A model generated the notes under the pieces. That model was not told the origin of the DNA and did no database searches. It was given only the letters and a program-made list of their open reading frames with translations. Positions 1 to 64,000 of a stretch of 64,000 bases of DNA are shown piece by piece (the first letter of the stretch is position 1; the number at the start of each line of letters is the position of its first letter). A program made the position numbers and the translations under genes. Source of the DNA: Cyanosarcina radialis HA8281-LM2 (lineage in GTDB: Bacteria; Cyanobacteriota; Cyanobacteriia; Cyanobacteriales; CCAP-1448); the NCBI GenBank assembly GCA_019359615.1, contig JAHHHA010000014.1, positions 1 through 64,000 of the forward strand, read 5' to 3'.

Positions 1-128
1 GTCAGAAAAAAGAGCGCAGCTTGAATGATGTACTACGAGAACTGATTAGAAAGCTTGACTGCACTTAAAAGTGCTTTCCGCTACATCCCACCCATGAATG
101 AGGAAAGCTCTGCTCCTTTCTCTGTAAA
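1..128 (-). other. Candidate right end of IS605/IS1341-type element (omega-RNA 3' region)
   Basis: This is the sequence just downstream of the tnpB stop codon on the minus strand. In the IS200/IS605 group the omega-RNA that guides TnpB overlaps the 3' end of tnpB and runs to the right end of the element. Here a compact hairpin (GCACTT, AA, AAGTGC, positions 61-74) lies about 55 bp past the stop, which is where a right-end hairpin would be expected. No tnpA is present, so element ends cannot be set by comparison. Boundaries and RNA are inference. Confidence 0.3.
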
Positions 129-1304
129 CTACCCACACTGACTTGACGGTACAGCATCGGCTTTTAGTAGCCCTCCAGCTATCTCGCAAGATAACCAGGA
201 ACCTCTAGGCTGGTTTACAGACAGCACCAAAGCTTTAATATTCATCGCTCCATTAAAATCCGCGTCCCCACACCAACCGCAATGACCGCAAGAAAATCGT
301 TTTTCAGCCCGCAATCCAATTTGGTTGCAGACATGGCAGGTTTGGCTGGTGTAAGCAGGATTTACCAACACCACCTCAACGCCTTTGGCAAGAGCTTTAT
401 AGCTAATATATTGTCGGAGTTGATAAAACGCCCACGAATTGCTGTGGCGGCGCTCCGTTTGAGAACGCGGTTGTTGATTAGTTCGATTTCTAATTCCCGT
501 AAGATCTTCAAGGGCGATGGATTGACCGTTAGCTTGAGCATGGTCAACCAGGGTTTTGCTGACCCGATGGTTCATCCAAGATTGAAAGCGTTTCTCTCTG
601 CCAGTCAACCGTCTCAACAACTGCCTGCATCTTCTGCGGCGGCTGCGCGTGCCCTTACTGGCTTTCCTTTGGAGAACCGCTCTCATCTGGCTGTAATGGT
701 CGCGGGTTTGCCTTACCGTTCTTCCACTCCAAGAGTGTCCGTCAGAACTGACTGCAATATCTCTGCGACCGAGATCGACACCCAAACAATCAGAACTTTT
801 GTCTGGCTGTGGTGTCTGATAGTTAACGCAGATTTGGATGTAATAATCTCCGTTTCTGCGTTTGACCAGCGTTGCCCCTGTAGGTTTTTGCCCTTTGAGC
901 AAATGGCGCTGGTAATTACCAATATCGAGAGCTATGCGTTCTCTCCCTCCTGTAGTCGTCAAGCTCACCATCCAATCTGGCTCTCGAAAAGCAAAGATGC
1001 GCTGGTCGTAAGTGACGCTACTAGGATTTAACTTTTTAACTGGTTTGTTCTTCTGTTTGGCAGTTTTGCGATTGCCTGCTACTCGACGGCAAACCTGTTG
1101 TGCCAAATTACTCGACAGTCCAAACTTATCCCTGACTTCGTAGTAAATCTGCGATTGCAACTTCACGGCATTAAGAATATTTGCTGAGGTGTTTTGGTTG
1201 ACCCAATTACACGCTTCGGCAAAAGCCATCAACGTTGCCTCAAGTTTTTCAACTTGTTGCCATGTGGGGTTGAGCTTGCAGGATACTGTCAAAATTTGAC
1301 TCAT
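129..1304 (-). CDS. tnpB: RNA-guided endonuclease TnpB (IS200/IS605, OrfB type)
   Basis: TnpB is the RuvC-like, omega-RNA guided nuclease of IS605-type elements. From the ATG at 1304 the protein is 391 residues, a normal full length. The RuvC residues look intact: D177 in GVDLGRRD, E266 in ALEDLTG, and D349 in DFNGAMN. The zinc ribbon has two pairs of cysteines (CHVC about 323-326, CGHC about 339-342). An in-frame upstream extension to 1346 exists, but the MSQILTV start matches the family's N terminus better. There is no TnpA transposase beside it, so it is a lone, IS1341-like copy that probably depends on a transposase elsewhere. Because all catalytic residues remain, it may be an active nuclease rather than a relic. 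Confidence 0.93.
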   Translation of the reverse strand: MSQILTVSCKLNPTWQQVEKLEATLMAFAEACNWVNQNTSANILNAVKLQSQIYYEVRDKFGLSSNLAQQVCRRVAGNRKTAKQKNKPVKKLNPSSVTYDQRIFAFREPDWMVSLTTTGGRERIALDIGNYQRHLLKGQKPTGATLVKRRNGDYYIQICVNYQTPQPDKSSDCLGVDLGRRDIAVSSDGHSWSGRTVRQTRDHYSQMRAVLQRKASKGTRSRRRRCRQLLRRLTGREKRFQSWMNHRVSKTLVDHAQANGQSIALEDLTGIRNRTNQQPRSQTERRHSNSWAFYQLRQYISYKALAKGVEVVLVNPAYTSQTCHVCNQIGLRAEKRFSCGHCGWCGDADFNGAMNIKALVLSVNQPRGSWLSCEIAGGLLKADAVPSSQCG

Positions 1305-1694
1305 ATCCCTATTGTATCTCATCAAAAAGGTATCTGTATGCACCAAGAAAATTTGTCACCGCTCCGTCCCTCCGCCAAACCTGCATTTCTGAGGTAGGCG
1401 ATGGGCGAATGTGATTCGCCCATTTCAGCCTAGCGTCTCAACACCCAAGAAGCGTTTAGGCGTAAGGTTCCTGCGATTTTAGCTGACTTTTTCTGACTTT
1501 TAATTACTTTTTCAGCAAAACCTCGCATTATCAGCAATGAAAGCGATCGCAAAGTCATTACTTTTTCATACTGACTAGTCAGCAAGCGTAGGCTAACTTT
1601 AATTTAGCATCTAGTTTACTAGATTGATGTCCAACATCAACAGGTATAACCAGAGGCTAGCGCTAAGTCATTAAAACGAGGAGGATAATCTAAA
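1305..1694. other. Intergenic region upstream of tnpB, with hairpin
   Basis: No gene seen in these 390 bp. It holds a perfect 10-bp stem with a GTG loop (ATGGGCGAAT at 1401-1410 and ATTCGCCCAT at 1414-1423), which could be a left-end hairpin of the tnpB element or a terminator. One HIP1 octamer lies near 1550. A strong AGGAGG sits at 1679-1684 just before the next gene. Confidence 0.5.
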
Positions 1695-2024
1695 GTGAAT
1701 AACTTAATTTTATCTTTACTTTACTCATCTATTCTATCGATATTCAGTAACTCAAGTATGAAATTACATAATTTACTCCAATCCTTACAGCAGCGTCTAG
1801 AAGCCATAGAAGTGAACGACTACAAAATGGCAAAGCTTTGCTGTCAAATGATTCCTGCCAGTTGTCCTTTTGCACGAGAAATCAACTTTTTCGGTCGCAC
1901 CTTGGTTCGCATTCCCCCTTTATGCAAATTGAATCCGTTTTACGAACAAGTAATTGGTTTGCGGTTTAAATCTCTTTCTTACTTAGCAGATGTTTGTGGC
2001 GAAGATATCACCATTTATTGCTAA
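1695..2024 (+). CDS. Mo-dependent nitrogenase C-terminal domain protein
   Basis: A 109-residue protein of the small cyanobacterial family annotated as Mo-dependent nitrogenase, C-terminus (PF06967). The typical conserved block is present: CCQMIPASCPF, then FGRTLVRIPPLCKLNP, then LRFKSLSYLADVCGEDIT near the C terminus. The function is not established; the name reflects similarity and not proof of nitrogen fixation. GTG at 1695 is chosen as start because AGGAGG lies 10 nt upstream; this adds a hydrophobic N-terminal stretch of about 20 residues. No nif genes occur in this window. Confidence 0.85.
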   Translation: MNNLILSLLYSSILSIFSNSSMKLHNLLQSLQQRLEAIEVNDYKMAKLCCQMIPASCPFAREINFFGRTLVRIPPLCKLNPFYEQVIGLRFKSLSYLADVCGEDITIYC

Positions 2025-2092
2025 TCTTATTTGGCAAGTATTTACCTTCACAAATTCCTCATATTTTATTGTTAGTTTGAGAGTAGGGGCGA

Positions 2093-2203
2093 TCCTAGCT
2101 CCTCAACAAAAAAGTTAACTCGATATCCAAAAGCCCCATCTAAGAGCGAAGCTAGAGATAGTCGATCGCCCTCAGTAGTTTTCGAGGATAGGAGGTGACA
2201 TAT
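2093..2203 (+). promoter_or_regulatory. Possible RNA thermometer in hsp20 leader
   Basis: The leader can fold so that the Shine-Dalgarno is partly hidden. TCCTA (2093-2097) and TCCTC (2100-2104) can pair with TAGGA (2189-2193) and GAGGA (2184-2188), giving ten base pairs with a 2-nt bulge. The 3' strand covers the start of the ribosome site GGAGG (2191-2195) for the ATG at 2204. A leader thermometer is known for hsp17 of Synechocystis; that one operates here is inference, and the roughly 80-nt loop makes it less certain. Confidence 0.35.
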
Positions 2204-2668
2204 ATGTCTTTAATCCGTTGGCATCCGTGGCGAGACATCGAACGATGGGAATCATTGCCATCGATCGATAGCCTCCAACAAGAAATGAATCGCCTGTTCG
2301 ATCGCCTGTTGCCGAGCGACGCTGGTGGAAACGGTATAACATTCATGCCTGCTGCCGAAATGGACGAAACTCCTGAAGCAGTGGAAATCAAACTAGAAAT
2401 TCCTGGATTGGAAGCAAAGGATCTAAACGTCGAAGTCACTGATGATGCAGTGAAAATTGGCGGCGAACGCAAGTCTGAAACTAAGACAGAAGAAAAAGGT
2501 ATGGTGCGTTCGGAGTTCCGTTATGGCAAATTTGAACGAGTCATTCCTTTGCCAGTGCGAGTGAAAACCGATGGCGTGGCAGCCGAATATAAAAATGGCA
2601 TTTTGAAGGTGACTTTGCCGAAAACGGAAGAACAACAAAGAAAAGCGATCGAAATTAAAGTTGCCTAG
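2204..2668 (+). CDS. hspA: Small heat shock protein, Hsp20/alpha-crystallin family
   Basis: A 154-residue ATP-independent holdase chaperone that binds unfolding proteins during heat stress; the cyanobacterial homologues (HspA/Hsp17) also protect thylakoids. An N-terminal arm rich in W and R (SLIRWHPWRDIERW) is followed by the alpha-crystallin domain from about residue 45, with the EIPGLEAKDLNVEV block and the C-terminal NGILKVTLPK motif, then an EIKV tail of the IxI type. The ATG at 2204 is chosen over an upstream GTG at 2195 because AGGAGG at 2190-2195 lies over that GTG and 8 nt from the ATG. Confidence 0.95.
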   Translation: MSLIRWHPWRDIERWESLPSIDSLQQEMNRLFDRLLPSDAGGNGITFMPAAEMDETPEAVEIKLEIPGLEAKDLNVEVTDDAVKIGGERKSETKTEEKGMVRSEFRYGKFERVIPLPVRVKTDGVAAEYKNGILKVTLPKTEEQQRKAIEIKVA

Positions 2669-2806
2669 TTCCCGACAGCACGGAATTAGCGATCGCGCCA
2701 GATCGAAGTAGTGTGAGGAGAAACTAGTACCGCTTTCAAAACTAGAGGATTGACAGGAACTTTTTCCCCCTTCTTCCTGTTAATCCCATTTTGCGAAATA
2801 CCTGTT

Positions 2807-2862
2807 ACACACCAAATTCCTTGTAGGGGCGCAATGCATTGCGCCCCTACCCAAGGTGTGTT
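2807..2862. repeat. Long palindromic intergenic repeat
   Basis: A perfect 28-bp palindrome centred on GCAATGCATTGC occupies 2823-2850 (starts GTAGGGGCGC). It is flanked by imperfect outer arms ACACACC (2807-2813) and GGTGTGT, so the whole 56 bp can form a long hairpin. Its position between two genes ending toward it (hsp20 on plus, the ATP-grasp gene on minus) allows it to act as a bidirectional terminator. The palindrome resembles dispersed repeats common in filamentous cyanobacteria. Confidence 0.8.
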
Positions 2863-2911
2863 GCATCTAAAAAGCTTGCATGGTATCACCAAATAACGCT
2901 GTTTAATTTTT

Positions 2912-3880
2912 TCAACCGTCGCTGAGAATGTCAGCGATCGCCTGGGAAATTGGTAAGCCAGGACAGTTCTCCAGCCAGAAAAACTCCCCGACTGGGTTGA
3001 CCTCAAGGAATACATGGCGGCCGTCTGGGGTCAAAATCAGATCGATCGCTCCATAGTTCAAGCCAAAGCAAGCCATCAGTTTCAGAAGTTTTTCCTCCAC
3101 CTCTTGAGGAAGCTGATAGCTTTTCCAGGCATTAAGCAAGGCAATTCCCCGTCGCCGCCAGTCGTAATGACTGTTCTCGTCCTGTTGGGAGTCAACCGCA
3201 GCCGCAAACACCTGCTTCCCGACGATGATGGTTCGCACCTCCAACGCCTTGGGCACTTTTTCCTGAAACGTCATCGGACAGAAGCGAAGTCCTTCGAGAT
3301 GTCTGAGATCTTCAGTAGTAACTGGATTGGTGAAAACTACCTTTTCCTGACCTTCCTCATAGATGGCAAAGGAAGATAGCATTTTAGCGATCGCTCCCTC
3401 CTGGCATTCTCGCGCAAATTCGATCGCGGACTTGGGGTTATTGGTCGTTAGCGTGCGGGGAGTATCCAAGCCTAGCTCCCGTGCTACTTGCAGTTGCAGT
3501 TGCTTGTTTTCCGCTCGCCGAATGTTAGGGACGGGATCGAGGTGGAATCCTTTGAGACAGGCGATCGTCCCCATAATTGTGGCCCGAGATTCCAGCACGG
3601 AAGCTTGTCGCAGTTGCGAGTTCATTTCCGTAGGAATGCGCGCTCCCGTGCGGACGCGGCGATACCAAACAGCGCTCGCATCTTTTAAGTCCAGGTTTCC
3701 CCGATCTGAGGCCAGAACGAGCCGCTCTGTTCCCCGGCCGTAGTAAACGTCAAGTTGCACTTCTGTAGGGAACTTGTCGGTATCGAACCTAAAGGCTTTC
3801 TTCCCGCGAGCCGCGATCGCTTCCATCACGAGGGAAATACTTTCGTTGTCTCGGCTGTGGGTAATAATCAGAACTGTCAT
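2912..3880 (-). CDS. mdnC: MvdD/MdnC-type ATP-grasp graspetide ligase
   Basis: An ATP-grasp enzyme of 322 residues that makes side-chain ester (macrolactone) bonds in microviridin-type peptides. It begins MTVLIITHSRDNES and keeps the family's KAFRFDTDKFPTE block, the VWYRRVR block near residue 70, the central FCPMTFQEKVPKALEVR block, and the C-terminal ATP-grasp Mg-binding segment LEVNPVGEFFWLE. The pattern fits MdnC (MvdD), which forms the two esters, rather than MdnB (MvdC), which forms the amide. The start at 3880 gives the family N terminus; a longer in-frame form to 3892 is less likely. It lies 89 bp downstream of the precursor gene on the same strand. No MdnB, GNAT acetyltransferase or dedicated transporter is seen nearby. 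Confidence 0.93.
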   Translation of the reverse strand: MTVLIITHSRDNESISLVMEAIAARGKKAFRFDTDKFPTEVQLDVYYGRGTERLVLASDRGNLDLKDASAVWYRRVRTGARIPTEMNSQLRQASVLESRATIMGTIACLKGFHLDPVPNIRRAENKQLQLQVARELGLDTPRTLTTNNPKSAIEFARECQEGAIAKMLSSFAIYEEGQEKVVFTNPVTTEDLRHLEGLRFCPMTFQEKVPKALEVRTIIVGKQVFAAAVDSQQDENSHYDWRRRGIALLNAWKSYQLPQEVEEKLLKLMACFGLNYGAIDLILTPDGRHVFLEVNPVGEFFWLENCPGLPISQAIADILSDG

Positions 3881-3969
3881 AGCAATTCGCAATTACCAAT
3901 TCGCAATTGACAATTACCACCTCTGCCTGAAGTCAGTCCAACTCCCACAGACAATTAACTGAGATGGCT

Positions 3970-4284
3970 TTATTCCTGATCGGATGGGTATTTCATCGTC
4001 ATTACTTCTCCTTCACCAGGGTGGGGAAATTCTGGTAGCGATATGGGCGGTATCGACGTAGGTGGGTCGCCTTGAAACAGGTCAAAGGAGATAGCGTCAC
4101 CTTTGCTATCTTCATCTTCAAGGAAACGCTTAAATGTCGGTGGTAGCGTAGAAGCTGAGATAGCACCACCGCTCACGGCTGCCATTTCTGCCTCAGATAA
4201 TTCTTTGCCAAATTGCCCTTCTAGATAGCGAGCGAAGAAAGGAACTGGTTGGGAATTCAAGTCTTGGTGATTGATGTCAGACAT
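3970..4284 (-). CDS. mdnA: Microviridin-type graspetide precursor peptide
   Basis: A 104-residue precursor. The leader holds the ligase-recognition helix PFFARYLE (residues 15-22), followed by a double glycine (39-40) within AEMAAVSGG. The middle is acidic and proline rich. The C terminus is a core TMKYPSDQE (96-104), matching the microviridin TxKYPSDx(E) core. With microviridin numbering T4, K6, S9, D10 and E12 are present but E13, the partner for the lysine amide, is absent because the protein stops. GAGGTGA lies 7 nt before the ATG. The precursor is about twice the length of classical MdnA. It is transcribed toward and just before its ligase. Confidence 0.9.
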   Translation of the reverse strand: MSDINHQDLNSQPVPFFARYLEGQFGKELSEAEMAAVSGGAISASTLPPTFKRFLEDEDSKGDAISFDLFQGDPPTSIPPISLPEFPHPGEGEVMTMKYPSDQE

Positions 4285-4365
4285 AGATTTTCACCTCAAT
4301 TAGCGATAAGGAGCTATGTCAAAAGCATGAAATTCAAATCCTAGCTCAGTTTTGCAGCTAGTGCC

Positions 4366-4390
4366 AATAAAAAGTTTACTTATGTAAACT
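4366..4390 (-). terminator. Rho-independent-like terminator after pepP-like gene
   Basis: On the minus strand, six bases after the stop of the M24 peptidase, AGTTTAC / GTAAACT form a 7-bp stem around a 4-nt loop (4373-4390), followed at once by TTTTTATT. This separates the peptidase gene from the graspetide precursor, which implies the cassette has its own promoter between about 4285 and 4365. The stem is AT-rich, so strength is uncertain. Confidence 0.5.
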
Positions 4391-4395
4391 GAAGT

Positions 4396-5769
4396 TTAGA
4401 CTCTGGCGATCGCTAACTGCTCGATCGCTTCTACCTGAGTTGGCAATGCCGAGGTGAGAACTTCATTGCCTGTGGCTGTCACCAACACGTCATCTTCAAT
4501 CCGAATTCCTCGAACGTCGTCAAACTGGGCTAAGCATTCCCAATTCACCACATCTCGATATCGATCGCGGCGCTCTGGATCGGTTAGTATTCCTGGAACT
4601 TGGTAGAATCCAGGTTCGATCGTCACTAACATTCCCGGCTGGAGCGGGCGGTGGAGTCGAAGGTAGCACAAACCAAAGCGATCGCTCCTGGCCCTACCCT
4701 CTGCATAGCCTGCCAAATCTCCCAAATCTTCCAAATCGTGAACGTCTAAACCCAAGAGATGTCCGACTCCATGGGGAAAAAAGAGGGCGTGAGCGTCCAT
4801 TTCAACTAAATCTTCAGCATTTCCCCGCAAGATGCCTAAATCTATCAAACCCTGAGCGATAACTTTAGCCGCTAACAGATGCACGTCTCGATACTCCACG
4901 CCCGGACGCACTTGGGCAATACAAGCATCGTGCGCCGCCAACACTAACTGATAAATATCTTTTTGAGTGGCTGAGAATTTGCCAGCCACCGGCCAGGTGC
5001 GAGTGACATCAGAGGCCCAACCAGAAGCGGTTTCTGCTCCGGCATCTGCTAGCAGCAAATCTTCCGACTCCAGTAGGTGGTGATAATGCTCGTTATGCAA
5101 TACTTCTCCGTGGACGGTGACGATACTGCTGTAGGCGCAAGTCATATTGCGAGCGATAGCTACGCTTTCCATCGCCGCCCGAATTTCAGCTTCAGTTTTG
5201 CCAGGTGATGTAGCCGCCATTCCAGCTAAATGAATGTCAACGGTACAAGCCGCTGCTTGTCTCAGTTCAGCTATAGCCGCATCATCGTGTTGCAAGCGCA
5301 AAGTCACGATCGCTTTAGCTAATTCCAAATCGATGTCAGAAAGAGCATTAGCTGTAGAAACTACGCGGTTGAGGATTTGGCATTGCTGCCAATAAGTAGT
5401 AGCATCCTGAACGGCGATCGTTGCTGCACCTTTGGCTCGCGCTCCCAGTTCTGCTATCGGGAAAGCGGCATCGGCCCCAATTTGTTGGGCAATTTCGGCT
5501 CTAGTTGGCATCTCTCCATGCCACAAAATACTGCTGGCAGGTGCTTCATCGACAAACAGTTCTAACTTGCCTGCTTCTAGGCGAATAGCAGCATTTTCTA
5601 CGGGCAACCCAGCAAAATAAATAAAGTGACTGCTAGCTCGAAACGGAAACAAATTAGCCGGATAATTCCGTGGAGTCCGACATCCAGACCAGAGAATGAC
5701 AGGAAAATTAATTAGATCTGCGAGTTTTTTACGCCTGTGGTGGAGTGCGTTTAGAGAGCGATCGCTCAT
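4396..5769 (-). CDS. pepP: Aminopeptidase P family (Xaa-Pro aminopeptidase, M24)
   Basis: A 457-residue two-domain metallopeptidase that removes N-terminal residues preceding proline. The N-terminal AMP_N domain (about 1-150) is followed by the pita-bread M24 fold. Metal ligands can be assigned: Asp in LLADAGAET, Asp in SDVTRTW, His in HGVGHLLGLDVHD, Glu in TIEPGFY and Glu in GIRIEDDVLV. Length and motif order fit Xaa-Pro aminopeptidase rather than methionine aminopeptidase. The ATG at 5769 lies within a GCGATCGCTCAT context. It may serve general peptide turnover; I see no reason to link it to the graspetide cassette beyond adjacency, since a terminator intervenes. Confidence 0.9.
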   Translation of the reverse strand: MSDRSLNALHHRRKKLADLINFPVILWSGCRTPRNYPANLFPFRASSHFIYFAGLPVENAAIRLEAGKLELFVDEAPASSILWHGEMPTRAEIAQQIGADAAFPIAELGARAKGAATIAVQDATTYWQQCQILNRVVSTANALSDIDLELAKAIVTLRLQHDDAAIAELRQAAACTVDIHLAGMAATSPGKTEAEIRAAMESVAIARNMTCAYSSIVTVHGEVLHNEHYHHLLESEDLLLADAGAETASGWASDVTRTWPVAGKFSATQKDIYQLVLAAHDACIAQVRPGVEYRDVHLLAAKVIAQGLIDLGILRGNAEDLVEMDAHALFFPHGVGHLLGLDVHDLEDLGDLAGYAEGRARSDRFGLCYLRLHRPLQPGMLVTIEPGFYQVPGILTDPERRDRYRDVVNWECLAQFDDVRGIRIEDDVLVTATGNEVLTSALPTQVEAIEQLAIARV

Positions 5770-5980
5770 AATTTATAAGTGTTGAGTGTTAAGTGTGAAG
5801 TGTTGAGTTAGAAGTTTAGGAGTCAGTTGTCAGTCGTTAATTTGCCCCTCTTGCCCTGAGCGTTGTCGAAGGGCTGCTCCCCTGCTTCCCCTGCTCCCTT
5901 GCCTTTGCCCTCTCTCCCTCTCTTCTCTGCTCTCCGCGTCCCCGTGTCTCTCCTCCCTCTCTTCTCTCTCTCCCTAATTC
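5770..5980. repeat. Short tandem repeats, CT-rich low-complexity tract
   Basis: 5780-5830 carries GTGTTGAGTG/TTAAGTGTGAAG heptamer-type repeats; 5875-5975 is a nearly pure pyrimidine tract made of variants of CTCTCCCTC and CCCCTGCT. The same word families recur at 19611-19684, 41204-41330, 44767-44820, 53587-53640 and 58565-58670 in either orientation. The tract runs into the reading frame of the MgtC-like gene and obscures its start. Confidence 0.8.
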
Positions 5981-6423
5981 CCCTTACCCCTAACGATTGG
6001 TTGGGCACTACCTTTAGGTTAACCCTAGCACTATTGTTTGGGGGAATAATTGGTGTCGAGCGCGAACTCAGACATAAACCAGCAGGTTTGAGAACCCATA
6101 TGCTAGTCAGTTTTGGTTCGGCCTTATTCGTATTAATTCCTCTAGAGATTTTTTCCGATCGCACCAACGTCGATAGCATCAGTCGAACCATCCAGGGAAT
6201 TGCCGCTGGGGTTGGGTTTTTAGGTGGGGGAGAAATCTTGCGATCGCACGGGCAGTCATCAGATCGAGAGGAGGTTCACGGACTCACCTCCGCTGCGGCA
6301 ATTTGGGTTTCAGCCGCCTTGGGAACTGCTGCTGGCTGCGGTTTGTGGCAGTTGGGCTTAATCGGCAGTGCGCTGTCTTTTCTAGTGTTGCGGGTATTGA
6401 AGAAATTAGAGCATTTGGGTTAG
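5944..6423 (+). CDS. MgtC/SapB family membrane protein
   Basis: MgtC-family inner-membrane protein of unknown molecular function, linked to magnesium limitation and membrane homeostasis. The core is clear: FRLTLALLFGGIIGVERE, then KPAGLRTHMLVSFGSALF, then IAAGVGFLGGGEILR and VHGLTSAAAIWVSAALG. About four hydrophobic segments are visible. The start is uncertain because the frame passes upstream into a CT-rich repeat; GTG at 5944 is used, TTG at 5863 or 6001 are alternatives, and conserved sequence only begins near 5985. The repeat may have displaced the original start codon. Confidence 0.75.
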   Translation: MSLLPLFSLSLIPLTPNDWLGTTFRLTLALLFGGIIGVERELRHKPAGLRTHMLVSFGSALFVLIPLEIFSDRTNVDSISRTIQGIAAGVGFLGGGEILRSHGQSSDREEVHGLTSAAAIWVSAALGTAAGCGLWQLGLIGSALSFLVLRVLKKLEHLG

Positions 6424-6493
6424 AAAAAAGCGGTCGCACTTTGGGGATGAGAATAGATGGAGCGATCGCGCTCTTTTGCTCGATCGTCTTGCC

Positions 6494-7501
6494 TCATTCA
6501 CAGGACTTTTCCAGCCACTCTATCATTTCTCTTGGCTGTTGCCACTCAAAAATTTGATGGATGAATTCATCGAGTTGTTGCTCGGTTAATTTGCTCAGGC
6601 GATCGCTTATCTGGGGATTCAAAGCCTCTACCCCAAATTTTGCACCAATTATCGTTTTGGCTGAGTTAATCATCCCTTCAATTTTGCCTTCGCGAATCCC
6701 TTCAATTTTACCTTCGGCTCGTCTTTCTTGTACCCATTTGGTATAAGCCTCTTCTACTTCTTTCACATAAGTCATAAATCTCATTGCCTCCTCATTTAAT
6801 TGCGATTTAAACTGTTCGAGATAGATGCAGTGCTTCAGTGATACTTCGATGATATCCTTTCTCAATTCTAGCTGCGGGTTTAACTTCAGAATATCGGTAA
6901 AAGCTCTCTTGGCGCTTTCCGCTTTGCCTAGCATTTTCAGCAGTTTGGTGTCAGCATTGTAGGGTAAGGATTCTATAACTACTATCCCCATCGATAATCC
7001 AGGAGGTGTTAAGCGATAAACTGCCGCTCCGAATTCGGTCGCGGGGATGGCTCCCCACCGGATGAAGGAGTTTTCACTACATTTGGCGGTAAATATCCAG
7101 GTGTAGGGAAAGTCTGGATGCAAGGGATAAGGGTTTCTGACGGCATCTTTGGTGACTCTGGTTTTGCGCTCTGGAGCGCTTTTGCTTTTATTCAGTTCCC
7201 AATATATGCGGCTGCGGGAGATACAAGAGTCGATGTCTTCCAGGTCGAGGTAGCCGCTATAGTGTTCGATGATGATGGTGGGATGGACGGCAACTAGCCG
7301 ACTTAATAAGCCGAGGTTGGGATCGATTTCGACGGGGAGATCGCGCTCTTTTGCCTTACACAAAATATCGATGACTAGTTCTTCAGCTAGTTGCACCGGG
7401 ACGCTGGTTTGACTGTCGAATAAGTGCTTTAAGACGACGGGGACAAATTGTTTGATGAATTGGTCGTGCGGCTCGTTGGGTTTAGGCTGGCGATCGGTCA
7501 T
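6494..7501 (-). CDS. DUF4351-like / Rpn-associated hypothetical protein
   Basis: A 335-residue protein of a cyanobacterial family often annotated with a DUF4351-like C terminus and Rpn-type (recombination-promoting nuclease) relationships. The N-terminal part (1-110) resembles Rpn-type proteins only weakly and I cannot assign the D-ExK residues. Residues about 250-275 contain a short charged repeat (EGKIEGIREGKIEGM), then the family C terminus LSKLTEQQLDEFIHQIFEWQ. A 10-codon relic of the same C terminus (7508-7540) lies immediately upstream of its start, showing that a tandem paralogue was once there. Function unknown. Confidence 0.65.
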   Translation of the reverse strand: MTDRQPKPNEPHDQFIKQFVPVVLKHLFDSQTSVPVQLAEELVIDILCKAKERDLPVEIDPNLGLLSRLVAVHPTIIIEHYSGYLDLEDIDSCISRSRIYWELNKSKSAPERKTRVTKDAVRNPYPLHPDFPYTWIFTAKCSENSFIRWGAIPATEFGAAVYRLTPPGLSMGIVVIESLPYNADTKLLKMLGKAESAKRAFTDILKLNPQLELRKDIIEVSLKHCIYLEQFKSQLNEEAMRFMTYVKEVEEAYTKWVQERRAEGKIEGIREGKIEGMINSAKTIIGAKFGVEALNPQISDRLSKLTEQQLDEFIHQIFEWQQPREMIEWLEKSCE

Positions 7502-7507
7502 CTTGCC

Positions 7508-7540
7508 TTATTCACAGGATTTTTCCAGCCACTTTATCAT
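7508..7540 (-). pseudogene. C-terminal relic of a DUF4351-like paralogue
   Basis: On the minus strand this 33-nt stretch reads MIKWLEKSCE and a stop, against MIEWLEKSCE and a stop at the end of the neighbouring gene (6494). The surrounding DNA matches too (TCTTGCC-ATTCACAGGA), over roughly 44 nt. It is the tail of a lost tandem copy, lying between the PARG-like gene stop and the start of the surviving paralogue. Confidence 0.8.
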
Positions 7541-7542
7541 TC

Positions 7543-8553
7543 TCAATTGCCATCGCTAACGCCCCACTGAAATTCCATTGCTTGAATTGCTCTCATCAAA
7601 GCTGAAAGTTCGATCGCCGAACCAATCGGTGCTAAGTCGCGATCGAGTATTTCTCTAGCAGTTGCCAAATTTTTACTACCTTTAGCTTCGCCCGTGTGAA
7701 AAACTAAGCGATCGATTCCTGCCATCCGAGCCGCCAAAAGTTGCAAAAGCGCCATCAAAATGCGATTCCCGCCGTAAGCCCCGCACCCCCAGAATCCCGT
7801 CTGGACGATCGCCGCTGCTGAAGTCGAATGCGAGGAGGACTCGATCTGGGCGGCTGAAAATCCCGTAAATGCGGTTACTAAAATGTATTCAATTTCTCGA
7901 TCGGTATAAGAGCCATAACCTCCAGGAGGCGCTTCGATAGCCACGATATTAGAGATAGTCGGAGGATCGAGAGCAGTTGTTGCTAATTGAATCGCTTCTG
8001 GTGTGGCGCGGGCAAAGTTATTACCGTAAAGTCCAAATGGTCGTCCTAAATCGGCATTAATATCGGTAGAGATCGCGCACCGCCGTTCGACTCCATAAAT
8101 AGTGACTGGTGTTGGTTGACTAGATTCTACGGTTAGAGGCTCAATTTTTGCATCTAGCAGTTCTTCTCGCAGCGAACCGAGTGCGGGGTGTTCGACTACC
8201 TGCATCTCATCTTGAGCGAATAGCGGCCCGCCGTAAGCGCAGAAAAGATCGGAATGGGCAAAATTTAGATACCACTCCACCTGGGTGCTATTTTGGTTAG
8301 ACGGTTCGTACCCAAAGTAGCCCGTTCGTTCTTCCAATTTAGTGCGATCGTCTGAGTTAATAAAGATCTCTGGTAATGGCATTGCCCGCCATCGCGCAAA
8401 TACGATTTCGCCGCTGTGAGTACAACTGGGCGGACAAGCGATCTGATAAGCAATTTTTTTATTTTTGTTTTTTAACTTTGGCGGATAAGAATCCACCAAT
8501 GTCTGGGCCTTAAATGCGTGGCGGCAGATCGGCGTATTTAAAGATTCTTCCAT
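7543..8553 (-). CDS. Poly(ADP-ribose) glycohydrolase-like protein
   Basis: A 336-residue protein with two PARG-type signatures. The segment AYGGPLFAQDEMQ (about 106-118) corresponds to the GGG...QEE loop of PARG, with D-E in place of E-E, so the catalytic second glutamate is kept. TGFWGCGAYGGNRILMALLQ (about 252-271) matches the PARG GNWGCGAFGG helix that binds the diphosphate. PARG enzymes remove ADP-ribose polymers; the bacterial substrate is unknown. ATG at 8553 is chosen because AGGAAAGG lies just upstream; a TTG at 8580 is possible. A 77-residue gene lies 36 bp upstream in the same direction and may be co-transcribed. The divergent active-site loop lowers certainty. Confidence 0.65.
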   Translation of the reverse strand: MEESLNTPICRHAFKAQTLVDSYPPKLKNKNKKIAYQIACPPSCTHSGEIVFARWRAMPLPEIFINSDDRTKLEERTGYFGYEPSNQNSTQVEWYLNFAHSDLFCAYGGPLFAQDEMQVVEHPALGSLREELLDAKIEPLTVESSQPTPVTIYGVERRCAISTDINADLGRPFGLYGNNFARATPEAIQLATTALDPPTISNIVAIEAPPGGYGSYTDREIEYILVTAFTGFSAAQIESSSHSTSAAAIVQTGFWGCGAYGGNRILMALLQLLAARMAGIDRLVFHTGEAKGSKNLATAREILDRDLAPIGSAIELSALMRAIQAMEFQWGVSDGN

Positions 8554-8589
8554 CACCCTTTCCTGATAGAGCGATCGCAAAAAGCACGA

Positions 8590-8823
8590 CTAGGAAAAAT
8601 TGGTCCAAGCTTGAGCCACTAGGTCGCTCAGCCAACGCCTTTGTTTCAGGTCGAGTACCCCATCCTCGGCTAAGACTTCAGCGGTTAGATCGTCTAAAGA
8701 TTGACCTTGAGAGCGAGCGTTCTCAATTACACCTGCGATCGCTGTTGCCACTAACTCAGCATCCACCCGTTGCTGGCGCGGGTCAGAAATTTCTTGGATA
8801 TTTGCTGGGATGGGATAATTCAT
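8590..8823 (-). CDS. Small hypothetical protein, upstream of PARG-like gene
   Basis: A 77-residue, mostly alpha-helical, soluble protein without recognised domain. It starts MNYPIPANIQEISDPRQQRV and contains two acidic helices (SLDDLTAEVLAEDGVLDL). It precedes the PARG-like gene by 36 bp on the same strand, so a shared transcript is likely. I cannot assign a function; similar short proteins occur in other cyanobacteria as far as I recall. Confidence 0.65.
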   Translation of the reverse strand: MNYPIPANIQEISDPRQQRVDAELVATAIAGVIENARSQGQSLDDLTAEVLAEDGVLDLKQRRWLSDLVAQAWTNFS

Positions 8824-8984
8824 AGCATTGACACCAGATTAGGGATTAAATTAATAAAGATGAAGATAAGTGTAAAGTTTGTTGACGAATTCTCAGAATT
8901 TTTAGTAATCGCCATCATAGCGTACTTTGAACTATAGTCAACTACCAATTTGGCCGGATTTAATCAAATCTTCAAATCTTCACA

Positions 8985-11087
8985 ATGAAACAACTCCTTT
9001 ACTTAGAAATTCCGACTCCAGATGTAGATGCTGTTCGTCTTTGGTTGCAGCAAGAATGGCGATCGGAAGTAGAAAAGAAAAATATTACACCTGATGGTAT
9101 TCGCTTGCAATTAGCTAGTTATAGTAGCGATGAAATTAATACATCCTCCTTAGGAAAGATTCCCGAAATCTCGATCTTTGTTTGGTCGGTACAAAGAACC
9201 ACTTATCTCAAAGCTTTTCGCTGGTACGATCGCTCGATCCCTAGAGAACAACAAATAATTCAAAAATTGACCGCCGATCTGAGAGCGCAGTTTCCTCAAG
9301 AGTACCCAGAACCGCCAGCGATCGATCTATCTGGGCAGACAATCTTTGAAGCGTTAGCCCCCCATTACCCTCTCACCGTCCGGTACTTTCAAAAAATGCC
9401 CAATGGGGAATACGATCTCAACCGCGTCTATTGGTGGGAGAAGCGTTGGCGCGAAAGCGTCAGGAATCCCCAGCAGCCGAAGCAGGTAGTGTTTAAGGGA
9501 GATGGGGAGATGGGGAGATGGGGAGATGGGGAGAACTTTACCCCATCTTCCACTTACGATCTGATCTACATCGGCGGGGCATTGGGAGTCGTCCACGCAG
9601 CGGTGATGGCGCGGTTGGGTTATCGAGTGCTGCTGCTAGAACGGTTGCCTTTCGGCCGGATGAATCGGGAATGGAATATTTCTCGCCGCGAGTTTCAAAG
9701 CTTAATCGATTTGGGTTTGTTTTCACCAGCAGAGTTTGAAAGCGTTATTGCTAGAGAGTATATAGATGGGTTTAGTAAGTTTTTTGATGGTAATAATCCC
9801 AGCCATTTGCGATCGCCCGTATTGCACACGCCGACAGTTTTGAATATCGGGCTAGATGCAGATAAGTTTTTGCGAGTCTGCGGTGAAAAACTCAAAGCTG
9901 CTGGCGGCGAGATTTGGGACGAAACGGAGTTTATCAGGGCTGATGTCGAACCTACCCAGGTAGTAGTTACAGCTACACACCTACCAACTCAAAGCGATCG
10001 CCAAGCTACTGGCAGGCTGTTAGTCGATGCCATGGGCACGGCTTCGCCGATTGCTTGGCAGTTAAATGGCATTCGCGCCTTCGATAGCGTTTGTCCGACG
10101 GTAGGCGCTGCGATCGCTAGTGGATTTGAACCTGGCGTTTGGGATTCTAACTATGGCGACGTGCTGTACAGTCACGGGGATATCTCGCGAGGCAGACAGC
10201 TAATTTGGGAGCTATTTCCCGGCGCTGACGAGGAAATTACGATTTATTTGTTCCACTACCATCAAGTACATCCCGATAATCCCGGCTCGCTCCTGGAGAT
10301 GTATGAAGACTTCTTTGCCATTTTGCCGGAGTATCGTCGTTGCGACCTCGATAAACTGGTATGGCGCAAACCCACATTTGGCTATATTCCAGGTCATTTT
10401 AGCGTTGGGAGTAGCGATCGCACCGTGGCATTCGATCGCACTATTGCCATTGGAGATGCAGCTTCTTTGCAATCGCCTTTGATCTTTACCGGATTTGGCT
10501 CTTTGGTGCGCAATCTGCCGCGATTGACAACTTTGTTAGATACAGCCCTCAAATATGACTTGTTAGATGCAAGTTCTTTGAATCAAATTAATGCGTTTCA
10601 AAGTAATGTTTCTGTCACCTGGCTGTTTTCCAAAGGGATGATGGTGCCAACTCATTCATACTTACCGCCGGAACGGATTAATGCTACTCTCAATACCTTC
10701 TTTGGCCTTTTGGCTGACGAACCTCCAGAAGTCGCAGATACCTTTATTAAAGATCGAACCGATTGGCTGACCTTCAATCGCTTGGCGCTCAAAGCCGCCA
10801 GCAGAAATCCTGCCTTACTGCTATGGATTTTAAAAGTTGTTAGTTGGAAAGATATCTGGCGTTGGTTGGGTAGCTATCTCAATTTCACGATTTACGCCTT
10901 AATTAGTTGGTTGCTGGTTGGTTGGTTCCCAGCATTAGTGCAAAAGCTGCAACCTTGGTTAGTTAAGCGGTTCCCTCGGTTGTGGTTTTGGTTGTTAGTT
11001 AAAAGTTATGCGATCGCTGATGGGATGGGGCGCAATCGGCAGCCAATTCCTCAAATGACTGCACGACTGAGCGGAAGCCAAACTTAG
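8985..11087 (+). CDS. cruA: CruA-type lycopene cyclase (FAD-dependent)
   Basis: A 700-residue flavoprotein of the CruA/CruP family, which cyclises lycopene to beta-carotene in cyanobacteria lacking CrtL. An N-terminal domain of about 170 residues precedes the dinucleotide fold YDLIYIGGALGVVHAA and the family block NREWNISRREF. Further family blocks are ELFPGADEEITIYLF, the FAD site TIAIGDAASLQSPLIFTGFG, and a hydrophobic C terminus (about 630-680) probably associating with membrane. CruA versus its paralogue CruP is judged from length and remains open. Odd: 9497-9535 holds four copies of the octamer GGGGAGAT in frame, encoding GDGEMGRWGDGE between the N-terminal domain and the FAD fold. Confidence 0.72.
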   Translation: MKQLLYLEIPTPDVDAVRLWLQQEWRSEVEKKNITPDGIRLQLASYSSDEINTSSLGKIPEISIFVWSVQRTTYLKAFRWYDRSIPREQQIIQKLTADLRAQFPQEYPEPPAIDLSGQTIFEALAPHYPLTVRYFQKMPNGEYDLNRVYWWEKRWRESVRNPQQPKQVVFKGDGEMGRWGDGENFTPSSTYDLIYIGGALGVVHAAVMARLGYRVLLLERLPFGRMNREWNISRREFQSLIDLGLFSPAEFESVIAREYIDGFSKFFDGNNPSHLRSPVLHTPTVLNIGLDADKFLRVCGEKLKAAGGEIWDETEFIRADVEPTQVVVTATHLPTQSDRQATGRLLVDAMGTASPIAWQLNGIRAFDSVCPTVGAAIASGFEPGVWDSNYGDVLYSHGDISRGRQLIWELFPGADEEITIYLFHYHQVHPDNPGSLLEMYEDFFAILPEYRRCDLDKLVWRKPTFGYIPGHFSVGSSDRTVAFDRTIAIGDAASLQSPLIFTGFGSLVRNLPRLTTLLDTALKYDLLDASSLNQINAFQSNVSVTWLFSKGMMVPTHSYLPPERINATLNTFFGLLADEPPEVADTFIKDRTDWLTFNRLALKAASRNPALLLWILKVVSWKDIWRWLGSYLNFTIYALISWLLVGWFPALVQKLQPWLVKRFPRLWFWLLVKSYAIADGMGRNRQPIPQMTARLSGSQT
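9497..9535. repeat. In-frame octamer tandem repeat inside cruA
   Basis: Four to five copies of GGGGAGAT, the same word as the CCCCATCT arrays at 44767-44820 and 53587-53640 in intergenic DNA. Because 8 nt x 3 is 24 nt the repeat encodes an eight-residue cycle (GDGEMGRW). It sits at an inter-domain boundary, where an insertion can be tolerated. Confidence 0.9.
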
Positions 11088-11144
11088 GTTACAGGTAGAT
11101 AGCGATATAGCATTGAAGTACATTCTTGTGGGATAGGCTTCTAG

Positions 11145-11357
11145 CCATTGGTGTCAACTTAGGGCTAGAGCCATTGCTGTACCTCGATCTTCAGCCCCAA
11201 CCGCCAGGGGTTCAAAACCCCTGGATAATAGCACAAGTCCATTAAAATGGACTAAGCGTGACTATATTTAGTCCTCTGAGCGAGGACTTTAGCTTTGAGG
11301 CAGGGGTTTTCAACCCCTGACGGATGAAGGCTTTGACCGTTAACTTGACACCAATGG
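11145..11357. mobile_element. MITE-like element with inverted termini and target duplication
   Basis: A 213-bp non-coding segment. Its ends are 17-bp inverted repeats with one mismatch (CCATTGGTGTCAACTTA at 11145-11161 and TAACTTGACACCAATGG at 11341-11357). Both ends are flanked by CTTCTAG (11138-11144 and 11358-11364), or GGCTTCTAG if two terminal bases are counted as target, which looks like a 7-9 bp target site duplication. The interior carries four perfect short hairpins: 11204-11224, 11236-11253, 11270-11288 and 11301-11319. There is no credible ORF, so movement would need a transposase elsewhere. It fills the gap between cruA and the acyl-CoA dehydrogenase gene. Confidence 0.8.
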
Positions 11358-11450
11358 CTTCTAGTTTGTCCCAGAGGGTACTGGTAGAGACACAAAATTT
11401 CGCGTCTCTACACTACCAAAGTTTAACCGACTCTCAACCTCGCCCCGAAC

Positions 11451-12605
11451 CTACAAACAAGACATATCCCACCCCAAGGCCAGTTGACCTGACAACTGGC
11501 GCTGCGCTTCCTGCCGTAATGGGTGATAGCGGACTCCCTGCAAGTCGCGGAACAATTTCTCTAAACCCAAGTGGCGATAAAATGCACTTCCTCCAGCAAT
11601 TTCCATCGCTAGATCGGCTACGCTCAGAACCGCTTCAGCAACGAGCGTTCGTCCCGTCATGGTTTCATTGGTGGTTTCAAAACCAGGTTGGCTCACCTCG
11701 GCAGTAGAAATCATGTGCTGCAATGCTAGCTTGGCAGCCATTAATTCGTTGTCTAAACCTCCCACCATGTAGCACAGATGCTCGTCGGTGCGACGCTTCA
11801 TCGCCAGTTGAATTGCGCGATCGCGGGCTGCTTCTGCCACTCCCAGGTAAACGGAATAAATCAACGGGATGGCTACCATCGAGATCAGATGGAAAATAAA
11901 ATGCCATTTTCCTCGTTCTCGTCGTAAAGCAATGGCCGCATCCGGGACAAAAACATTGGAGAGGACGACATCGTGAGAACCCGATCCTCGCATTCCCATG
12001 GCTTTCCAGGTGGGTTCGATCGCTACTCCCGCTGCGTTGAGCGGAACGGCAAAATGCAGCACTGTCGCTCCCTGTTCTGGGTCTTGATAAACCGCACTCG
12101 TCATTAACAAATTGCCGGACAGAGCGCCGCTGGCAAATGCTTTGCGAGCCGTCACCAGAAATCCACCCTCGACCTTAATTGCCGTACCGCCGCTCTCTAA
12201 CCAATCCGAGCCGCCACTACTAACGAGCGTTATTTGCTCCATCGCTACTCGTTTGAGCAATCCTTCTACGGGCGCATTTTGATGCTGCCATCGCCAAGTA
12301 GGAATCGCTACTTGATGGGCGTGCATGGAAAACACCAGAGCCGTCGAACTGCTGTAACGTCCCAAGATCCGCAGCACGGCACAGAGATCGCTAAAGCTAG
12401 CCCCACCGCCGCCTAATTCGATCGGCACTCCTGCGGCTGTCAGTCCAGATGATTTCAAGCGGGCAATGTTATCGGCAACAAATAAATCTCCTTCATCTGC
12501 TTCTACTTCCTTAACAGCAAACTCCTTGCCCAAAGATTCTGCTAAAGATAACCAATCTATTTTTGCTCTCGTTGCTGGTTGGATTATCGGTTCGGTCTGT
12601 AACAT
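11451..12605 (-). CDS. Acyl-CoA dehydrogenase family flavoprotein
   Basis: A 384-residue protein with acyl-CoA dehydrogenase architecture: N-terminal helical domain (GVPIELGGGGASFSDL), beta domain with FAD-contact segment LVSSGGSDWLESGG and the KAMGMRGSGSHDV motif typical of the DszC/SfnB-like branch, and a C-terminal helical domain ending HLGLEKLFRDLQGVRYHPL. This branch includes FMN/FAD monooxygenases as well as true dehydrogenases, so the reaction is open. ATG at 12605 is selected because AAGGAAG lies about 8 nt upstream; an ATG at 12635 is also in frame. It is divergent from an HxlR regulator, which probably controls it. Confidence 0.85.
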   Translation of the reverse strand: MLQTEPIIQPATRAKIDWLSLAESLGKEFAVKEVEADEGDLFVADNIARLKSSGLTAAGVPIELGGGGASFSDLCAVLRILGRYSSSTALVFSMHAHQVAIPTWRWQHQNAPVEGLLKRVAMEQITLVSSGGSDWLESGGTAIKVEGGFLVTARKAFASGALSGNLLMTSAVYQDPEQGATVLHFAVPLNAAGVAIEPTWKAMGMRGSGSHDVVLSNVFVPDAAIALRRERGKWHFIFHLISMVAIPLIYSVYLGVAEAARDRAIQLAMKRRTDEHLCYMVGGLDNELMAAKLALQHMISTAEVSQPGFETTNETMTGRTLVAEAVLSVADLAMEIAGGSAFYRHLGLEKLFRDLQGVRYHPLRQEAQRQLSGQLALGWDMSCL

Positions 12606-12783
12606 GAGATATCTTCCTTTTATAGCGATCGACATTTACATAGATATGTGAGATAGCCCCCAAAAATGCAGTTCTCTGAATTGAGAATTGCTATTAAGTC
12701 TTGTTATGCTTCCATTCTGAATTGCCCGATCGAGTGTTACAAGTTCAATATCTGAACCTGTTTTTTACCTCCCTAGAGGCGCT
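12606..12783. promoter_or_regulatory. Divergent promoter region, acyl-CoA dehydrogenase / HxlR
   Basis: 178 bp between two genes reading apart. HxlR-type regulators usually bind their own promoter region and that of the divergent target, so operators are expected here. I see no clear long palindrome; TTGAGAATTGCTATTAAGT lies near 12680. Assignment rests on gene arrangement. Confidence 0.4.
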
Positions 12784-13545
12784 ATGAGAAAGGGTTACGG
12801 TCAATTCTGTCCGGTGGCCAAGGCTGCTGAAGTAATCGGCGATCGCTGGAACCTGTTGGTGTTGCGAGAAATGCTTTATGGCAATCGCTACTTTAATGAC
12901 ATCAGCCGAGGAGTGCCATTGATGTCTCGCGCCCTGCTGTCGCAACGGCTCAAAGAACTTGAGAAGTTGGCAGTAATAGTCAGCCAGGAAAAAGAAACCG
13001 GCCAAGGATATGAGTACCTACTTACCCCTGCTGGAGAAGCCCTGCGGCCGATCGTTGAGGCTATGGGAGTTTGGGCGCAACAATGGGGCAGCGAACAAAT
13101 TGCCCCAGAGGATTTGGATGATGCTTTATTGATGTGGGGCACGAGACGGCGAATTAATCTTGAGGCAGTGCCCGCGCGAAAACTAGTGCTTCAGTTTGAT
13201 TTCCGAGGGTTAACTAAAGGGCGTAAAACTCAGCGCAGTTGGTGGCTGGTAATTGAAGATGGAGATGTGGATGTGTGCCTAAAAAATCCAGGTTTTGAGG
13301 TTGATGTTTTAATATCGGCCGAACTGAGTGCGTTTACTCATATCTGGATGGGCTATGCTCCTCTAAATTCCGCTCTCGATCGAGGAACCGTTTATTTTGA
13401 GGGCGATCGCGAGCTGGTACGTCAAGTGCCAACCTGGTTGTATCTCAATGGCGAATGGCGTTATGGCATGGGAATCGATCTTTCGGCATCGATCCAATCT
13501 TACGATCGTGGGGTTACAGATTGCAGTGAAGTTCCTGTTCCTTAG
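12784..13545 (+). CDS. HxlR family transcriptional regulator with extra C-terminal domain
   Basis: A 253-residue DNA-binding protein. Residues 1-100 are an HxlR winged helix, with the conserved early cysteine (GQFCPVAKAAEVIGDRWN), the recognition region SRALLSQRLKELE and the wing ending YLLTPAGEAL. HxlR factors often sense aldehydes, thiols or redox state through that cysteine. The remaining 150 residues form a separate domain resembling the SCP2-like sterol-carrier fold found attached to some HxlR proteins, possibly a ligand-binding part. The gene diverges from an acyl-CoA dehydrogenase-like flavoenzyme, its likely target. Confidence 0.88.
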   Translation: MRKGYGQFCPVAKAAEVIGDRWNLLVLREMLYGNRYFNDISRGVPLMSRALLSQRLKELEKLAVIVSQEKETGQGYEYLLTPAGEALRPIVEAMGVWAQQWGSEQIAPEDLDDALLMWGTRRRINLEAVPARKLVLQFDFRGLTKGRKTQRSWWLVIEDGDVDVCLKNPGFEVDVLISAELSAFTHIWMGYAPLNSALDRGTVYFEGDRELVRQVPTWLYLNGEWRYGMGIDLSASIQSYDRGVTDCSEVPVP

Positions 13546-13557
13546 TTCGATTATGAG

Positions 13558-13944
13558 CTATGCAGGGCGATCGGGAAGTTGCTTTCCTTCCCCTGGATTT
13601 TGGTTGGGGAAAATATTTTTTTCTTTCTCAGCCACCATTCTCTCAAAAACTTGCACGGCGGCTTCCTTGGCGGCAGCGTGTAATGCTTGTTGACTCAAAG
13701 CTTCAAGTTTTGCTTCTAAAGCATTAATCTTTGACAGTAATTCAGTTTCTTTCCTGATTCGATCTTTTTCCGATTCCTCTAGTTTATCGCTTAGTCTTTC
13801 TAGCAAATGCTTGAATTCATCTAATGTTTCTTTAGTATACTGTCGCAATTCTTGAAATTGAACTGTATTGGTAACTAACTCTTTATACAGTTCGCCGACT
13901 TTTACCACCAATTCGGCAACTGTTTCCTTCACACCACCTAACAT
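13558..13944 (-). CDS. Coiled-coil hypothetical protein
   Basis: A 128-residue protein dominated by heptad-like helices from about residue 30 to 110 (ETLDEFKHLLERLSDKLEES, LLSKINALEAKLEALSQQAL). It lacks signal peptide or membrane segments. Its start lies 18 bp after the stop of the upstream 225-residue gene on the same strand, so the two are likely one transcript. No family recognised. It could be a partner or a split-off C-terminal part of the upstream protein. Confidence 0.65.
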   Translation of the reverse strand: MLGGVKETVAELVVKVGELYKELVTNTVQFQELRQYTKETLDEFKHLLERLSDKLEESEKDRIRKETELLSKINALEAKLEALSQQALHAAAKEAAVQVFERMVAEKEKNIFPNQNPGEGKQLPDRPA

Positions 13945-13962
13945 ACTTTCTTGCCTTAAGAA

Positions 13963-14640
13963 TTAACTTACTTGAAAGCTTGCTGCCCAATCTCGATATG
14001 CTTTAAGTTCATCCCTATACTGCTCGATAGCTTGTCTTGCAGTCGAACCCTCATTTTGGAGGCGGTCTACACTACCACTCATTTTCTCTAAAACATCCTC
14101 AATATTAGCTAATGCCTTGAAACTACCAGCTTCATAGCTAGCTCTGAGAAACTCTCTGAACTCAGGAGTAGACCTAGAGGCAAAAGAAAAAGCCTTGAGA
14201 AATTCTCCCCAAGCATCAAATATCAGTTGGTAAGTTGATGAATCCGAAGCACCTAAGTCTGGTAAATTGCTTGTAAAAACTTCTTCTCCTAATTTAGCTA
14301 GTCGCCCCCGATCGAAAATTTCTGCACCCGGATCGAGCAAGTGCCAAATTTCTTCGGCTACTGGAGTAGATTTAAAATATTCAAAGACTATTTCTCGCTC
14401 TTTAGTTTCGATCTTTTTTTCCTCATTTGTCTTCAATACTCCGTTTTTATAGAAAAAATCCAAAAAAGCTCTGATGGCAATTTTAAGGCATTTTTCAAAC
14501 GCTATTTGAACTTTGTTATTAAGTACCTGGTTAATATCAACAGCATATTTATTCCCTAAGCCTTTTAGAGCGTCCCTGCTGACATTTACGACAGCAAATT
14601 TAAACTCTTGCTCGTCAAGTACATCAAGTATAGGAACCAT
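13963..14640 (-). CDS. Hypothetical, resembles N-terminal domain of large NACHT-type NTPases
   Basis: A 225-residue helical protein. It reminds me of the N-terminal effector-associated region of large cyanobacterial NACHT/HEAT-repeat ATPases: the segments EEIWHLLDPGAEIFDRGRLA and IFDAWGEFLKAFSFASRS, and EYRDELKAYRDWA-like ends (here QYRDELKAYRDWAASF). No NACHT ATPase follows; instead a 128-residue coiled-coil gene begins 18 bp after. It may be a free-standing signalling domain or the remaining head of a broken NACHT gene. The comparison is from memory and needs a profile search. Confidence 0.5.
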   Translation of the reverse strand: MVPILDVLDEQEFKFAVVNVSRDALKGLGNKYAVDINQVLNNKVQIAFEKCLKIAIRAFLDFFYKNGVLKTNEEKKIETKEREIVFEYFKSTPVAEEIWHLLDPGAEIFDRGRLAKLGEEVFTSNLPDLGASDSSTYQLIFDAWGEFLKAFSFASRSTPEFREFLRASYEAGSFKALANIEDVLEKMSGSVDRLQNEGSTARQAIEQYRDELKAYRDWAASFQVS

Positions 14641-14775
14641 AATCTCATAGCGATCGAGCGATCTTTATAGTTTTACTTATTTAAGGATATCAAATCGGAG
14701 AGTACCGGATCGCCTACTAACTTTATTGCCCTTCAAGTTGCCCAACGATTAGCACGATCTGCGCTAGCTTAGGAA

Positions 14776-16110
14776 TTGAACTGGTTTTTCAAGATTGCCG
14801 TGCTATTCGATCGCTATTCCGTTCTCTTTGTGTCTTTAATTGCTGGCTTCAGCGTATCCTTGACTGCTTGCGAAGGAATCGAGCGTTCTTTGGCCCCCGA
14901 TCCGCAGTTGCAAACTAGCCCTCAAACCCAAACCTTAGTAGAGCTACCTGCTGACTTCCCCAAGGAGATCCCGGTGTATCCCGAATCTCAGTTGCAAGCT
15001 GTCGAGCAAAACGGCCGAAAGATTCGCTGGACGACTGCCGATCCGATTAACTTCGTCCAAAGCTTTTACCAAAAAGAATTTCAAGCTAATGGCTGGCAGA
15101 TAATCGATCGCCCGACTGATGATAGTAGTAACAATTTGGTAGCGCGTCGAAACGACTTGCAAGTTAACTTATCGATCGCTCCCTTCAATCGCACTGCTAC
15201 CCAGACACCTCAACCGACTGCATCCCCAAATATAGAGGCAGTGACAGAATTAGCGATCGAATATAGTCGGGGAACCGACTCGGCGGCTACTCCCCAACCT
15301 GGAGGATCGAACTTTGTCGGGCCCGTCCCCTCTCCCGATGTGGGGATATCTGCTGGCGCAAACGCCTCTACTACTTCTTCTAATTTCAACGATCTCGATA
15401 GCGTCCCAGCCCAAGTGCGTCAATATATCGAAGATTTAGCTGCTTTGGGGGTTCTGACATCGAATGCAGCTAGCCCTAAAAGTGACTCAGCAGTTGCATT
15501 TGAACCAAATAAAACTATTAGTCGTCGCTCGTACGCACGTTGGCTGGTGACAGCTAACAATCAGATTTATGCTAATAGCCCTGGCAAGCAAATTCGATTG
15601 GCATCTCCCACTGCCCAGCCAGCCTTTCAAGACGTTCCCAGTAGCGATCGAGATTTTGCCTTAATTCAAGGATTAGCCGAAGCGGGGTTAATTCCTAGTC
15701 CTTTAAGTGGCAACTCCACGGCCGTTTTGTTTCGCCCCGACGCACCTTTAACGCGGGAAAACCTGCTGTTGTGGAAAGTACCTTTAGATACTCGGCAGGC
15801 GTTACCGAATGCCTCAGTCGATTCGGTAAAGCAAACTTGGGGGTTTCAAGATGCGGCGCGGATCGATCCTTTAGCGTTGCGGGCAGTGTTGGCAGATTTT
15901 CAAAATGGCGAACAGGCAAATATCCGGCGGGCATTTGGATATACGACTCTTTTACAACCGAAAAAAACCGTCACTAGGGCTGAAGCGGCTGCTACCCTTT
16001 GGCACTTTGGCTACCAGGGTGAAGGCATAACCGCCAAAGAAGCTTTGACACCGAAACTACAACCAAGTCCTGCAATTAGCCCCTCAGCAACACCTGAATC
16101 AACACCTTGA
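14776..16110 (+). CDS. SLH-domain-like lipoprotein
   Basis: A 444-residue exported protein. The N terminus is hydrophobic and ends in a lipobox (SLTAC, Cys about residue 32), so the mature protein is probably lipid anchored. Residues 60-130 form a small alpha/beta domain (PIYPESQLQ, FYQKEFQANGWQI) seen in other cyanobacterial SLH proteins. From residue 210 onward there are S-layer-homology-like units (AVRQYIEDLAALGVL-type, RRSYARWLV, FQDVPSSDRDFALIQGLAEAGLI, LTRENLLLWK, VTRAEAAATLWHFG), which bind peptidoglycan-linked polymers. Start is TTG at 14776 after TTAGGA; GTG at 14800 is an alternative that still leaves a signal peptide. Confidence 0.8.
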   Translation: MNWFFKIAVLFDRYSVLFVSLIAGFSVSLTACEGIERSLAPDPQLQTSPQTQTLVELPADFPKEIPVYPESQLQAVEQNGRKIRWTTADPINFVQSFYQKEFQANGWQIIDRPTDDSSNNLVARRNDLQVNLSIAPFNRTATQTPQPTASPNIEAVTELAIEYSRGTDSAATPQPGGSNFVGPVPSPDVGISAGANASTTSSNFNDLDSVPAQVRQYIEDLAALGVLTSNAASPKSDSAVAFEPNKTISRRSYARWLVTANNQIYANSPGKQIRLASPTAQPAFQDVPSSDRDFALIQGLAEAGLIPSPLSGNSTAVLFRPDAPLTRENLLLWKVPLDTRQALPNASVDSVKQTWGFQDAARIDPLALRAVLADFQNGEQANIRRAFGYTTLLQPKKTVTRAEAAATLWHFGYQGEGITAKEALTPKLQPSPAISPSATPESTP

Positions 16111-16191
16111 CCAAAACAATTGTCAGTTCGCAATTCGCAATTCGCAATTAAAAAGCCCAACTAAAAGAAGTACCATAATAAAATTTTTATA

Positions 16192-17514
16192 GTGCCAGAA
16201 TATTTAGCTCCTAAACCTACTTTGCCCCAGCTACCGCGACTGATTACTTCCTTGCCAGGTCCTCGCGCTCGCGCTTTAATCGATCGCGATCTGGCTGTCA
16301 TGTCTCCTTCTTACACGCGAGGTTATCCTTTGGTAGCATCACGGGGAGAAGGTTGCGCGATCGAAGATGTAGACGGCAACGTATTTTTAGATATGACGGC
16401 CGGAATTGCCGTCACCTCTACCGGACACGCTCATCCCCAGGTAGTAGAAGCCATCCAAGCCCAATCGGCCCGACTGATCCATATGTCGGGAACTGATTTC
16501 TATTACGAACCCGCGATCGAACTAGCCGAAAAGTTGGCAGCCCTAGCCCCCTTTCCTCAGAAGGAGGATGGCACAAAGGCGCGAGTGTTTTTTACCAACT
16601 CTGGGGCAGAATCGCTAGAAGCGGCGCTGAAATTGGCTCGATATTACACCAAGCGATCGCTCGTAGTGGCATTTCTAGGGGCATTTCACGGCCGCACCTA
16701 CGGCGCGATGTCGCTTACGGGTTCCAAGATCGTCCAGCGCCAGGGATTCGGCCCGCTAGTACCGGGTGTCACCCATATCCCCTACGGCACTCACGCCAGT
16801 CTCGATTATTTGGAAAAAGAACTGTTGGCGACAATCTTGCCGCCCCAAGAGGTAGCTGCGATCTTCGTCGAACCGATTCAGGGAGAGGGAGGGTATAAGG
16901 TACCGGAAGACGGCTTTTTAGAGCGAGTTCGCCAGATTTGCAATCGCCACGGCATCCTGATGGTAGTTGACGAAGTACAGTCGGGAATGGGACGAACTGG
17001 GAAACTATTCGCGATCGAACATTGGGGAGTCATGCCCGATATCGTTACTGTGGCCAAGGGAATTGCCAGTGGCTTACCTCTAGGGGCGATGTTAGCGCGA
17101 TCGGAATTGATGACTTGGCCTCCTGGTTCTCATGCCACTACTTTTGGTGGCAATCCAGTCGCCTGTGCTGCGGCTAACGTCACCCTGCGATTGCTAGAAA
17201 CCGAATTGATGGCCAATGCTACCAAAATGGGAGAACTGCTATTTTCCGGTTTAACTCAACTCGCCCACAAGTTCGATCGAGTTTCTCTACCGCGCGGCCA
17301 AGGGTTGATGGTGGCGATCGATCTTTACGATGCCCAAGGCAATCTCGATCGAGATTTTCGCGATCTAATAGTCGATCGCGCTTTTTATCGCGGATTATTA
17401 CTTTTAGGTTGCGGTAAGGCTGCCATCCGTTTTTGTCCGGCTTTAGTCATCGACAGCCAACAAATTCAGGTGGCTTTAGATATTCTCAGCGAGTCGATAT
17501 CTTCTCTTACTTGA
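16192..17514 (+). CDS. Class III aminotransferase, acetylornithine/4-aminobutyrate type
   Basis: A 440-residue PLP-dependent transaminase of fold type I. Visible are the N-terminal GEGCAIEDVDGNVFLDMTAG block, the PLP phosphate loop FFTNSGAESLEAALKLAR, the GAFHGRTYGAMSLTGSK block, the VVDEVQSGMGRTGKLFA block with the PLP-contact Asp, and the Schiff-base lysine K289 in TVAKGIASGLPLGAM. Sequence resembles the 4-aminobutyrate/acetylornithine family annotated broadly; exact amino donor is not deducible. GTG at 16192 fits the family N terminus; STRR sequence lies upstream, and no strong Shine-Dalgarno is seen. Confidence 0.9.
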   Translation: MPEYLAPKPTLPQLPRLITSLPGPRARALIDRDLAVMSPSYTRGYPLVASRGEGCAIEDVDGNVFLDMTAGIAVTSTGHAHPQVVEAIQAQSARLIHMSGTDFYYEPAIELAEKLAALAPFPQKEDGTKARVFFTNSGAESLEAALKLARYYTKRSLVVAFLGAFHGRTYGAMSLTGSKIVQRQGFGPLVPGVTHIPYGTHASLDYLEKELLATILPPQEVAAIFVEPIQGEGGYKVPEDGFLERVRQICNRHGILMVVDEVQSGMGRTGKLFAIEHWGVMPDIVTVAKGIASGLPLGAMLARSELMTWPPGSHATTFGGNPVACAAANVTLRLLETELMANATKMGELLFSGLTQLAHKFDRVSLPRGQGLMVAIDLYDAQGNLDRDFRDLIVDRAFYRGLLLLGCGKAAIRFCPALVIDSQQIQVALDILSESISSLT

Positions 17515-17523
17515 GGTTGCTTG

Positions 17524-17566
17524 CCCTCACCCCCAACCCCTCTCCCTGCAAGGGAGAGGGGAGAAA
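17524..17566. repeat. REP-like repeat (CCCTCACCCCCAACCCC family)
   Basis: Short dispersed repeat with an 11-bp stem, CCCCTCTCCCT at 17537-17547 and AGGGAGAGGGG at 17551-17561, loop GCA. The same family occurs at 21439-21475, 30108-30167, 56346-56590 and 63010-63100. Confidence 0.85.
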
Positions 17567-17632
17567 TATGTTTCTCATTAATTTAAAATTTGGTATTACA
17601 ATTACCAGAGCTTCGATCTTTCAGCGTGTCAC

Positions 17633-18496
17633 ATGGGTAATATTTGGGAACTCGATTTTTACTCTCGTCCGATTCTGGATGAAAACCAGAAAAAAGTTTG
17701 GGAAGTTTTAGTGTGCGAAAGTCCTACTGATAGCCAGCGATCGGTAACATCTTTATTTCGTTATGCCCAATATTGTCCGAGTACGCAGGTAAATTCGGTC
17801 TGGTTGCGCAATGCCTTGGAAGAAGCGATCGCCAAATCGCAGACGACTCCCCAAAAAATCCGCTTTTTCCGGCTGCAAATGAACAACATGATTACTAAAG
17901 CTTGCCAAGAATTAGGTATCGTGGCTCAACCCAGCCGCCGCACCTTTCTCTTACATCATTGGCTGCAAGAACGAATGGCAGAAGTTTATCCCCTCGATCC
18001 TAACTATCAAGCAGGGGCTAATCCCAGCGTGCAACTGACAACCGAACCGCCTCAACCCCTGCCAGATGCCCTTATGGGAGAAAAGTGGGTGTTTGCCACT
18101 CTAGAAGCCTCAGCTTTTGCCGAAATGCCCGAATGGGAGATCGGCTTTGGCGAAGCGTTCCCTTTAGAAATGCTCTCGATTGCGCCAGAAACTAAGATTC
18201 CAGGAGCGATCGTTTACTCTTCCAGAGCATTACCGATGGCTGCTTGGATGTCTGGGATCGAACCAGCAGCGATTGTTTTCAACACCGACGAAGGAGCCAA
18301 ATTAATCTTAGAAACTGGCGGTAACGACAGTTGGCTGCTAGTGAAACAACTCAACCCAGCTACTCAGAAAGAAGCTACGGGATTTGAGGCGGCCAAACAG
18401 CAGGCGCGAGGAGTTCATTTTTTGGCGATTCAATCGAGTCCGCAAGCAGAAGACTTTGCCGGATTTTGGTTGTTGCAACAACTGTCGCTGGAGTAG
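17633..18496 (+). CDS. Tab2/Atab2 family RNA-binding protein
   Basis: A 287-residue soluble protein of the Tab2-like family (PF06485). In algae and plants Tab2/ATAB2 binds the psaB 5' leader and supports translation of photosystem I/II subunits; the cyanobacterial role is less defined. Family blocks seen: IWELDFYSRPILDENQKKVWE at the start, VNSVWLRNALEEAI, IRFFRLQMNNMITKACQELG, PSRRTFLLHHWLQERM, and the C-terminal WLLVKQLNP plus ARGVHFLAIQSSP. The ATG at 17633 gives the conserved N terminus. Confidence 0.9.
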   Translation: MGNIWELDFYSRPILDENQKKVWEVLVCESPTDSQRSVTSLFRYAQYCPSTQVNSVWLRNALEEAIAKSQTTPQKIRFFRLQMNNMITKACQELGIVAQPSRRTFLLHHWLQERMAEVYPLDPNYQAGANPSVQLTTEPPQPLPDALMGEKWVFATLEASAFAEMPEWEIGFGEAFPLEMLSIAPETKIPGAIVYSSRALPMAAWMSGIEPAAIVFNTDEGAKLILETGGNDSWLLVKQLNPATQKEATGFEAAKQQARGVHFLAIQSSPQAEDFAGFWLLQQLSLE

Positions 18497-18554
18497 CGAC
18501 GAGAAGCAAGCGGCAAGCAACATAAAATTGTAAACACTTACTCTAAACTCAACC

Positions 18555-18962
18555 ATGAATGCCGATCGCTCTCCTGTTTTAACTCCCGCTCTTTGGCAAG
18601 AAATAGATTTATTTTTTATGCAGCAAGGAAGAGTATACGAAACGCTCTCTCGGCTCAAAGAGCGTTTAGCAAAATTAGGAATTAGTTATGCAGTTCTCGG
18701 CGGGATGGCTCTAGTCCTTCATGGCTATCGGCGGCTAACCGAAGATGTCGATTTAAACACCTTAATCGAACTCAAACTGGCATCAGGGCTATCGGCTCCA
18801 GATCGACTCAAGGACTTGGCTGACGTACAGGAGTTGATTCGAGTTTTGCAGCTAGATCGAGATAGTGCTTCTCAACTAGACGCTTCAGTTCGAGAGGAAT
18901 TCTTGCGTCTTTGGTCGGCAGTTGAGAAAGCGCGTCAGCGCGATTTGGACTGGGAAAGGTAG
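18555..18962 (+). pseudogene. Nucleotidyltransferase-like gene with internal in-frame deletion
   Basis: A 135-residue ORF whose two halves match different parts of a minimal-nucleotidyltransferase-type protein. The first part contains YAVLGGMALVLHGYRRLTEDVDL, the glycine/serine loop and D-x-D metal site. It then passes directly into TLIELKLASGLSAPDRLKDLADVQELIRVL, a segment that normally lies near the C terminus. About 70-90 residues carrying the third catalytic aspartate appear to be missing at the junction near 18765. The frame is kept, but catalysis is unlikely. Called a decayed gene; a short functional derivative cannot be excluded. Confidence 0.65.
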
Positions 18963-18978
18963 AAGTCCATCCCATACT

Positions 18979-20247
18979 CTATTTATTCAACGCATAAGCA
19001 TCTCGAACTCGGCCGAGGGCAAAGTCAAAAGATTGAGGTAAGCTTTTGCTCGATTGAGTCAGGAAAATACTGACGGCAAGTAAGATTGAAAACGTACTGA
19101 GAGAAAAGATGGCTGGATAGCTCAGTCGATCGGCCAGAGAACCTAAAACCGGCCCGGCGATCGCCATTCCTAAGTCAAAGCCGCTGATGCAGACGGCAAA
19201 GATTCGACCCCGTTCTTCGGGAGCAGAGCGATCGGCTAGCAAAGCAATTACCATCGGTAATAGAATCCCCGAAGCAGCACCTTCTAACACCGCCGCTGCC
19301 AAAAAAGCGATCGAGGTTTCGGCTCTAGAGAGAATTACCATGGCCACCGCATACAAGCTCAGGCTCATAGTAATAAATAATCCCCGCCCGTAGCGATCGG
19401 AAGCGCGACCGATAAACAATCTGATGCTAAAACTAGCGATCGCTGCTGCCGTGTAAAACCATCCCGGATTTAAGTCAACTCCAGTTTCTCTGATGTATAA
19501 AGGCACAAAGGTACTCAGAGCGCCAAAACCCAAACCGTTCAGCAGCAAAACCAAAGTAGGCGTTCGCAGTCTAGAACTAAACAAAATCTCCGATAAAAGA
19601 TTTAATTGTTGCCCCTCCCTCTCTTCCCCTGCTCCCCCTGCCTCCCCCGCTTCCCCTGCTCTCCCTCTCTTCCTCTCTCCCGCTGGAATTAGATAAGCGA
19701 TCGCGCCGCTAATAATCCCCAAACCTGCCGCTAATAGAAACAAGGGAGTATAACCCGCTGCCTCTTCCAGCAATCCCCCAATTGCCGGACCGATCGCCAA
19801 GCCGACGGGAACGACTAAACTCATATAGCCGATGATTTCTCCCCGCTGGCGGATGGGGGAAAGATCGACCACTAGGGTACTGTAAGCCGTGGTAAAGGCA
19901 GCCACGCTCAAACCGTGAAAAATCCGAATACCGATCAGCCAAGGAATCGATCGTACCGACAATATGCCTAACGGAGCTAGTGCCGCTGCCATCGTTCCCA
20001 GCAATAACACTTCTTTTCGCCAGCCGCGATCGACTGCTTTTCCCAGCCAAGAGCGAACTGCCAATAACCCGATCGCAAACGCTCCCATTACGATCCCCAC
20101 TTCCTGCTTAGTGCCGCCTATATCCTCAACATAGGATGGCAATGTGGGCAGTAAAGAAGCCATGCTCGACCAGAACAAAATCCCAGAGGCAAATAAAATC
20201 AGCAGATTCTGGCGCGACTGCTTCTCTAGAGTCCAAAAAACTTTCAT
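18979..20247 (-). CDS. MFS transporter with repeat insertion in central loop
   Basis: A 422-residue major facilitator protein with about twelve membrane segments. The TM2-TM3 loop motif is present as GKAVDRGWRKEVLL, and a second copy in the C-terminal half as GRASDRYGRGLF. It looks like a drug/sugar efflux-type MFS; substrate unknown. Between TM6 and TM7 the cytoplasmic loop holds [20 protein letters not shown], encoded by a CCCCTGCTCTCCCTC-like repeat (19611-19684) that matches repeats outside genes. The reading frame is intact, so the transporter may tolerate it because the loop is long and flexible in this family. Confidence 0.88.
   Translation of the reverse strand: MKVFWTLEKQSRQNLLILFASGILFWSSMASLLPTLPSYVEDIGGTKQEVGIVMGAFAIGLLAVRSWLGKAVDRGWRKEVLLLGTMAAALAPLGILSVRSIPWLIGIRIFHGLSVAAFTTAYSTLVVDLSPIRQRGEIIGYMSLVVPVGLAIGPAIGGLLEEAAGYTPLFLLAAGLGIISGAIAYLIPAGERKRGRAGEAGEAGGAGEEREGQQLNLLSEILFSSRLRTPTLVLLLNGLGFGALSTFVPLYIRETGVDLNPGWFYTAAAIASFSIRLFIGRASDRYGRGLFITMSLSLYAVAMVILSRAETSIAFLAAAVLEGAASGILLPMVIALLADRSAPEERGRIFAVCISGFDLGMAIAGPVLGSLADRLSYPAIFSLSTFSILLAVSIFLTQSSKSLPQSFDFALGRVRDAYALNK
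19611..19684. repeat. In-frame CT-rich repeat inside MFS gene
   Basis: A run of CCCCTGCT / CCTCCCTCT variants inside the central-loop coding part of the transporter, same word family as at 5875-5975 and 41204-41330. It is an intragenic example of these repeats kept in frame. Confidence 0.85.
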
Positions 20248-20438
20248 CGACAGATGGGGGAGAGATAAACGAGGTAGTGCGGGCAGTCAAACCAATTTGC
20301 AATTAATCCCACATCTAAATGCTGGGACTGGTTATAAGGAAGAAATCTTTTCTTTAATCGCGGTTGAATCCAAAGCTTCTAAAACCGGAATTAACAATTG
20401 CGAATTGCGAATTGACAATTACAACTACCGACCTCTTC
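20248..20438. repeat. Intergenic region with CAATTGCGAATTG repeats
   Basis: No gene seen in this 191-bp gap between convergently placed neighbours on the minus strand. 20390-20425 contains AACAATTGCGAATTGCGAATTG, a heptamer repeat family also found at 3885-3920, 16125-16150, 55525-55560 and 55870-55910. Confidence 0.7.
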
Positions 20439-21530
20439 CTATTGTGAACTATTGTAAACTTTTGGACTGACTACCTGCCTGATTCGGTATATGGGACGAC
20501 CCTGAGACTCGTGATAAGTTCTCATCAATAGCTCTGCCAGCAAGCCAAAACCGAATAGCTGCACGCCAGTCAACACCAGCAATACTGCCAAAATTAGTAG
20601 GGGGCGGCTGCCAATACTTTGCCCCAATCCCAGTTTGAGAAAAGTCAGATAGCCGCCGATTAGTACCCCCAAGATCGTGGATATCATGCCCAGCAAACCG
20701 AAGACGTGCATGGGACGGGTGAGAAAAGTCTTCATAAACCAGATGGTTAATAAATCCATCAATACCCGGAACGTCCGTCCCAATCCATACTTGCTGCGCC
20801 CAAATTGACGAGGATGGTGGCGAACGGGGAGTTCGGCAATTTTTGCCCCTTCAATATAGGCGAGGGCAGGCAAAAACCGATGAAGTTCGCCGTAGAGGTT
20901 CATGTCGGCTACCAACTCGGCGCGATAGGCTTTGAGGGAACAACCGTAGTCGTGCAATTCTACGCCAGTAACTCGCCCGATCAGCCAATTAGCAATTTTG
21001 GAAGGTAGCAATCTAGTTAAAGTAGCATCCTGTCTGCGTTTTCGCCATCCGCTCACCAGGTCGTAACCTTCTGCTAGTTTGTCCAGGAGCATCGGCACGT
21101 CAGCCGGATCGTTTTGCAAATCGGCATCTAAAGTAACTACAGCCCAGCCGTTAGCGTAGTTAAATCCAGCCGCCATTGCTGCTGTTTGCCCGTAGTTGCG
21201 GCGCAGCAATACAGCGGTGAGATCGTCGCGACTGTTAGCTAGTTGTTTGAGCAATTCGGGAGAACCATCGTTAGAACCATCATCGACGCAGATAATTTCG
21301 TATGGCAGTTCGGCGGCGGTTAAGGTAGTAGCTATAGCCTCGATCAAATGCGGCAAACTCTCTACCTCGTTGAACACTGGCACCACGATCGATACCAGGG
21401 AGTGTTGAGTGAGAAGTGTTGAGTTGGTAGTGTCTGACCTCACCCCCAACCCCTCTCCTTGTAGGAGAGGGGAGTAAGATTCTTCTCGCCCTCTCGCCCT
21501 CTCTGCTACTTCCCGTCTTACCTGCGCCAC
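20439..21530 (-). CDS. Glycosyltransferase family 2, polyprenyl-phosphate (DPM1/GtrB) type
   Basis: Membrane glycosyltransferase that typically loads a sugar on a polyprenyl phosphate carrier. The GT-A domain starts at SIVVPVFNEVESLP, has the donor-site DDGSNDGS and the DADLQNDP acid motif, and is followed by two C-terminal membrane segments (FGLLGMISTILGVLIGGYL and LLILAVLLVLTGVQLFGFG). The first 45 or so residues (PLLQGEGLGVRSDTTNSTLL) are encoded by a REP-like repeat and a tandem repeat, not by family sequence. GTG at 21530 starts 3 nt after the preceding stop, suggesting translational coupling with the NlpC/P60 gene; the true start may be internal. Confidence 0.85.
   Translation of the reverse strand: MAQVRREVAERARGREESYSPLLQGEGLGVRSDTTNSTLLTQHSLVSIVVPVFNEVESLPHLIEAIATTLTAAELPYEIICVDDGSNDGSPELLKQLANSRDDLTAVLLRRNYGQTAAMAAGFNYANGWAVVTLDADLQNDPADVPMLLDKLAEGYDLVSGWRKRRQDATLTRLLPSKIANWLIGRVTGVELHDYGCSLKAYRAELVADMNLYGELHRFLPALAYIEGAKIAELPVRHHPRQFGRSKYGLGRTFRVLMDLLTIWFMKTFLTRPMHVFGLLGMISTILGVLIGGYLTFLKLGLGQSIGSRPLLILAVLLVLTGVQLFGFGLLAELLMRTYHESQGRPIYRIRQVVSPKVYNSSQ
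21439..21475. repeat. REP-like repeat inside 5' end of glycosyltransferase ORF
   Basis: Stem CCCCTCTCCT (21450-21459) and AGGAGAGGGG (21463-21472), loop TGT, within CCTCACCCCCAACC context. It belongs to the family of 17524-17566. It is read in frame as part of the predicted N terminus of the GT2 protein. Confidence 0.85.
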
Positions 21531-21533
21531 TTT

Positions 21534-22232
21534 TTACCCCTGATTTTGATAACTAGCAACCACTCGCCCGCAAGAGTGGAACTTTTGGTAATAAGACCGA
21601 CTAACCTCGTCGCCTTGTTCCGAGAGTACGTCGATGCCGATGCCATTACGCCCCATCTCTTTACCGGAACTATGGATGTAACGTCCCGCCCCTAAATATA
21701 AACCGACATGGTTGACTTTTTCGGGCGTGCCGAAGAAAACCAAATCGCCTGGGGTTAATTCTTCGATCGCTATTCTCTGGGTAAAAGCTTGTTGTTGGTA
21801 AGAGTCGCGGGGCAACCAGATCCTTGTAGAGATAAAAGCTGCCTGCATCAATCCCGAACAGTCGTAATTTGGTGCTACCGTACCACCCCAGAGGTAGTAG
21901 TTCGGTTCGGCCATGGCTGCATGAGTAAAGGCGATTACTTCTGGCAATCGATGTGCGATTTCGCTTCTAGAAAGAGCGATCGCCTGATATCTTGTAGTTG
22001 CTGGTTCCAATCGAGCTAAATCCTCAACTGACAGCCAGCCTGGATAGTCATCTTCGCACAAGCAAACTTTTAAGACCCCATCTACAGGCGCGTCAGATAA
22101 CAACCGCAACTGGCGATTTGCCGCCGCCTGAGTTGCTAAACCGTTACAGCCAGGTGAATTATAGATATTCAGATTAACTTGACATCGATACTCGCCTGTA
22201 TCTGATGTTGGTAATTGTTCTGCTAAAACCAT
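21534..22232 (-). CDS. NlpC/P60 cysteine peptidase with N-terminal SH3-like domain
   Basis: A 232-residue cell-wall endopeptidase cutting gamma-D-Glu-diamino acid links, like the characterised Anabaena/Nostoc NlpC/P60 enzymes. The N-terminal SH3b domain starts GEYRCQVNLNIYNSP; the catalytic domain contains Cys125 (APNYDCSG), His175 (KVNHVGLYL) and His187 (RYIHSSG). ATG at 22232 is chosen since homologues start about ten residues before GEYRC; a GTG at 22271 is in frame. Lacks an obvious signal peptide, so it likely works on muropeptide recycling. It ends 3 nt before the glycosyltransferase start. Confidence 0.88.
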   Translation of the reverse strand: MVLAEQLPTSDTGEYRCQVNLNIYNSPGCNGLATQAAANRQLRLLSDAPVDGVLKVCLCEDDYPGWLSVEDLARLEPATTRYQAIALSRSEIAHRLPEVIAFTHAAMAEPNYYLWGGTVAPNYDCSGLMQAAFISTRIWLPRDSYQQQAFTQRIAIEELTPGDLVFFGTPEKVNHVGLYLGAGRYIHSSGKEMGRNGIGIDVLSEQGDEVSRSYYQKFHSCGRVVASYQNQG

Positions 22233-22334
22233 ATTCAAATTAAGCAATGTCAATCGAGTAAGGTGTTCCACCTCAAAAATCGTATAGGATAGAAGCTATT
22301 TTTGACTTTTGACTTTTAACTTTTGACTTTACTT

Positions 22335-23267
22335 ATGCCTTTTTTCCGCCAAGACGAACAACTGCAAACCATGGGCAATAGCCTGTTAGAGACGATTTGG
22401 GAGAAATTTCCCGCTTTAGGTCGCCATCAAATCGCTTTGACCTGGATCGTCTACGATCCTCCTGTACCTGTTAATACTGGCGGTGCGATCTCGGCTGCCG
22501 AATTTTGGCAATACCCCGTTCGTGGGTTTAGCTATCGCGGTGTGGAACGGATTTTTCCTGCCAGCATTGTCAAACTCTTCTATTTGGTAGCAATCCACGA
22601 ATGGTTGGAAAAAAGCATGGCCGCAACTTCGGCTGAATTAGAAAGAGCGATTCGAGATGCGATCGTCGATTCTAGCAACGATGCTACCAGTTTAATTGTG
22701 GATGTCTTAACGGGAACGACATCGGGGCCGGAATTACCACCAGCACCTTTTGCTACTTGGCAGCAGCAACGCAACATCGTCAACCGCTACTATCAATCTC
22801 TCGGTTGGGAAGAGTTAGAAAGTATCAATGTGAATCAAAAGACTTGGGGCGACGGGCCTTATGGTCGAGAACGGGCGTTTTTAGGGGAGTTGATGGACAA
22901 CCGCAATATGCTGACTACCAATGCTACTGCCAGATTATTGCACGCCATCGTTGGGGGTGTAGCAGTGAGCAGCGGGCGATCGCAAGCGATGATGAATCTA
23001 TTGAAACGCAACTTGAATGGAGTGGAATTAAGCTCCCCAACTGACGAAAATCAAGTTAGCGGATTTTTGGGAGGCGGTTTACCTCCAAACGCTCAAATTT
23101 GGTCGAAAGCAGGTTGGACTAGCCAAGTGCGACACGATGCGGCCTATATTGAGATTTCCGAACAGCAACCCTGTCTAGTTGTGGTCTTCATTGAGGGTAA
23201 AGTTAATGGCCAAAATCGAGAGATTTTACCCTTTATCGGTCAACAATTGGCGCTTTTAACTCCCTAG
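22335..23267 (+). CDS. Serine hydrolase, class A beta-lactamase-like
   Basis: A 310-residue protein of the class A beta-lactamase/penicillin-binding superfamily. The active site is visible as S77-x-x-K80 in FPASIVKLF, an SxN-type motif in IVDSSNDATS, and a C-terminal K-A-G (WSKAGWTSQ) in place of KTG. The family in cyanobacteria is mostly uncharacterised and may act on peptidoglycan rather than lactams. No clear signal peptide. The ATG at 22335 is preferred over a TTG at 22323. It is divergent from the NlpC/P60 gene, which also acts on peptidoglycan. Confidence 0.85.
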   Translation: MPFFRQDEQLQTMGNSLLETIWEKFPALGRHQIALTWIVYDPPVPVNTGGAISAAEFWQYPVRGFSYRGVERIFPASIVKLFYLVAIHEWLEKSMAATSAELERAIRDAIVDSSNDATSLIVDVLTGTTSGPELPPAPFATWQQQRNIVNRYYQSLGWEELESINVNQKTWGDGPYGRERAFLGELMDNRNMLTTNATARLLHAIVGGVAVSSGRSQAMMNLLKRNLNGVELSSPTDENQVSGFLGGGLPPNAQIWSKAGWTSQVRHDAAYIEISEQQPCLVVVFIEGKVNGQNREILPFIGQQLALLTP

Positions 23268-23282
23268 ACTTATCTTGTCATC

Positions 23283-23738
23283 TTACGGTTCGAGCCAAAA
23301 ATCGCGATCGAGCATTTCTTCGGGCGATCGATCGTACATCCATTCGAGAGGAAAGTTGATTTGAGTGTATTCTTTACTTGCGTTCTTGAGAGCAATTCGC
23401 CAAGCCTTATCAAAACTGGTTTCCCATCTAGTTCTCAGGCTAGGAACTGCATCCAATAAAACCTCTAGTTCGGCTCGCTGAGTGCGAATGGTTCGTTCCC
23501 AACCGTTATATTCATCAGGTAAATTTACATACAACCGTTTCAATAAATGCTCTAATAAAACAATCAGGCGACTGATTAACTCCTTTTTTTGAGAAATCCC
23601 CAACGCCACTACCTCTTCGATTAAGTTCTCTAGATCCAAATGGTCAAAATCCCGTGCTTTGAGCTTGGCCGCAGTCTCTTCCGACCAAAGCAAAATATCC
23701 CGTTCGTAGAGGGAGGTTGAATTCTTGATTTGAGACAT
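23283..23738 (-). CDS. DUF29 family protein
   Basis: A 151-residue alpha-helical protein of DUF29, a family expanded in cyanobacteria with no known function. Family features seen: SLYERDILLWSEETAAKLK at the start, LDLENLIEEVVALG, and LIVLLEHLLKRLY followed by a W-containing segment (GWERTIRTQR). It converges with the serine hydrolase gene. A second, more diverged DUF29 protein is at 60135. Confidence 0.9.
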   Translation of the reverse strand: MSQIKNSTSLYERDILLWSEETAAKLKARDFDHLDLENLIEEVVALGISQKKELISRLIVLLEHLLKRLYVNLPDEYNGWERTIRTQRAELEVLLDAVPSLRTRWETSFDKAWRIALKNASKEYTQINFPLEWMYDRSPEEMLDRDFWLEP

Positions 23739-23908
23739 CAGGTTTTCTCCTTAAATAATCCATCATCCTCATATCGATCGCTAGCTTAACATCTCTAATT
23801 GCCTCTGTATCTTTACAGCTAGAGGAGCGAAGGGCAACTTGAGGGAAATTTTCAGAGATATTTAGTAAAATTTGTCTAAATCTTTACCTAACAAGCTCTT
23901 TAATCGTT

Positions 23909-26887
23909 ATGATTGGGCACGATCGCTCTTTAAGTGACACGATAAAAATAGTTCGCTATTGGCACAAGAGCCTAGCTCAAGCCGAGCTAATGGGAGCCAA
24001 AGAGATCGACATCACAGACGAAGAACTTATCGAACAAAAGAGCATTTCTCAAGGAAAAATTTCTGCATCTGTAGTTTCACGTCTGTTTGAAGATGGCTTT
24101 AATAGCTATGTTCCAGTAATAATCGCTCCGTTTGTCGCTCAACGCCGCTATCAATATGGGCGACAATCATCTGTGGATCGTAAAAAAGCGATCGCGCCTC
24201 TTTGGATACCTGCTTTACTACAAGAAGATGGCAAACTATGGCCAGCTTCAGACAATCCTTACCCATGGATTTGTCGGGATTTACTCGAACCCACTAACAG
24301 CGATGTAGTAATTGGAATGGTGGAAAACTTAGACGATTACTTCGATCGAGAATTTGTAGCTAAGAACGAGCGAGGAGAGATTACCTGGAAAGAGTTACTA
24401 GAGTATGGGAAAGAGTTACTTGCCGCCGTTTCAGGCGAGCGATGGGAAACCATCTTAGAAGCAGCCAATTATAAATGTTTGGAAGAGGGGCTGATTAAGA
24501 TGGAACGAGTTCCTAAAGGGGTATCGACCAACATTTTAAAAGTTTACGACCATTTGATAGCTCATCCTATCTCGCTCCCGCTATTGTCTGCATATACAAG
24601 TCTTAATAGTATCGATCGCCAACCAATTTTTTCTGAGAAACAATCGATCGACTGCTCTCAGCAGCATTTAGGTCACGTTAGTTCTCAATATCCTTTGTCT
24701 CCATCCCAAAGAGAAGCAATAAGTCATATTTTTCAGGTAAAGGCTGGTGAAATTCTGGCTATTAACGGGCCGCCAGGTACGGGAAAAACTACTTTACTTC
24801 ACGATATTATCGCTAGTAATTGGGTAAAAGCTGCTTTAGAGGAAACTAACCCACCAGTAATCGTCGTTAGTTCGACCAACAATCAAGCTGTTACTAATGT
24901 CTTAGATAGCTTCAATCGAGTTGCTTTTGAAGTCAATCGCTGGTTGCCCGATCTCGAAAGCTATGGTTTATTTTTGTGCAGCACTCGGCAACAAAACCGT
25001 GCCGTCAGCCAGGGGTATCATTGGATAACTCAAGGATATGGCAGAGCGTCAGGTTTTACTCGTCAAGTTGAAAACTATGAGTATCTCAAAAAAGCCAAAT
25101 TATATTTTATCAAAAATTGTCAACAGCAACTAAGTTCTAAAATTCAAACGATCGAACAGGCTATCTCTTGTCTACACGAGCAAATAACTATTACACACTC
25201 TCTAATGTTAGATGTTTTAGATAAAGCAGAAAATTGTCTAGAAAATAAAGAAGCTATTGACAGTAAGTATCGAGAATATGAAGGTATAGAAACTTATCTA
25301 GAAAACTTAGAGCAGAATCAAACGGAATTGAATATCGAGCTAGAATACTTAAGAAAACTCGATCGAGAATGGGAAGCTTTTCAAAAACAAGAACCTTGGT
25401 GGATGAGATGGTTCGGTTTTATACCGTTAGTTAGACATCGACGACAAACTCGCTTAAATACTTTCATTAACAGGCATCCTCAATTTCTTGCTGAAAATAA
25501 AAGCTTTTCAATTACCGATCGCATCGATCGACAATTCCAAGTCATTAAAAAACAAGTTTCTCAATATCAATACTTGAGACAGAAAGCTGACAAAGACTGG
25601 CAAGAGTACCAACAAATATCAATTAAGTGGCAAGAGTTGTGTTCTCAGCTAAATGGAGTCGAGCTAGATTTCTCTAAGTTACTGGTATGGGAAACAGAAA
25701 CAGGTGAACCAGAGTCAGCCAATTTACTTAATTACTTAGATAGCTCTTTACGCTTTCAACTATTTGAACTAGCAACTCACTATTGGGAAGCTCGCTGGTT
25801 ATTAGAAGTAGATCGACTTAACTTTTATCGGCGAGAAAACCAAGATCCCGCAGGTAAGCGAGCCTATTGGGAACGGTTGGCCATGTTAACGCCCTGCCTA
25901 GTAACGACTATGTATAGCGGTCCCAAGTTTTTCAATTGTTATGAATATAGACCAAATAAACCGAAAGAATATCCTCATTATCAATGTATCGATTTGCTAA
26001 TTGTTGATGAGGCGGGACAAGTTTCGCCGGACGTGGCAGGAGCAATGTTTGCCCTAGCTAAGAAAGCGATCGCTGTTGGAGATCGCCAGCAAATCGAACC
26101 AATTTGGAACATTCCTCTAGGAATTGACTATCTCAACGCTTGCAAGTACGATTTAGTTCAAACCGCCGCCGAATTCGAGGATTTAAAAGCAACAGGGATT
26201 TTGGTTTCGTCAGGTTCGGTAATGCAAATTGCCCAACAACAAAGTCGCTATCAAAAAATTTCTTCTGATGGCAAGCCTTACGAACCAGGAATGTTTTTAG
26301 CCGAACATAGGCGATGCGTTCCTGAAATTATTTCTTACTGCAATCAATTAGCCTATGAGGGGCGTTTGATTTCTCGCCGGGATGCAGAAAAGATTTACAG
26401 TTGGTCAATTTTTGAACATTTTGATGTTAGAGGTTATTCTTATAAAATTGCCGGAAGTCGCGCCAATGAAGAAGAAGCTCAAGCTATTGTAGAATGGCTG
26501 CGCGATCGCCATGATGAAATTCTTCAAAGAGGAAGCGATCGCTATGGCAGTGTATGTCTTTCAGATTTAGTGGGGATTGTTACCCCTTTTAGACAGCAAA
26601 AAATCGTACTGAGAAAATTACTAGATGAAGCCGATTTAGATATTGAAAAAGTAGGTACGGTTCACGCTCTCCAAGGAGCGGAACGATCGCTGATTATTTT
26701 CTCGTCAGTTTATACAGTTAAAGATCGAGGAACTTATTTCTTCGATCGCTCGGTCAATATGCTTAATGTTGCAGTTTCTAGAGCTAAAGATAGTTTTTTA
26801 TGCTTTGGCGATCGACGAATCCTTAATCCTCAAATAAATTCGCCTTCAGGAATTCTAGCTCAATGCTTTTTGGCAGCGCCAGACTAA
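23909..26887 (+). CDS. Large SF1 helicase-like ATPase (DNA2/NAM7 type)
   Basis: A 992-residue superfamily 1 ATPase. An N-terminal domain of about 270 residues without a recognised family precedes Q-motif/Walker A (PSQREAISHIF; GPPGTGKTTLL about 285-295), then an insertion of about 350 residues with long charged helices, probably coiled coil (about 390-620), then Walker B LLIVDEAGQVSP (about 698), motif III GDRQQIEPIWN, and the second RecA lobe with EHRRCVPEIISYCN, VGTVHALQGAERS and LNVAVSRAKDSFL. Motif set fits AAA_11/AAA_12 DNA or RNA helicases. Similar stand-alone proteins occur in bacterial defence loci, but no partner gene is obvious here. A HepT/MntA pair lies just downstream, convergent. 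Confidence 0.85.
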   Translation: MIGHDRSLSDTIKIVRYWHKSLAQAELMGAKEIDITDEELIEQKSISQGKISASVVSRLFEDGFNSYVPVIIAPFVAQRRYQYGRQSSVDRKKAIAPLWIPALLQEDGKLWPASDNPYPWICRDLLEPTNSDVVIGMVENLDDYFDREFVAKNERGEITWKELLEYGKELLAAVSGERWETILEAANYKCLEEGLIKMERVPKGVSTNILKVYDHLIAHPISLPLLSAYTSLNSIDRQPIFSEKQSIDCSQQHLGHVSSQYPLSPSQREAISHIFQVKAGEILAINGPPGTGKTTLLHDIIASNWVKAALEETNPPVIVVSSTNNQAVTNVLDSFNRVAFEVNRWLPDLESYGLFLCSTRQQNRAVSQGYHWITQGYGRASGFTRQVENYEYLKKAKLYFIKNCQQQLSSKIQTIEQAISCLHEQITITHSLMLDVLDKAENCLENKEAIDSKYREYEGIETYLENLEQNQTELNIELEYLRKLDREWEAFQKQEPWWMRWFGFIPLVRHRRQTRLNTFINRHPQFLAENKSFSITDRIDRQFQVIKKQVSQYQYLRQKADKDWQEYQQISIKWQELCSQLNGVELDFSKLLVWETETGEPESANLLNYLDSSLRFQLFELATHYWEARWLLEVDRLNFYRRENQDPAGKRAYWERLAMLTPCLVTTMYSGPKFFNCYEYRPNKPKEYPHYQCIDLLIVDEAGQVSPDVAGAMFALAKKAIAVGDRQQIEPIWNIPLGIDYLNACKYDLVQTAAEFEDLKATGILVSSGSVMQIAQQQSRYQKISSDGKPYEPGMFLAEHRRCVPEIISYCNQLAYEGRLISRRDAEKIYSWSIFEHFDVRGYSYKIAGSRANEEEAQAIVEWLRDRHDEILQRGSDRYGSVCLSDLVGIVTPFRQQKIVLRKLLDEADLDIEKVGTVHALQGAERSLIIFSSVYTVKDRGTYFFDRSVNMLNVAVSRAKDSFLCFGDRRILNPQINSPSGILAQCFLAAPD

Positions 26888-26917
26888 TTTTAAACGGTTT
26901 TAAATTCCCCGATCGAT

Positions 26918-27259
26918 TCACAAGCTTACTTGCAATTGTTGCAATGGATAAATGAGTGGGGGAAGATTATTTTGAATAGTTGACCAGGTAATTCTTAGAT
27001 TTACTTGAAAATATTCATGAGCCATGATGTTTCGCATATCGCTCATCAACCTCCAGGGTAGTTCGGGAGCTAATGCTTGAACGTTGCTGGAAATATTAAT
27101 TGCTGCTTCACCGATAATGATTAAGTCATAAAGTACAGCTTTAACGACAGTTTCATTTTGACTAAATTCATCAAAACTCATGCCAGCGGTTCGCATTTGA
27201 ATACTATCAATAGCATTGAGAATATCTTGAATACGTTCTTTCGCAGATCTAGAAAACAC
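26918..27259 (-). CDS. hepT: HepT-like ribonuclease toxin (type VII TA)
   Basis: A 113-residue HEPN-fold protein. The RNase motif R-x4-H-x-Y is intact as RNIMAHEYF (about 90-98). In type VII toxin-antitoxin systems this protein cleaves tRNA or mRNA and is silenced by the partner nucleotidyltransferase, which adds AMP to the tyrosine of the motif. It starts with GTG at 27259 and overlaps the end of the mntA gene by 11 bp, the usual arrangement with antitoxin first. Confidence 0.9.
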   Translation of the reverse strand: MFSRSAKERIQDILNAIDSIQMRTAGMSFDEFSQNETVVKAVLYDLIIIGEAAINISSNVQALAPELPWRLMSDMRNIMAHEYFQVNLRITWSTIQNNLPPLIYPLQQLQVSL

Positions 27260-27539
27260 GAATTGTTTCCTCTAAAATCGGTTTTCTTAGATGTTCCTTC
27301 AAAGCCTCGGCCGTACCCAAATCTATAGGATATTGAAGTAAATCTTCAAGATAATGTTTGATGCGGAAAAATTCAAAGAAGCCAATCGATTCATCTAGTT
27401 CGACTAAAATATCTATATCACTTTGAGAATTAGCTCGATCGCGGGCAACCGAACCAAAAAGATTGAGAGATTTAACTCCTAGATTTTGTAGCTGCTCTTG
27501 ATGGGATCGAACTAAATTTAATGCGTCTGCTCGTTTCAT
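27249..27539 (-). CDS. mntA: MntA-like nucleotidyltransferase antitoxin
   Basis: A 96-residue minimal nucleotidyltransferase. The motif G-S-x10-D-x-D is exact (GSVARDRANSQSDID), followed by the third acid in LVELDES. It is expected to AMPylate HepT and so block its RNase. ATG at 27539 is chosen as it matches family starts of the type M-K-R-x-A-L-N-L; upstream in-frame ATG/TTG at 27584/27590 would add 15-17 residues. It overlaps hepT by 11 bp. Confidence 0.9.
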   Translation of the reverse strand: MKRADALNLVRSHQEQLQNLGVKSLNLFGSVARDRANSQSDIDILVELDESIGFFEFFRIKHYLEDLLQYPIDLGTAEALKEHLRKPILEETIRVF

Positions 27540-27635
27540 CAGTTGTTGCCTAAATTTATGAATGCGAGATCTATCGCTCTTCATCCGCAATGGTGAGGGC
27601 GATGCACAAATGCCCTCACCATCGTCTCTAGCACA

Positions 27636-29996
27636 TTATGGATCGATTCTCAAGGTCAGGCAAACGGAACCGCTAGCAGATGCAGGAGTTAGCCAGGAAG
27701 CGATCGCTCTCTTAATATCCTCAATTACCTTGGTATCTTTAAGGGTAGAAGCATCTTCATCCACCACAATTTGCCGAACCCGACCTTTAATAACTTGGAA
27801 TTCAAACGCGATTTCACCGCTGACACCAATAGGTAAACTTAGCTGTTGTAAATGTTGCGTCAGAGAGTCAATGGCAGCTTGTTCTAATCCGGTTACGCTG
27901 ACAACTTGTAACCTAGATTTGCTAGCACCAGAACCTAGCATTTCTTGGAATACATCTACAGCTTTATCGAACAATCCTTTTGTTTTTTTCCTCCTACCTG
28001 GAGAATCTGATTTGCCTGGAGGTAGGTATGATTCTAATTCCACTGCCTCCAGTCGTTCCATTGCCATCATCGGTGAGGCAGCGATAGGAGATGGTGGCAT
28101 TGCCATAGTCATTGCCCGTGCATACATAGCATTACCCGCAGGAGCGCCCAACACCCCTTGGTAACTCACACCTTCGGGCATCTCTACGGGAACTTGCATC
28201 GAGACGATTTCCCCTTCTGGATCGACGCGCACGTCGTCGCTGACAGCAACAAAAGCCGTGTATTGCGATAGCAACTGATACATCAATGCTGTTTCGGTGA
28301 CAGCTTCTACTCCCGCTTTGGTTTCGTGCCCAAACATTTGGTTCGTCAAGTCTTTAATGCGGGCGCGTCCCCACAACTGGGCTATACCTTGATTTCCCGT
28401 CCCCTCAAAAATGAGGTCAAACGTGTTTTCGTAGCGTTTGCCGCCAGCAGTAACGCCACTGACGTGCAATTTACCTGCGATACCATCTTGTTTGCGTCCA
28501 AATAAAACTAAAGGCTGTTCGGCAAACAAATCGGGCGGGGTAGATGGATAAATTACAGGTGCTTCCCCCGTACCTTCCCAGTTAATTTGAATGTTCGTCA
28601 GCACGGGGTTATTGATTTGGCGGAAAAACTTTTCTACGACTTCTTGAGTGGGTTCGTCTTGACGGACAACCTGACAAGTTCCCCTTCCCACTTCTGCCAA
28701 GCGATTTAACAGGAATCGATTTACCGAACTGCCAACCCCAAAACTGTAGAAGCGATTTCCTGATTTTAGCTGCCTTTGTACCTCTGCTAAAACTTCATTG
28801 TCGTTGCCAATATAGCCATCAGTTAGCAAGACAATACTTCGCAATCTGCCTTCATTCGCAGCCGGAAAACTCAACACCGCTTGAATACCAGGTACGAGAT
28901 AAGTTCCACCATTAGCTTGCAATCGATCGATGTAATTAATTGCTAGTTTGCGGTTGACTGGCGTATTGGCTAAAGGTGCGGACGATAGCTTAGTCGTAGT
29001 ATCGGCAAAATCGATAATAGTAAAGGTATCATCGGGATGCAAACCGTTAATAAATCGGCGCATCAATTCCTGGGATTTCAATAACGGATCGCCCATCTGA
29101 GAACCAGAGGTATCCATTAAGAAAACTACATCTTTGGGGACGATTTCATCGGTGCGATACTCTAAAGCTGGAATTAAATAAATTGCAAAATGACCGCCGC
29201 GTTCGTCTGTTTGATGTAAAACCGTAGTTTGAGTGTTGTCTCCAGCCACTTGATAGCGCAAAATCAAATCTTTGTTGGGAATGGTATCTTCTCCACCCAA
29301 CTTGACTCGCACGATTTGCCCTGCTCGTTCGATGCGTAATTGGTGAGAAGTAGAACTCACATCTTTGACTTCCACTCCGGCATCAATTTCTATCGTTACT
29401 CCAATATCGTGCCCGGAGCGCATTCCCGGCGGCATGACTGGAGGAGTAAGGCGCGAAGCATCGGGTACTAGATCTGTATCGCCGCTTTCATCGATTCCCG
29501 TCCCTGGAATAAAACGCGGCCCGACTACCATTGGAAAGACAAATTCGTAGTTACCGCCCTCAAATTTCAAACTATCGGTGTAGCGAATGATGACATCAAT
29601 TTGTTCGCCCGGTTTGATATTGGCTAAAGACTGAGTAAAAACGTTGTCTCTTTCCTGTTCTAATAACCCTGCGGTGCGTCCTTCTTGTTTGGCTTTTTCG
29701 TAGATTTGTTGGGCTTCTTGGCGCTTTTTGATGCTACCTTTAATCGTGCGATCGCCGATTTTAATTTCCATCTCATCCACCGCCGCTTCATCCGGTAGAG
29801 GAAAAATATAGATCGCCTCTAAAGGTTTAGTAAAAGGATTTTCAAAACTTTGCGTTACCTCAACCCGCGACACGTTGCCAGCAATTTTGGCTCTAACTTC
29901 TGTATGTTTGAGGGGAAATACAAGTTTTTGTCCGGCTGGCGATTCAACGTACAATCCCCCTAGTTGTTTGGTGGCGATCGCCGTATTAGTGGGCAT
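27636..29996 (-). CDS. VIT and von Willebrand factor A domain protein
   Basis: A 786-residue protein resembling inter-alpha-trypsin inhibitor heavy chains. The VIT domain covers about 10-150 (PLKHTEVRAKIAG, YIFPLPDEAAVDEME, RTAGLLEQERDNVFTQSLAN). The VWA domain begins near 280 with VVFLMDTSGSQMG, the DxSxS metal-ion site, and TDGYIGN for a later ligand. The C-terminal 200 residues contain a methionine/proline-rich linker and a small conserved domain also reading as a TonB-like or AgmX-type end (LQHLQQLSLPIG). There is no signal peptide. Such proteins mediate protein-protein contacts; role unknown. Confidence 0.9.
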   Translation of the reverse strand: MPTNTAIATKQLGGLYVESPAGQKLVFPLKHTEVRAKIAGNVSRVEVTQSFENPFTKPLEAIYIFPLPDEAAVDEMEIKIGDRTIKGSIKKRQEAQQIYEKAKQEGRTAGLLEQERDNVFTQSLANIKPGEQIDVIIRYTDSLKFEGGNYEFVFPMVVGPRFIPGTGIDESGDTDLVPDASRLTPPVMPPGMRSGHDIGVTIEIDAGVEVKDVSSTSHQLRIERAGQIVRVKLGGEDTIPNKDLILRYQVAGDNTQTTVLHQTDERGGHFAIYLIPALEYRTDEIVPKDVVFLMDTSGSQMGDPLLKSQELMRRFINGLHPDDTFTIIDFADTTTKLSSAPLANTPVNRKLAINYIDRLQANGGTYLVPGIQAVLSFPAANEGRLRSIVLLTDGYIGNDNEVLAEVQRQLKSGNRFYSFGVGSSVNRFLLNRLAEVGRGTCQVVRQDEPTQEVVEKFFRQINNPVLTNIQINWEGTGEAPVIYPSTPPDLFAEQPLVLFGRKQDGIAGKLHVSGVTAGGKRYENTFDLIFEGTGNQGIAQLWGRARIKDLTNQMFGHETKAGVEAVTETALMYQLLSQYTAFVAVSDDVRVDPEGEIVSMQVPVEMPEGVSYQGVLGAPAGNAMYARAMTMAMPPSPIAASPMMAMERLEAVELESYLPPGKSDSPGRRKKTKGLFDKAVDVFQEMLGSGASKSRLQVVSVTGLEQAAIDSLTQHLQQLSLPIGVSGEIAFEFQVIKGRVRQIVVDEDASTLKDTKVIEDIKRAIASWLTPASASGSVCLTLRIDP

Positions 29997-30274
29997 AAGT
30001 ATTTCCTCTCAAATAAAAATTGCTAGCCGCAGCCAATCTTGCCCATCCTAGCTTCAAAAAAATTCAGACAACCACTTATTATTAAGAACGATTAAGAGTA
30101 TTTCTTTGCCCTCACCCCGCCTGCGGCACCCCTCTCCCAAGCTTGGGAGAGGGGAGGGGGTGAGGGCGGTTATTTGTTGTTAAACTCCTTTTCGTCGATC
30201 GCGTTGGTCGGGGCATTGCCTTCAGGTGTAGTATGTATGGAGTAAAAAAAACATCAGAGCGAGTGCTTTATCTT
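29997..30274. repeat. Intergenic region with large REP-like palindrome
   Basis: No gene seen. 30108-30167 is a 60-bp imperfect palindrome of the REP-like family: outer arms GCCCTCACCCC and GGGGTGAGGGC, inner arms CCCCTCTCCC and GGGAGAGGGG around AAGCTT. It could end transcription of the secreted-protein gene on the minus strand. Confidence 0.8.
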
Positions 30275-30715
30275 CTATTTAACAGGAACGCATCTAAAAC
30301 TTGAGATCTTACCTGCTCGTACTAAGGCTCTACCTCTACGCATACAAGCCGCCATCGATCTGTGTCTACTTCTTATCGTTCTACGTTTGGTTGTCCGGAT
30401 CGTTCTAAATTTGTTCGATCGCGTGTTTCTAATTCTAGTAGCCCCATAAACACCTGAATTTCGATCGCTATCTGATGCCGATCTCAATTGCCAAACTTTT
30501 CCACTACGCCAACATTGATATCCTCTGATGATTCCGACTCGTACCAGTCTTCTTCCTTTGGCTCTGCAAGCCGCCTTAGATCTGAACGTACCGAAAGATT
30601 GGGTACTGCTCGCTAGATATAGGGGACTGCCTGAATAAGCTATCGGCACAGAACTGACGAGCGTGGCGAGCGACACCAGAGTCGCGATTGCCATTCGTCG
30701 CAAATGTGTAGGCAT
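30275..30715 (-). CDS. Secreted protein with two C-x17-C repeats
   Basis: A 146-residue basic, exported protein of unknown function. A signal peptide of about 28 residues (MPTHLRRMAIATLVSLATLV) is followed by two copies of a roughly 30-residue motif. Copy 1 has C50 and C68 (ACRAKGRRLVRVGIIRGYQC), copy 2 has C124 and C142 (ACMRRGRALVRAGKISSFRC). A serine/arginine-rich linker separates them. The same motif with identical cysteine spacing occurs in the adjacent AHH-nuclease protein, and the upstream DNA of both is similar, so they are likely co-evolved. The motif probably forms a disulfide-linked mini-domain. Confidence 0.75.
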   Translation of the reverse strand: MPTHLRRMAIATLVSLATLVSSVPIAYSGSPLYLASSTQSFGTFRSKAACRAKGRRLVRVGIIRGYQCWRSGKVWQLRSASDSDRNSGVYGATRIRNTRSNKFRTIRTTKRRTIRSRHRSMAACMRRGRALVRAGKISSFRCVPVK

Positions 30716-30858
30716 ATTTATCTCTCTTGTAGTTGATTAAATGACAAAACTGATGTGGTTTTGACTTCTACTGATGATTGGCGAAATTAACGATATTTTT
30801 ACGCAAATCCAAACTGAAAAAAGCCTTTATCGCCAACTAGCGAGGTAGATAAGCTGTT

Positions 30859-31563
30859 CTAACTATTTAATTGTTTGCGATCCAATCCTGCATCAGCCAG
30901 AACTCTTGTCCTTGTTTTGGGGTCAAAGCGAATAGGCACATTGTGGTTGAGGATGCGACTTCGGGCATTATCTTCAACCATCTTTATCGTATAAATCAGC
31001 AATGAGTCAGGAACTTTGTCAAGACTGCCGTATTTTCTAATTAGTATTAGCCTCACGCGCTCTAGGTTGTAATTAATTAGATTGCTGTAGTTGTTATGCG
31101 ATCCCTGGTGGCCGATTAACTGAGGGTTTGCTTTTCGCGAATTAGCTGTTGAGGGCATAGGCAATATATTCGATGCTCGATCGAGATCGTATAGATTGCG
31201 TCTCCGCGCTTCAATCATCAATGGATTACTTCTTACCACTTCATCTGGTATCAAGTGATTCCTTTGCCAACCTTTCGGTACAGTGACCCGTATTTTGTTC
31301 AGATTCCTATTTATCCTCGTTCTCCGACTCAGACGCTGACGTTGTTGCGGTTTTTGCCTGAGATATCGATATACAGGGCTACATTTATATGCCCTGATAG
31401 TTCCCGATCGAACCAGTGCTTGCATTCTCGCTTCGCATTCAGCTATAGAACTGTATGTACCCATACCTTGCCAGCCTTGAGAGCGGGAAATCTTTGGAAA
31501 ATTCGCGATCGCGGCGATCGCTACCAGGGCTGAGATGCAAATCCTTCTGAACTGAGGCATCAT
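30859..31563 (-). CDS. Secreted AHH/HNH-type nuclease with C-x17-C domain
   Basis: A 234-residue exported protein. A signal peptide (about 1-28, ISALVAIAAIANFPKIS) precedes one C-x17-C motif (C43 to C61, ECEARMQALVRSGTIRAYKC), and then a nuclease-like domain of the AHH/ENDO VII group: NHLIPDEVV (His103, the NH pair in place of AHH), LYDLDRASNILPMP, and HQGSHNNYSNLIN (His152, His156). Such domains are common as toxin tips of polymorphic or contact-dependent systems. No adjacent immunity gene of a known family is seen; the downstream paralogue sharing the motif is the only candidate partner. Could instead be a scavenging nuclease. Confidence 0.75.
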   Translation of the reverse strand: MMPQFRRICISALVAIAAIANFPKISRSQGWQGMGTYSSIAECEARMQALVRSGTIRAYKCSPVYRYLRQKPQQRQRLSRRTRINRNLNKIRVTVPKGWQRNHLIPDEVVRSNPLMIEARRRNLYDLDRASNILPMPSTANSRKANPQLIGHQGSHNNYSNLINYNLERVRLILIRKYGSLDKVPDSLLIYTIKMVEDNARSRILNHNVPIRFDPKTRTRVLADAGLDRKQLNS

Positions 31564-31888
31564 CGTATCATCTCCTGAGACTAATGTTTTTTGCCAACAG
31601 TTTTATTTCACTTCCAGGACTTACGCCAAACCTCTAAATGGAGTTGCTGCGTCAGCCGTGTCTTCTACTACTGATTGGGAAGATCGAAGAAAGCTTTACG
31701 CAAATCATAGTAATAATTAAGTTTTGTAAAAAATGCATAAAAATCGGCTAGCTGAAGACAATTTCTAATAGAGTGGCGGCACTAGTGCCACTAACAACCG
31801 AGCGAAACGGTAGATGAAAATTTATTCAATCTAGACGCATTGGCTCTAGCACTTCATCCGGTATTCATAGAGAAACTGGGAGATGAAA
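31564..31888. promoter_or_regulatory. Divergent intergenic region before sigma-CHAT operon
   Basis: No gene seen. 31663-31706 resembles 30766-30808 (CTACTGATTGG ... TTTACGCAAATC), so the two C-x17-C genes share upstream sequence. A 12-bp palindrome GGCACTAGTGCC lies at 31778-31789, 100 bp before the sigma-like gene, and is a candidate operator. AAAAAATGCATAAAAA near 31730 is AT-rich. Confidence 0.4.
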
Positions 31889-32548
31889 ATGGTAGGAAAA
31901 AAATGTCAAATTTCTCCAGAGGATGACGATCGCGATCGGCAGTTACAAGAGTTAGCATTGGAAGCTCAAAAACACCCAACCCAGAGCGCTCAACGGCAAG
32001 TTGCCTTAAATCGTCTCTGGCAGGCAATTTGGAAATCGAATCGCTTAGGTCATCCCCAAAAAGGGAGATGGGAATCAAACATTTACGAGGATCTTCGCAA
32101 CGAAGCAATTTCAAGAACCTGTTTAGAAATTTGTCAAAAAATCGATCGCTATAATCCAGAATATCCGGTAATGATGTGGGTAAACAGTTGTTTGAATTTT
32201 AATTTCAAACGAGTGACCGAGGATTGTTACAAACATACATTCCTGCCATCTTTGGACGAATTGAACTACGACATCCCTGAAGAAGATACACCCTCAGAAG
32301 AGCGGTTAGAGGCTCAGTCGCTCAGGCAATTTTTGAAAAAAGATCCAGAAGGTTTACTGCAAGCAGAACGACTCCAAAAGCGGCCAGATGTGACGTTTCA
32401 ACTTTTAGCCTTGGCTAAGTATGTGGAAGCCCGAACCTGGGAGTCTATTGCCAAGGAGTTAGACATTTCGGTTCAGACCTTGTGCAGCTTTTTTAATCGG
32501 CGTTTAGATAAATTAATGCCTTATTTTCACAAGCACTTAGAGAACTAA
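31889..32548 (+). CDS. Sigma-70-like factor of CHAT/DUF1822 operon
   Basis: A 219-residue protein related to sigma-70 family factors found in cyanobacteria. The region-2-like part covers about 30-110 (LNRLWQAIWKS, YEDLRNEAISRTCLEICQKI, PVMMWVNSCLNFNFKRV), and the C-terminal helix-turn-helix is TWESIAKELDISVQTLCSFF. ATG at 31889 is preferred since GGGAG (31878-31882) lies 6 nt before it; an ATG at 31883 abuts that site. It is followed after 27 bp by DUF1822 and then by the CHAT gene. It probably directs RNA polymerase, or serves as a DNA-binding adaptor, in a pathway controlled by the CHAT protein. Confidence 0.8.
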   Translation: MVGKKCQISPEDDDRDRQLQELALEAQKHPTQSAQRQVALNRLWQAIWKSNRLGHPQKGRWESNIYEDLRNEAISRTCLEICQKIDRYNPEYPVMMWVNSCLNFNFKRVTEDCYKHTFLPSLDELNYDIPEEDTPSEERLEAQSLRQFLKKDPEGLLQAERLQKRPDVTFQLLALAKYVEARTWESIAKELDISVQTLCSFFNRRLDKLMPYFHKHLEN

Positions 32549-32575
32549 ATTAACTCGCTGGCAGAGAGATAAATT

Positions 32576-33580
32576 ATGTATCAACTCAACGAACCTTTGA
32601 CGTTTATCGTCCCACTATCCTTTGAAGCCCACGGACTAGCCGATCGCTTCCGCCGCCAGCAATCGAGTACCCAGAAAGCCAAGCAGGTTTATTTAAATAC
32701 TTTAGCGGTATATGCCGTCGATCTGTATCTGCGGTGCTTGGGCATAGAAACTGAGGTCGATAAGAGCGACAGTCGCAATCCGTTGAATCTAAAATTTATG
32801 GATGTGGCAGATTTGTATCTGAAGTCAATTGGCAAATTAGAATGTCGTCCAGTTTTGCCAGAAGCAACCATTTTGCAGATTCCGGTGGAAGTTAAAGAAG
32901 ACCGCATCGGATATGTAGCAGTCCAATTCGATCGATCGCTCAAACAAGCAACTTTACTTGGCTTTACTCCAACTCCCGTAGCGGAGTTACCCCTCAGTCA
33001 GTTGAGAGAGATGGCAGATTTTCCCGAATATTTGCATCAACTGCGACAACCATCCCGAAGCGCAGTGAATTTAAGACGATGGTTAGAGAGTATAAAAACA
33101 GGTTGGCAAAATCTGGAAGCATATTCCAGTCAGGGGGAATTAATCCCCAACTTTATTGAGGCAGGTTGGCATGAGATTGAAGCCTTTTTTGGCCCAGAAG
33201 AATTAACACCAGCTTTCAGAAGTCCTGATGAATTAATGACTGCATCTAGCGATCGAAGCACGTTTATCGAGCGAGGGAAACTGATTCGGTTGGCAACTCA
33301 AGTAACGACCCAAACGATCGTCCTGATAGTTACGCTCAATCCTCGATCGGAAGATGACACTAATATTATCGTAGAGGTTCGCCCCCAAAGCGGTCAGCTT
33401 TATCTACCGGAAATGCTGCAAGTCAAAATTCTTGATGAGAATCGAACAGCCGCGATGCAAGCAACAGCCAGCAGTACGAATCAAAATATTCAATTCGACT
33501 TCAATGCTGCCCCCACAGAACGCTTCAGCGTACAAATGGTTTTGGGAGAAACCAGCGTTATCGAAGATTTTCAGATTTAG
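32576..33580 (+). CDS. DUF1822 family protein
   Basis: A 334-residue protein of DUF1822, almost confined to cyanobacteria. The typical start is present: LTFIVPLSFEAHGLADRFRR then KAKQVYLNTLAVYAVDLYLR, and the LRQWLE-like block RSAVNLRRWLESIKTGWQNL. A second half (about 215-334) looks like a beta-sandwich domain (LIRLATQVTTQTIVLIVTLN, VEVRPQSGQLYLPEMLQVKI). No membrane segment. Function unknown. It sits between a sigma-like gene and a CHAT protease gene with gaps of 27 and 11 bp. By position it could be a substrate of the protease or an inhibitor of the sigma-like factor; both are inference. Confidence 0.88.
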   Translation: MYQLNEPLTFIVPLSFEAHGLADRFRRQQSSTQKAKQVYLNTLAVYAVDLYLRCLGIETEVDKSDSRNPLNLKFMDVADLYLKSIGKLECRPVLPEATILQIPVEVKEDRIGYVAVQFDRSLKQATLLGFTPTPVAELPLSQLREMADFPEYLHQLRQPSRSAVNLRRWLESIKTGWQNLEAYSSQGELIPNFIEAGWHEIEAFFGPEELTPAFRSPDELMTASSDRSTFIERGKLIRLATQVTTQTIVLIVTLNPRSEDDTNIIVEVRPQSGQLYLPEMLQVKILDENRTAAMQATASSTNQNIQFDFNAAPTERFSVQMVLGETSVIEDFQI

Positions 33581-33591
33581 GAGAGCTAAAA

Positions 33592-36500
33592 ATGGGCAAG
33601 TTAGCAACCTTGAGGCTGCTAGATGGCGACTTAGATCGAGGCCTGCGGGTGTTACTGACGATCGATGCTTGGGATCTTGCGGGAGAAGTCGAACGACCTC
33701 ATGCCAGTATTGAGGTTGACAGAACGTTACCCCCAAACCCTGCGTTGGCTGACGCGATCGATCGGTGGGAATCTAACTACCGCAGTTTGGGTTCGACTCG
33801 CATTCGTCCCAACAAAACTACCTATGATGCTTCAATTAATCAACGCCGTTTAGTTTGCCAAAAATTGGAAAAATTAGATGAGCAATTGCGATCGCAACTC
33901 AATACTTGGCTCTCTTCGCCCTCTTTTAGTCCTATTCGAGATAAGTGGCTGGAAGAACTGATGAAAGATGAAGTTCGAGTTCTAATTCGCACTTCAGATC
34001 GATCGCTGTTGAAACTTCCCTGGCACTTATGGGATTTAATCGAACGCAATCCCCTGGCAGAAGTAGCGTTAAGTGCCATCGATCGAGAACATACGCTCGC
34101 GCAGCAAACACCAACCTTGCGGGGAAAAGTCAAGATTCTCGCTATTTTAGGCAATAGTAAGGGCATCGATATCGAGAAAGATCGACAGTTATTAGCAAAT
34201 ATCGCTGGTGCTGAAACCAGCTTTTTAGTCGAACCGCAGCGGCGGGAAATTAACGACCAGTTGTGGGATCGAGATTGGGACATTCTGTTCTTTGCTGGTC
34301 ACAGTGAGACAAAAGGCGATCGAGGCATAATTTACATCAACCAGACCGATAGTTTGACGATCTCAGATCTCAAACATGGCTTGCAAAAGGCAGTAGATAA
34401 AGGATTGCAACTGGCAATTTTCAATTCCTGCGATGGCACGGGATTGGCGTTTGAGTTGGAACAATTACATTTGCCCCTAACGATCGTCATGCGAGAACCA
34501 GTACACGATGAAATTGCCCAAGAGTTTCTCAGATATTTTCTGCCTGCATTTGCCAGCGGTCGATCGCTTTATTTAGCAGAAAGAGAAGCCAGGTTGAGGC
34601 TGCAAGGTCGGGAAGACGAATTTCCAGGTGCTAGTTGGCTGCCCGCGATCTTTCAATCTCCAGCAATCGCACCTCCCACTTGGGCAGATCTAGGGCGACG
34701 ACCGACCTCCATTTGCCCCTATCGCGGGTTGTTTGCCTTTCGCGAAGAAGATGCGCTATTTTTTCACGGACGGGAAAGTTTTACCCAAATCTTAGTCGAA
34801 GCAGTACAAAGGCACTCTTTCGTCAGCGTCATTGGGGCTTCTGGGAGCGGTAAATCTTCGGTTGTCTTTGCCGGACTGGTTGCCGAACTCCGCCAACAAA
34901 GTTCCTGGGAAATTGCAGCGTTTCGACCAGGACAAAGACCATTGCAAGCGATCGCCACCGCTTGGGTTAAACTCAAAACGCCCGCTCTCTCTCCAGCCGA
35001 ACAACTCGAATCGATCCTGCAACTAGCTGAAACCTGGAGCGAGAACGAAACTGCGCTCTATGCTGCGATCGAGGAAGCAATTTGGCAAGCGCCTGGAACC
35101 AAGCTATTAATCGTTATCGACCAGTTTGAGGAACTCTATACCCAGTGTCAGGATGTCAAAGAACGTCAGACTTTTATCGATCGCCTGCTGAAAGTGACTG
35201 AGTTGACCAATGTGGCTCTGGTACTGACGCTGCGAACGGACTTTTTAGGACAGGCACTAGCTTATCCTTCTCTGGCAGACGTTCTCCAGCATGGGAATCG
35301 GATGTTGGGGGGGATGAGTCGCGCGGAACTACAATCGGCGATCGATCTCCCCGCTGGACTCTTGGGCGTAACCATCGAAGCCGGACTGACAGAACGGATC
35401 GTCGAGGCCGCGAGCAATGCTGACAGAAACTTACCGCTGTTGGAATTTGCCCTGCAACAACTGTGGGAAAAACGACAAGGGGTGCTGTTAACTCACGCGG
35501 CTTATGAGGAAATCGGCGGCTTGGAAGCCGCCATCGCCCGTCATGCCGAACGGACTTACGATCGGCTTAACGATTCAGAAAAAGAGCGATCGCGTCCAAT
35601 CTTTTTACAATTAGTTCGTCCGGGTGAGGGAACTGTAGATACTCGTCGCGTGGCGACTCGCACTGAGATTGGGGACGACCACTGGGGGCTAGTGACGCGC
35701 TTAGCCTCAGATCGATTGTTAGTGACGGGACAGGATGCGATCGGTCAAACTGAAACTGTGGAGTTAATTCATGAAGCTTTAATTTCCCAATGGAGTCGTT
35801 TGCAAGGGTGGATCGAGGAAAACCGCGACTTTCGCCTCTGGCAAGAGAGATTGCGGGCCGCCATGCAGCAATGGGAAAAAAGCGATCGCGATCGAGGAGC
35901 ATTACTACAGGGCAAACTGTTATCTGAGGCTGAAACTTGGTGGCAAAAGCGATCGCAGGAGTTAACAGCAGAGCGAGAATTTATTGCCGCTAGCGCGGCA
36001 GATCGTCAAAGGTATAAACGGCAGAAAATCCTAATTTTTGGTAGCGTATCGGCGATCGGACTCTTGTTAGCAATAGTTGCTGGTGTAGCTGCTTGGCAAA
36101 CCAACACTGCCAACGTCAAAGCCCAACTCCGGGAGCTTGTTGCTGCTTCAGAAACGCTTTTTAAGGTATATCAGCAAAAGAAGAAAGACGAAGAGTACAG
36201 CCAAAAACCGTACAACACAGAATTTAAGCAGAAGCAAGATCTCGATCGACTGCGCCAAGATTCGATCGATAGCTACCAAGATGCTCTTTTAGCAGCACTG
36301 AAAGCCGGAAGAACGTTAGAACAAACAATTTACCCTGTTGACTTAACTACGCGCTTCCAGGTTATAACTACCTTGAATCAAGCAGTTTATGAAGGAAAGT
36401 TTGGCACGAAAATTAAGTACCCAGGATGTGAATTCTTCCCCAAAAGACTTTCTATTAGCATGAGTGCTGACCGCAAGGCGATCGCGTGTTCCTATTCTGA

Positions 36501-38997
36501 TGGCACGGTGAGATTATTCAACAGCCTCACGGGTAAGGAATTGAATGTCTTTAAAGGCGATGCCAATTGGGTAAACGATATTCGCTTTAGTCCAGACGGT
36601 AAAACTATGGCATTTGGCACTATAGAAGGAGACGTGCATCTTTGGAATCTTGTTACTAAAAAGATTGTTAAAACCCTTAAGGGACATCATAGTGAGGTCA
36701 GCAGCCTCGGTTTTAGTCCAGATGGACAAGTAATTGCAGCCGGAACCTTTGATGGACTAATTACACTTTGGAATATTTCCACAGGTCAAAAACTTAAAAC
36801 CTTGAACGGTCGTTCGAGAGGAGTACATCAAATTCAGTTTAGCCCAGATGGTCAGACGATCGCGTTTGTAGGTGTCGATGATGGCAAGATAAAATTGTGG
36901 AATATTCAAACAGATAAATTATCCCCAGGTTTACCTTGCAAGAGTGAAGTCAGATGCAACGAAACTAATATTTATTTTGGTACTGACGATCGGACAATTA
37001 CTTATTCTGGCGACTTCTATGATGCAACGCTGTGGGATATCAAGGCTAATCGAGAAATCAAAACTATTAAAGGAAAAATAGGCGAGAATCAATTTGTCAG
37101 CCCTGATGGAAAAATCGCTGCATCTGGTGTAGCTAAAAGTGGAAACAATACAGTTATTTTAAGGGATGTCTCAACGGGCAAAATTTTGAAGACACTTAAC
37201 GCCCAGGCTGGTCAACTCAGTCCTCAATCTTTAAGGTGGAAAAATCTCTATGGTACTGGCAGCAGGGTTAACAATATTGGTTTTAGCCCCGATGGTAAAT
37301 CGATCGTCGTTGCTAGTGCCGATCGCACCATGACTTTGTGGGATAGCAGCAAGGGGACAAAACTTAAAACTTTCCAGGGTCTAATAGAGTGGACGGGGAG
37401 CATCGATTTTAGCCCTAACGGTAAACTGATTGCCACTACGGGGATGGATTCTAATAATCGACAAAGCGAAGTCAAACTATGGGATATTTCGACGGGGAAA
37501 TTATTCAAGACCTTAATCCAGGAGCCTGCCCCAAGCGAGGACGGAATCTCGCGACAGGTTCGTTTTAGCCCAGACAGTCAAACGATCGCGGTTATTAGTT
37601 CGGATAGCACTGTAAGGCTCTGGAACCTTTCGACAGGTCAAGAACTAAATATACCTGGATTGACAAATTCTACTCCGATAAATCGTCCTCAAACTTTCGT
37701 GCAGAAGGGCAAAATAATTGCGTCTAAAATGCCAGATGGTAGAGTGAGAAAGTCGGATCGTTCTACTGGGAAAGAACTCGAACCAATTTACTGGAAAAAG
37801 ATACTTGCAAGCGATGTTAAATTTAGCGATGATGGCAAGGCGATCGCAGTGGTAAATTGGGATGGTGTAAAAAAGGTTAGGGATATTTCAACAGGCCGAG
37901 AATTAAATTCTTTACGACTCGACTTTCCTTTTGCTAGCAGCATTATTTTTAGCGATGATGATAGTACGATCGCGGCGGCAACCCCTAATGGCGTGAAAGT
38001 ATGGAATGCCTCTACTGGCAAAGAAATTATTACTTTCAAAGGCGATACCAACAGTTCTGATGACTGGGTAATAGAAAACCTTTTCTTTAGTCCAGACGGT
38101 AATACCATTGTGACCATAGATAATATCGATCCCTCAAGCGAGCTAACTGGGGTTGGTTTGGAACTCACCCAAGATTCAAAAAACAACGATCTGACCGTCC
38201 TCTCGCCTGTGAAAGGATCTCCTGCTGAGGTAGCGGGCGTTCGCTCTCAGGATATCATCGTCAAGATTGACGCTAAGACTACCAAGGGCATGAACGTGAA
38301 TGAGGCGGTTAATCTCATCCGAGGACCAATAGGCAGCAAAGTGGTGCTTACCGTGCGTCGGGGGAGCGAGCTACTGATCTTCCCGCTGACCCGCGCTCGC
38401 ATTGGGCTGCATGAGAAAAATACGCTACAAGGAGATGCCCAAAATCAGACCTCAAACAGGTTTACTAATCAAAATCAGACCTCAAACAAGTTTATTAAGC
38501 TCTGGAACGTTCAAACAGGTAAAACTATTGAAACCTTTAGATCGCAACTAAATTCAGCTAACGATATTGTATTTAGTCCCGACGGTCGGACAATTGCTTT
38601 TGCTAAGACTGATGGTGCGATCGAACTGCGAGATTTTTCAACTGGCAAACCGATTACAACGCTCGCTCGACATCTCAAACAGGTCGATCGTATCAATTTC
38701 AGTCCAGATGGGAAAATGCTGATTTCAATTACTGGTGTTGGTTTATTTGCCGATGAAATGAAACTGTGGGATCTCGCAACTGGTCAAGAAATCAAAACTT
38801 ATAAAGAAACTCTTGGATGGAATATCCCAGGAAGGAACGGCTTTCTGTTTAGCCCTGACGGTAAAACGATCTTTTTATTCGATTATGACGGTAAGGTAAC
38901 TCCCTGGAATCTCGATCTGGAAGATTTATTAAAACGAGGCTGCGATCGCCTGCGGGACTATCCGCAAGCCGATGAAGTATGCGGATCGAACAAATAG
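33592..38997 (+). CDS. CHAT protease-STAND ATPase-WD40 protein with inserted PDZ
   Basis: An 1801-residue multidomain protein. An N-terminal region (1-130) precedes a CHAT caspase-like domain with His237 (FFAGHSE) and Cys280 (FNSCDGTG). A novel-STAND (nSTAND1) ATPase follows PYRGLFAFREEDALFFHGRE, with Walker A GASGSGKSS (Lys421) and Walker B LLIVIDQFEELY (Asp510). A single membrane segment spans about 813-838 (ILIFGSVSAIGLLLAIVAG). The remaining 950 residues are WD40 repeats (FSPDG...LWN), interrupted by a PDZ domain at about 1520-1605 (GVGLEL...GSPAEVAGVRSQDIIVKIDA). Start ATG has AGGAG 8 nt before it. The likely model is sensing through WD40/PDZ, ATP-driven oligomerisation, and CHAT proteolysis. 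It is the third gene of a sigma-DUF1822-CHAT run. Confidence 0.92.
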   Translation: MGKLATLRLLDGDLDRGLRVLLTIDAWDLAGEVERPHASIEVDRTLPPNPALADAIDRWESNYRSLGSTRIRPNKTTYDASINQRRLVCQKLEKLDEQLRSQLNTWLSSPSFSPIRDKWLEELMKDEVRVLIRTSDRSLLKLPWHLWDLIERNPLAEVALSAIDREHTLAQQTPTLRGKVKILAILGNSKGIDIEKDRQLLANIAGAETSFLVEPQRREINDQLWDRDWDILFFAGHSETKGDRGIIYINQTDSLTISDLKHGLQKAVDKGLQLAIFNSCDGTGLAFELEQLHLPLTIVMREPVHDEIAQEFLRYFLPAFASGRSLYLAEREARLRLQGREDEFPGASWLPAIFQSPAIAPPTWADLGRRPTSICPYRGLFAFREEDALFFHGRESFTQILVEAVQRHSFVSVIGASGSGKSSVVFAGLVAELRQQSSWEIAAFRPGQRPLQAIATAWVKLKTPALSPAEQLESILQLAETWSENETALYAAIEEAIWQAPGTKLLIVIDQFEELYTQCQDVKERQTFIDRLLKVTELTNVALVLTLRTDFLGQALAYPSLADVLQHGNRMLGGMSRAELQSAIDLPAGLLGVTIEAGLTERIVEAASNADRNLPLLEFALQQLWEKRQGVLLTHAAYEEIGGLEAAIARHAERTYDRLNDSEKERSRPIFLQLVRPGEGTVDTRRVATRTEIGDDHWGLVTRLASDRLLVTGQDAIGQTETVELIHEALISQWSRLQGWIEENRDFRLWQERLRAAMQQWEKSDRDRGALLQGKLLSEAETWWQKRSQELTAEREFIAASAADRQRYKRQKILIFGSVSAIGLLLAIVAGVAAWQTNTANVKAQLRELVAASETLFKVYQQKKKDEEYSQKPYNTEFKQKQDLDRLRQDSIDSYQDALLAALKAGRTLEQTIYPVDLTTRFQVITTLNQAVYEGKFGTKIKYPGCEFFPKRLSISMSADRKAIACSYSDGTVRLFNSLTGKELNVFKGDANWVNDIRFSPDGKTMAFGTIEGDVHLWNLVTKKIVKTLKGHHSEVSSLGFSPDGQVIAAGTFDGLITLWNISTGQKLKTLNGRSRGVHQIQFSPDGQTIAFVGVDDGKIKLWNIQTDKLSPGLPCKSEVRCNETNIYFGTDDRTITYSGDFYDATLWDIKANREIKTIKGKIGENQFVSPDGKIAASGVAKSGNNTVILRDVSTGKILKTLNAQAGQLSPQSLRWKNLYGTGSRVNNIGFSPDGKSIVVASADRTMTLWDSSKGTKLKTFQGLIEWTGSIDFSPNGKLIATTGMDSNNRQSEVKLWDISTGKLFKTLIQEPAPSEDGISRQVRFSPDSQTIAVISSDSTVRLWNLSTGQELNIPGLTNSTPINRPQTFVQKGKIIASKMPDGRVRKSDRSTGKELEPIYWKKILASDVKFSDDGKAIAVVNWDGVKKVRDISTGRELNSLRLDFPFASSIIFSDDDSTIAAATPNGVKVWNASTGKEIITFKGDTNSSDDWVIENLFFSPDGNTIVTIDNIDPSSELTGVGLELTQDSKNNDLTVLSPVKGSPAEVAGVRSQDIIVKIDAKTTKGMNVNEAVNLIRGPIGSKVVLTVRRGSELLIFPLTRARIGLHEKNTLQGDAQNQTSNRFTNQNQTSNKFIKLWNVQTGKTIETFRSQLNSANDIVFSPDGRTIAFAKTDGAIELRDFSTGKPITTLARHLKQVDRINFSPDGKMLISITGVGLFADEMKLWDLATGQEIKTYKETLGWNIPGRNGFLFSPDGKTIFLFDYDGKVTPWNLDLEDLLKRGCDRLRDYPQADEVCGSNK

Positions 38998-39114
38998 TAA
39001 TACGTGACTCTGCCACAGGCTGCGCCAACGCTCTTGGTCTTTTGCGTTGCTTTTAGCGCGAGGAGAAGCCACAATGAAGTTAGAGAGTATTCTAAATAAC
39101 TAAAAGATCGAAGT
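38998..39114. other. Intergenic gap after CHAT operon
   Basis: 117 bp without a gene. I see no strong terminator hairpin. AGCGCGAGGAGAAGCCACAATG (39055-39077) carries a good Shine-Dalgarno followed by a very short ORF of 9 codons that ends before the CBS gene; significance unknown. Confidence 0.3.
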
Positions 39115-39582
39115 ATGCCTAGAACTGTTGCCGATGTTATGACCCGCGATGTGGTTACAGTGCAACCTCAAACCCCGTTAACAGAGGTAATCAAGATTCT
39201 GGCCGATCGCCGGATCAGTGGGTTGCCAGTAGTAGACGATGCCGGGAAATTAGTGGGCGTACTGTCAGAAACCGATCTGATGTGGCAGGAAACGGGAGTT
39301 ACGCCCCCAGCCTACATCATGATTCTCGACAGCGTAATTTATTTGCAGAACCCAACTCGTTACGAGCGCGATCTCCACAAAGCCTTGGGGCAAACCGTTG
39401 GGGAAGTAATGACTAGCGACGCGATCGCCGTGAATCCAGAAAAATCAGTGCGAGAAGCCGCCAAACTGATGCACGAAAAAAACATCCGCCGCTTGCCCGC
39501 AACTGATAGTAACGGCAAAGTCATCGGCATTCTCACCCGTGGCGATATCGTCAGAGAAATGGCCACTCATCCCGAAGAATGA
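39115..39582 (+). CDS. CBS-domain pair protein
   Basis: A 155-residue protein made of two CBS motifs that usually bind adenosyl nucleotides. CBS1 runs about 5-60 (VADVMTRDVVTVQPQTPLTE, RRISGLPVVDDAGKLVGVLSETDL), then an insertion of about 40 residues with YERDLHKALG, then CBS2 (VGEVMTSDAIAVNPEKSV, IRRLPATDSNGKVIGILTRGDIV). No catalytic domain is attached. Function as an energy or redox sensor is inferred from the family. It follows the CHAT gene by 117 bp, with no shared role evident. Confidence 0.9.
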   Translation: MPRTVADVMTRDVVTVQPQTPLTEVIKILADRRISGLPVVDDAGKLVGVLSETDLMWQETGVTPPAYIMILDSVIYLQNPTRYERDLHKALGQTVGEVMTSDAIAVNPEKSVREAAKLMHEKNIRRLPATDSNGKVIGILTRGDIVREMATHPEE

Positions 39583-39659
39583 GAAGTTCAAGAAGTCAGA
39601 AGTCAGAAGTCAGAAGTCAGAAGTGTGTAGTTAAAAATTCTCCCCATCTCTTCATCCCT
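39583..39659. repeat. AGAAGTC heptamer tandem repeat
   Basis: 39588-39625 holds about five copies of the heptamer AGAAGTC/AGTCAGA. Located between convergent genes. Same class as short tandemly repeated repetitive sequences of filamentous cyanobacteria. Confidence 0.9.
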
Positions 39660-41186
39660 TCACGGTAGCCAGCGGGGACGAAAACCTGGTAAAGGTAACT
39701 CTTCCGGTTCCAAGGGGGCATCAGATTCGAGTTTAGAAGGAGTTAGCGCTAGGAACCAAAGGCGGCTAGTACCGATCGCCTGCCCATCGCTAGTAGTCAA
39801 AGTATTGTCCTGAGTGGGAACGGTGCTGGCAATGGGCTGATCGAACATCAACGCCAAACCATCTGGGGATACGCTCATGTGAATGTCTCGCTGCTGGGGC
39901 AGTAGCAATAACGGTTTGAGCTTTCTAGTCTTGAGATCGATCGCAGCTAGATAAGGCTGTTCTTGATATTCGTCGTCGCCATCTTCTCCCTTGAGAACTT
40001 GCAGTTCCGTCAGTAAGCAATAGAGTGTGGAAACGGTAGGATCGAATTTGGCATCTAAGATCGAACCTTGCGTGCGGAAAACTTCTTGGCGAACACCTTG
40101 GTTGTTGTCAACAAAGAGCGATCGCGTCGAGTCGGCATTGAATTTGACCATCGCTGCCGAACCATCGCGAGCAAAATTGAGTACCAAGCCAAAGCCCGGT
40201 AAAAAGTCTAGAGGCTTTTCTCCGGGAACCAGAGGCAAAATCGCCACCCCTTGTTCCTGAGCGATCGCTACAGATTGGCCGTCTGATTGAATCAGAAAAT
40301 CCCCTCCTGGCTGATCTCCCAATGGTGTAGGAGGAGTCTTCGTATTAGGTCGCAATACCCATAAACCAAACTGGCTCAAGTTCTGCCGATTCAACCTTTG
40401 CACGACGATCGTTTGTCCGTCGGCCGATAAGTCGAATCTCATATTTTGGTAGTCTTTGCTGTCTAAAAGCAGATCGATTTTGCCTGGAGAAGTAGGAGTA
40501 ACCTGTGATTCAGCACCAGGAGATTGAGGATTTAGCCCCGTAGTCACCGTATATAGCTGCTGCTTGAACACCCCTGGTTTGTTATCTGTCCATTCCGCTG
40601 CTGAAAAGAGAATGCGATCGCCTTGAGGGTAGGGTTTAAAATCGGCAACTACAAAATTAGGAGGGGTCAAAATCGTTTTGGGCTGCTGGCTGCCGTTACG
40701 TTGCTGAGTCAGGTTATATAAAATTAAACGTCCCTTTTCTTCTCCCTCGACCCCGATATAGACAAAAGCTCGATCGCGAACCCGAAATGTCCCAGAAAAT
40801 GGGGCGAGGGCGTTTCCTTTCTGCTGCCCCCGACTCCCAGCAAACTTTTCATAAGCCTTCTCTAGATTCACGTTGTACTTACTACCGTAAGGAGCGGGTT
40901 TGAGCAGGGTATATGCCATCGTTCTTCCAGCCCAGCTAATTTTCCCCGGTAGCAACGGCTGAATTTTTAAGTTAGCTACGACGCTAGACTGTTCCATCGG
41001 GCGGCTAAAAGTGAGGATAAAAGCCGTATCCTCAGCCCCAATTTGTTTGTCTTGCCAGGTAAACTCTCGGACGCGAGGTGCAGTGCGATCGCCTCCCCAG
41101 ATCGAAATTCCAATCAGCAGGCACAGCACTACTATTAGTGCTATGGCCATTCGATCTAGCGGTTGGAGTAGTTTTTTGAGAACCAC
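39660..41186 (-). CDS. Membrane-anchored SbsA-Ig and beta-propeller protein
   Basis: A 508-residue exported protein. A short cytoplasmic lead ([11 protein letters not shown]), a membrane segment ([20 protein letters not shown]), then a bacterial Ig-like domain of the SbsA type ([40 protein letters not shown]), then about six TolB/WD40-like propeller blades to the C terminus ([28 protein letters not shown]). GTG at 41186 is used because the reading frame upstream is a purine-rich repeat (41204-41330) encoding CPPCPPC-like sequence; ATG at 41150 is another option. Function unknown; likely a periplasmic anchor or sensor. Confidence 0.8.
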
Positions 41187-41203
41187 GGTTGAGGGGAGGG
41201 AGA

Positions 41204-41350
41204 GAGGGCGAAGAGGGAGGCAGGGAGAGCAGGGGAGGCAGGGGAGGCAGGGAGAGCAGGGAGGGCAGGGGAGGCAGGGAGAGCAGGGAGGGCAGGGAGG
41301 GCAGGGAGGGCAGGGGAGGCAGGGGAGAATTTTTAACTCAACACTCCACA
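41204..41350. repeat. GGGAGGCAGGG low-complexity array
   Basis: About 125 bp of variants of GGGAGAGCAGGGGAGGCAG with 8-10 bp periodicity, followed by an ACTCAACACTCCACACT heptamer stretch. On the minus strand it is open in the frame of the downstream gene, encoding a Cys-Pro repeat that is probably not translated. Confidence 0.9.
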
Positions 41351-41392
41351 CTCCACACTTAACACTTCCATAGCTTCTAAACTCCTGAACTC

Positions 41393-42142
41393 CTAATAAT
41401 CATAGGGATTTTTCGGTTCGGGAATGGGTTTGAGAGCAGTAGCTTCAACCGTAAGCTGGCGCTTGCCGTTTAGGGTTTCAGTAATCATTCTACCTTCTAC
41501 TTCTAGCCAGGTATCGGGCTTATAAGCTTGACGATCTCGATCGAGTTTTACTGGTAGCCCTACTGGATAAGCATCAGCAGCACAGCACGTCAGGACAAAT
41601 CTCGATAGCAGCAAATATCGCCCAGATAGTTCTGGAGCGTGAATGACAAATCCTTGAATTCTAGCTTTTTGTCCCGTGTAAGCATCCGGTTCGGGGTTGG
41701 CGTTCAAAGTCCGTACCCAATCTATCAGCGATCGCGCTTCTGGAGGAATGGTCGAACGAAAAGATTTGGGCTGATACCGAGTGGAAATCGCCGATTCCGT
41801 TATCCCTCGATCGATGGCTGTTTGACTGGCAAATACTTGCGGAGTAATAATTAACCCCACAATGGCGGTTATCAGCAGCAAAGCACTAGCCCATCCTGGA
41901 GGAAATAAGGTAATGTGCTGCATTTCAGCAGGATCGATCGGTATTGCCCTTTTCTTAGAGGCCCGCTGGCGACGAGATCGCACTAATTGTATGCCCTGAA
42001 TCGCTGCCATCACTAGCAACACGCTCCCAGTCACCACGACCAACCCAAAATAATTGGGATGAATCAGCAAGGCTAGCTTCCCAGTCAGCCAGTATTTTAA
42101 AAACAAGATGCCCCAAGCCGCGATCGCCAAGATATCTAGCAT
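41393..42142 (-). CDS. TIGR03943 family membrane protein (YcgQ-like)
   Basis: A 249-residue protein with three N-terminal membrane segments ([55 protein letters not shown]) and a soluble C-terminal domain carrying the [17 protein letters not shown] motif. The family always pairs with a permease of the DUF318 (YcgR) family, as here: the permease gene is 165 bp upstream on the same strand. The substrate is unknown; metal ion or thiol compounds have been suggested for such pairs in other bacteria. Confidence 0.9.
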
Positions 42143-42306
42143 TTTAGGAGTTCAGAAGTTCAGAAGTTCAGGAGTTCAGAATGTAGAAACGCGCCACGGC
42201 AGGTCATTTACAGAATTAGAGACATTTTGTAGATACAAGGGGCGGGTTTTGCCACGATGTTTGCCGCCCGCAGTTAACGTCAAATCAAACCCACCCTGCC
42301 CCATCA

Positions 42307-43311
42307 TTAACTGAAATGTAAGTTGAAAATCAAGGTCAACAATAATGTCAATAGTGCCGCTAAAGCAAATAGGTAAATTATGGCTTTAGGGCGAAATACT
42401 GACAGCATCAACCCGATTCCTTTGATATCGACCATGGGGCCGAATACCAGAAATGCTAGCAACGAGCCGCTAGTAAAAACTGAGGCAAAAGAGAGAGCAA
42501 AAAATGAATCGACCGTAGAACAGATGGAGATGACACCACCCAACACTAACATCGCCACGATCGAACTCACCGGATCTTGACCCAAGCTGAGAATCAGATC
42601 GCGGGGGGCAGCCACCTGAATCAGGGCGGCGACCGCGCTGCCCAAAACCAACACTGCTCCTAGCTCTCGCAACTCCTGGATGGTATTGTCTAACAACAGG
42701 CGCAGTTTCTGGCCCCGCGTTTTTTTGACCGCAGACGACAACAGGCTCTCATCCATCGGGATGGGGCTATTGCCTTCACCCAGTAAAAAAGTCCCAGATT
42801 GTAATAGCATCGGCTGAGAGTCCGACTCCAAATTTTTCTCTGCTCGATCGGGGATAGATTTGGCTACCAGTTTTTGCAAAATCGGCCTCGGATCTTTTTG
42901 AACGCTAAATACGCAGCCAATAATGGTAGCAATTAGCAAAGAAAATATTACCCGCAACCACACGATTTCTGGTTGTTGTTTGAATGCCACCCAAGTAGAC
43001 CAAATGACGATCGGATTGATCGTCGGTGCTGCCAACAGAAACCCTACTGCTACTGGAATTGGCACTCCTTGAATCAGCAATCGCCGCGCCACAGGGACGT
43101 TGCCGCACTCGCACACCGGAAACAAAAAACCGAAGCAGCTACCCACCAAGGCCCCCAAAATTGGATGGCGCGGCATCATAGAGGTTAGACGGCGTTCGTC
43201 AACAAATATCAGTAACAATCCAGAAAGCAAAACTCCTAACAACAAAAAAGGGATTGCTTCAACTAGCAGACTTAAGAAAATTGTGAAAGCATTGTTTAAT
43301 TGTCGATCCAT
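42307..43311 (-). CDS. Permease, UPF0718/DUF318 (YcgR-like)
   Basis: A 334-residue integral membrane protein with about eight segments. The family hallmark SCFGFLFPVCECGNVPVARRLL is present near residue 60, with conserved cysteine pair C-E-C; the second half has VLGGVISICSTVDSFFALSFAS. It is the transport partner of the TIGR03943 protein. Arrangement permease then TIGR03943 on the same strand is typical. I see no obvious Zur or Fur box upstream. Confidence 0.9.
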   Translation of the reverse strand: MDRQLNNAFTIFLSLLVEAIPFLLLGVLLSGLLLIFVDERRLTSMMPRHPILGALVGSCFGFLFPVCECGNVPVARRLLIQGVPIPVAVGFLLAAPTINPIVIWSTWVAFKQQPEIVWLRVIFSLLIATIIGCVFSVQKDPRPILQKLVAKSIPDRAEKNLESDSQPMLLQSGTFLLGEGNSPIPMDESLLSSAVKKTRGQKLRLLLDNTIQELRELGAVLVLGSAVAALIQVAAPRDLILSLGQDPVSSIVAMLVLGGVISICSTVDSFFALSFASVFTSGSLLAFLVFGPMVDIKGIGLMLSVFRPKAIIYLFALAALLTLLLTLIFNLHFS

Positions 43312-43527
43312 GCCTTTTATACGTTCGTTAGCGCCGCTATGGGCATTTTAGAACTTTCTGCTACCCATTCGAGATAGTCTATAATTTTGAACTCCACGTG
43401 CGGGTGTCCGCAGAACTTACACCCCTAGTCTTGAACTCCTGTATTCTATTATTTTCTTTTCCTTCCGATCCTTCTGAACTCCTGAACTCCTGTATTCTGT
43501 ATTCTCTGTAATGAGGTTATTTGTCAG

Positions 43528-44718
43528 ATGCAACTAAGTTTGTGCAGTATTGTCAAAAACGAAGAAGCCGCGCTGCCACAATGTCTCGGTAGTGTCAAAG
43601 ATATAGTAGATGAAACGATCGTGCTAGATACGGGATCGAGCGATCGCACTGTGGAAATTGCCAAAGAATTTGGGGCTAAAGTATATCACTTTGAATGGAA
43701 TAACGACTTTTCTGCCGCCCGTAACGAATCTTTAAAATACGCCCAAGGAGAATGGATTTTAGTATTAGATGCCGATGAAGTGTTAGTTCCAGAAATCGTT
43801 CCGGCTTTAAAGCAAGCAATTCAAAGCGATCGCCATATTTTACTCAATCTGGTTCGCCAAGAAGTTGGTGCCACTCAATCGCCTTACTCTTTAGTTTCTC
43901 GACTATTTCGCCGCCATCGGGATATTTATTTTTCTCGCCCTTATCACGCCATTGTTGACGATAGCATTGCCCAGTTGTTGCAGAGAGAACCTCACTGGCA
44001 AATCGGTTACTTACCAGAAATAGCCATGCGACATTACGGCTATCAACCAGGCGCGATCGCTGCTAAAGATAAGCTAGGAAAAGCACAAGCTGGTATGGAA
44101 GAGTTTTTAGCTACCAATCCCGATGATGCTTACGTTTGCAGCAAATTAGGAGGATTGTACGTTGAGATTGGTAATTTAGAACGGGGAATCGAACTTTTAC
44201 AACACGGTTTAAAAGCCCAACAAACCGATCCGGTAGTGCTGTACGAATTACACTATCATTTAGGTACTGCTTACACTCATCTGCCAGATTTACCGCAAGC
44301 GATCGTCAATTATAAAACTGCTATTCAACAGCCAATTTTGCCCAAATTGAAATTAGATGCTTATAATAATTTAGGTAATTTGCTGTATGAATTTGGTAAT
44401 TTTCCTAGTGCAAGAAAAGCTTACGAAACTGCTTTAGAAATCGATCCTGTTTTGGCGATCGCCTATCACAATTTAGGCATAACTTTAAAAGCCATGGGAC
44501 TTTTAGAAGAAGCGATCGCGGCTTACAAGCAAGCGATCGAATTAAATCCTAATTATGCCGAAACTCATCAAAATCTGGGAGTGGCAATGATGAGAGCGGG
44601 TTACGTTCCAGAAAGTTTAGCAGCTTTTAGTAAAGCAATCTCACTGCATCGATCGAGTAATCCCCAAGAAGGACAACGCCTGCAACAAAGCTTGAGAGAA
44701 ATGGGTTTTCAGGTTTAG
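43528..44718 (+). CDS. Glycosyltransferase family 2 with TPR repeats
   Basis: A 396-residue protein fusing a GT-A glycosyltransferase (residues 1-190; SLCSIVKNEEAALPQCL, TIVLDTGSSDRTVEIA, WILVLDADEVL) with about five tetratricopeptide repeats (residues 200-380; AYHNLGITLKAMGLLEEAIAAYKQAIEL-type, last repeats closest to consensus). This fusion is widespread in cyanobacteria and is often annotated SunS-like or O-linked transfer related, but the acceptor is unknown. ATG at 43528 gives a family-like N terminus. Confidence 0.92.
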   Translation: MQLSLCSIVKNEEAALPQCLGSVKDIVDETIVLDTGSSDRTVEIAKEFGAKVYHFEWNNDFSAARNESLKYAQGEWILVLDADEVLVPEIVPALKQAIQSDRHILLNLVRQEVGATQSPYSLVSRLFRRHRDIYFSRPYHAIVDDSIAQLLQREPHWQIGYLPEIAMRHYGYQPGAIAAKDKLGKAQAGMEEFLATNPDDAYVCSKLGGLYVEIGNLERGIELLQHGLKAQQTDPVVLYELHYHLGTAYTHLPDLPQAIVNYKTAIQQPILPKLKLDAYNNLGNLLYEFGNFPSARKAYETALEIDPVLAIAYHNLGITLKAMGLLEEAIAAYKQAIELNPNYAETHQNLGVAMMRAGYVPESLAAFSKAISLHRSSNPQEGQRLQQSLREMGFQV

Positions 44719-44766
44719 AAAGTGTTAAGTGTGGAGTGTGGAGTGTTGAGTTAAAAATTCCCCTCT

Positions 44767-44819
44767 GCTCCCCATCTCCCCATCTCCCCATCTCCCCATC
44801 TCCCTCTCCCCATCTCCCG
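44767..44819. repeat. CCCCATCT octamer tandem repeat
   Basis: Six or more copies of CCCCATCT with minor variation, ending directly at the ATG of the next gene (44820). Reverse complement of the repeat found inside cruA. Confidence 0.9.
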
Positions 44820-46505
44820 ATGTCTTCCGACTCACCCGGTCCATATAAAAGCCGATTATTTAACTTTCTCAACCGCAAATCGATCGACTGGCAAGATCGG
44901 CTGGGGCAAACATGGCGAAATGCCAAATTAGCAGCCGTTTGGGGAGTGCAGGTATTGTTTTATCCCATTTACTTGCTAGTGCAAACGGGCAGATTGACTG
45001 GGTATGAATTAAAACAATCGATCGGGCGTGCTTGGAAGCAATTGCAGCCAGCGACCTCATCCCTACCAGAAGAAATCTTTCCTGCTGCCGATACCCCGAT
45101 TCAGCGAGTTCTACAGGCACTAAATACCAGCGATATTGGCAATAGGTTGGCACTGCCCTCTACTTCTCCTACACCGCCAGAATTTAGTCTCACCAGACAA
45201 GTAATTGTCGGACTCGCTTCCTTATTAACCACCCGTTCTCTGGTGCTGGTAACAACAGAAAATCAAATTGTCGATATCCTCACCCCAGAGGAAGAGCAAA
45301 AACTCAGACAACGCCTAATTTGGGAAATAGCTGCTTACTGGCATCATTGGCGTAGCTGGTACGCATCCGGGCGGAAATTCAGCAGGCGCGTGCCTACCAA
45401 AGAGCGATCGCGTGCTTTACTTCCAATTCGTTGGTTTTGGGAAGCGATCGCTTGGATGCAGACAAGTCCAGTCGCAATTACCGTCAATCTCTTTGGCGAA
45501 TCAACTCTAGTTCCTAGTTTTACCGACGAGCCGACTACCACCGAACTTACGGCTAGAACCCCCTACAGCTTGGATTTATTCGAGCAACAGTTAGCCTTAC
45601 TCGACGATCGGATCGCCCAATGGGAATCAAACCCGATCTTTCCAAGATATCGACAAGGATGGCAACGGGTTAAAGAATTGCTCCAACAGCTACGGGCAAA
45701 AATTGCTGGAGAAATTTCTCTTGCCGACGACTCTGCCGCGCCCCCACAGACACCAGAAACAGATGACATGAAGATTCAAGCCTTAATTTGGGCAGCCATC
45801 GACCACTTTTTTGGCAATAAACGTCAAAGAAAAAGGCTCTCAGCTAACCCCAGATCGAATTCTGTCGATCGAGTGCCGCCTGCATCCAAAAAGGTTTACG
45901 ATTCTTTGCCTCCAGATTTAAGGTTTGACGAAGAAGATCCCTGGTTGTCTTGGGAAGACTTATTTCCCGATGCGCCAACCGAAACGCCAAAAAATCGCCA
46001 AAAACCCAGCGAAAATAGTGCTGACGACATAGCGATAAGCGGCACATCTGTTCCCGATCGCACCAAATTATCTGCAAAAGCGTCACCAGTCGAGTTATCC
46101 GGACAACCCCCTCTAGCTGAGTTACCTGGGGAAGCCAACGTTAAACCTGCTTTACCTGGCAAGCAGATCGTTCCTTTCTGGCAATCGATCGGCAGAGCAA
46201 TTAGGAGTTTTCTAGGTTTACCCGTTAAGGATGCCAAGGGCTTAAGCAAACGCCAAGCTCAGTCGATCGCCAACACTGCCAAAATTCCTCCTTTAGTAAC
46301 AGATGCTAAAGGTGAATTAGCTCACCCTGTCACCCCTAATAGTGCGATCGAACACACCCCCGACTGGGTAGAAACCGAAGCCACTCCAGTCGGATATATC
46401 AAGCATCCCTTAGAGCGAGTTTTGCAGTGGCTAGATCGAGCAATGCTGTGGTTAGAAGAAACTACGATCGCGATTTGGCAGTGGGTGAAGAGGCGGCGGA
46501 AATAA
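44820..46505 (+). CDS. Hypothetical protein, cyanobacterial, no recognised domain
   Basis: A 561-residue protein. The N-terminal 70 residues include a hydrophobic but amphipathic stretch (AAVWGVQVLFYPIYLLVQT), the middle is helical with W/R-rich patches (EIAAYWHHWRSWYASGRKFS), and the C-terminal third is a proline/alanine-rich linker followed by LERVLQWLDRAMLWLEETTI. ATG at 44820 lies right after a CCCCATCT repeat; the frame is open into the repeat but this is unlikely to be translated. Similar unannotated proteins occur in other cyanobacteria as far as I recall. Function unknown. Confidence 0.7.
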   Translation: MSSDSPGPYKSRLFNFLNRKSIDWQDRLGQTWRNAKLAAVWGVQVLFYPIYLLVQTGRLTGYELKQSIGRAWKQLQPATSSLPEEIFPAADTPIQRVLQALNTSDIGNRLALPSTSPTPPEFSLTRQVIVGLASLLTTRSLVLVTTENQIVDILTPEEEQKLRQRLIWEIAAYWHHWRSWYASGRKFSRRVPTKERSRALLPIRWFWEAIAWMQTSPVAITVNLFGESTLVPSFTDEPTTTELTARTPYSLDLFEQQLALLDDRIAQWESNPIFPRYRQGWQRVKELLQQLRAKIAGEISLADDSAAPPQTPETDDMKIQALIWAAIDHFFGNKRQRKRLSANPRSNSVDRVPPASKKVYDSLPPDLRFDEEDPWLSWEDLFPDAPTETPKNRQKPSENSADDIAISGTSVPDRTKLSAKASPVELSGQPPLAELPGEANVKPALPGKQIVPFWQSIGRAIRSFLGLPVKDAKGLSKRQAQSIANTAKIPPLVTDAKGELAHPVTPNSAIEHTPDWVETEATPVGYIKHPLERVLQWLDRAMLWLEETTIAIWQWVKRRRK

Positions 46506-46603
46506 GTTTGACTTGGTGACTCTTTATTATCCATGGCGATCGAGCTTCGGAGATGACGATCGCTGCCTTAAAATGAAGGGAACTTTCCCGCCAAAACTCT
46601 GCT

Positions 46604-47431
46604 GTGAAAACTGATTCCTTATTCCACCGCATTTTTCGTCAAGCCCCATCGATTTTCTTTGAGTTAATTGGGCAAGCGGCAGTTGAAGGATATCAGTTTC
46701 GATCGATCGAAGTTAAACAAACAGCTTTTCGGCTCGACGGGGTGTTTTTACCTCCTGCCAATGCTCCTGACCCGGTGGTCTATTTCGTTGAGGTGCAATT
46801 CCAAAAGGACGATACTCTCTACCAACGGCTATTTGCAGAAGTGTTTGTCTACCTCGACCAACACCCAGATACGGTGGATTGGCAAGCTGTAGTTATATAT
46901 GGGAGAAGGAGTTTCGAGCCAGAAGTTACCCACTTGTATCGCACGTTATTAGATAGTCCTCAAGTTCATCGGATATATCTGGAAGAACGCAAAGCCTCAG
47001 CATCTAGCTCAGTCGGCTTGGGATTGCTGCAATTGATTGTGGAGCCAGAAAAGAGTGCTGCTACCAAAGCTAAAGATTTGCTAGCCCAAGTGCAGAGGGA
47101 AACCTCCATCATTCCTACAAATGTCATAATCGAATTGATTGAGACTGCAATGGTCTACAAATTTCCCCAAATGAGTCGTCAGGAGATCGCGCAAATGTTA
47201 GGACTGGTCGAACTGCAACAAACTAGGGTATATCAAGAAGGTCAGGAACAAGGGGAGCGAAATCTTATTCTCAAACTGCTGACTCGGCGGTTGGGGAAGC
47301 TTCCAGCAGAAATAATCAAGCAAATTGAGGCGCTCTCGTTGGAGAAATTAGAAGCTTTAGGCGAAGCCTTGTTGGATTTTTCTGCTCTCAACGATCTGAC
47401 GGCTTGGTTGCAGCACTCACAGGAAAGCTGA
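46604..47431 (+). CDS. DUF2887/Rpn-type PD-(D/E)XK nuclease-like protein
   Basis: A 275-residue protein of the DUF2887 group related to recombination-promoting nucleases. N-terminal block FHRIFRQAPSIFFELIG is followed by FRLDGVF (candidate metal Asp) and YFVEVQFQ (E-x-Q), consistent with a PD-(D/E)XK active site. A helical coupling segment with QEGQEQGERNLILKLLTRRLG and a DUF4351-like C terminus (LEALGEALLDF) follows. GTG at 46604 is the start in the family position. Such genes are multicopy and often mobile in cyanobacterial genomes; a relative may be the gene at 6494. Confidence 0.88.
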   Translation: MKTDSLFHRIFRQAPSIFFELIGQAAVEGYQFRSIEVKQTAFRLDGVFLPPANAPDPVVYFVEVQFQKDDTLYQRLFAEVFVYLDQHPDTVDWQAVVIYGRRSFEPEVTHLYRTLLDSPQVHRIYLEERKASASSSVGLGLLQLIVEPEKSAATKAKDLLAQVQRETSIIPTNVIIELIETAMVYKFPQMSRQEIAQMLGLVELQQTRVYQEGQEQGERNLILKLLTRRLGKLPAEIIKQIEALSLEKLEALGEALLDFSALNDLTAWLQHSQES

Positions 47432-47503
47432 AGTCGATTGCCAAGATTCCTAGCGAATTTAACGGGCGATCGGATCTTCGGATCGGGAATTTACCCATAG
47501 CCA

Positions 47504-49177
47504 TCATGCAGACGGCGCTAATTCTTGCAAAATTGTAAAACTTACGTGATTGATTGCTAAATCGCCGATCGAGATTACTTGTTTGTCTACCAAAGCACCA
47601 TCAACCGTCAACGTTGCAAACGGAATGCCTTTCCCGATTTCAGCGTGATACCAGGCTAAACCCATAAAAAACCGCGAGGGATAAGGGCCGGTTTCAGCGA
47701 TATCGTCAGGGTTGGATTCCATGGGCAACCAACCAACTCCGGGAACGTAAAATTCCATCCAGACGTGGTTGAAGTCTGGTTGCAGCGGTACGCCGATTAA
47801 CTCTGGATGTAAAGGGCATTTATAACGCCCGACGGTGCGGCAAGCAATGCCATTTAAGCGGGCTAAAGCCAGTAAAACTCCCAAATACTCGCCGCAGGAA
47901 CCGACACCTCTTTCTAAAGCTACATCTGGAGTATCTATATGGGGTTTAATGCTGTAAGACAGGCGATCGTAGACGTAGTTGCGAATTTTGTATATTTGGC
48001 GTAACAGATTGGTTTCAGTGCCGATCGCTTCCCTGGCTGCACGCCGGATAATTGGGGTATCCATAGCCAAATTGTCATTATCTACCAGATAGCGAGCTTG
48101 AAATTCCCCAGGCAGTTCGGGGAGATTTTCGACATCTCTAGGTGTCAAGTGATATTTGATACTCCAAACTTCCAATATTGCCCGCCAACCAAATATGTGG
48201 CGTTCGCCAGGTTGGAGCGAGGCGAATTTAAACACGGCTACTCGCTGTCCGTCTTGCACTTCTTCTGTAAAAGGCAAACCAACTGCTTCAATTTGCCTCA
48301 CTTTTTGTCGATCGGTTTCGGCAGGCAAAGCAATTCGCCATTCGACATTTGTTAATTCCACTTCATCTAAAGGAGAAAGCTCTTCCACGTAAGACATCTC
48401 GATGAGATAGCCGTTGGATAAAGAGAATTTCTTAACTGGATCGTAGCCAATATATAGAGGATGAATAAAAGTGCGATTGCGATATTCGATCTCGTAATTT
48501 GGCTCGGCATTCGGATTGTCTCGAATGTAAGGCTCTTCTCCGGCGTAGGCTACATAAAGGATTTCATTGCCCGTTTGCAGATCTGGGTAGAAAGCCAACC
48601 CCGTAGGATTTTCAAAAGGGGTCAAGACGCTAGAGTTAATCTTGCCAGTAGCGCGATCGAGACAATAAACAGTTTGTTCGCTGATATCTGTCAGCCACAG
48701 TTCTTCGCCTTTAACGGTGATATTTTCAATTCCAATTCCTGGAGCAGAAAATCTAGTAATTTCTTTGCCAGTTTGACTGTTAAAAATTAAAATATATCCG
48801 GCTTTTTGACAGGTAACGTAAACTGTCGATTGCCAAACAGCTATGCCATTAGCAGGATAGGGTAAGGTGAGAAAATGACGAAGGATAAAGTCAGTCGATT
48901 TCGCAAAATAAATGCTGTTTTCTCTGGTTATCCAGATAGTATCTTCGCTGAAAGCTATCCCTGTTACCCCAACAAAATCGGCTACTCGATGCGGATTTAA
49001 GATCTTAGTATTATTGCTGCCCGAATCTATTTGCAACAAATATCCTCTGACGGCATCGATCGCGACAAGGCGATCGCGATGAAATGCTATGCCGTATAGC
49101 GCTACAGCCCCAAAAGGCCTAATCGTACTAGAACCAGAGTTTTTTTTCCACGATTCAGAGACAATAGCATCAAACAT
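47504..49177 (-). CDS. Propeller-transglutaminase fusion protein
   Basis: A 557-residue protein. The N-terminal half (about 25-250) reads as an NHL/SMP-30-like beta propeller (LVAIDAVRGYLLQIDSG, ITVKGEELWLTDIS, GLAFYPDLQTGNEILYVA). A linker with a transglutaminase-associated beta domain follows, then the transglutaminase-like core: Cys about 425 in GVGSCGEYLGVLLA, His about 471 in FNHVWMEFYVPG, Asp about 489 in ESNPDD. The enzyme type may be a protease or cross-linker. ATG at 49177 is chosen as GGAGGAAAAA lies 6 nt before it; an upstream ATG at 49237 is less likely. Confidence 0.88.
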   Translation of the reverse strand: MFDAIVSESWKKNSGSSTIRPFGAVALYGIAFHRDRLVAIDAVRGYLLQIDSGSNNTKILNPHRVADFVGVTGIAFSEDTIWITRENSIYFAKSTDFILRHFLTLPYPANGIAVWQSTVYVTCQKAGYILIFNSQTGKEITRFSAPGIGIENITVKGEELWLTDISEQTVYCLDRATGKINSSVLTPFENPTGLAFYPDLQTGNEILYVAYAGEEPYIRDNPNAEPNYEIEYRNRTFIHPLYIGYDPVKKFSLSNGYLIEMSYVEELSPLDEVELTNVEWRIALPAETDRQKVRQIEAVGLPFTEEVQDGQRVAVFKFASLQPGERHIFGWRAILEVWSIKYHLTPRDVENLPELPGEFQARYLVDNDNLAMDTPIIRRAAREAIGTETNLLRQIYKIRNYVYDRLSYSIKPHIDTPDVALERGVGSCGEYLGVLLALARLNGIACRTVGRYKCPLHPELIGVPLQPDFNHVWMEFYVPGVGWLPMESNPDDIAETGPYPSRFFMGLAWYHAEIGKGIPFATLTVDGALVDKQVISIGDLAINHVSFTILQELAPSA

Positions 49178-49454
49178 CAGCAATTTTTCCTCCGCGACCT
49201 GCGATCGTTTACCTAGATACAGAGCTATTATTAGCATCTAGCAAATCATCTAATCGTGCTGTTCCACGCGAACCGAAAATAGGTCAAAGTTGTCAGTTGT
49301 TAACTGTTAACTGTTAACAATGAACTATTAACAATTACAGCAGATTGCAGCTACATGAGGTACATCTTCATCTGCGTTTATCAGCGTTTATCTTTATTCA
49401 TCTGCGGTAAATAATCACCAGCTTTGTACCTCACCGAGTCACAAATTGCCGTAA
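49178..49454. other. Intergenic region with short repeats
   Basis: 277 bp, no gene seen. 49290-49340 holds GTTAACTGTTAAC/ACTATTAAC repeats, and 49360-49415 contains CATCTGCGTTTATC repeats (three variants), the same word as at 55660-55740 downstream of the trypsin-TPR gene. Confidence 0.6.
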
Positions 49455-50669
49455 CTATTGATTTTTAGTATCATAACGTTGAAACAGGGCTACCAATTTT
49501 TGAGCTTCCAGAGCGGCGTTGTGATGCTGGGCTACTCGTTTAGCCCCTAATTGTCCCATCGCAGCCAATTCTGCCACGGGCGAGAGCAAAGCCGCACGCA
49601 TAGCTGAAGTCAAGGCTTCAACCGAACCAGATGGTACTAACCAACCGCATTTGTCTGGTTCTACCAATTCTGGAATGCCAGCAATATAGGTACTGATTAC
49701 GGGGCGCGATAGGGCAAGCGCTTCCATGATGACTACTGGCAAACCTTCGGCAAAACTGGGCAGCACCATTACCTGAGATGCCAAAATCTGTTGTTGGACT
49801 TCAGAATTAGTTGCCCAGCCCGTAATCTCGATGTAGTCTTTTAGGTGAAATCGATCGATTAAAGCTTCAATTTCGCCCCGGAGAGGGCCGTCGCCTACCA
49901 GTACGAGTTTAAACTTTAATTCCTCGGCGGCTAGCTGACAAACAGCTTCGACTAAGAGCAAATGCCCTTTCTGCTCGCTCAAACGGGCAACACAAGCAAA
50001 TCGCGGCTCGATTGGTGGGGGCACGTAAGGTTGCGCCAAAAACATCTCATCTACACCGCAGTGTACTACGTGAATTTTTGACCACTGTTTGTATTCGCAC
50101 CACCGATATAGCTGGCTTTTACCGAAAGAACTGACAGCCACGACAAAAGCTGCCCGCTTAATTTTTTCGGTTAAATATATCGCTTGAGCTTTATCGAATT
50201 CTTCTGGTCCGTGAACTGTAAAGCTGTAAGTAGGTCCTCCCAAAACGTGGCATAGTATCGCTACAGCAGCGGGATTGGTGCCAAAATGAGCGTGAATGTG
50301 AGTAATTCCTCCCTCAGCAGCCCAACGGCGCAATACACAAGCTTCGGCTAAGTAGGCCAGATGGCGAATCATTCCCCGCTCTGACCCCCAGCCCATTTGT
50401 GCGGTTAGCTTCAACGCCTGCCAGAAACTAATAGGAGCAGCTATAGCCGCCTGCAATAATCTCGATAGCAAGCCAGCCATACCCACGCCCAAGATTACAT
50501 GGGTTTTCTCTAGTTCGAGTTTGTCGGCTTCATCTACTACTTCCTCTGCACTCAGACGAATTGAGAATCGCGTTACTTCAATCCCACTAGCTTCGAGTCC
50601 AGCAATTTCTCGGCGGATAAAGCTAAGACTAATTTTGGGATATTGGTTGATCAGATAAGCAATTTTCAT
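49455..50669 (-). CDS. Glycosyltransferase family 4, WcaL-like
   Basis: A 404-residue GT-B enzyme. It begins MKIAYLINQYPKISLSFIRR, the pattern of colanic-acid WcaL/AmsK-type glycosyltransferases. The HIHAHFGTNPAAVAIL and SFTVHGPEEFD blocks form the acceptor half; the donor half has ACVARLSEQKGHLLLVEAV, VLVGDGPLRGEIE and the E-x7-E motif in PSFAEGLPVVIMEALALSRPV. It likely acts in exopolysaccharide or glycolipid synthesis. It diverges from a GT2 gene about 0.4 kb away. Confidence 0.92.
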   Translation of the reverse strand: MKIAYLINQYPKISLSFIRREIAGLEASGIEVTRFSIRLSAEEVVDEADKLELEKTHVILGVGMAGLLSRLLQAAIAAPISFWQALKLTAQMGWGSERGMIRHLAYLAEACVLRRWAAEGGITHIHAHFGTNPAAVAILCHVLGGPTYSFTVHGPEEFDKAQAIYLTEKIKRAAFVVAVSSFGKSQLYRWCEYKQWSKIHVVHCGVDEMFLAQPYVPPPIEPRFACVARLSEQKGHLLLVEAVCQLAAEELKFKLVLVGDGPLRGEIEALIDRFHLKDYIEITGWATNSEVQQQILASQVMVLPSFAEGLPVVIMEALALSRPVISTYIAGIPELVEPDKCGWLVPSGSVEALTSAMRAALLSPVAELAAMGQLGAKRVAQHHNAALEAQKLVALFQRYDTKNQ

Positions 50670-51086
50670 TGATAGTAACTAAGTTTAGTAGAATCGATCG
50701 TCAAACCAATTCGCAATTTGCAATTCGCAGTTTCGGGCAGTGTTCGCCCTGAATCTACCACAAAAATTTATAAATTAGCTCAAATATAGAGACGTAACGG
50801 CGATCGCTATCTAGCATTTAACCGCAAGTTTAAGATTTACACTACTCGATTAAAGTGCCGTTAAATGCTTTGAAATTCCGTCACTAAAATTACATAATGT
50901 CAGCAGCCTATAAGCAAAAATCTAAAGATCGCATCTATCTGAAGAATGATAGATTTCAAATATATTCGGAAGCAACTCCACAGCAGATCGCATATCTGCT
51001 ATAGTAAATCTTTAACCAAGATTCGATAAATTTTAATCGTTTCCTTGAAGGCTCAGATAAACGCATAAATAAATTTAAGGTTAGAG
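50670..51086. other. Divergent intergenic region between two glycosyltransferases
   Basis: 417 bp, no coding capacity seen. A perfect 10-bp inverted repeat AGCATTTAAC (50813-50822) and GTTAAATGCT (50860-50869) spans a 37-nt loop. Small hairpin GGGCAGTGTTCGCCC lies near 50735. CAATTTGCAATTCGCA repeats occur near 50710. AAGG before the GTG at 51087 supports that start. Confidence 0.45.
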
Positions 51087-52151
51087 GTGTTAGATCGAGT
51101 TGGCATAGTGGTAATTGGACGCAATGAAGGCGATCGCCTGCGGCAGTGTTTGCTCTCAGTAACGGGCCAAGCCGAGGCAGTTGTTTATGTCGATTCTGGC
51201 TCCACCGATGGTAGCAGAGAATTAGCTATTTCTCTAGGGGTAGAGATAATTGAGCTAGACCTATCTACCCCTTTTACCGCCGCCCGTGCGAGAAATGAGG
51301 GATTCGATCGCCTGCTAGCGAAATATCCAGCCACAGAATTCGTGCAGTTTGTCGATGGCGATTGCGAAATTATTGACGGCTGGTTGGCAACTGCCCGCAG
51401 CGAACTGGTAGCCCGACCCCAGGTGGCGGTAGTTTGCGGCCGCCGAAAAGAGCGATCGCCCGATGCCTCGATCTACAATCGGTTGTGCGATCTAGAGTGG
51501 AACACCCCTGTAGGCGAAACCAAGGCTTGCGGTGGAGATGCCATGATGCGGGTAGCAGCTTTTCAGCAAGTTGGGGGCTTTGATGAGGCTTTAATTGCTG
51601 GCGAGGAACCAGAATTGTGCGTCCGATTGCGGCAGCAAGGGGGGAAAATTTTCCGCCTAGATGCCGATATGACCTGGCACGATGCGAAGATGATGTACTT
51701 CAGCCAGTGGTGGAAGCGGAACGTGCGGGCTGGTTATGCCTATGCCGCAGGTGCTTGGCTGCACGGCAACACCCCAGAGCGCCACTGGGTCAAAGATAGC
51801 CGCAGCATCTGGTTGTGGGGAGCGATCTTACCGCTAGTGGCAGTAGGAATGGTATGGTTAACCAAGGGATCGAGCCTACTAATATTGGGTGCTTATCCCT
51901 TACAGCTAGTTCGCATTTTTCGACGGATGCAACACCAAGATCTCAGTGTGGCAGATGCTTGGCTGTATGCCTGTTTTTGCACGTTGGGCAAATTTCCCCA
52001 ACTTCAAGGTCAAATCCAGTTTCACGCTGCTAGGCTGCTAAATCGCCGTCAGACCCTAATTGAATACAAAAATACAACCGCAATGCTGGAAAAGAATTTT
52101 TCATCTCAACCCACAAAACCTAATCCTGCCAGTAAGATTAAAGCCAGATAG
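51087..52151 (+). CDS. Glycosyltransferase family 2
   Basis: A 354-residue membrane-associated glycosyltransferase. The GT-A domain is clear: GIVVIGRNEGDRLRQCLLSV, VYVDSGSTDGSRELA, FVQFVDGDCEI and later GGDAMMRVAAFQQVGGFDE plus AGEEPELCVRLRQ. After this a hydrophobic stretch (about 235-270) may anchor it to the membrane. GTG at 51087, preceded by AAGG at 7 nt. Together with the divergent GT4 gene it suggests a small exopolysaccharide locus. Confidence 0.92.
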   Translation: MLDRVGIVVIGRNEGDRLRQCLLSVTGQAEAVVYVDSGSTDGSRELAISLGVEIIELDLSTPFTAARARNEGFDRLLAKYPATEFVQFVDGDCEIIDGWLATARSELVARPQVAVVCGRRKERSPDASIYNRLCDLEWNTPVGETKACGGDAMMRVAAFQQVGGFDEALIAGEEPELCVRLRQQGGKIFRLDADMTWHDAKMMYFSQWWKRNVRAGYAYAAGAWLHGNTPERHWVKDSRSIWLWGAILPLVAVGMVWLTKGSSLLILGAYPLQLVRIFRRMQHQDLSVADAWLYACFCTLGKFPQLQGQIQFHAARLLNRRQTLIEYKNTTAMLEKNFSSQPTKPNPASKIKAR

Positions 52152-52187
52152 GGTAGGATAGCCTCCATTGACAGGCACTTTTAGGTA

Positions 52188-53513
52188 ATGTCTCCAACGG
52201 TTGAAATTCTAATAGTTTTGCTGCTGATCTTCGCCAACGCTCTGTTTGTCACCTCAGAGATGGCGATCGTCTCATCTAGGAAAGTGCGGCTGCAACAGCT
52301 AGCAAATCAAGGGAATGTTAAGGCCCGCAGGGCCTTGGAACTCGCTAATTCTCCAAATCGCTTTCTCTCCACGGTGCAGGTAGGAATTACCCTGATTGCG
52401 ATCGTCTCTGGTGCTTTCGGAGAATCGACGATTTCCAGGCAATTAAGACCTTTGCTATCTTCCATTCCTGGGTTGGAACGGTATAGCGATCCCCTCGCCT
52501 CCACCCTAGCAATTGCGATCGTCACCTATCTGACTTTGACAATTGGCGAATTGGTGCCCAAAAGATTGGCTTTAAACTCCCCAGAGAAAATAGCGATCGC
52601 GGTGGCCATGCCCATGGATGTACTATCCTACATCACGCACCCGATCGTCACTCTATTGGAAGCTTCTACCGCATTGGTGGTCAAGCTTTTAGGCATCCAA
52701 CCATCGAACGACCCCCAAATCACTGAAGAAGAAATCAAGGTCTTGATCGAGCAAGGAACCGAAGCCGGAACCTTTGAGGAAGCCGAACAAGACATGGTAG
52801 AGCGGGTTTTGCGCTTGGGAGATCGGCGCATTGGTGCTCTGATGACCCCCAGACCTGAGATCGTCTGGCTAGACCTCGACGACTCTTCAGAAGCCAATCG
52901 TCACAAAATTATCAGCAGCGATCATTCTCGATTTCCAGTCTGCCAGGGAGACTTGGACAACGTTTTAGGAGTAATCAACGTCACCGATTTGCTATCTCGT
53001 TGCTTTAACAGTCAGCCGTTAGATCTAACCGTATCCTTGCGACAACCATTATTTATTCCCGAAAGCACTCGCGGCTTAAAGGTTTTGGAGTTGTTCAAGC
53101 AAACTGGAACTCACGTTGCCTTAGTGGTAGATGAATACGGGGTGATCCAGGGATTGCTGACCCTCAACGATATGCTAGTAGAAATCGTTGGCGACATTCC
53201 CTCGGTTTACCAACCAGAAGAGCAGCAAGCCGTCCAGCGAGAAGATGGTTCGTGGTTGTTAGATGGAATGTTTCCAGTTGAAGAGTTTTTAGAACTCTTT
53301 GGCATGGAAGAGGGCTTGGCAGAACAGCGAGGCAACTACCATACCCTTGGTGGATTCGTGTTGATGAATCTAGGACGCATTCCGGCTGCTGCCGATTATT
53401 TTGAGTGGAACGGACTGCGGTTTGAGGTGATGGATATGGATGGCAACCGGGTCGATAAGGTCTTAGTGATGCCATTGCAACCAGAAAATACTGAGGAAAC
53501 CAATGCAGAATGA
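52188..53513 (+). CDS. CNNM/CorC (HlyC) family transport-related membrane protein
   Basis: A 441-residue protein with the standard order of DUF21 membrane domain (four segments, residues about 1-190; LLLIFANALFVTSEMAIVSSR, VQVGITLIAIVSGAFGES), a CBS pair (about 205-335; ALMTPRPEIVWLD, VVDEYGVIQGLLTLNDML) and a C-terminal CorC/HlyC domain (about 350-430; WLLDGMFPVEEFLELFG, TLGGFVLMNLGRIP). The family handles magnesium or cobalt homeostasis. It starts 36 bp after the GT2 stop and may share its transcript. Confidence 0.92.
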   Translation: MSPTVEILIVLLLIFANALFVTSEMAIVSSRKVRLQQLANQGNVKARRALELANSPNRFLSTVQVGITLIAIVSGAFGESTISRQLRPLLSSIPGLERYSDPLASTLAIAIVTYLTLTIGELVPKRLALNSPEKIAIAVAMPMDVLSYITHPIVTLLEASTALVVKLLGIQPSNDPQITEEEIKVLIEQGTEAGTFEEAEQDMVERVLRLGDRRIGALMTPRPEIVWLDLDDSSEANRHKIISSDHSRFPVCQGDLDNVLGVINVTDLLSRCFNSQPLDLTVSLRQPLFIPESTRGLKVLELFKQTGTHVALVVDEYGVIQGLLTLNDMLVEIVGDIPSVYQPEEQQAVQREDGSWLLDGMFPVEEFLELFGMEEGLAEQRGNYHTLGGFVLMNLGRIPAAADYFEWNGLRFEVMDMDGNRVDKVLVMPLQPENTEETNAE

Positions 53514-53698
53514 GGAGCTTAGAAAGTGTGAAGTGTGAAGTGTGAAGTGTGAAGTGTGGAGTGTTAAGTGTGGAGTTAAGAACTTATCCCCCCATCTCCC
53601 CATCCCCCCATCTCCCCATCCCCCCATCTCCTCTCCTCCCATATCGTCACTTTCTCTGCCAAAATAGAAAGCATGAGGCGATCTGTGAGAAATTGTGA
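53514..53698. repeat. Heptamer and CCCCATCT repeats
   Basis: 53522-53580 carries at least six copies of the heptamer GTGTGAA / GTGTGGA; 53587-53640 carries CCCCATCT octamers with CCCCCCATCTCC variants. No gene. Upstream region of the trypsin-TPR gene. Confidence 0.85.
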
Positions 53699-55522
53699 AT
53701 GAAGAGAACGAATAAGTTGTGGGCGATTTTGGTTGGGGTGGCGATCGCTACAGCCGCACCTTTGCCGATGGCATTGGCATTAACTCCCCCAGAGGTTAAC
53801 GTTAAAGCGCAAAAATTTACCGTGCGGATCGAGGGCGATAACGGAATTGGTTCGGGCATCATCGTGGAGCGTCAAGGGGAAAAATACTTCGTCCTCACCA
53901 ACCAGCACGTAGTTTCTCAAGATGGCAGATATAAAGTGATTACTCCCGACGGTAGCAGCTATCCGGTTTATTACAATCAACCTCTGGCAGGATTGGACTT
54001 GGCTGTATTAGAGTTTAGCAGCCCCAAAAGCTATCAAACTGCCCAATTAGGCAATTCAGACCAAGTACGAGAAGGGATGGCAGTTTACGTCGTGGGTTGG
54101 GCTAATGTCTTACCGGGGATCGACGAACACAGCTATCAATTTACTGACGGGCTGATTCGCTCTCGCTTGACCAAACCAGATGCGGGCTACGCTTTGGTAT
54201 ACAGCAACGAAGCTCTACCTGGAATGAGCGGCGGCCCGGTGCTGGATGAAAATGGTGTAGTGGTGGGGATTAACGGCCGGGGTTCCCCAGATCCAAAAAC
54301 CGGAACAGTGGTGCGATTGGGAATTCCGATTAATTTGTATTTGGCAGCGGTGAAAGATTTAAGATCTGGCAGGACAACCGCTACTACTACAGAACCGAAT
54401 AATAATTCCACCGATGTGGCTACAGCCAACGTCGATAACTGGATTAGTTTGGGGGGGGCCAAAGCCAATCGCGGCGACTACGAAGGTGCAGTTGCCGATT
54501 ACAATCGAGCGTTGCAGGTTAATGCCAATAACCCCGATGCTTTGCTGCAACGAGGTCGAGCTTACATCGAGCTAAGAGATTACCGCTCTGCTTTTAAAGA
54601 CTTCGATCGCTTAGTGGTACTGAGTCCAAAAAGTCCTGTAGCTTACTGGGGGAGAGGATTAGCCCGCGATTTGCTAGAAGAAAACCAAGAAGCCATTCAA
54701 GATTACACCCGCGCGATCGCTCTCAATCCAGATTACGCCGATGCTTACAACACTAGGGGCACGGTATTCGACGAGCTAGGAGAAAACCAAAAAGCGCTCT
54801 CCGATTACAACAGTGCCATTAAAATCAAACCCGATTTTGCCTTAGCTTACGTCAACCGAGGAGATACTTACAAAAAGCTCAAAGATTACGGCAAAGCGCT
54901 CCAAGATTATGGCCAAGCGCTACAGATCAGACCGAATTATGCCATGGCTTATTTAAGTCGCGGCGATCTATTAGATGATTTGGGAGAATACGATAAAGCC
55001 ATTGCCGATTTAGATCGAGCGATCGAGAGCAGACCCAATTATGCCAGAGCTTATCGCCTGCGGGGTTGGATTAAAGCTAATCGCCTCAAAGAATATCAAA
55101 GCGGGATCGCCGATTTCGACAAAGCCATTAGCATCGATCCTCGATATGCTTTAGCCTACGTTAACCGAGGCAATGCTCGTCGGCAACTCAAAGACTTTCA
55201 AAAAGCGATCGCCGATTACACTCAAGCTATTCGCTTCGATGCTAACTATACAGATGCTTACTTCTACCGGGCTGTGGCTTTCAATGCCCTTAAAAAGCCC
55301 AAAGAAGCCATGGCAGACTATACTCAAGTCATTCGCCTCGACGCTAACTATGCCGATGCTTATTACAATCGGGGTTTGATTTTAGTTCAACTCAAAGACA
55401 AGAAAAGAGCGCTGGCAGATTTTCGCAAATCGGCCGAACTCTATCAAAAGCAAGGTAATAAAGAATATTACCAAGATGCGATCGACCAAATTAAAGCCTT
55501 AGAAGGTACGGCTACAAGCTGA
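53699..55522 (+). CDS. Trypsin-like serine protease with TPR array
   Basis: A 607-residue exported protein. A signal peptide (about 1-28; ILVGVAIATAAPLPMALA) precedes a trypsin-like domain with the triad His70 (TNQHVV), Asp100 (GLDLAVL) and Ser177 (GMSGGPVLD). From about residue 250 to the end about nine or ten TPR repeats of 34 residues follow (NPDALLQRGRAYIELRDYRS, YADAYNTRGTVFDELGE, YADAYYNRGLILVQLKD). No PDZ domain, unlike HtrA proteins. Such proteins are frequent in cyanobacteria; targets unknown, likely periplasmic. The codon pattern of the repeats is uniform, with recent repeat expansion possible. Confidence 0.93.
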   Translation: MKRTNKLWAILVGVAIATAAPLPMALALTPPEVNVKAQKFTVRIEGDNGIGSGIIVERQGEKYFVLTNQHVVSQDGRYKVITPDGSSYPVYYNQPLAGLDLAVLEFSSPKSYQTAQLGNSDQVREGMAVYVVGWANVLPGIDEHSYQFTDGLIRSRLTKPDAGYALVYSNEALPGMSGGPVLDENGVVVGINGRGSPDPKTGTVVRLGIPINLYLAAVKDLRSGRTTATTTEPNNNSTDVATANVDNWISLGGAKANRGDYEGAVADYNRALQVNANNPDALLQRGRAYIELRDYRSAFKDFDRLVVLSPKSPVAYWGRGLARDLLEENQEAIQDYTRAIALNPDYADAYNTRGTVFDELGENQKALSDYNSAIKIKPDFALAYVNRGDTYKKLKDYGKALQDYGQALQIRPNYAMAYLSRGDLLDDLGEYDKAIADLDRAIESRPNYARAYRLRGWIKANRLKEYQSGIADFDKAISIDPRYALAYVNRGNARRQLKDFQKAIADYTQAIRFDANYTDAYFYRAVAFNALKKPKEAMADYTQVIRLDANYADAYYNRGLILVQLKDKKRALADFRKSAELYQKQGNKEYYQDAIDQIKALEGTATS

Positions 55523-55912
55523 GCAATTGTCAATTCGCAATTCGCAATTCGCAATTATTTGGGTGAGAGTAACCACCACAATCTCTCGATTTAGTGGGCT
55601 TAAATCGTTGGTGGGTACAAAGCCAACACTAGATCTCTTGCATAAGTCGATAACTCGTCAAAACTATCTGCGTTCATCTGCGTACCCTTTGGGAAGCCGC
55701 TAGCGCGTCTACATCTGCTGTTCATCTGCGTTATATATCCAAAGTTTGCACTTTTACAAGAGGTCTACTGATGTTCGATTGCGAATTGGTTTGATGCGCA
55801 AACAAGGAAAGGGAAGAGGAAATTAATTACGCGGGTAATTAGAGATTTGATATGAGTTCGAGCGATCCCCGATCCCAATTGCGAATTGTCAATTGCGAAT
55901 TGTAAATTGGAA
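55523..55912. repeat. Intergenic region with CAATTCG repeats
   Basis: 390 bp, no gene seen. 55526-55560 carries five copies of CAATTCG, 55870-55910 has CAATTGCGAATTG twice forming self-complementary arms, and 55660-55740 has CATCTGCG words. It separates the trypsin-TPR gene from convergent psb28. Confidence 0.75.
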
Positions 55913-56248
55913 TTACGACTGGTTGAATCCTAAATCGTTCTCTTTGGCATAACGATCCATGAAACGCATGAACCGATCCCAGTCGTCTGAAGATTTCATT
56001 AGATAAACGGCTTCGATCGCTTCGGGTTTGCCATTGATAAATTTAGCGTTCACATCTCTACCGATCAGTTCGCCTTCCTCATCGATCATGTACATACCCG
56101 TGATTTCTTCCATATTGTCGATGCTGAGGGCCTTGGGATTTTGAAAATAAAATGTTGCCGTGCCGCTGTTACCGCTGCGAGAACGAGTGAGACGCACTTC
56201 TGGAATGACTTCCTCTTTGACTCCTCTAGAAAACTGAATTTCAGCCAC
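55913..56248 (-). CDS. psb28: Photosystem II assembly protein Psb28
   Basis: A 111-residue soluble factor that binds PSII assembly intermediates carrying CP47 and helps protect the acceptor side and chlorophyll delivery. Family sequence is clear throughout: [49 protein letters not shown] and the C-terminal [19 protein letters not shown]. Normal length. Shine-Dalgarno AAGGAT lies about 10 nt before the ATG. Confidence 0.97.
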
Positions 56249-56680
56249 GATCGATATCCTTTAAGTTTTGTAATGAGCGTAACACTATCATCTCATCATC
56301 TGCGATCGCCTAGTCATACCAAGTCGTGTCTCATACCATCCATTGCTGCCCTCACCCCCAACCCCTCTCCCTTGGGAGCTACCGTGTATACATAAATCCC
56401 CCAAAGCTTGGCTAGACGGGCTTGCCCTCATCCCCCAGCCCCTTCTCCCAAGCTTGGGAGAAGGGGAGAACGTGGAACTTTGGTCTTTCTTCCCCCTCTC
56501 CCACTGTTGGGAGAGGGGGATTGAGGGGGTGAGGGCGAGATGTGTATACACCGTAGCCCTTGGGAGAGGGGAGCCGGAGGCTCCTTGAGGGAAAGTAGGT
56601 TTTGGCAACCGGATTTAGTATCAGATTGTCTCCGCTTAAGTACCCACAGTGAAGGGGAAGGGTAGAATTTGCCTTCGATA
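56249..56680. repeat. REP-like repeat cluster between psb28 and dtd
   Basis: 432 bp, no gene. It contains at least three REP-like units of the CCCTCACCCC family (56346-56372, 56423-56472, 56488-56590), each able to fold on its own (for example CCCCTTCTCCC / GGGAGAAGGGG around AAGCTT). 56330-56359 is the inverse of 63086-63115 with no mismatch over 30 bp. A GTGTATACA motif occurs at both 56385 and 56540. Confidence 0.85.
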
Positions 56681-57139
56681 TCAAACAACCGCCTCTCGCT
56701 CTAGCAGCAAGGTAACTGGCCCGTCATTTTCGATACTGACTTGCATCATCGCCCCAAACTCTCCAGTTTCGACCCGCAAACCGCTTTGGCGCAACTTTTC
56801 GACAAATTCTTCGTAAAATTTTCGTGCGACTTCTGGGGCAGCAGAGCGATCGAAGGAAGGACGGCGGCCTTTGCGACTATCTCCGTAGAGGGTAAATTGG
56901 CTCACGACTAGCAATTCGCCTGCAATCTCTTGCACGGATTTTTCCCAGCGCTCACTACCATTCTCAGAATCAGGAAACAAGCGCAGTTCTAGACATTTAC
57001 GCACCATCCAATCGAGTTCGGCTGCGGTATCGGTACTGGCAATACCTACAAGTAAATTGAGTCCCCGGCCGATTCGGCCGACAACTCTACCTGCAACTTC
57101 AACTTGAGACGATTTTACCCGCTGGATGACTACGCGCAT
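56681..57139 (-). CDS. dtd: D-aminoacyl-tRNA deacylase
   Basis: A 152-residue enzyme that removes D-amino acids (and glycine from tRNA-Ala) from mischarged tRNA. The start [15 protein letters not shown] is family-typical. The active-site [18 protein letters not shown] (SQxT motif) lies at about 78-97, and the Gly-cisPro motif is NDGPVT at 138-143. Full length. It starts 24 bp after the YvcK-like gene stop on the same strand, so both may be transcribed together. Confidence 0.97.
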
Positions 57140-57163
57140 TGTGGAGAGAGGGGAGATTCGATC

Positions 57164-58552
57164 TCAATACTCGATTTTCTGGGCGCTGTTGCACCAACGC
57201 AGCAATACTCGCGCTAAGCGTTGGGAATTATGTCGCACGTAACCCGTTTGCGGGTCTTCATCCATGACGTTAGCTAGCACGATCCGCCGTCCTAGCTGGG
57301 TGACAGCTTCGCGATCGAGGAATACTGGGTGAGAATTTTCTTGAGCGTATCGCCGCAGAGATTTAGGCGAAGGATGTCTTTTATGTACTAAGACGGCATT
57401 AAACAGATTTTGACCGCAAGCTCGATCGATCGCCCGAATGTGCTCGGCAACCGTATAACCTTGAGTTTCTCCCGGCTGGGTCATGATATTACAGACGTAG
57501 ATGCGGGGAACTTGCGCCCGCGCGATCGCCTCGGCAATTTCTGGCACCAGCAAATTCGGGATGACGCTGGTATACAAGCTGCCCGGCCCGATGATAATGT
57601 AATCGGCTTCTTCGATCGCTTCGATCGCCGCTGGCAAGGCTGATGGTTTTTTGGGAAAGCAGCCAATTTCAGCAATTTGTCCGCCAGCTTTGGTAATATT
57701 AGACTCCCCTTCGATTTCTCGCCCATCTGCTAGCTTCGCCCAGAGGCTGACATCATCTAGGGTGGCAGGTAGCACTCTACCCCGCACGGCTAAAACTTGA
57801 GAACTAGCAGCGATCGCTAGTTCTAAATCTCCAGCAATCTCGCTCATAGCCGTCAAGAACAGATTGCCAAAACTATGACCGACTAAACCGTCGCCAGCTT
57901 GGAACCGATATTGAAACAGTTCGGTCAATAATTTTTCTTCATCTGCCAAAGCTGCCAAACAGTTGCGAATATCTCCAGGTGGCAAGACTCCAATCTCTCG
58001 CCGCAAGCGACCGGAAGAGCCGCCATCATCAGCGACAGTGACGATGGCCGTAATATGGGCGCTGTATTCCTTCAATCCCCTTAGTAAGGTTGAAAGTCCC
58101 GTACCACCGCCAATGGTGACTATTTTCGGACCTTTATTCAACCGCCGATGAGCCAATAGTACGTCAATTAATTTCTCATCGGCATCAGGTCTGATCGCTT
58201 CGGTAATCGTTCCCCAAGAACGGGTCTGTCCCCAAAAAATGAAGAACAGGCCAATAGCGATCGCCAAGGGGCCGGATACATAGTTGGGGATGATGTCAGC
58301 CAGTTCGGCCACCACACCTTTAACGAACTGGATCGCATGATAAATTGGTGTCAATCCTACCCAAATTGCCAACCCCAAACTCGTCAGCAGCACTCCAGCG
58401 GCACTTAAAAGCAACCAGCGCTTTACGGACAATCCAGGGGCTAACCACTTAAACCAACTGTTGACCTGCTGGGGCTTTTTGGCATAAAAACTCCTCGCCA
58501 GACGCGACTCTTGTTGAAAATGGCGGATGGTTTTAAAGATACCGATTGACAT
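57164..58552 (-). CDS. YvcK/CofD-like gluconeogenesis factor
   Basis: A 462-residue protein with two N-terminal membrane segments ([20 protein letters not shown] and [13 protein letters not shown]) and a CofD-like Rossmann domain: [58 protein letters not shown]. YvcK proteins are needed for growth on gluconeogenic carbon and affect cell-wall synthesis through UDP-sugar binding. The membrane-anchored form is common in cyanobacteria. ATG at 58552; dtd follows 24 bp downstream. Confidence 0.93.
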
Positions 58553-58760
58553 TATTCATTCCTGGAGAGGGGCGAGAGGGGGATGGGGAGAGGGGGAGCA
58601 CGGGGAGCAGGGGAGGCAGGAGAGAATTTTTAACTCAACACTCAACACTCAACACTTAACACTTCCATCGCTCCTGAACTTCTGTCTCCTTTCATAATTC
58701 TTAAACAGGAGTTAGCATATCAGTTTCGGAGGGAATCGGCATCATCTAGCCGAACATTTA
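58553..58760. repeat. Short repeat cluster between yvcK-like and ruvC
   Basis: 58565-58620 is GGGGAGCAGGGGAGGCAGG-like, 58625-58660 has ACTCAACACTCAACACT. No gene. The promoters of the two divergent genes must lie on either side of, or within, the repeats. Confidence 0.8.
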
Positions 58761-59291
58761 ATGACAAAACGAATTTTAGGACTAGATCCAGGACTGGCAA
58801 TTTTAGGCTTTGGGGCGATCGATTGTTCGACATCCGATCGATTAGCTCAAAAGCCGTCATCTGCCTCTACTACTACCCTCAATACTTTATCAAACCAGAT
58901 AACATTACTAGACTTTGGCATAATTCAGACCGCAGCTAACACTGATATTGGCAAGCGACTTTGCACGATCTACGAAGATTTACACTCTTTGATGGCACAA
59001 TGGCAACCGGATTTAGTGGCGATCGAGAAACTGTTTTTCTATCGGATGGGCAATACGATCGCAGTTGCCCAAGCGCGAGGAGTGGTGATGTTAGTTTTGG
59101 CTCAATACGATGTTCCCTTAGTTGAGTTTACCCCGGCTCAAATCAAACAGGCTCTTACCGGGATGGGTAATGCCGATAAGTTCGACGTGCAACAAGCTGT
59201 GGCGCGAGAGTTAAATTTAGAGAGCATTCCTCGTCCCGACGATGCGGCCGATGCTCTCGCAGTCGCGATCGCTGCCTGGTTTCAAGTTTAA
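58761..59291 (+). CDS. ruvC: Crossover junction endodeoxyribonuclease RuvC
   Basis: A 176-residue Holliday junction resolvase that cuts symmetrically with RuvAB. Catalytic acids can be placed: Asp9 (LGLDPG), Glu89 (VAIEKLFF), Asp161 and Asp164 ([12 protein letters not shown]). Compared with enteric RuvC it has a serine/threonine-rich insertion of about 25 residues ([15 protein letters not shown], 33-47) after the first strand, a common cyanobacterial feature. The end overlaps the convergent Uma2 gene by 4 bp. Confidence 0.96.
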
Positions 59292-60031
59292 GTCGTAGAA
59301 TTGGGATCGATGCCGAGCGATCGCAGTCTTTCCTCTAACATTTTCGCCTTTCGTTCGGCGGCTAAAGCGCGTTGTTCGGCTTCTAAAGTACGTTGTTGGG
59401 CTTCTAGAGTACGTTGTTGGGCTTCTAAAGTAAGTTCCTCTGGAGTCAGATATCGTTTGCCTTCTTGGTTATACCAGTACAGCCATTCTCTAGTAATTCC
59501 CTGATAGGTTCTGGTTTCTTTGCCAATTCCTAAACTAATTTCGGGCAACCACACTGGTTCTCCGGTTTGTAAAACATATTCTCCATTGGTAAAACGATAA
59601 ACTTCGAGGCGAGGTTTGCGGCGACGTTGGGGATTGTATACCACGTAGTAAAGGATCTCCATTTCGGCATACATTTGTTTTTTACTGGTGTATTCTCCTC
59701 GTCGTTTTTGGGAAACCACTTCTAGCACTAGAATTGGCAACTTTTGTTCTTCCCACAGAACGTAACTCAATCGCAAATCTTCATCTATAACGCGCGGTAC
59801 GCCAATACTTAAAAAGCCATCGGGGACGATCGCTGGTAGATCGGGGTCGTAATATATGCCCATATCTACCCCGAAAAACCAATCCATTCTTTCTGCCCAA
59901 ATCAAGGCTAAAATTGCTTCTAATAGACCGGGAATTAAATGTTGTAACTGGTTATCCACTGGGGTATCGTCGGAGTCTGGTAAATCTTCGGCTGATGGCA
60001 AGCAAGCCAAAGGATTGTATTTTAATAACAT
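59288..60031 (-). CDS. Uma2 family endonuclease-like protein (DUF820)
   Basis: A 247-residue PD-(D/E)XK-fold protein of the Uma2 family, very common in cyanobacteria. The core shows [21 protein letters not shown] (Asp-x-Pro-D strand), [18 protein letters not shown] (E-x-x and K), and [15 protein letters not shown]. The C terminus holds three near-identical TLEAQQR repeats followed by a charged tail, encoded by direct DNA repeats at 59345-59430. Function unknown. It shares 4 bp with the ruvC end. Confidence 0.9.
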
Positions 60032-60134
60032 AGAAGTTTGGGAATAGGTAATAGGGCGTGGACTTCGGCAAGCTCAGCCGAGCGGGCATGGGGTATATGG
60101 CCTAGCTATATATCATTCATTAAAGCTTAGGTAC

Positions 60135-60647
60135 TTATTCAGCCAACCAATCTGAACCACCAGGCAATTCAGCTAGATAATTATCGATCGCTGTTAGCAA
60201 ATCTTTAACTGAATAATCGTAAGTTAAATCTAGCAAATTCTGAGCTACAGAGTTGATTCGAGATCTGTCTAACAGATCGGAGACTTGAGATGGGTTTAAG
60301 CTCCCATTCAACAGTTCAACGCTAGCTGGACGAATTGCCGCTTCAATTGCTTCTTCTAAAAACGGTTCCCATTCATCAGAATTGATATAGTAAGAGGTTC
60401 GATTGTTTTTAAGATTCAGCTTTTTAATTTGGAGAATTGAGTCAGAAATAGACGCTGCCCAAGAATTAGTTAAACGCTGCTCTACTTGGTTTTTAATTAA
60501 ATGAATCATTAACCTGACTAGAAAGGATTCAATATTACGAATAATCGCTTGCTTGCTCATTCCCTCTAGTTCGTCAATAATTAACAGAGCGTCTCCGTAG
60601 CGCCCTTCTAGAATGTAGTTCCTGATATCGATTAGTTCTTGAACCAC
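60135..60647 (-). CDS. DUF29-like protein, overlapping hflX
   Basis: A 170-residue helical protein most like DUF29: ILEGRYGDALLIIDELEGMS, then IESFLVRLMIHLIKNQVEQR, W-containing SWAASISDSILQIKKL. Its start codon lies 16 bp inside the 3' end of hflX, so the two genes on the minus strand are tightly coupled. DUF29 function is unknown; coupling to a ribosome-rescue GTPase is a clue, not a proof. Confidence 0.75.
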   Translation of the reverse strand: MVQELIDIRNYILEGRYGDALLIIDELEGMSKQAIIRNIESFLVRLMIHLIKNQVEQRLTNSWAASISDSILQIKKLNLKNNRTSYYINSDEWEPFLEEAIEAAIRPASVELLNGSLNPSQVSDLLDRSRINSVAQNLLDLTYDYSVKDLLTAIDNYLAELPGGSDWLAE

Positions 60648-62359
60648 GATCGCGAACCTCCGGGAGTAAGGGCATAGTTAACTAATTGGGCAAGTTTAGA
60701 GCGCAAGGTTTCTAACCCCAAGCGATCGCTGGCAGAAATAAATATGGCTTGGGGAAATTCTTCTTTTGCTAGTTGCAAAGTGTCGCCATCGACGCGATCG
60801 ATCTTATTAAAAGCAATTAAAGCCGGACCCGGCGTAACTGGCATTTCTGAGAGAATCGACATTACAGAACGAATTTGACTTTGCCAAGCCGGATGGGATA
60901 AATCCACGACGTGGAGCAACGCATCGGCTTCTGTCACCTCTTCTAAGGTGGCGCGAAAGGCATCCATCAAGGGGGGTGGCAATTCGTGGATGAACCCTAC
61001 CGTATCTGTCAGCAAAATCGCGCTGGGTTCCCCCGTTACCGCATCGGGAATCGCTAAGCGGCGGGTAGTCGGATCGAGGGTGGCAAAGAGTTGGTCGGCA
61101 GTATAAACTTCAGCGTTAGTCAGGACGTTGAGCAGGGTAGATTTGCCCGCATTGGTATAGCCCACCACGGCTACAGAAGGGACTTCGCGGTGCTGTCTTT
61201 GTTGCCGCAAGCGCGATCGATGGGCTTGCAGTTGGTCTACTTCTTGTTGCAGCCTAGAAATTCGGCGTTGAATGGCGCGACGTTCGGTTTCTAGTTTGGT
61301 TTCCCCAGGACCTCTAGTACCAATCCCGCCCCCTAACCGCGACATGGCTCGACCTCTACCCGTGAGGCGAGGTAGCATATATTCTAATTGCGCCAGTTCT
61401 ACTTGCAATTTTCCGGCGCTCGATCGGGCCCGCTGGGCGAAGATATCGAGAATGACTTCAGTGCGATCGACGACGCGAATGCCGATTTGAGTTTCCAGGT
61501 TGCGAGTTTGACTGGGGGAAAGATCGCGATCGAATACTATCAGGTTAGCCCCCAGTTTTTGGGCGGCGAGGGCGATTTCTTGAACTTTACCTTCACCCAC
61601 TACTGTTTGCGGGTGGGGGCGCGATCGCTTTTGTTTGATTGCTTGCAATACTTCACCGCCAGCGGTTTCCACTAAGCGGGCGATCTCGGCTAAACCATCT
61701 TCAAATCTTTGAGCGGAAATGCTATCGATTTTTAACCCGACAATTAAGACTCGATCGCGATCGGCATCTACCTCTCTGGCAATAAATTCCCGCTGAAACT
61801 CAGTTTCTAGCCCTTCTACTAATTCGATGAAATCTAGCTCTGTGAGGTCATCTAAACTTAAAGCTGGCGAAACGCTCCAATTGACTTCTGGGTGAGGAAC
61901 CAGATGAGCCAGATAGGTTTCTTTGATGTAACCAGTCGCTCCACCCCCCCGACGTTCAAATCCTTCCCCGGTCAGGTTCAGCATCACCAGGGCATCTAAT
62001 CGTTGCAAGGCCATGGCGGTTAAAGCCGCTTCTTGAGGCGGTTCGGGCTTCATTTGAGTGGCCAGACAGCGAATCCCGCTGAGGCGTTCTGCCCCGTAGC
62101 GGGGTAATTCCAACGGTGGGATCTGGGTTTGACGGGGCGTACCCACTCCCACCCTAATTACTTGTCCGCGACGATTGATGTAGGCGCATACGGGCTGGCC
62201 GATCTCAGTACCGATCGCGGCCAATCGTTGGGCAAATTCCGGTGTAGTGAGGCGATCGCCTGGAAGCTTTTGATGGTACAGCCGTTGCAGTTGTTTGATT
62301 TGGCTGGACTTCAAACCTTGAAGGTGGCCGTAGATAGTTTCTATACTCTCAAACCTCAA
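60632..62359 (-). CDS. hflX: GTPase HflX
   Basis: A GTPase that splits stalled 70S ribosomes during stress. It has an N-terminal cyanobacterial extension (GRYGAERLSGIRC), the HflX domain (VGEGKVQEIALAAQKLGANL, RVVDRTEVILDIFAQRA, GGIGTRGPGETKLETERR) and the G domain: G1 GYTNAGKSTLLN (about 400), G3 DTVGFI, G4 FNKID. The start is unclear: TTG at 62359 is used, but the site where homologues start (METI-like) has ATA at 62344, with GAGG 9 nt before it. A DUF29-like gene overlaps its 3' end. Confidence 0.95.
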   Translation of the reverse strand: MRFESIETIYGHLQGLKSSQIKQLQRLYHQKLPGDRLTTPEFAQRLAAIGTEIGQPVCAYINRRGQVIRVGVGTPRQTQIPPLELPRYGAERLSGIRCLATQMKPEPPQEAALTAMALQRLDALVMLNLTGEGFERRGGGATGYIKETYLAHLVPHPEVNWSVSPALSLDDLTELDFIELVEGLETEFQREFIAREVDADRDRVLIVGLKIDSISAQRFEDGLAEIARLVETAGGEVLQAIKQKRSRPHPQTVVGEGKVQEIALAAQKLGANLIVFDRDLSPSQTRNLETQIGIRVVDRTEVILDIFAQRARSSAGKLQVELAQLEYMLPRLTGRGRAMSRLGGGIGTRGPGETKLETERRAIQRRISRLQQEVDQLQAHRSRLRQQRQHREVPSVAVVGYTNAGKSTLLNVLTNAEVYTADQLFATLDPTTRRLAIPDAVTGEPSAILLTDTVGFIHELPPPLMDAFRATLEEVTEADALLHVVDLSHPAWQSQIRSVMSILSEMPVTPGPALIAFNKIDRVDGDTLQLAKEEFPQAIFISASDRLGLETLRSKLAQLVNYALTPGGSRSWFKN

Positions 62360-62482
62360 TTCGTTATGTCTATTCTAGTGAAATACCCGATATTCATCGC
62401 TCAGGCGCTAGAGCGCAAGCTTCCAGTTTCAACTATTTTTTAACTTCGATCGAAGGGGGGAATAGCCGCGCTCAAGAATCAG

Positions 62483-64000: not shown

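Follow-up and report, generated by a model that had tools for sequence, protein, structure and literature searches.

The question raised by this locus is whether cyanobacteria possess a protease-controlled sigma factor switch, of the type known from type III-E CRISPR systems, that operates without CRISPR. In the type III-E effector Craspase the components are the CHAT protease Csx29, the two-domain intermediate Csx30 with its flexible linker, and the ECF-type sigma factor CASP-σ, a proteolytic precedent for CHAT acting on an anti-sigma factor (PMC10028731). The window analyzed here comprises 64,000 nt of Cyanosarcina radialis HA8281-LM2 (assembly GCA_019359615.1, contig JAHHHA010000014.1, positions 1-64,000). 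It carries, all on the + strand, genes encoding a sigma factor (31883-32548), a DUF1822 protein (32576-33580) and an EACC2-CHAT protein (33592-38997), and the open reading frames bear out the intergenic gaps of 27 bp and then 11 bp given in a first-pass annotation. The neighborhood itself is not new, having been published in 2021: Kaur et al. described EACC2-caspase genes with ECF sigma and DUF1822 genes, called DUF1822 a 'TPR protein', and proposed autoproteolysis (PMC8195603). Here, we present evidence that supports DUF1822 as the partner of the sigma factor, a role left unexplained in the 2021 report.

The first gene of the trio (31883..32548, +) encodes a divergent ECF-type sigma factor of 221 amino acids. 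Its identification as a sigma gene in the first-pass annotation holds, while the start moves from 31889, the next in-frame ATG, to 31883. A Pfam scan gave no match for this gene, and the NCBIfam sigma model TIGR02937 matched below threshold (E=3e-4), so that sequence models remain sub-threshold; the ECF layout is seen in the AlphaFold2 model (pLDDT 87), in which σ2-like helices (aa 12-119) and a σ4-like region (aa 139-220) are joined by a flexible linker (aa 120-136). The eight best PDB matches of this model in Foldseek are ECF sigma factors, including σE-RseA, except for a single chain that comes from an RNA-guided transcription complex.

The third gene (33592..38997, +) encodes a predicted transmembrane sensor protease of 1801 amino acids, with the order EACC2-CHAT-nSTAND1-TM-WD40-PDZ assigned from Pfam and NCBIfam matches, motifs and hydropathy. 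The N-terminal domain (aa 1-165; 33592..34086) is conserved in the family alignment and is probably EACC2, judging by its position ahead of CHAT as in PMC8195603. The CHAT peptidase domain follows (about aa 175-362; 34114..34677), and PF12770 matches all 43/43 family members scanned. As annotated earlier, catalytic His237 (FFAGH; codon CAC, 34300..34302) and Cys280 (FNSCDG; codon TGC, 34429..34431) are intact, as are the P-loop GASGSGKS (aa 415-422; 34834-34857) and an acidic Walker-B-like IVIDQFEE within the nSTAND1 NTPase (aa 376-768; 34717..35895; PF20703, E=9e-117). H237, C280 and D306 are invariant in 63/63 aligned relatives; catalysis is therefore under selection. Strongly matching WD40 repeats from about aa 950, with an inserted PDZ-like stretch (about aa 1511-1613) that matches CtpC-type models, make up the C-terminal part (36430..38997). 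That this part senses a signal stands as a prediction, to which we add a predicted transmembrane segment overlooked earlier (aa 813-831; 36028..36084; Kyte-Doolittle 2.47), lying between STAND and WD40, that would place WD40/PDZ across the membrane from the protease as an extracytoplasmic sensor. A transmembrane segment follows CHAT in 130/140 homologues that have a tail, and the tails vary: CHASE2 in 25/43, a periplasmic-binding domain (Peripla_BP_6) in 7/43, and also nSTAND1, WD40 and others.

CHAT and nSTAND domains are also present in conflict systems (PMC8195603, PMC10907252), and one relative (L119) carries NACHT-HEAT-sigma. Both would suit a conflict module of the STAND/caspase type that serves defense or programmed death, in which CHAT cuts many proteins upon invasion and the sigma factor induces defense or death genes. 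We regard this explanation as improbable, given that PADLOC yielded a weak match confined to the P-loop region of the CHAT protein, that no defense island was recognized around the window copy, and that genomes hold several EACC2-CHAT paralogues, some with CHASE2 or ligand-binding tails that resemble signaling proteins.

The arrangement of the three genes is beyond chance and is found again in many genera. In a DUF1822-centered sample, the sigma gene lies directly upstream of DUF1822 in 61/68 loci and a CHAT gene is adjacent in 42/68 (27/40 in further loci), and DUF1822 lies directly upstream of CHAT in 50 of the 67 loci of a CHAT-centered sample. DUF1822 is a large family, with up to 7 matches per genome, and all five loci of the C. 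radialis genome have sigma directly upstream. Strong EACC2-CHAT proteins occur in 65/71 DUF1822-bearing genomes versus 0/12 without DUF1822 (p=1.9e-10; genomes counted by hand). The first-pass annotation had proposed such a co-occurrence count and had held that an order restricted to close relatives would speak against a switch; the order is kept beyond them. A sigma gene directly upstream is lacking in 20/58 DUF1822-CHAT loci, and many DUF1822-sigma pairs have no adjacent CHAT, which is therefore not the sole regulator. The neighboring AHH nuclease, VIT-VWA and CBS genes of the window have no counterparts at related loci, barring one weak CBS match, and were ruled out as conserved parts of the system.

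The 334-residue DUF1822 protein (32576..33580, +; PF08852, E=3e-62), for which we propose an anti-sigma role, is modeled by AlphaFold2 as two confident domains joined by a disordered linker (aa 160-228; 33053..33259; mostly pLDDT<50). The N-domain (aa 5-159; 32588..33052) is modeled as alpha/beta and the C-domain (aa 229-334; 33260..33577) as an Ig-like beta sandwich; in this model of the window copy no TPR is seen, and we reject that designation. The best VIA match of the C-domain reaches Z 8.3, for a common fold, and matches to this domain take up the Foldseek and VIA lists, from which no N-domain fold was identified. The DUF1822 profile found no significant sequence match to any PDB chain, in a set not confirmed to hold a Csx30 chain, and the similarity to Csx30 is therefore one of logic rather than of demonstrated descent. 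No natural sigma-DUF1822 or DUF1822-CHAT fusions were seen among the sampled ORFs.

Sequence comparison divides the DUF1822 protein in the same way: evolutionary distances pair sigma with its N-domain and EACC2 with its C-domain. Across 30 loci the reliability-corrected correlations are 0.90 for sigma and the N-domain, 0.91 for the C-domain and EACC2, and 0.70 for the two DUF1822 domains with each other, and the partial correlation of sigma with CHAT, given DUF1822, is 0.02. This split, strong in the first set, is weak in an independent replicate (n=13), and recombination within the linker could also produce it. Additionally, a sister class possesses the DUF1822 N-domain without the C-domain, followed by a segment resembling an anti-sigma zinc finger (zf-HC2), with a single match above the Pfam cut-off, in L217. 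A sigma gene is adjacent in 18/21 of these loci, and the two sister-class sigma proteins scanned both score above the NCBIfam sigma cut-off. The window DUF1822 has no Pfam match to zf-HC2 (H-x3-C-x2-C) and, unlike zf-HC2 anti-sigma factors, has the linker and Ig-like domain instead. Linkage, phylogenetic profile, the anti-sigma-type segment of the sister class, domain anatomy and co-evolution together support DUF1822 as the sigma partner. Adjacency, a co-evolving N-domain and the sister-class pairs, all known from genes, are what a co-transcribed, sigma-specific anti-sigma factor would display; we infer that role through guilt by association, and DUF1822 could instead be a co-activator of sigma.

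How CHAT might act on DUF1822 is suggested by the linker. Arg215 (codon AGA, 33218..33220) has a weighted Arg frequency of 0.94 (3.6 bits) within an otherwise poorly conserved linker, and the motif [FLMAW]R[SGN] occurs in 61% of 72 linkers versus 8-10% when shuffled. It may be the P1 residue of a CHAT cleavage site, and is the best candidate. Long DUF1822 homologues appear by eye to carry HEAT-like inserts after R215. The motif was ruled out as a hallmark of CHAT-linked DUF1822 only: R215 is kept in 24/27 loci without adjacent CHAT, two of them from genomes without strong EACC2-CHAT, and in 95/99 with adjacent CHAT, and therefore perhaps is no CHAT site.

This retention of R215 would suit two other explanations. 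EACC2-CHAT might bind DUF1822 and displace it from sigma while the protease has other substrates, with R215 as one residue of a binding motif that becomes folded upon contact with sigma or EACC2. The linker also holds a conserved Trp169/Trp198 segment, partly duplicated in the window copy, and the disorder of the Trp169/Trp198/Arg215 segment on its own suggests coupled folding. The invariant dyad and the proteolytic nature of the known CHAT-anti-sigma precedent argue against such release, which we think rather unlikely. Alternatively, as proposed in PMC8195603, the main target of the caspase domain upon sensing is the very protein to which it belongs, a self-activation for which variable STAND/WD40/CHASE2-type tails are well suited, and sigma and DUF1822 form a downstream transcriptional arm with DUF1822 as adaptor rather than substrate. 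We give this model a small share of the likelihood; it leaves unexplained both the co-evolution of the C-domain with EACC2 and the fact that genomes with EACC2-CHAT almost always have DUF1822, and the modeled window copy of DUF1822 has no TPRs.

A signal-transduction switch, in which a transmembrane CHAT protease cuts or displaces DUF1822 to free sigma, has in our judgment an even chance of being correct. In the switch that we infer, EACC2-CHAT and STAND would lie in the cytoplasm with WD40/PDZ across the membrane; the DUF1822 N-domain would bind the ECF-type sigma and hold it inactive, and the C-terminal beta sandwich would dock on EACC2. A putative extracytoplasmic signal, gated in the window copy by the STAND NTPase, would activate CHAT to cut the flexible linker, perhaps after Arg215, or to release DUF1822 otherwise, and the freed sigma would join RNA polymerase and direct a presumptive regulon. 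The CRISPR-free switch of the first-pass annotation thus gains from linkage, profile, the sister-class fusion, co-evolution and anatomy, and loses in novelty and in its likeness to Csx30.

Several known systems resemble this scheme in part. Craspase shares the CHAT protease, the two-domain linker-bearing intermediate and the ECF-type sigma, here known from genes and models. The window, in contrast, holds no CRISPR-like repeat pair (23 identical bases, spacing 50-90; the search was for repeats alone), and its sensor is a fused membrane protein rather than an RNA-guided effector. In the RseA/DegS and RsiW systems, a protease that is activated by a signal strips the anti-sigma factor off its ECF sigma factor (cited in PMC10028731), whereas here the candidate anti-sigma factor is soluble and a single protein is predicted to combine the protease, as a cytoplasmic caspase-like domain, with the transmembrane sensor. 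HetF, the CHAT protease of heterocyst-forming cyanobacteria, has been connected with the level of PatU3 during differentiation (PMC12288457). The CHAT region described here matches the HetF model NF045509 (E=9e-7), but the description of HetF in PMC8406250 comprises CHAT, TM and TPR parts and names no sigma-DUF1822 partners. The neighborhoods of Kaur et al. (PMC8195603) share a variable C-terminal sensor or effector including STAND and PDZ, adjacent ECF sigma and DUF1822 genes, and probably also the constant N-terminal alpha+beta domain ahead of caspase/CHAT; in our analysis DUF1822 is instead a likely anti-sigma factor of two domains whose linker may be the site of cleavage, and the majority of the proteases are predicted transmembrane sensors.

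More broadly, and tentatively, since we doubt that every part will hold, cyanobacteria may possess a widespread class of transmembrane CHAT proteases, each a single protein with an exchangeable extracytoplasmic sensor. Each would act on its own ECF-like sigma through a dedicated two-domain DUF1822 anti-sigma factor that binds sigma with its N-domain and EACC2 with its C-domain and is cut at the conserved linker Arg. Such switches, several paralogous ones to a genome, would be a CRISPR-free counterpart of Craspase. The literature searched explains no function for the large DUF1822 family, whose two-module split and linker Arg offer direct mutational tests; the analysis found more than 560 loci. 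Should DUF1822 prove to be an anti-sigma factor under protease control, there would be a CRISPR-free parallel to the sigma switch of Craspase, and an entire tier of gene control in cyanobacteria, comprising hundreds of loci with exchangeable sensors, would become testable.

Three plus-strand open reading frames, separated by gaps of 27 and 11 bp as the first-pass annotation had described, encode a sigma-like protein (31883-32548), a DUF1822 protein (32576-33580; PF08852, E=3e-62) and a putative EACC2-CHAT protease (33592-38997). The CHAT, nSTAND1, WD40 and PDZ-like parts attributed to the third protein were all matched, its His237 and Cys280 are present as annotated, and a single clear transmembrane segment (aa 813-831) lies between STAND and WD40. 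The first protein, of 221 aa, had no match in a Pfam scan and reached only sub-threshold sigma scores with sequence models. In its AlphaFold2 model (pLDDT 87), a sigma2-like region of four helices is connected through a disordered linker to one resembling sigma4. ECF sigma factors head its list of PDB matches, among them sigmaE with RseA and AlgU with MucA; Foldseek gave them modest E-values, none better than 0.03, which a flexible domain arrangement presumably explains. Two similar, divergent, secreted-looking genes precede the triad on the minus strand (30275-31563), one with an AHH nuclease domain, and no counterpart of this pair is kept near related triads.

Kaur et al. (PMC8195603) have already described this sigma/DUF1822/caspase neighbourhood, and the gene set is therefore known. 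The literature searched offered no explanation of DUF1822 function, and the portion consulted of a cyanobacterial sigma survey (PMC11119718) does not mention the triad operon.

The window genome carries five DUF1822 genes; a sigma-like gene immediately precedes each of them, and a CHAT gene immediately follows three. Pentapeptide repeats with a C-terminal CHAT are encoded 1.8 kb downstream of the fifth (L009:8431-11157). Across 65 loci, a non-random sample chosen for the best DUF1822 scores, sigma is directly upstream of 61 of 68 DUF1822 genes and a CHAT gene downstream of 42; a second sample of 40 loci gave sigma in 30, CHAT in 27 and both in 20. Where CHAT is missing, the DUF1822 protein mostly comes from a single subfamily (about 390 aa) whose partner sigma gene encodes about 400 aa. 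A scan starting from CHAT returned at least 561 related stretches, and DUF1822 adjoins CHAT in 50 of the 67 retained loci with sufficient upstream sequence. DUF1822 and CHAT also co-occur in genomes counted by hand: strong EACC2-CHAT (E<=1e-50) occurs in 65/71 genomes with DUF1822 versus 0/12 without it from the same order (Fisher p=1.9e-10, which overstates independence, the genomes being related).

All 63 aligned relatives keep His237, Cys280 and Asp306, and 58 of them keep Glu302. The 'MREPxxD' stretch of CHAT probably occupies the position of the acidic S1 residue by which separases select Arg, a placement that would fit a basic P1. The C-termini of CHAT proteins differ (CHASE2 in 25/43, Peripla_BP_6 in 7, nSTAND1 in 3), and a transmembrane-like segment follows CHAT in 130 of 140 tailed proteins; the family thus looks like cytoplasmic proteases joined to extracytoplasmic sensors. 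Several related loci vary the arrangement. In the nearest relative of the window CHAT (L099:6001-7620) a VHL-beta-like domain replaces STAND-WD40. Three loci (L172, L143 and L139; e.g. L172:1048-5807) have two CHAT proteins per cluster, owing to a TPR-CHAT gene (~900 aa) inserted between sigma and DUF1822, and two others (L119:2400-4976, L120:130-2706) encode sigma as a fusion to a HEAT-repeat NACHT NTPase, directly upstream of DUF1822 and CHAT. DUF928 was matched in the genes that follow two CHAT genes without an upstream DUF1822 (L121:4848-5684, L154:2370-3137); similar-sized genes also follow many other CHAT genes of the set.

AlphaFold2 modelled DUF1822 (39 sequences, pLDDT 82) with good confidence over two domains. 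One spans aa 5-159; the other, aa 229-334, is an Ig-like sandwich with middling matches (best Z 8.3). In the connection between them, segments 160-190 and 206-228 fall below pLDDT 50. Evolutionary distances among 30 non-redundant triads, with reliability-corrected correlations, gave 0.90 for sigma versus the N-domain and 0.91 for EACC2 versus the C-domain, both higher than the 0.70 between the two DUF1822 domains; the sigma-CHAT partial correlation given DUF1822 is 0.02. When 70% of the triads were drawn repeatedly, all four contrasts were positive in >=98% of the draws. An independent set (n=13) agrees in sign in three of four, weakly, and the effect persists when pooled (n=43). Since linkage alone predicts that the two halves of one gene should be most alike, co-evolution points to DUF1822 behaving as two modules, a split that linker recombination could produce just as binding could.

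Within the second disordered segment, Arg215 has a weighted frequency of 0.94 and 3.6 bits, the rest of the segment lying below 2 bits, and 61% of a non-redundant set of 72 linkers contain [FLMAW]R[SGN], versus 8-10% when shuffled. Conservation of this kind typifies short functional motifs or cleavage sites; the cleavage reading is weakened, because the Arg is kept equally without an adjacent CHAT (24/27, versus 95/99 with one). In the window protein the conserved linker Trp-helix is apparently doubled (aa 166-205, ..WLESIKTGWQNLEAY..NFIEAGWHEIEAFF..), unlike in nearly all homologues.

In genomes of about 2 Mb from a sister class of the phylum, probably the Vampirovibrionia, the DUF1822 match is limited to the N-domain. 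One locus (L217) has a zf-HC2 zinc finger after it, over the Pfam cut-off (E=1.3e-6); the finger is weaker in four other loci and degenerate in most. A sigma gene is next in 18/21 of these loci, and both of those scanned exceed the NCBIfam sigma cut-off. Together, zf-HC2 and the adjoining sigma link the N-domain to a probable anti-sigma role on grounds that do not involve CHAT.

Given the anatomy, linkage, co-occurrence and conservation observed here, DUF1822 is most likely an anti-sigma factor. Its N-domain would grip sigma and keep it inactive, the EACC2-CHAT sensor protease, with a presumed membrane topology and activating signal, would recognise the C-domain, and a cut within the linker would free sigma. 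We set the triad apart from the Csx29-Csx30-CASP-sigma system, because the window showed no CRISPR-like repeats and a search with the DUF1822 profile gave no significant match among PDB chain sequences. The likeness to that Craspase switch (PMC10028731), and of DUF1822 to Csx30, is one of function: the triad would work alike.
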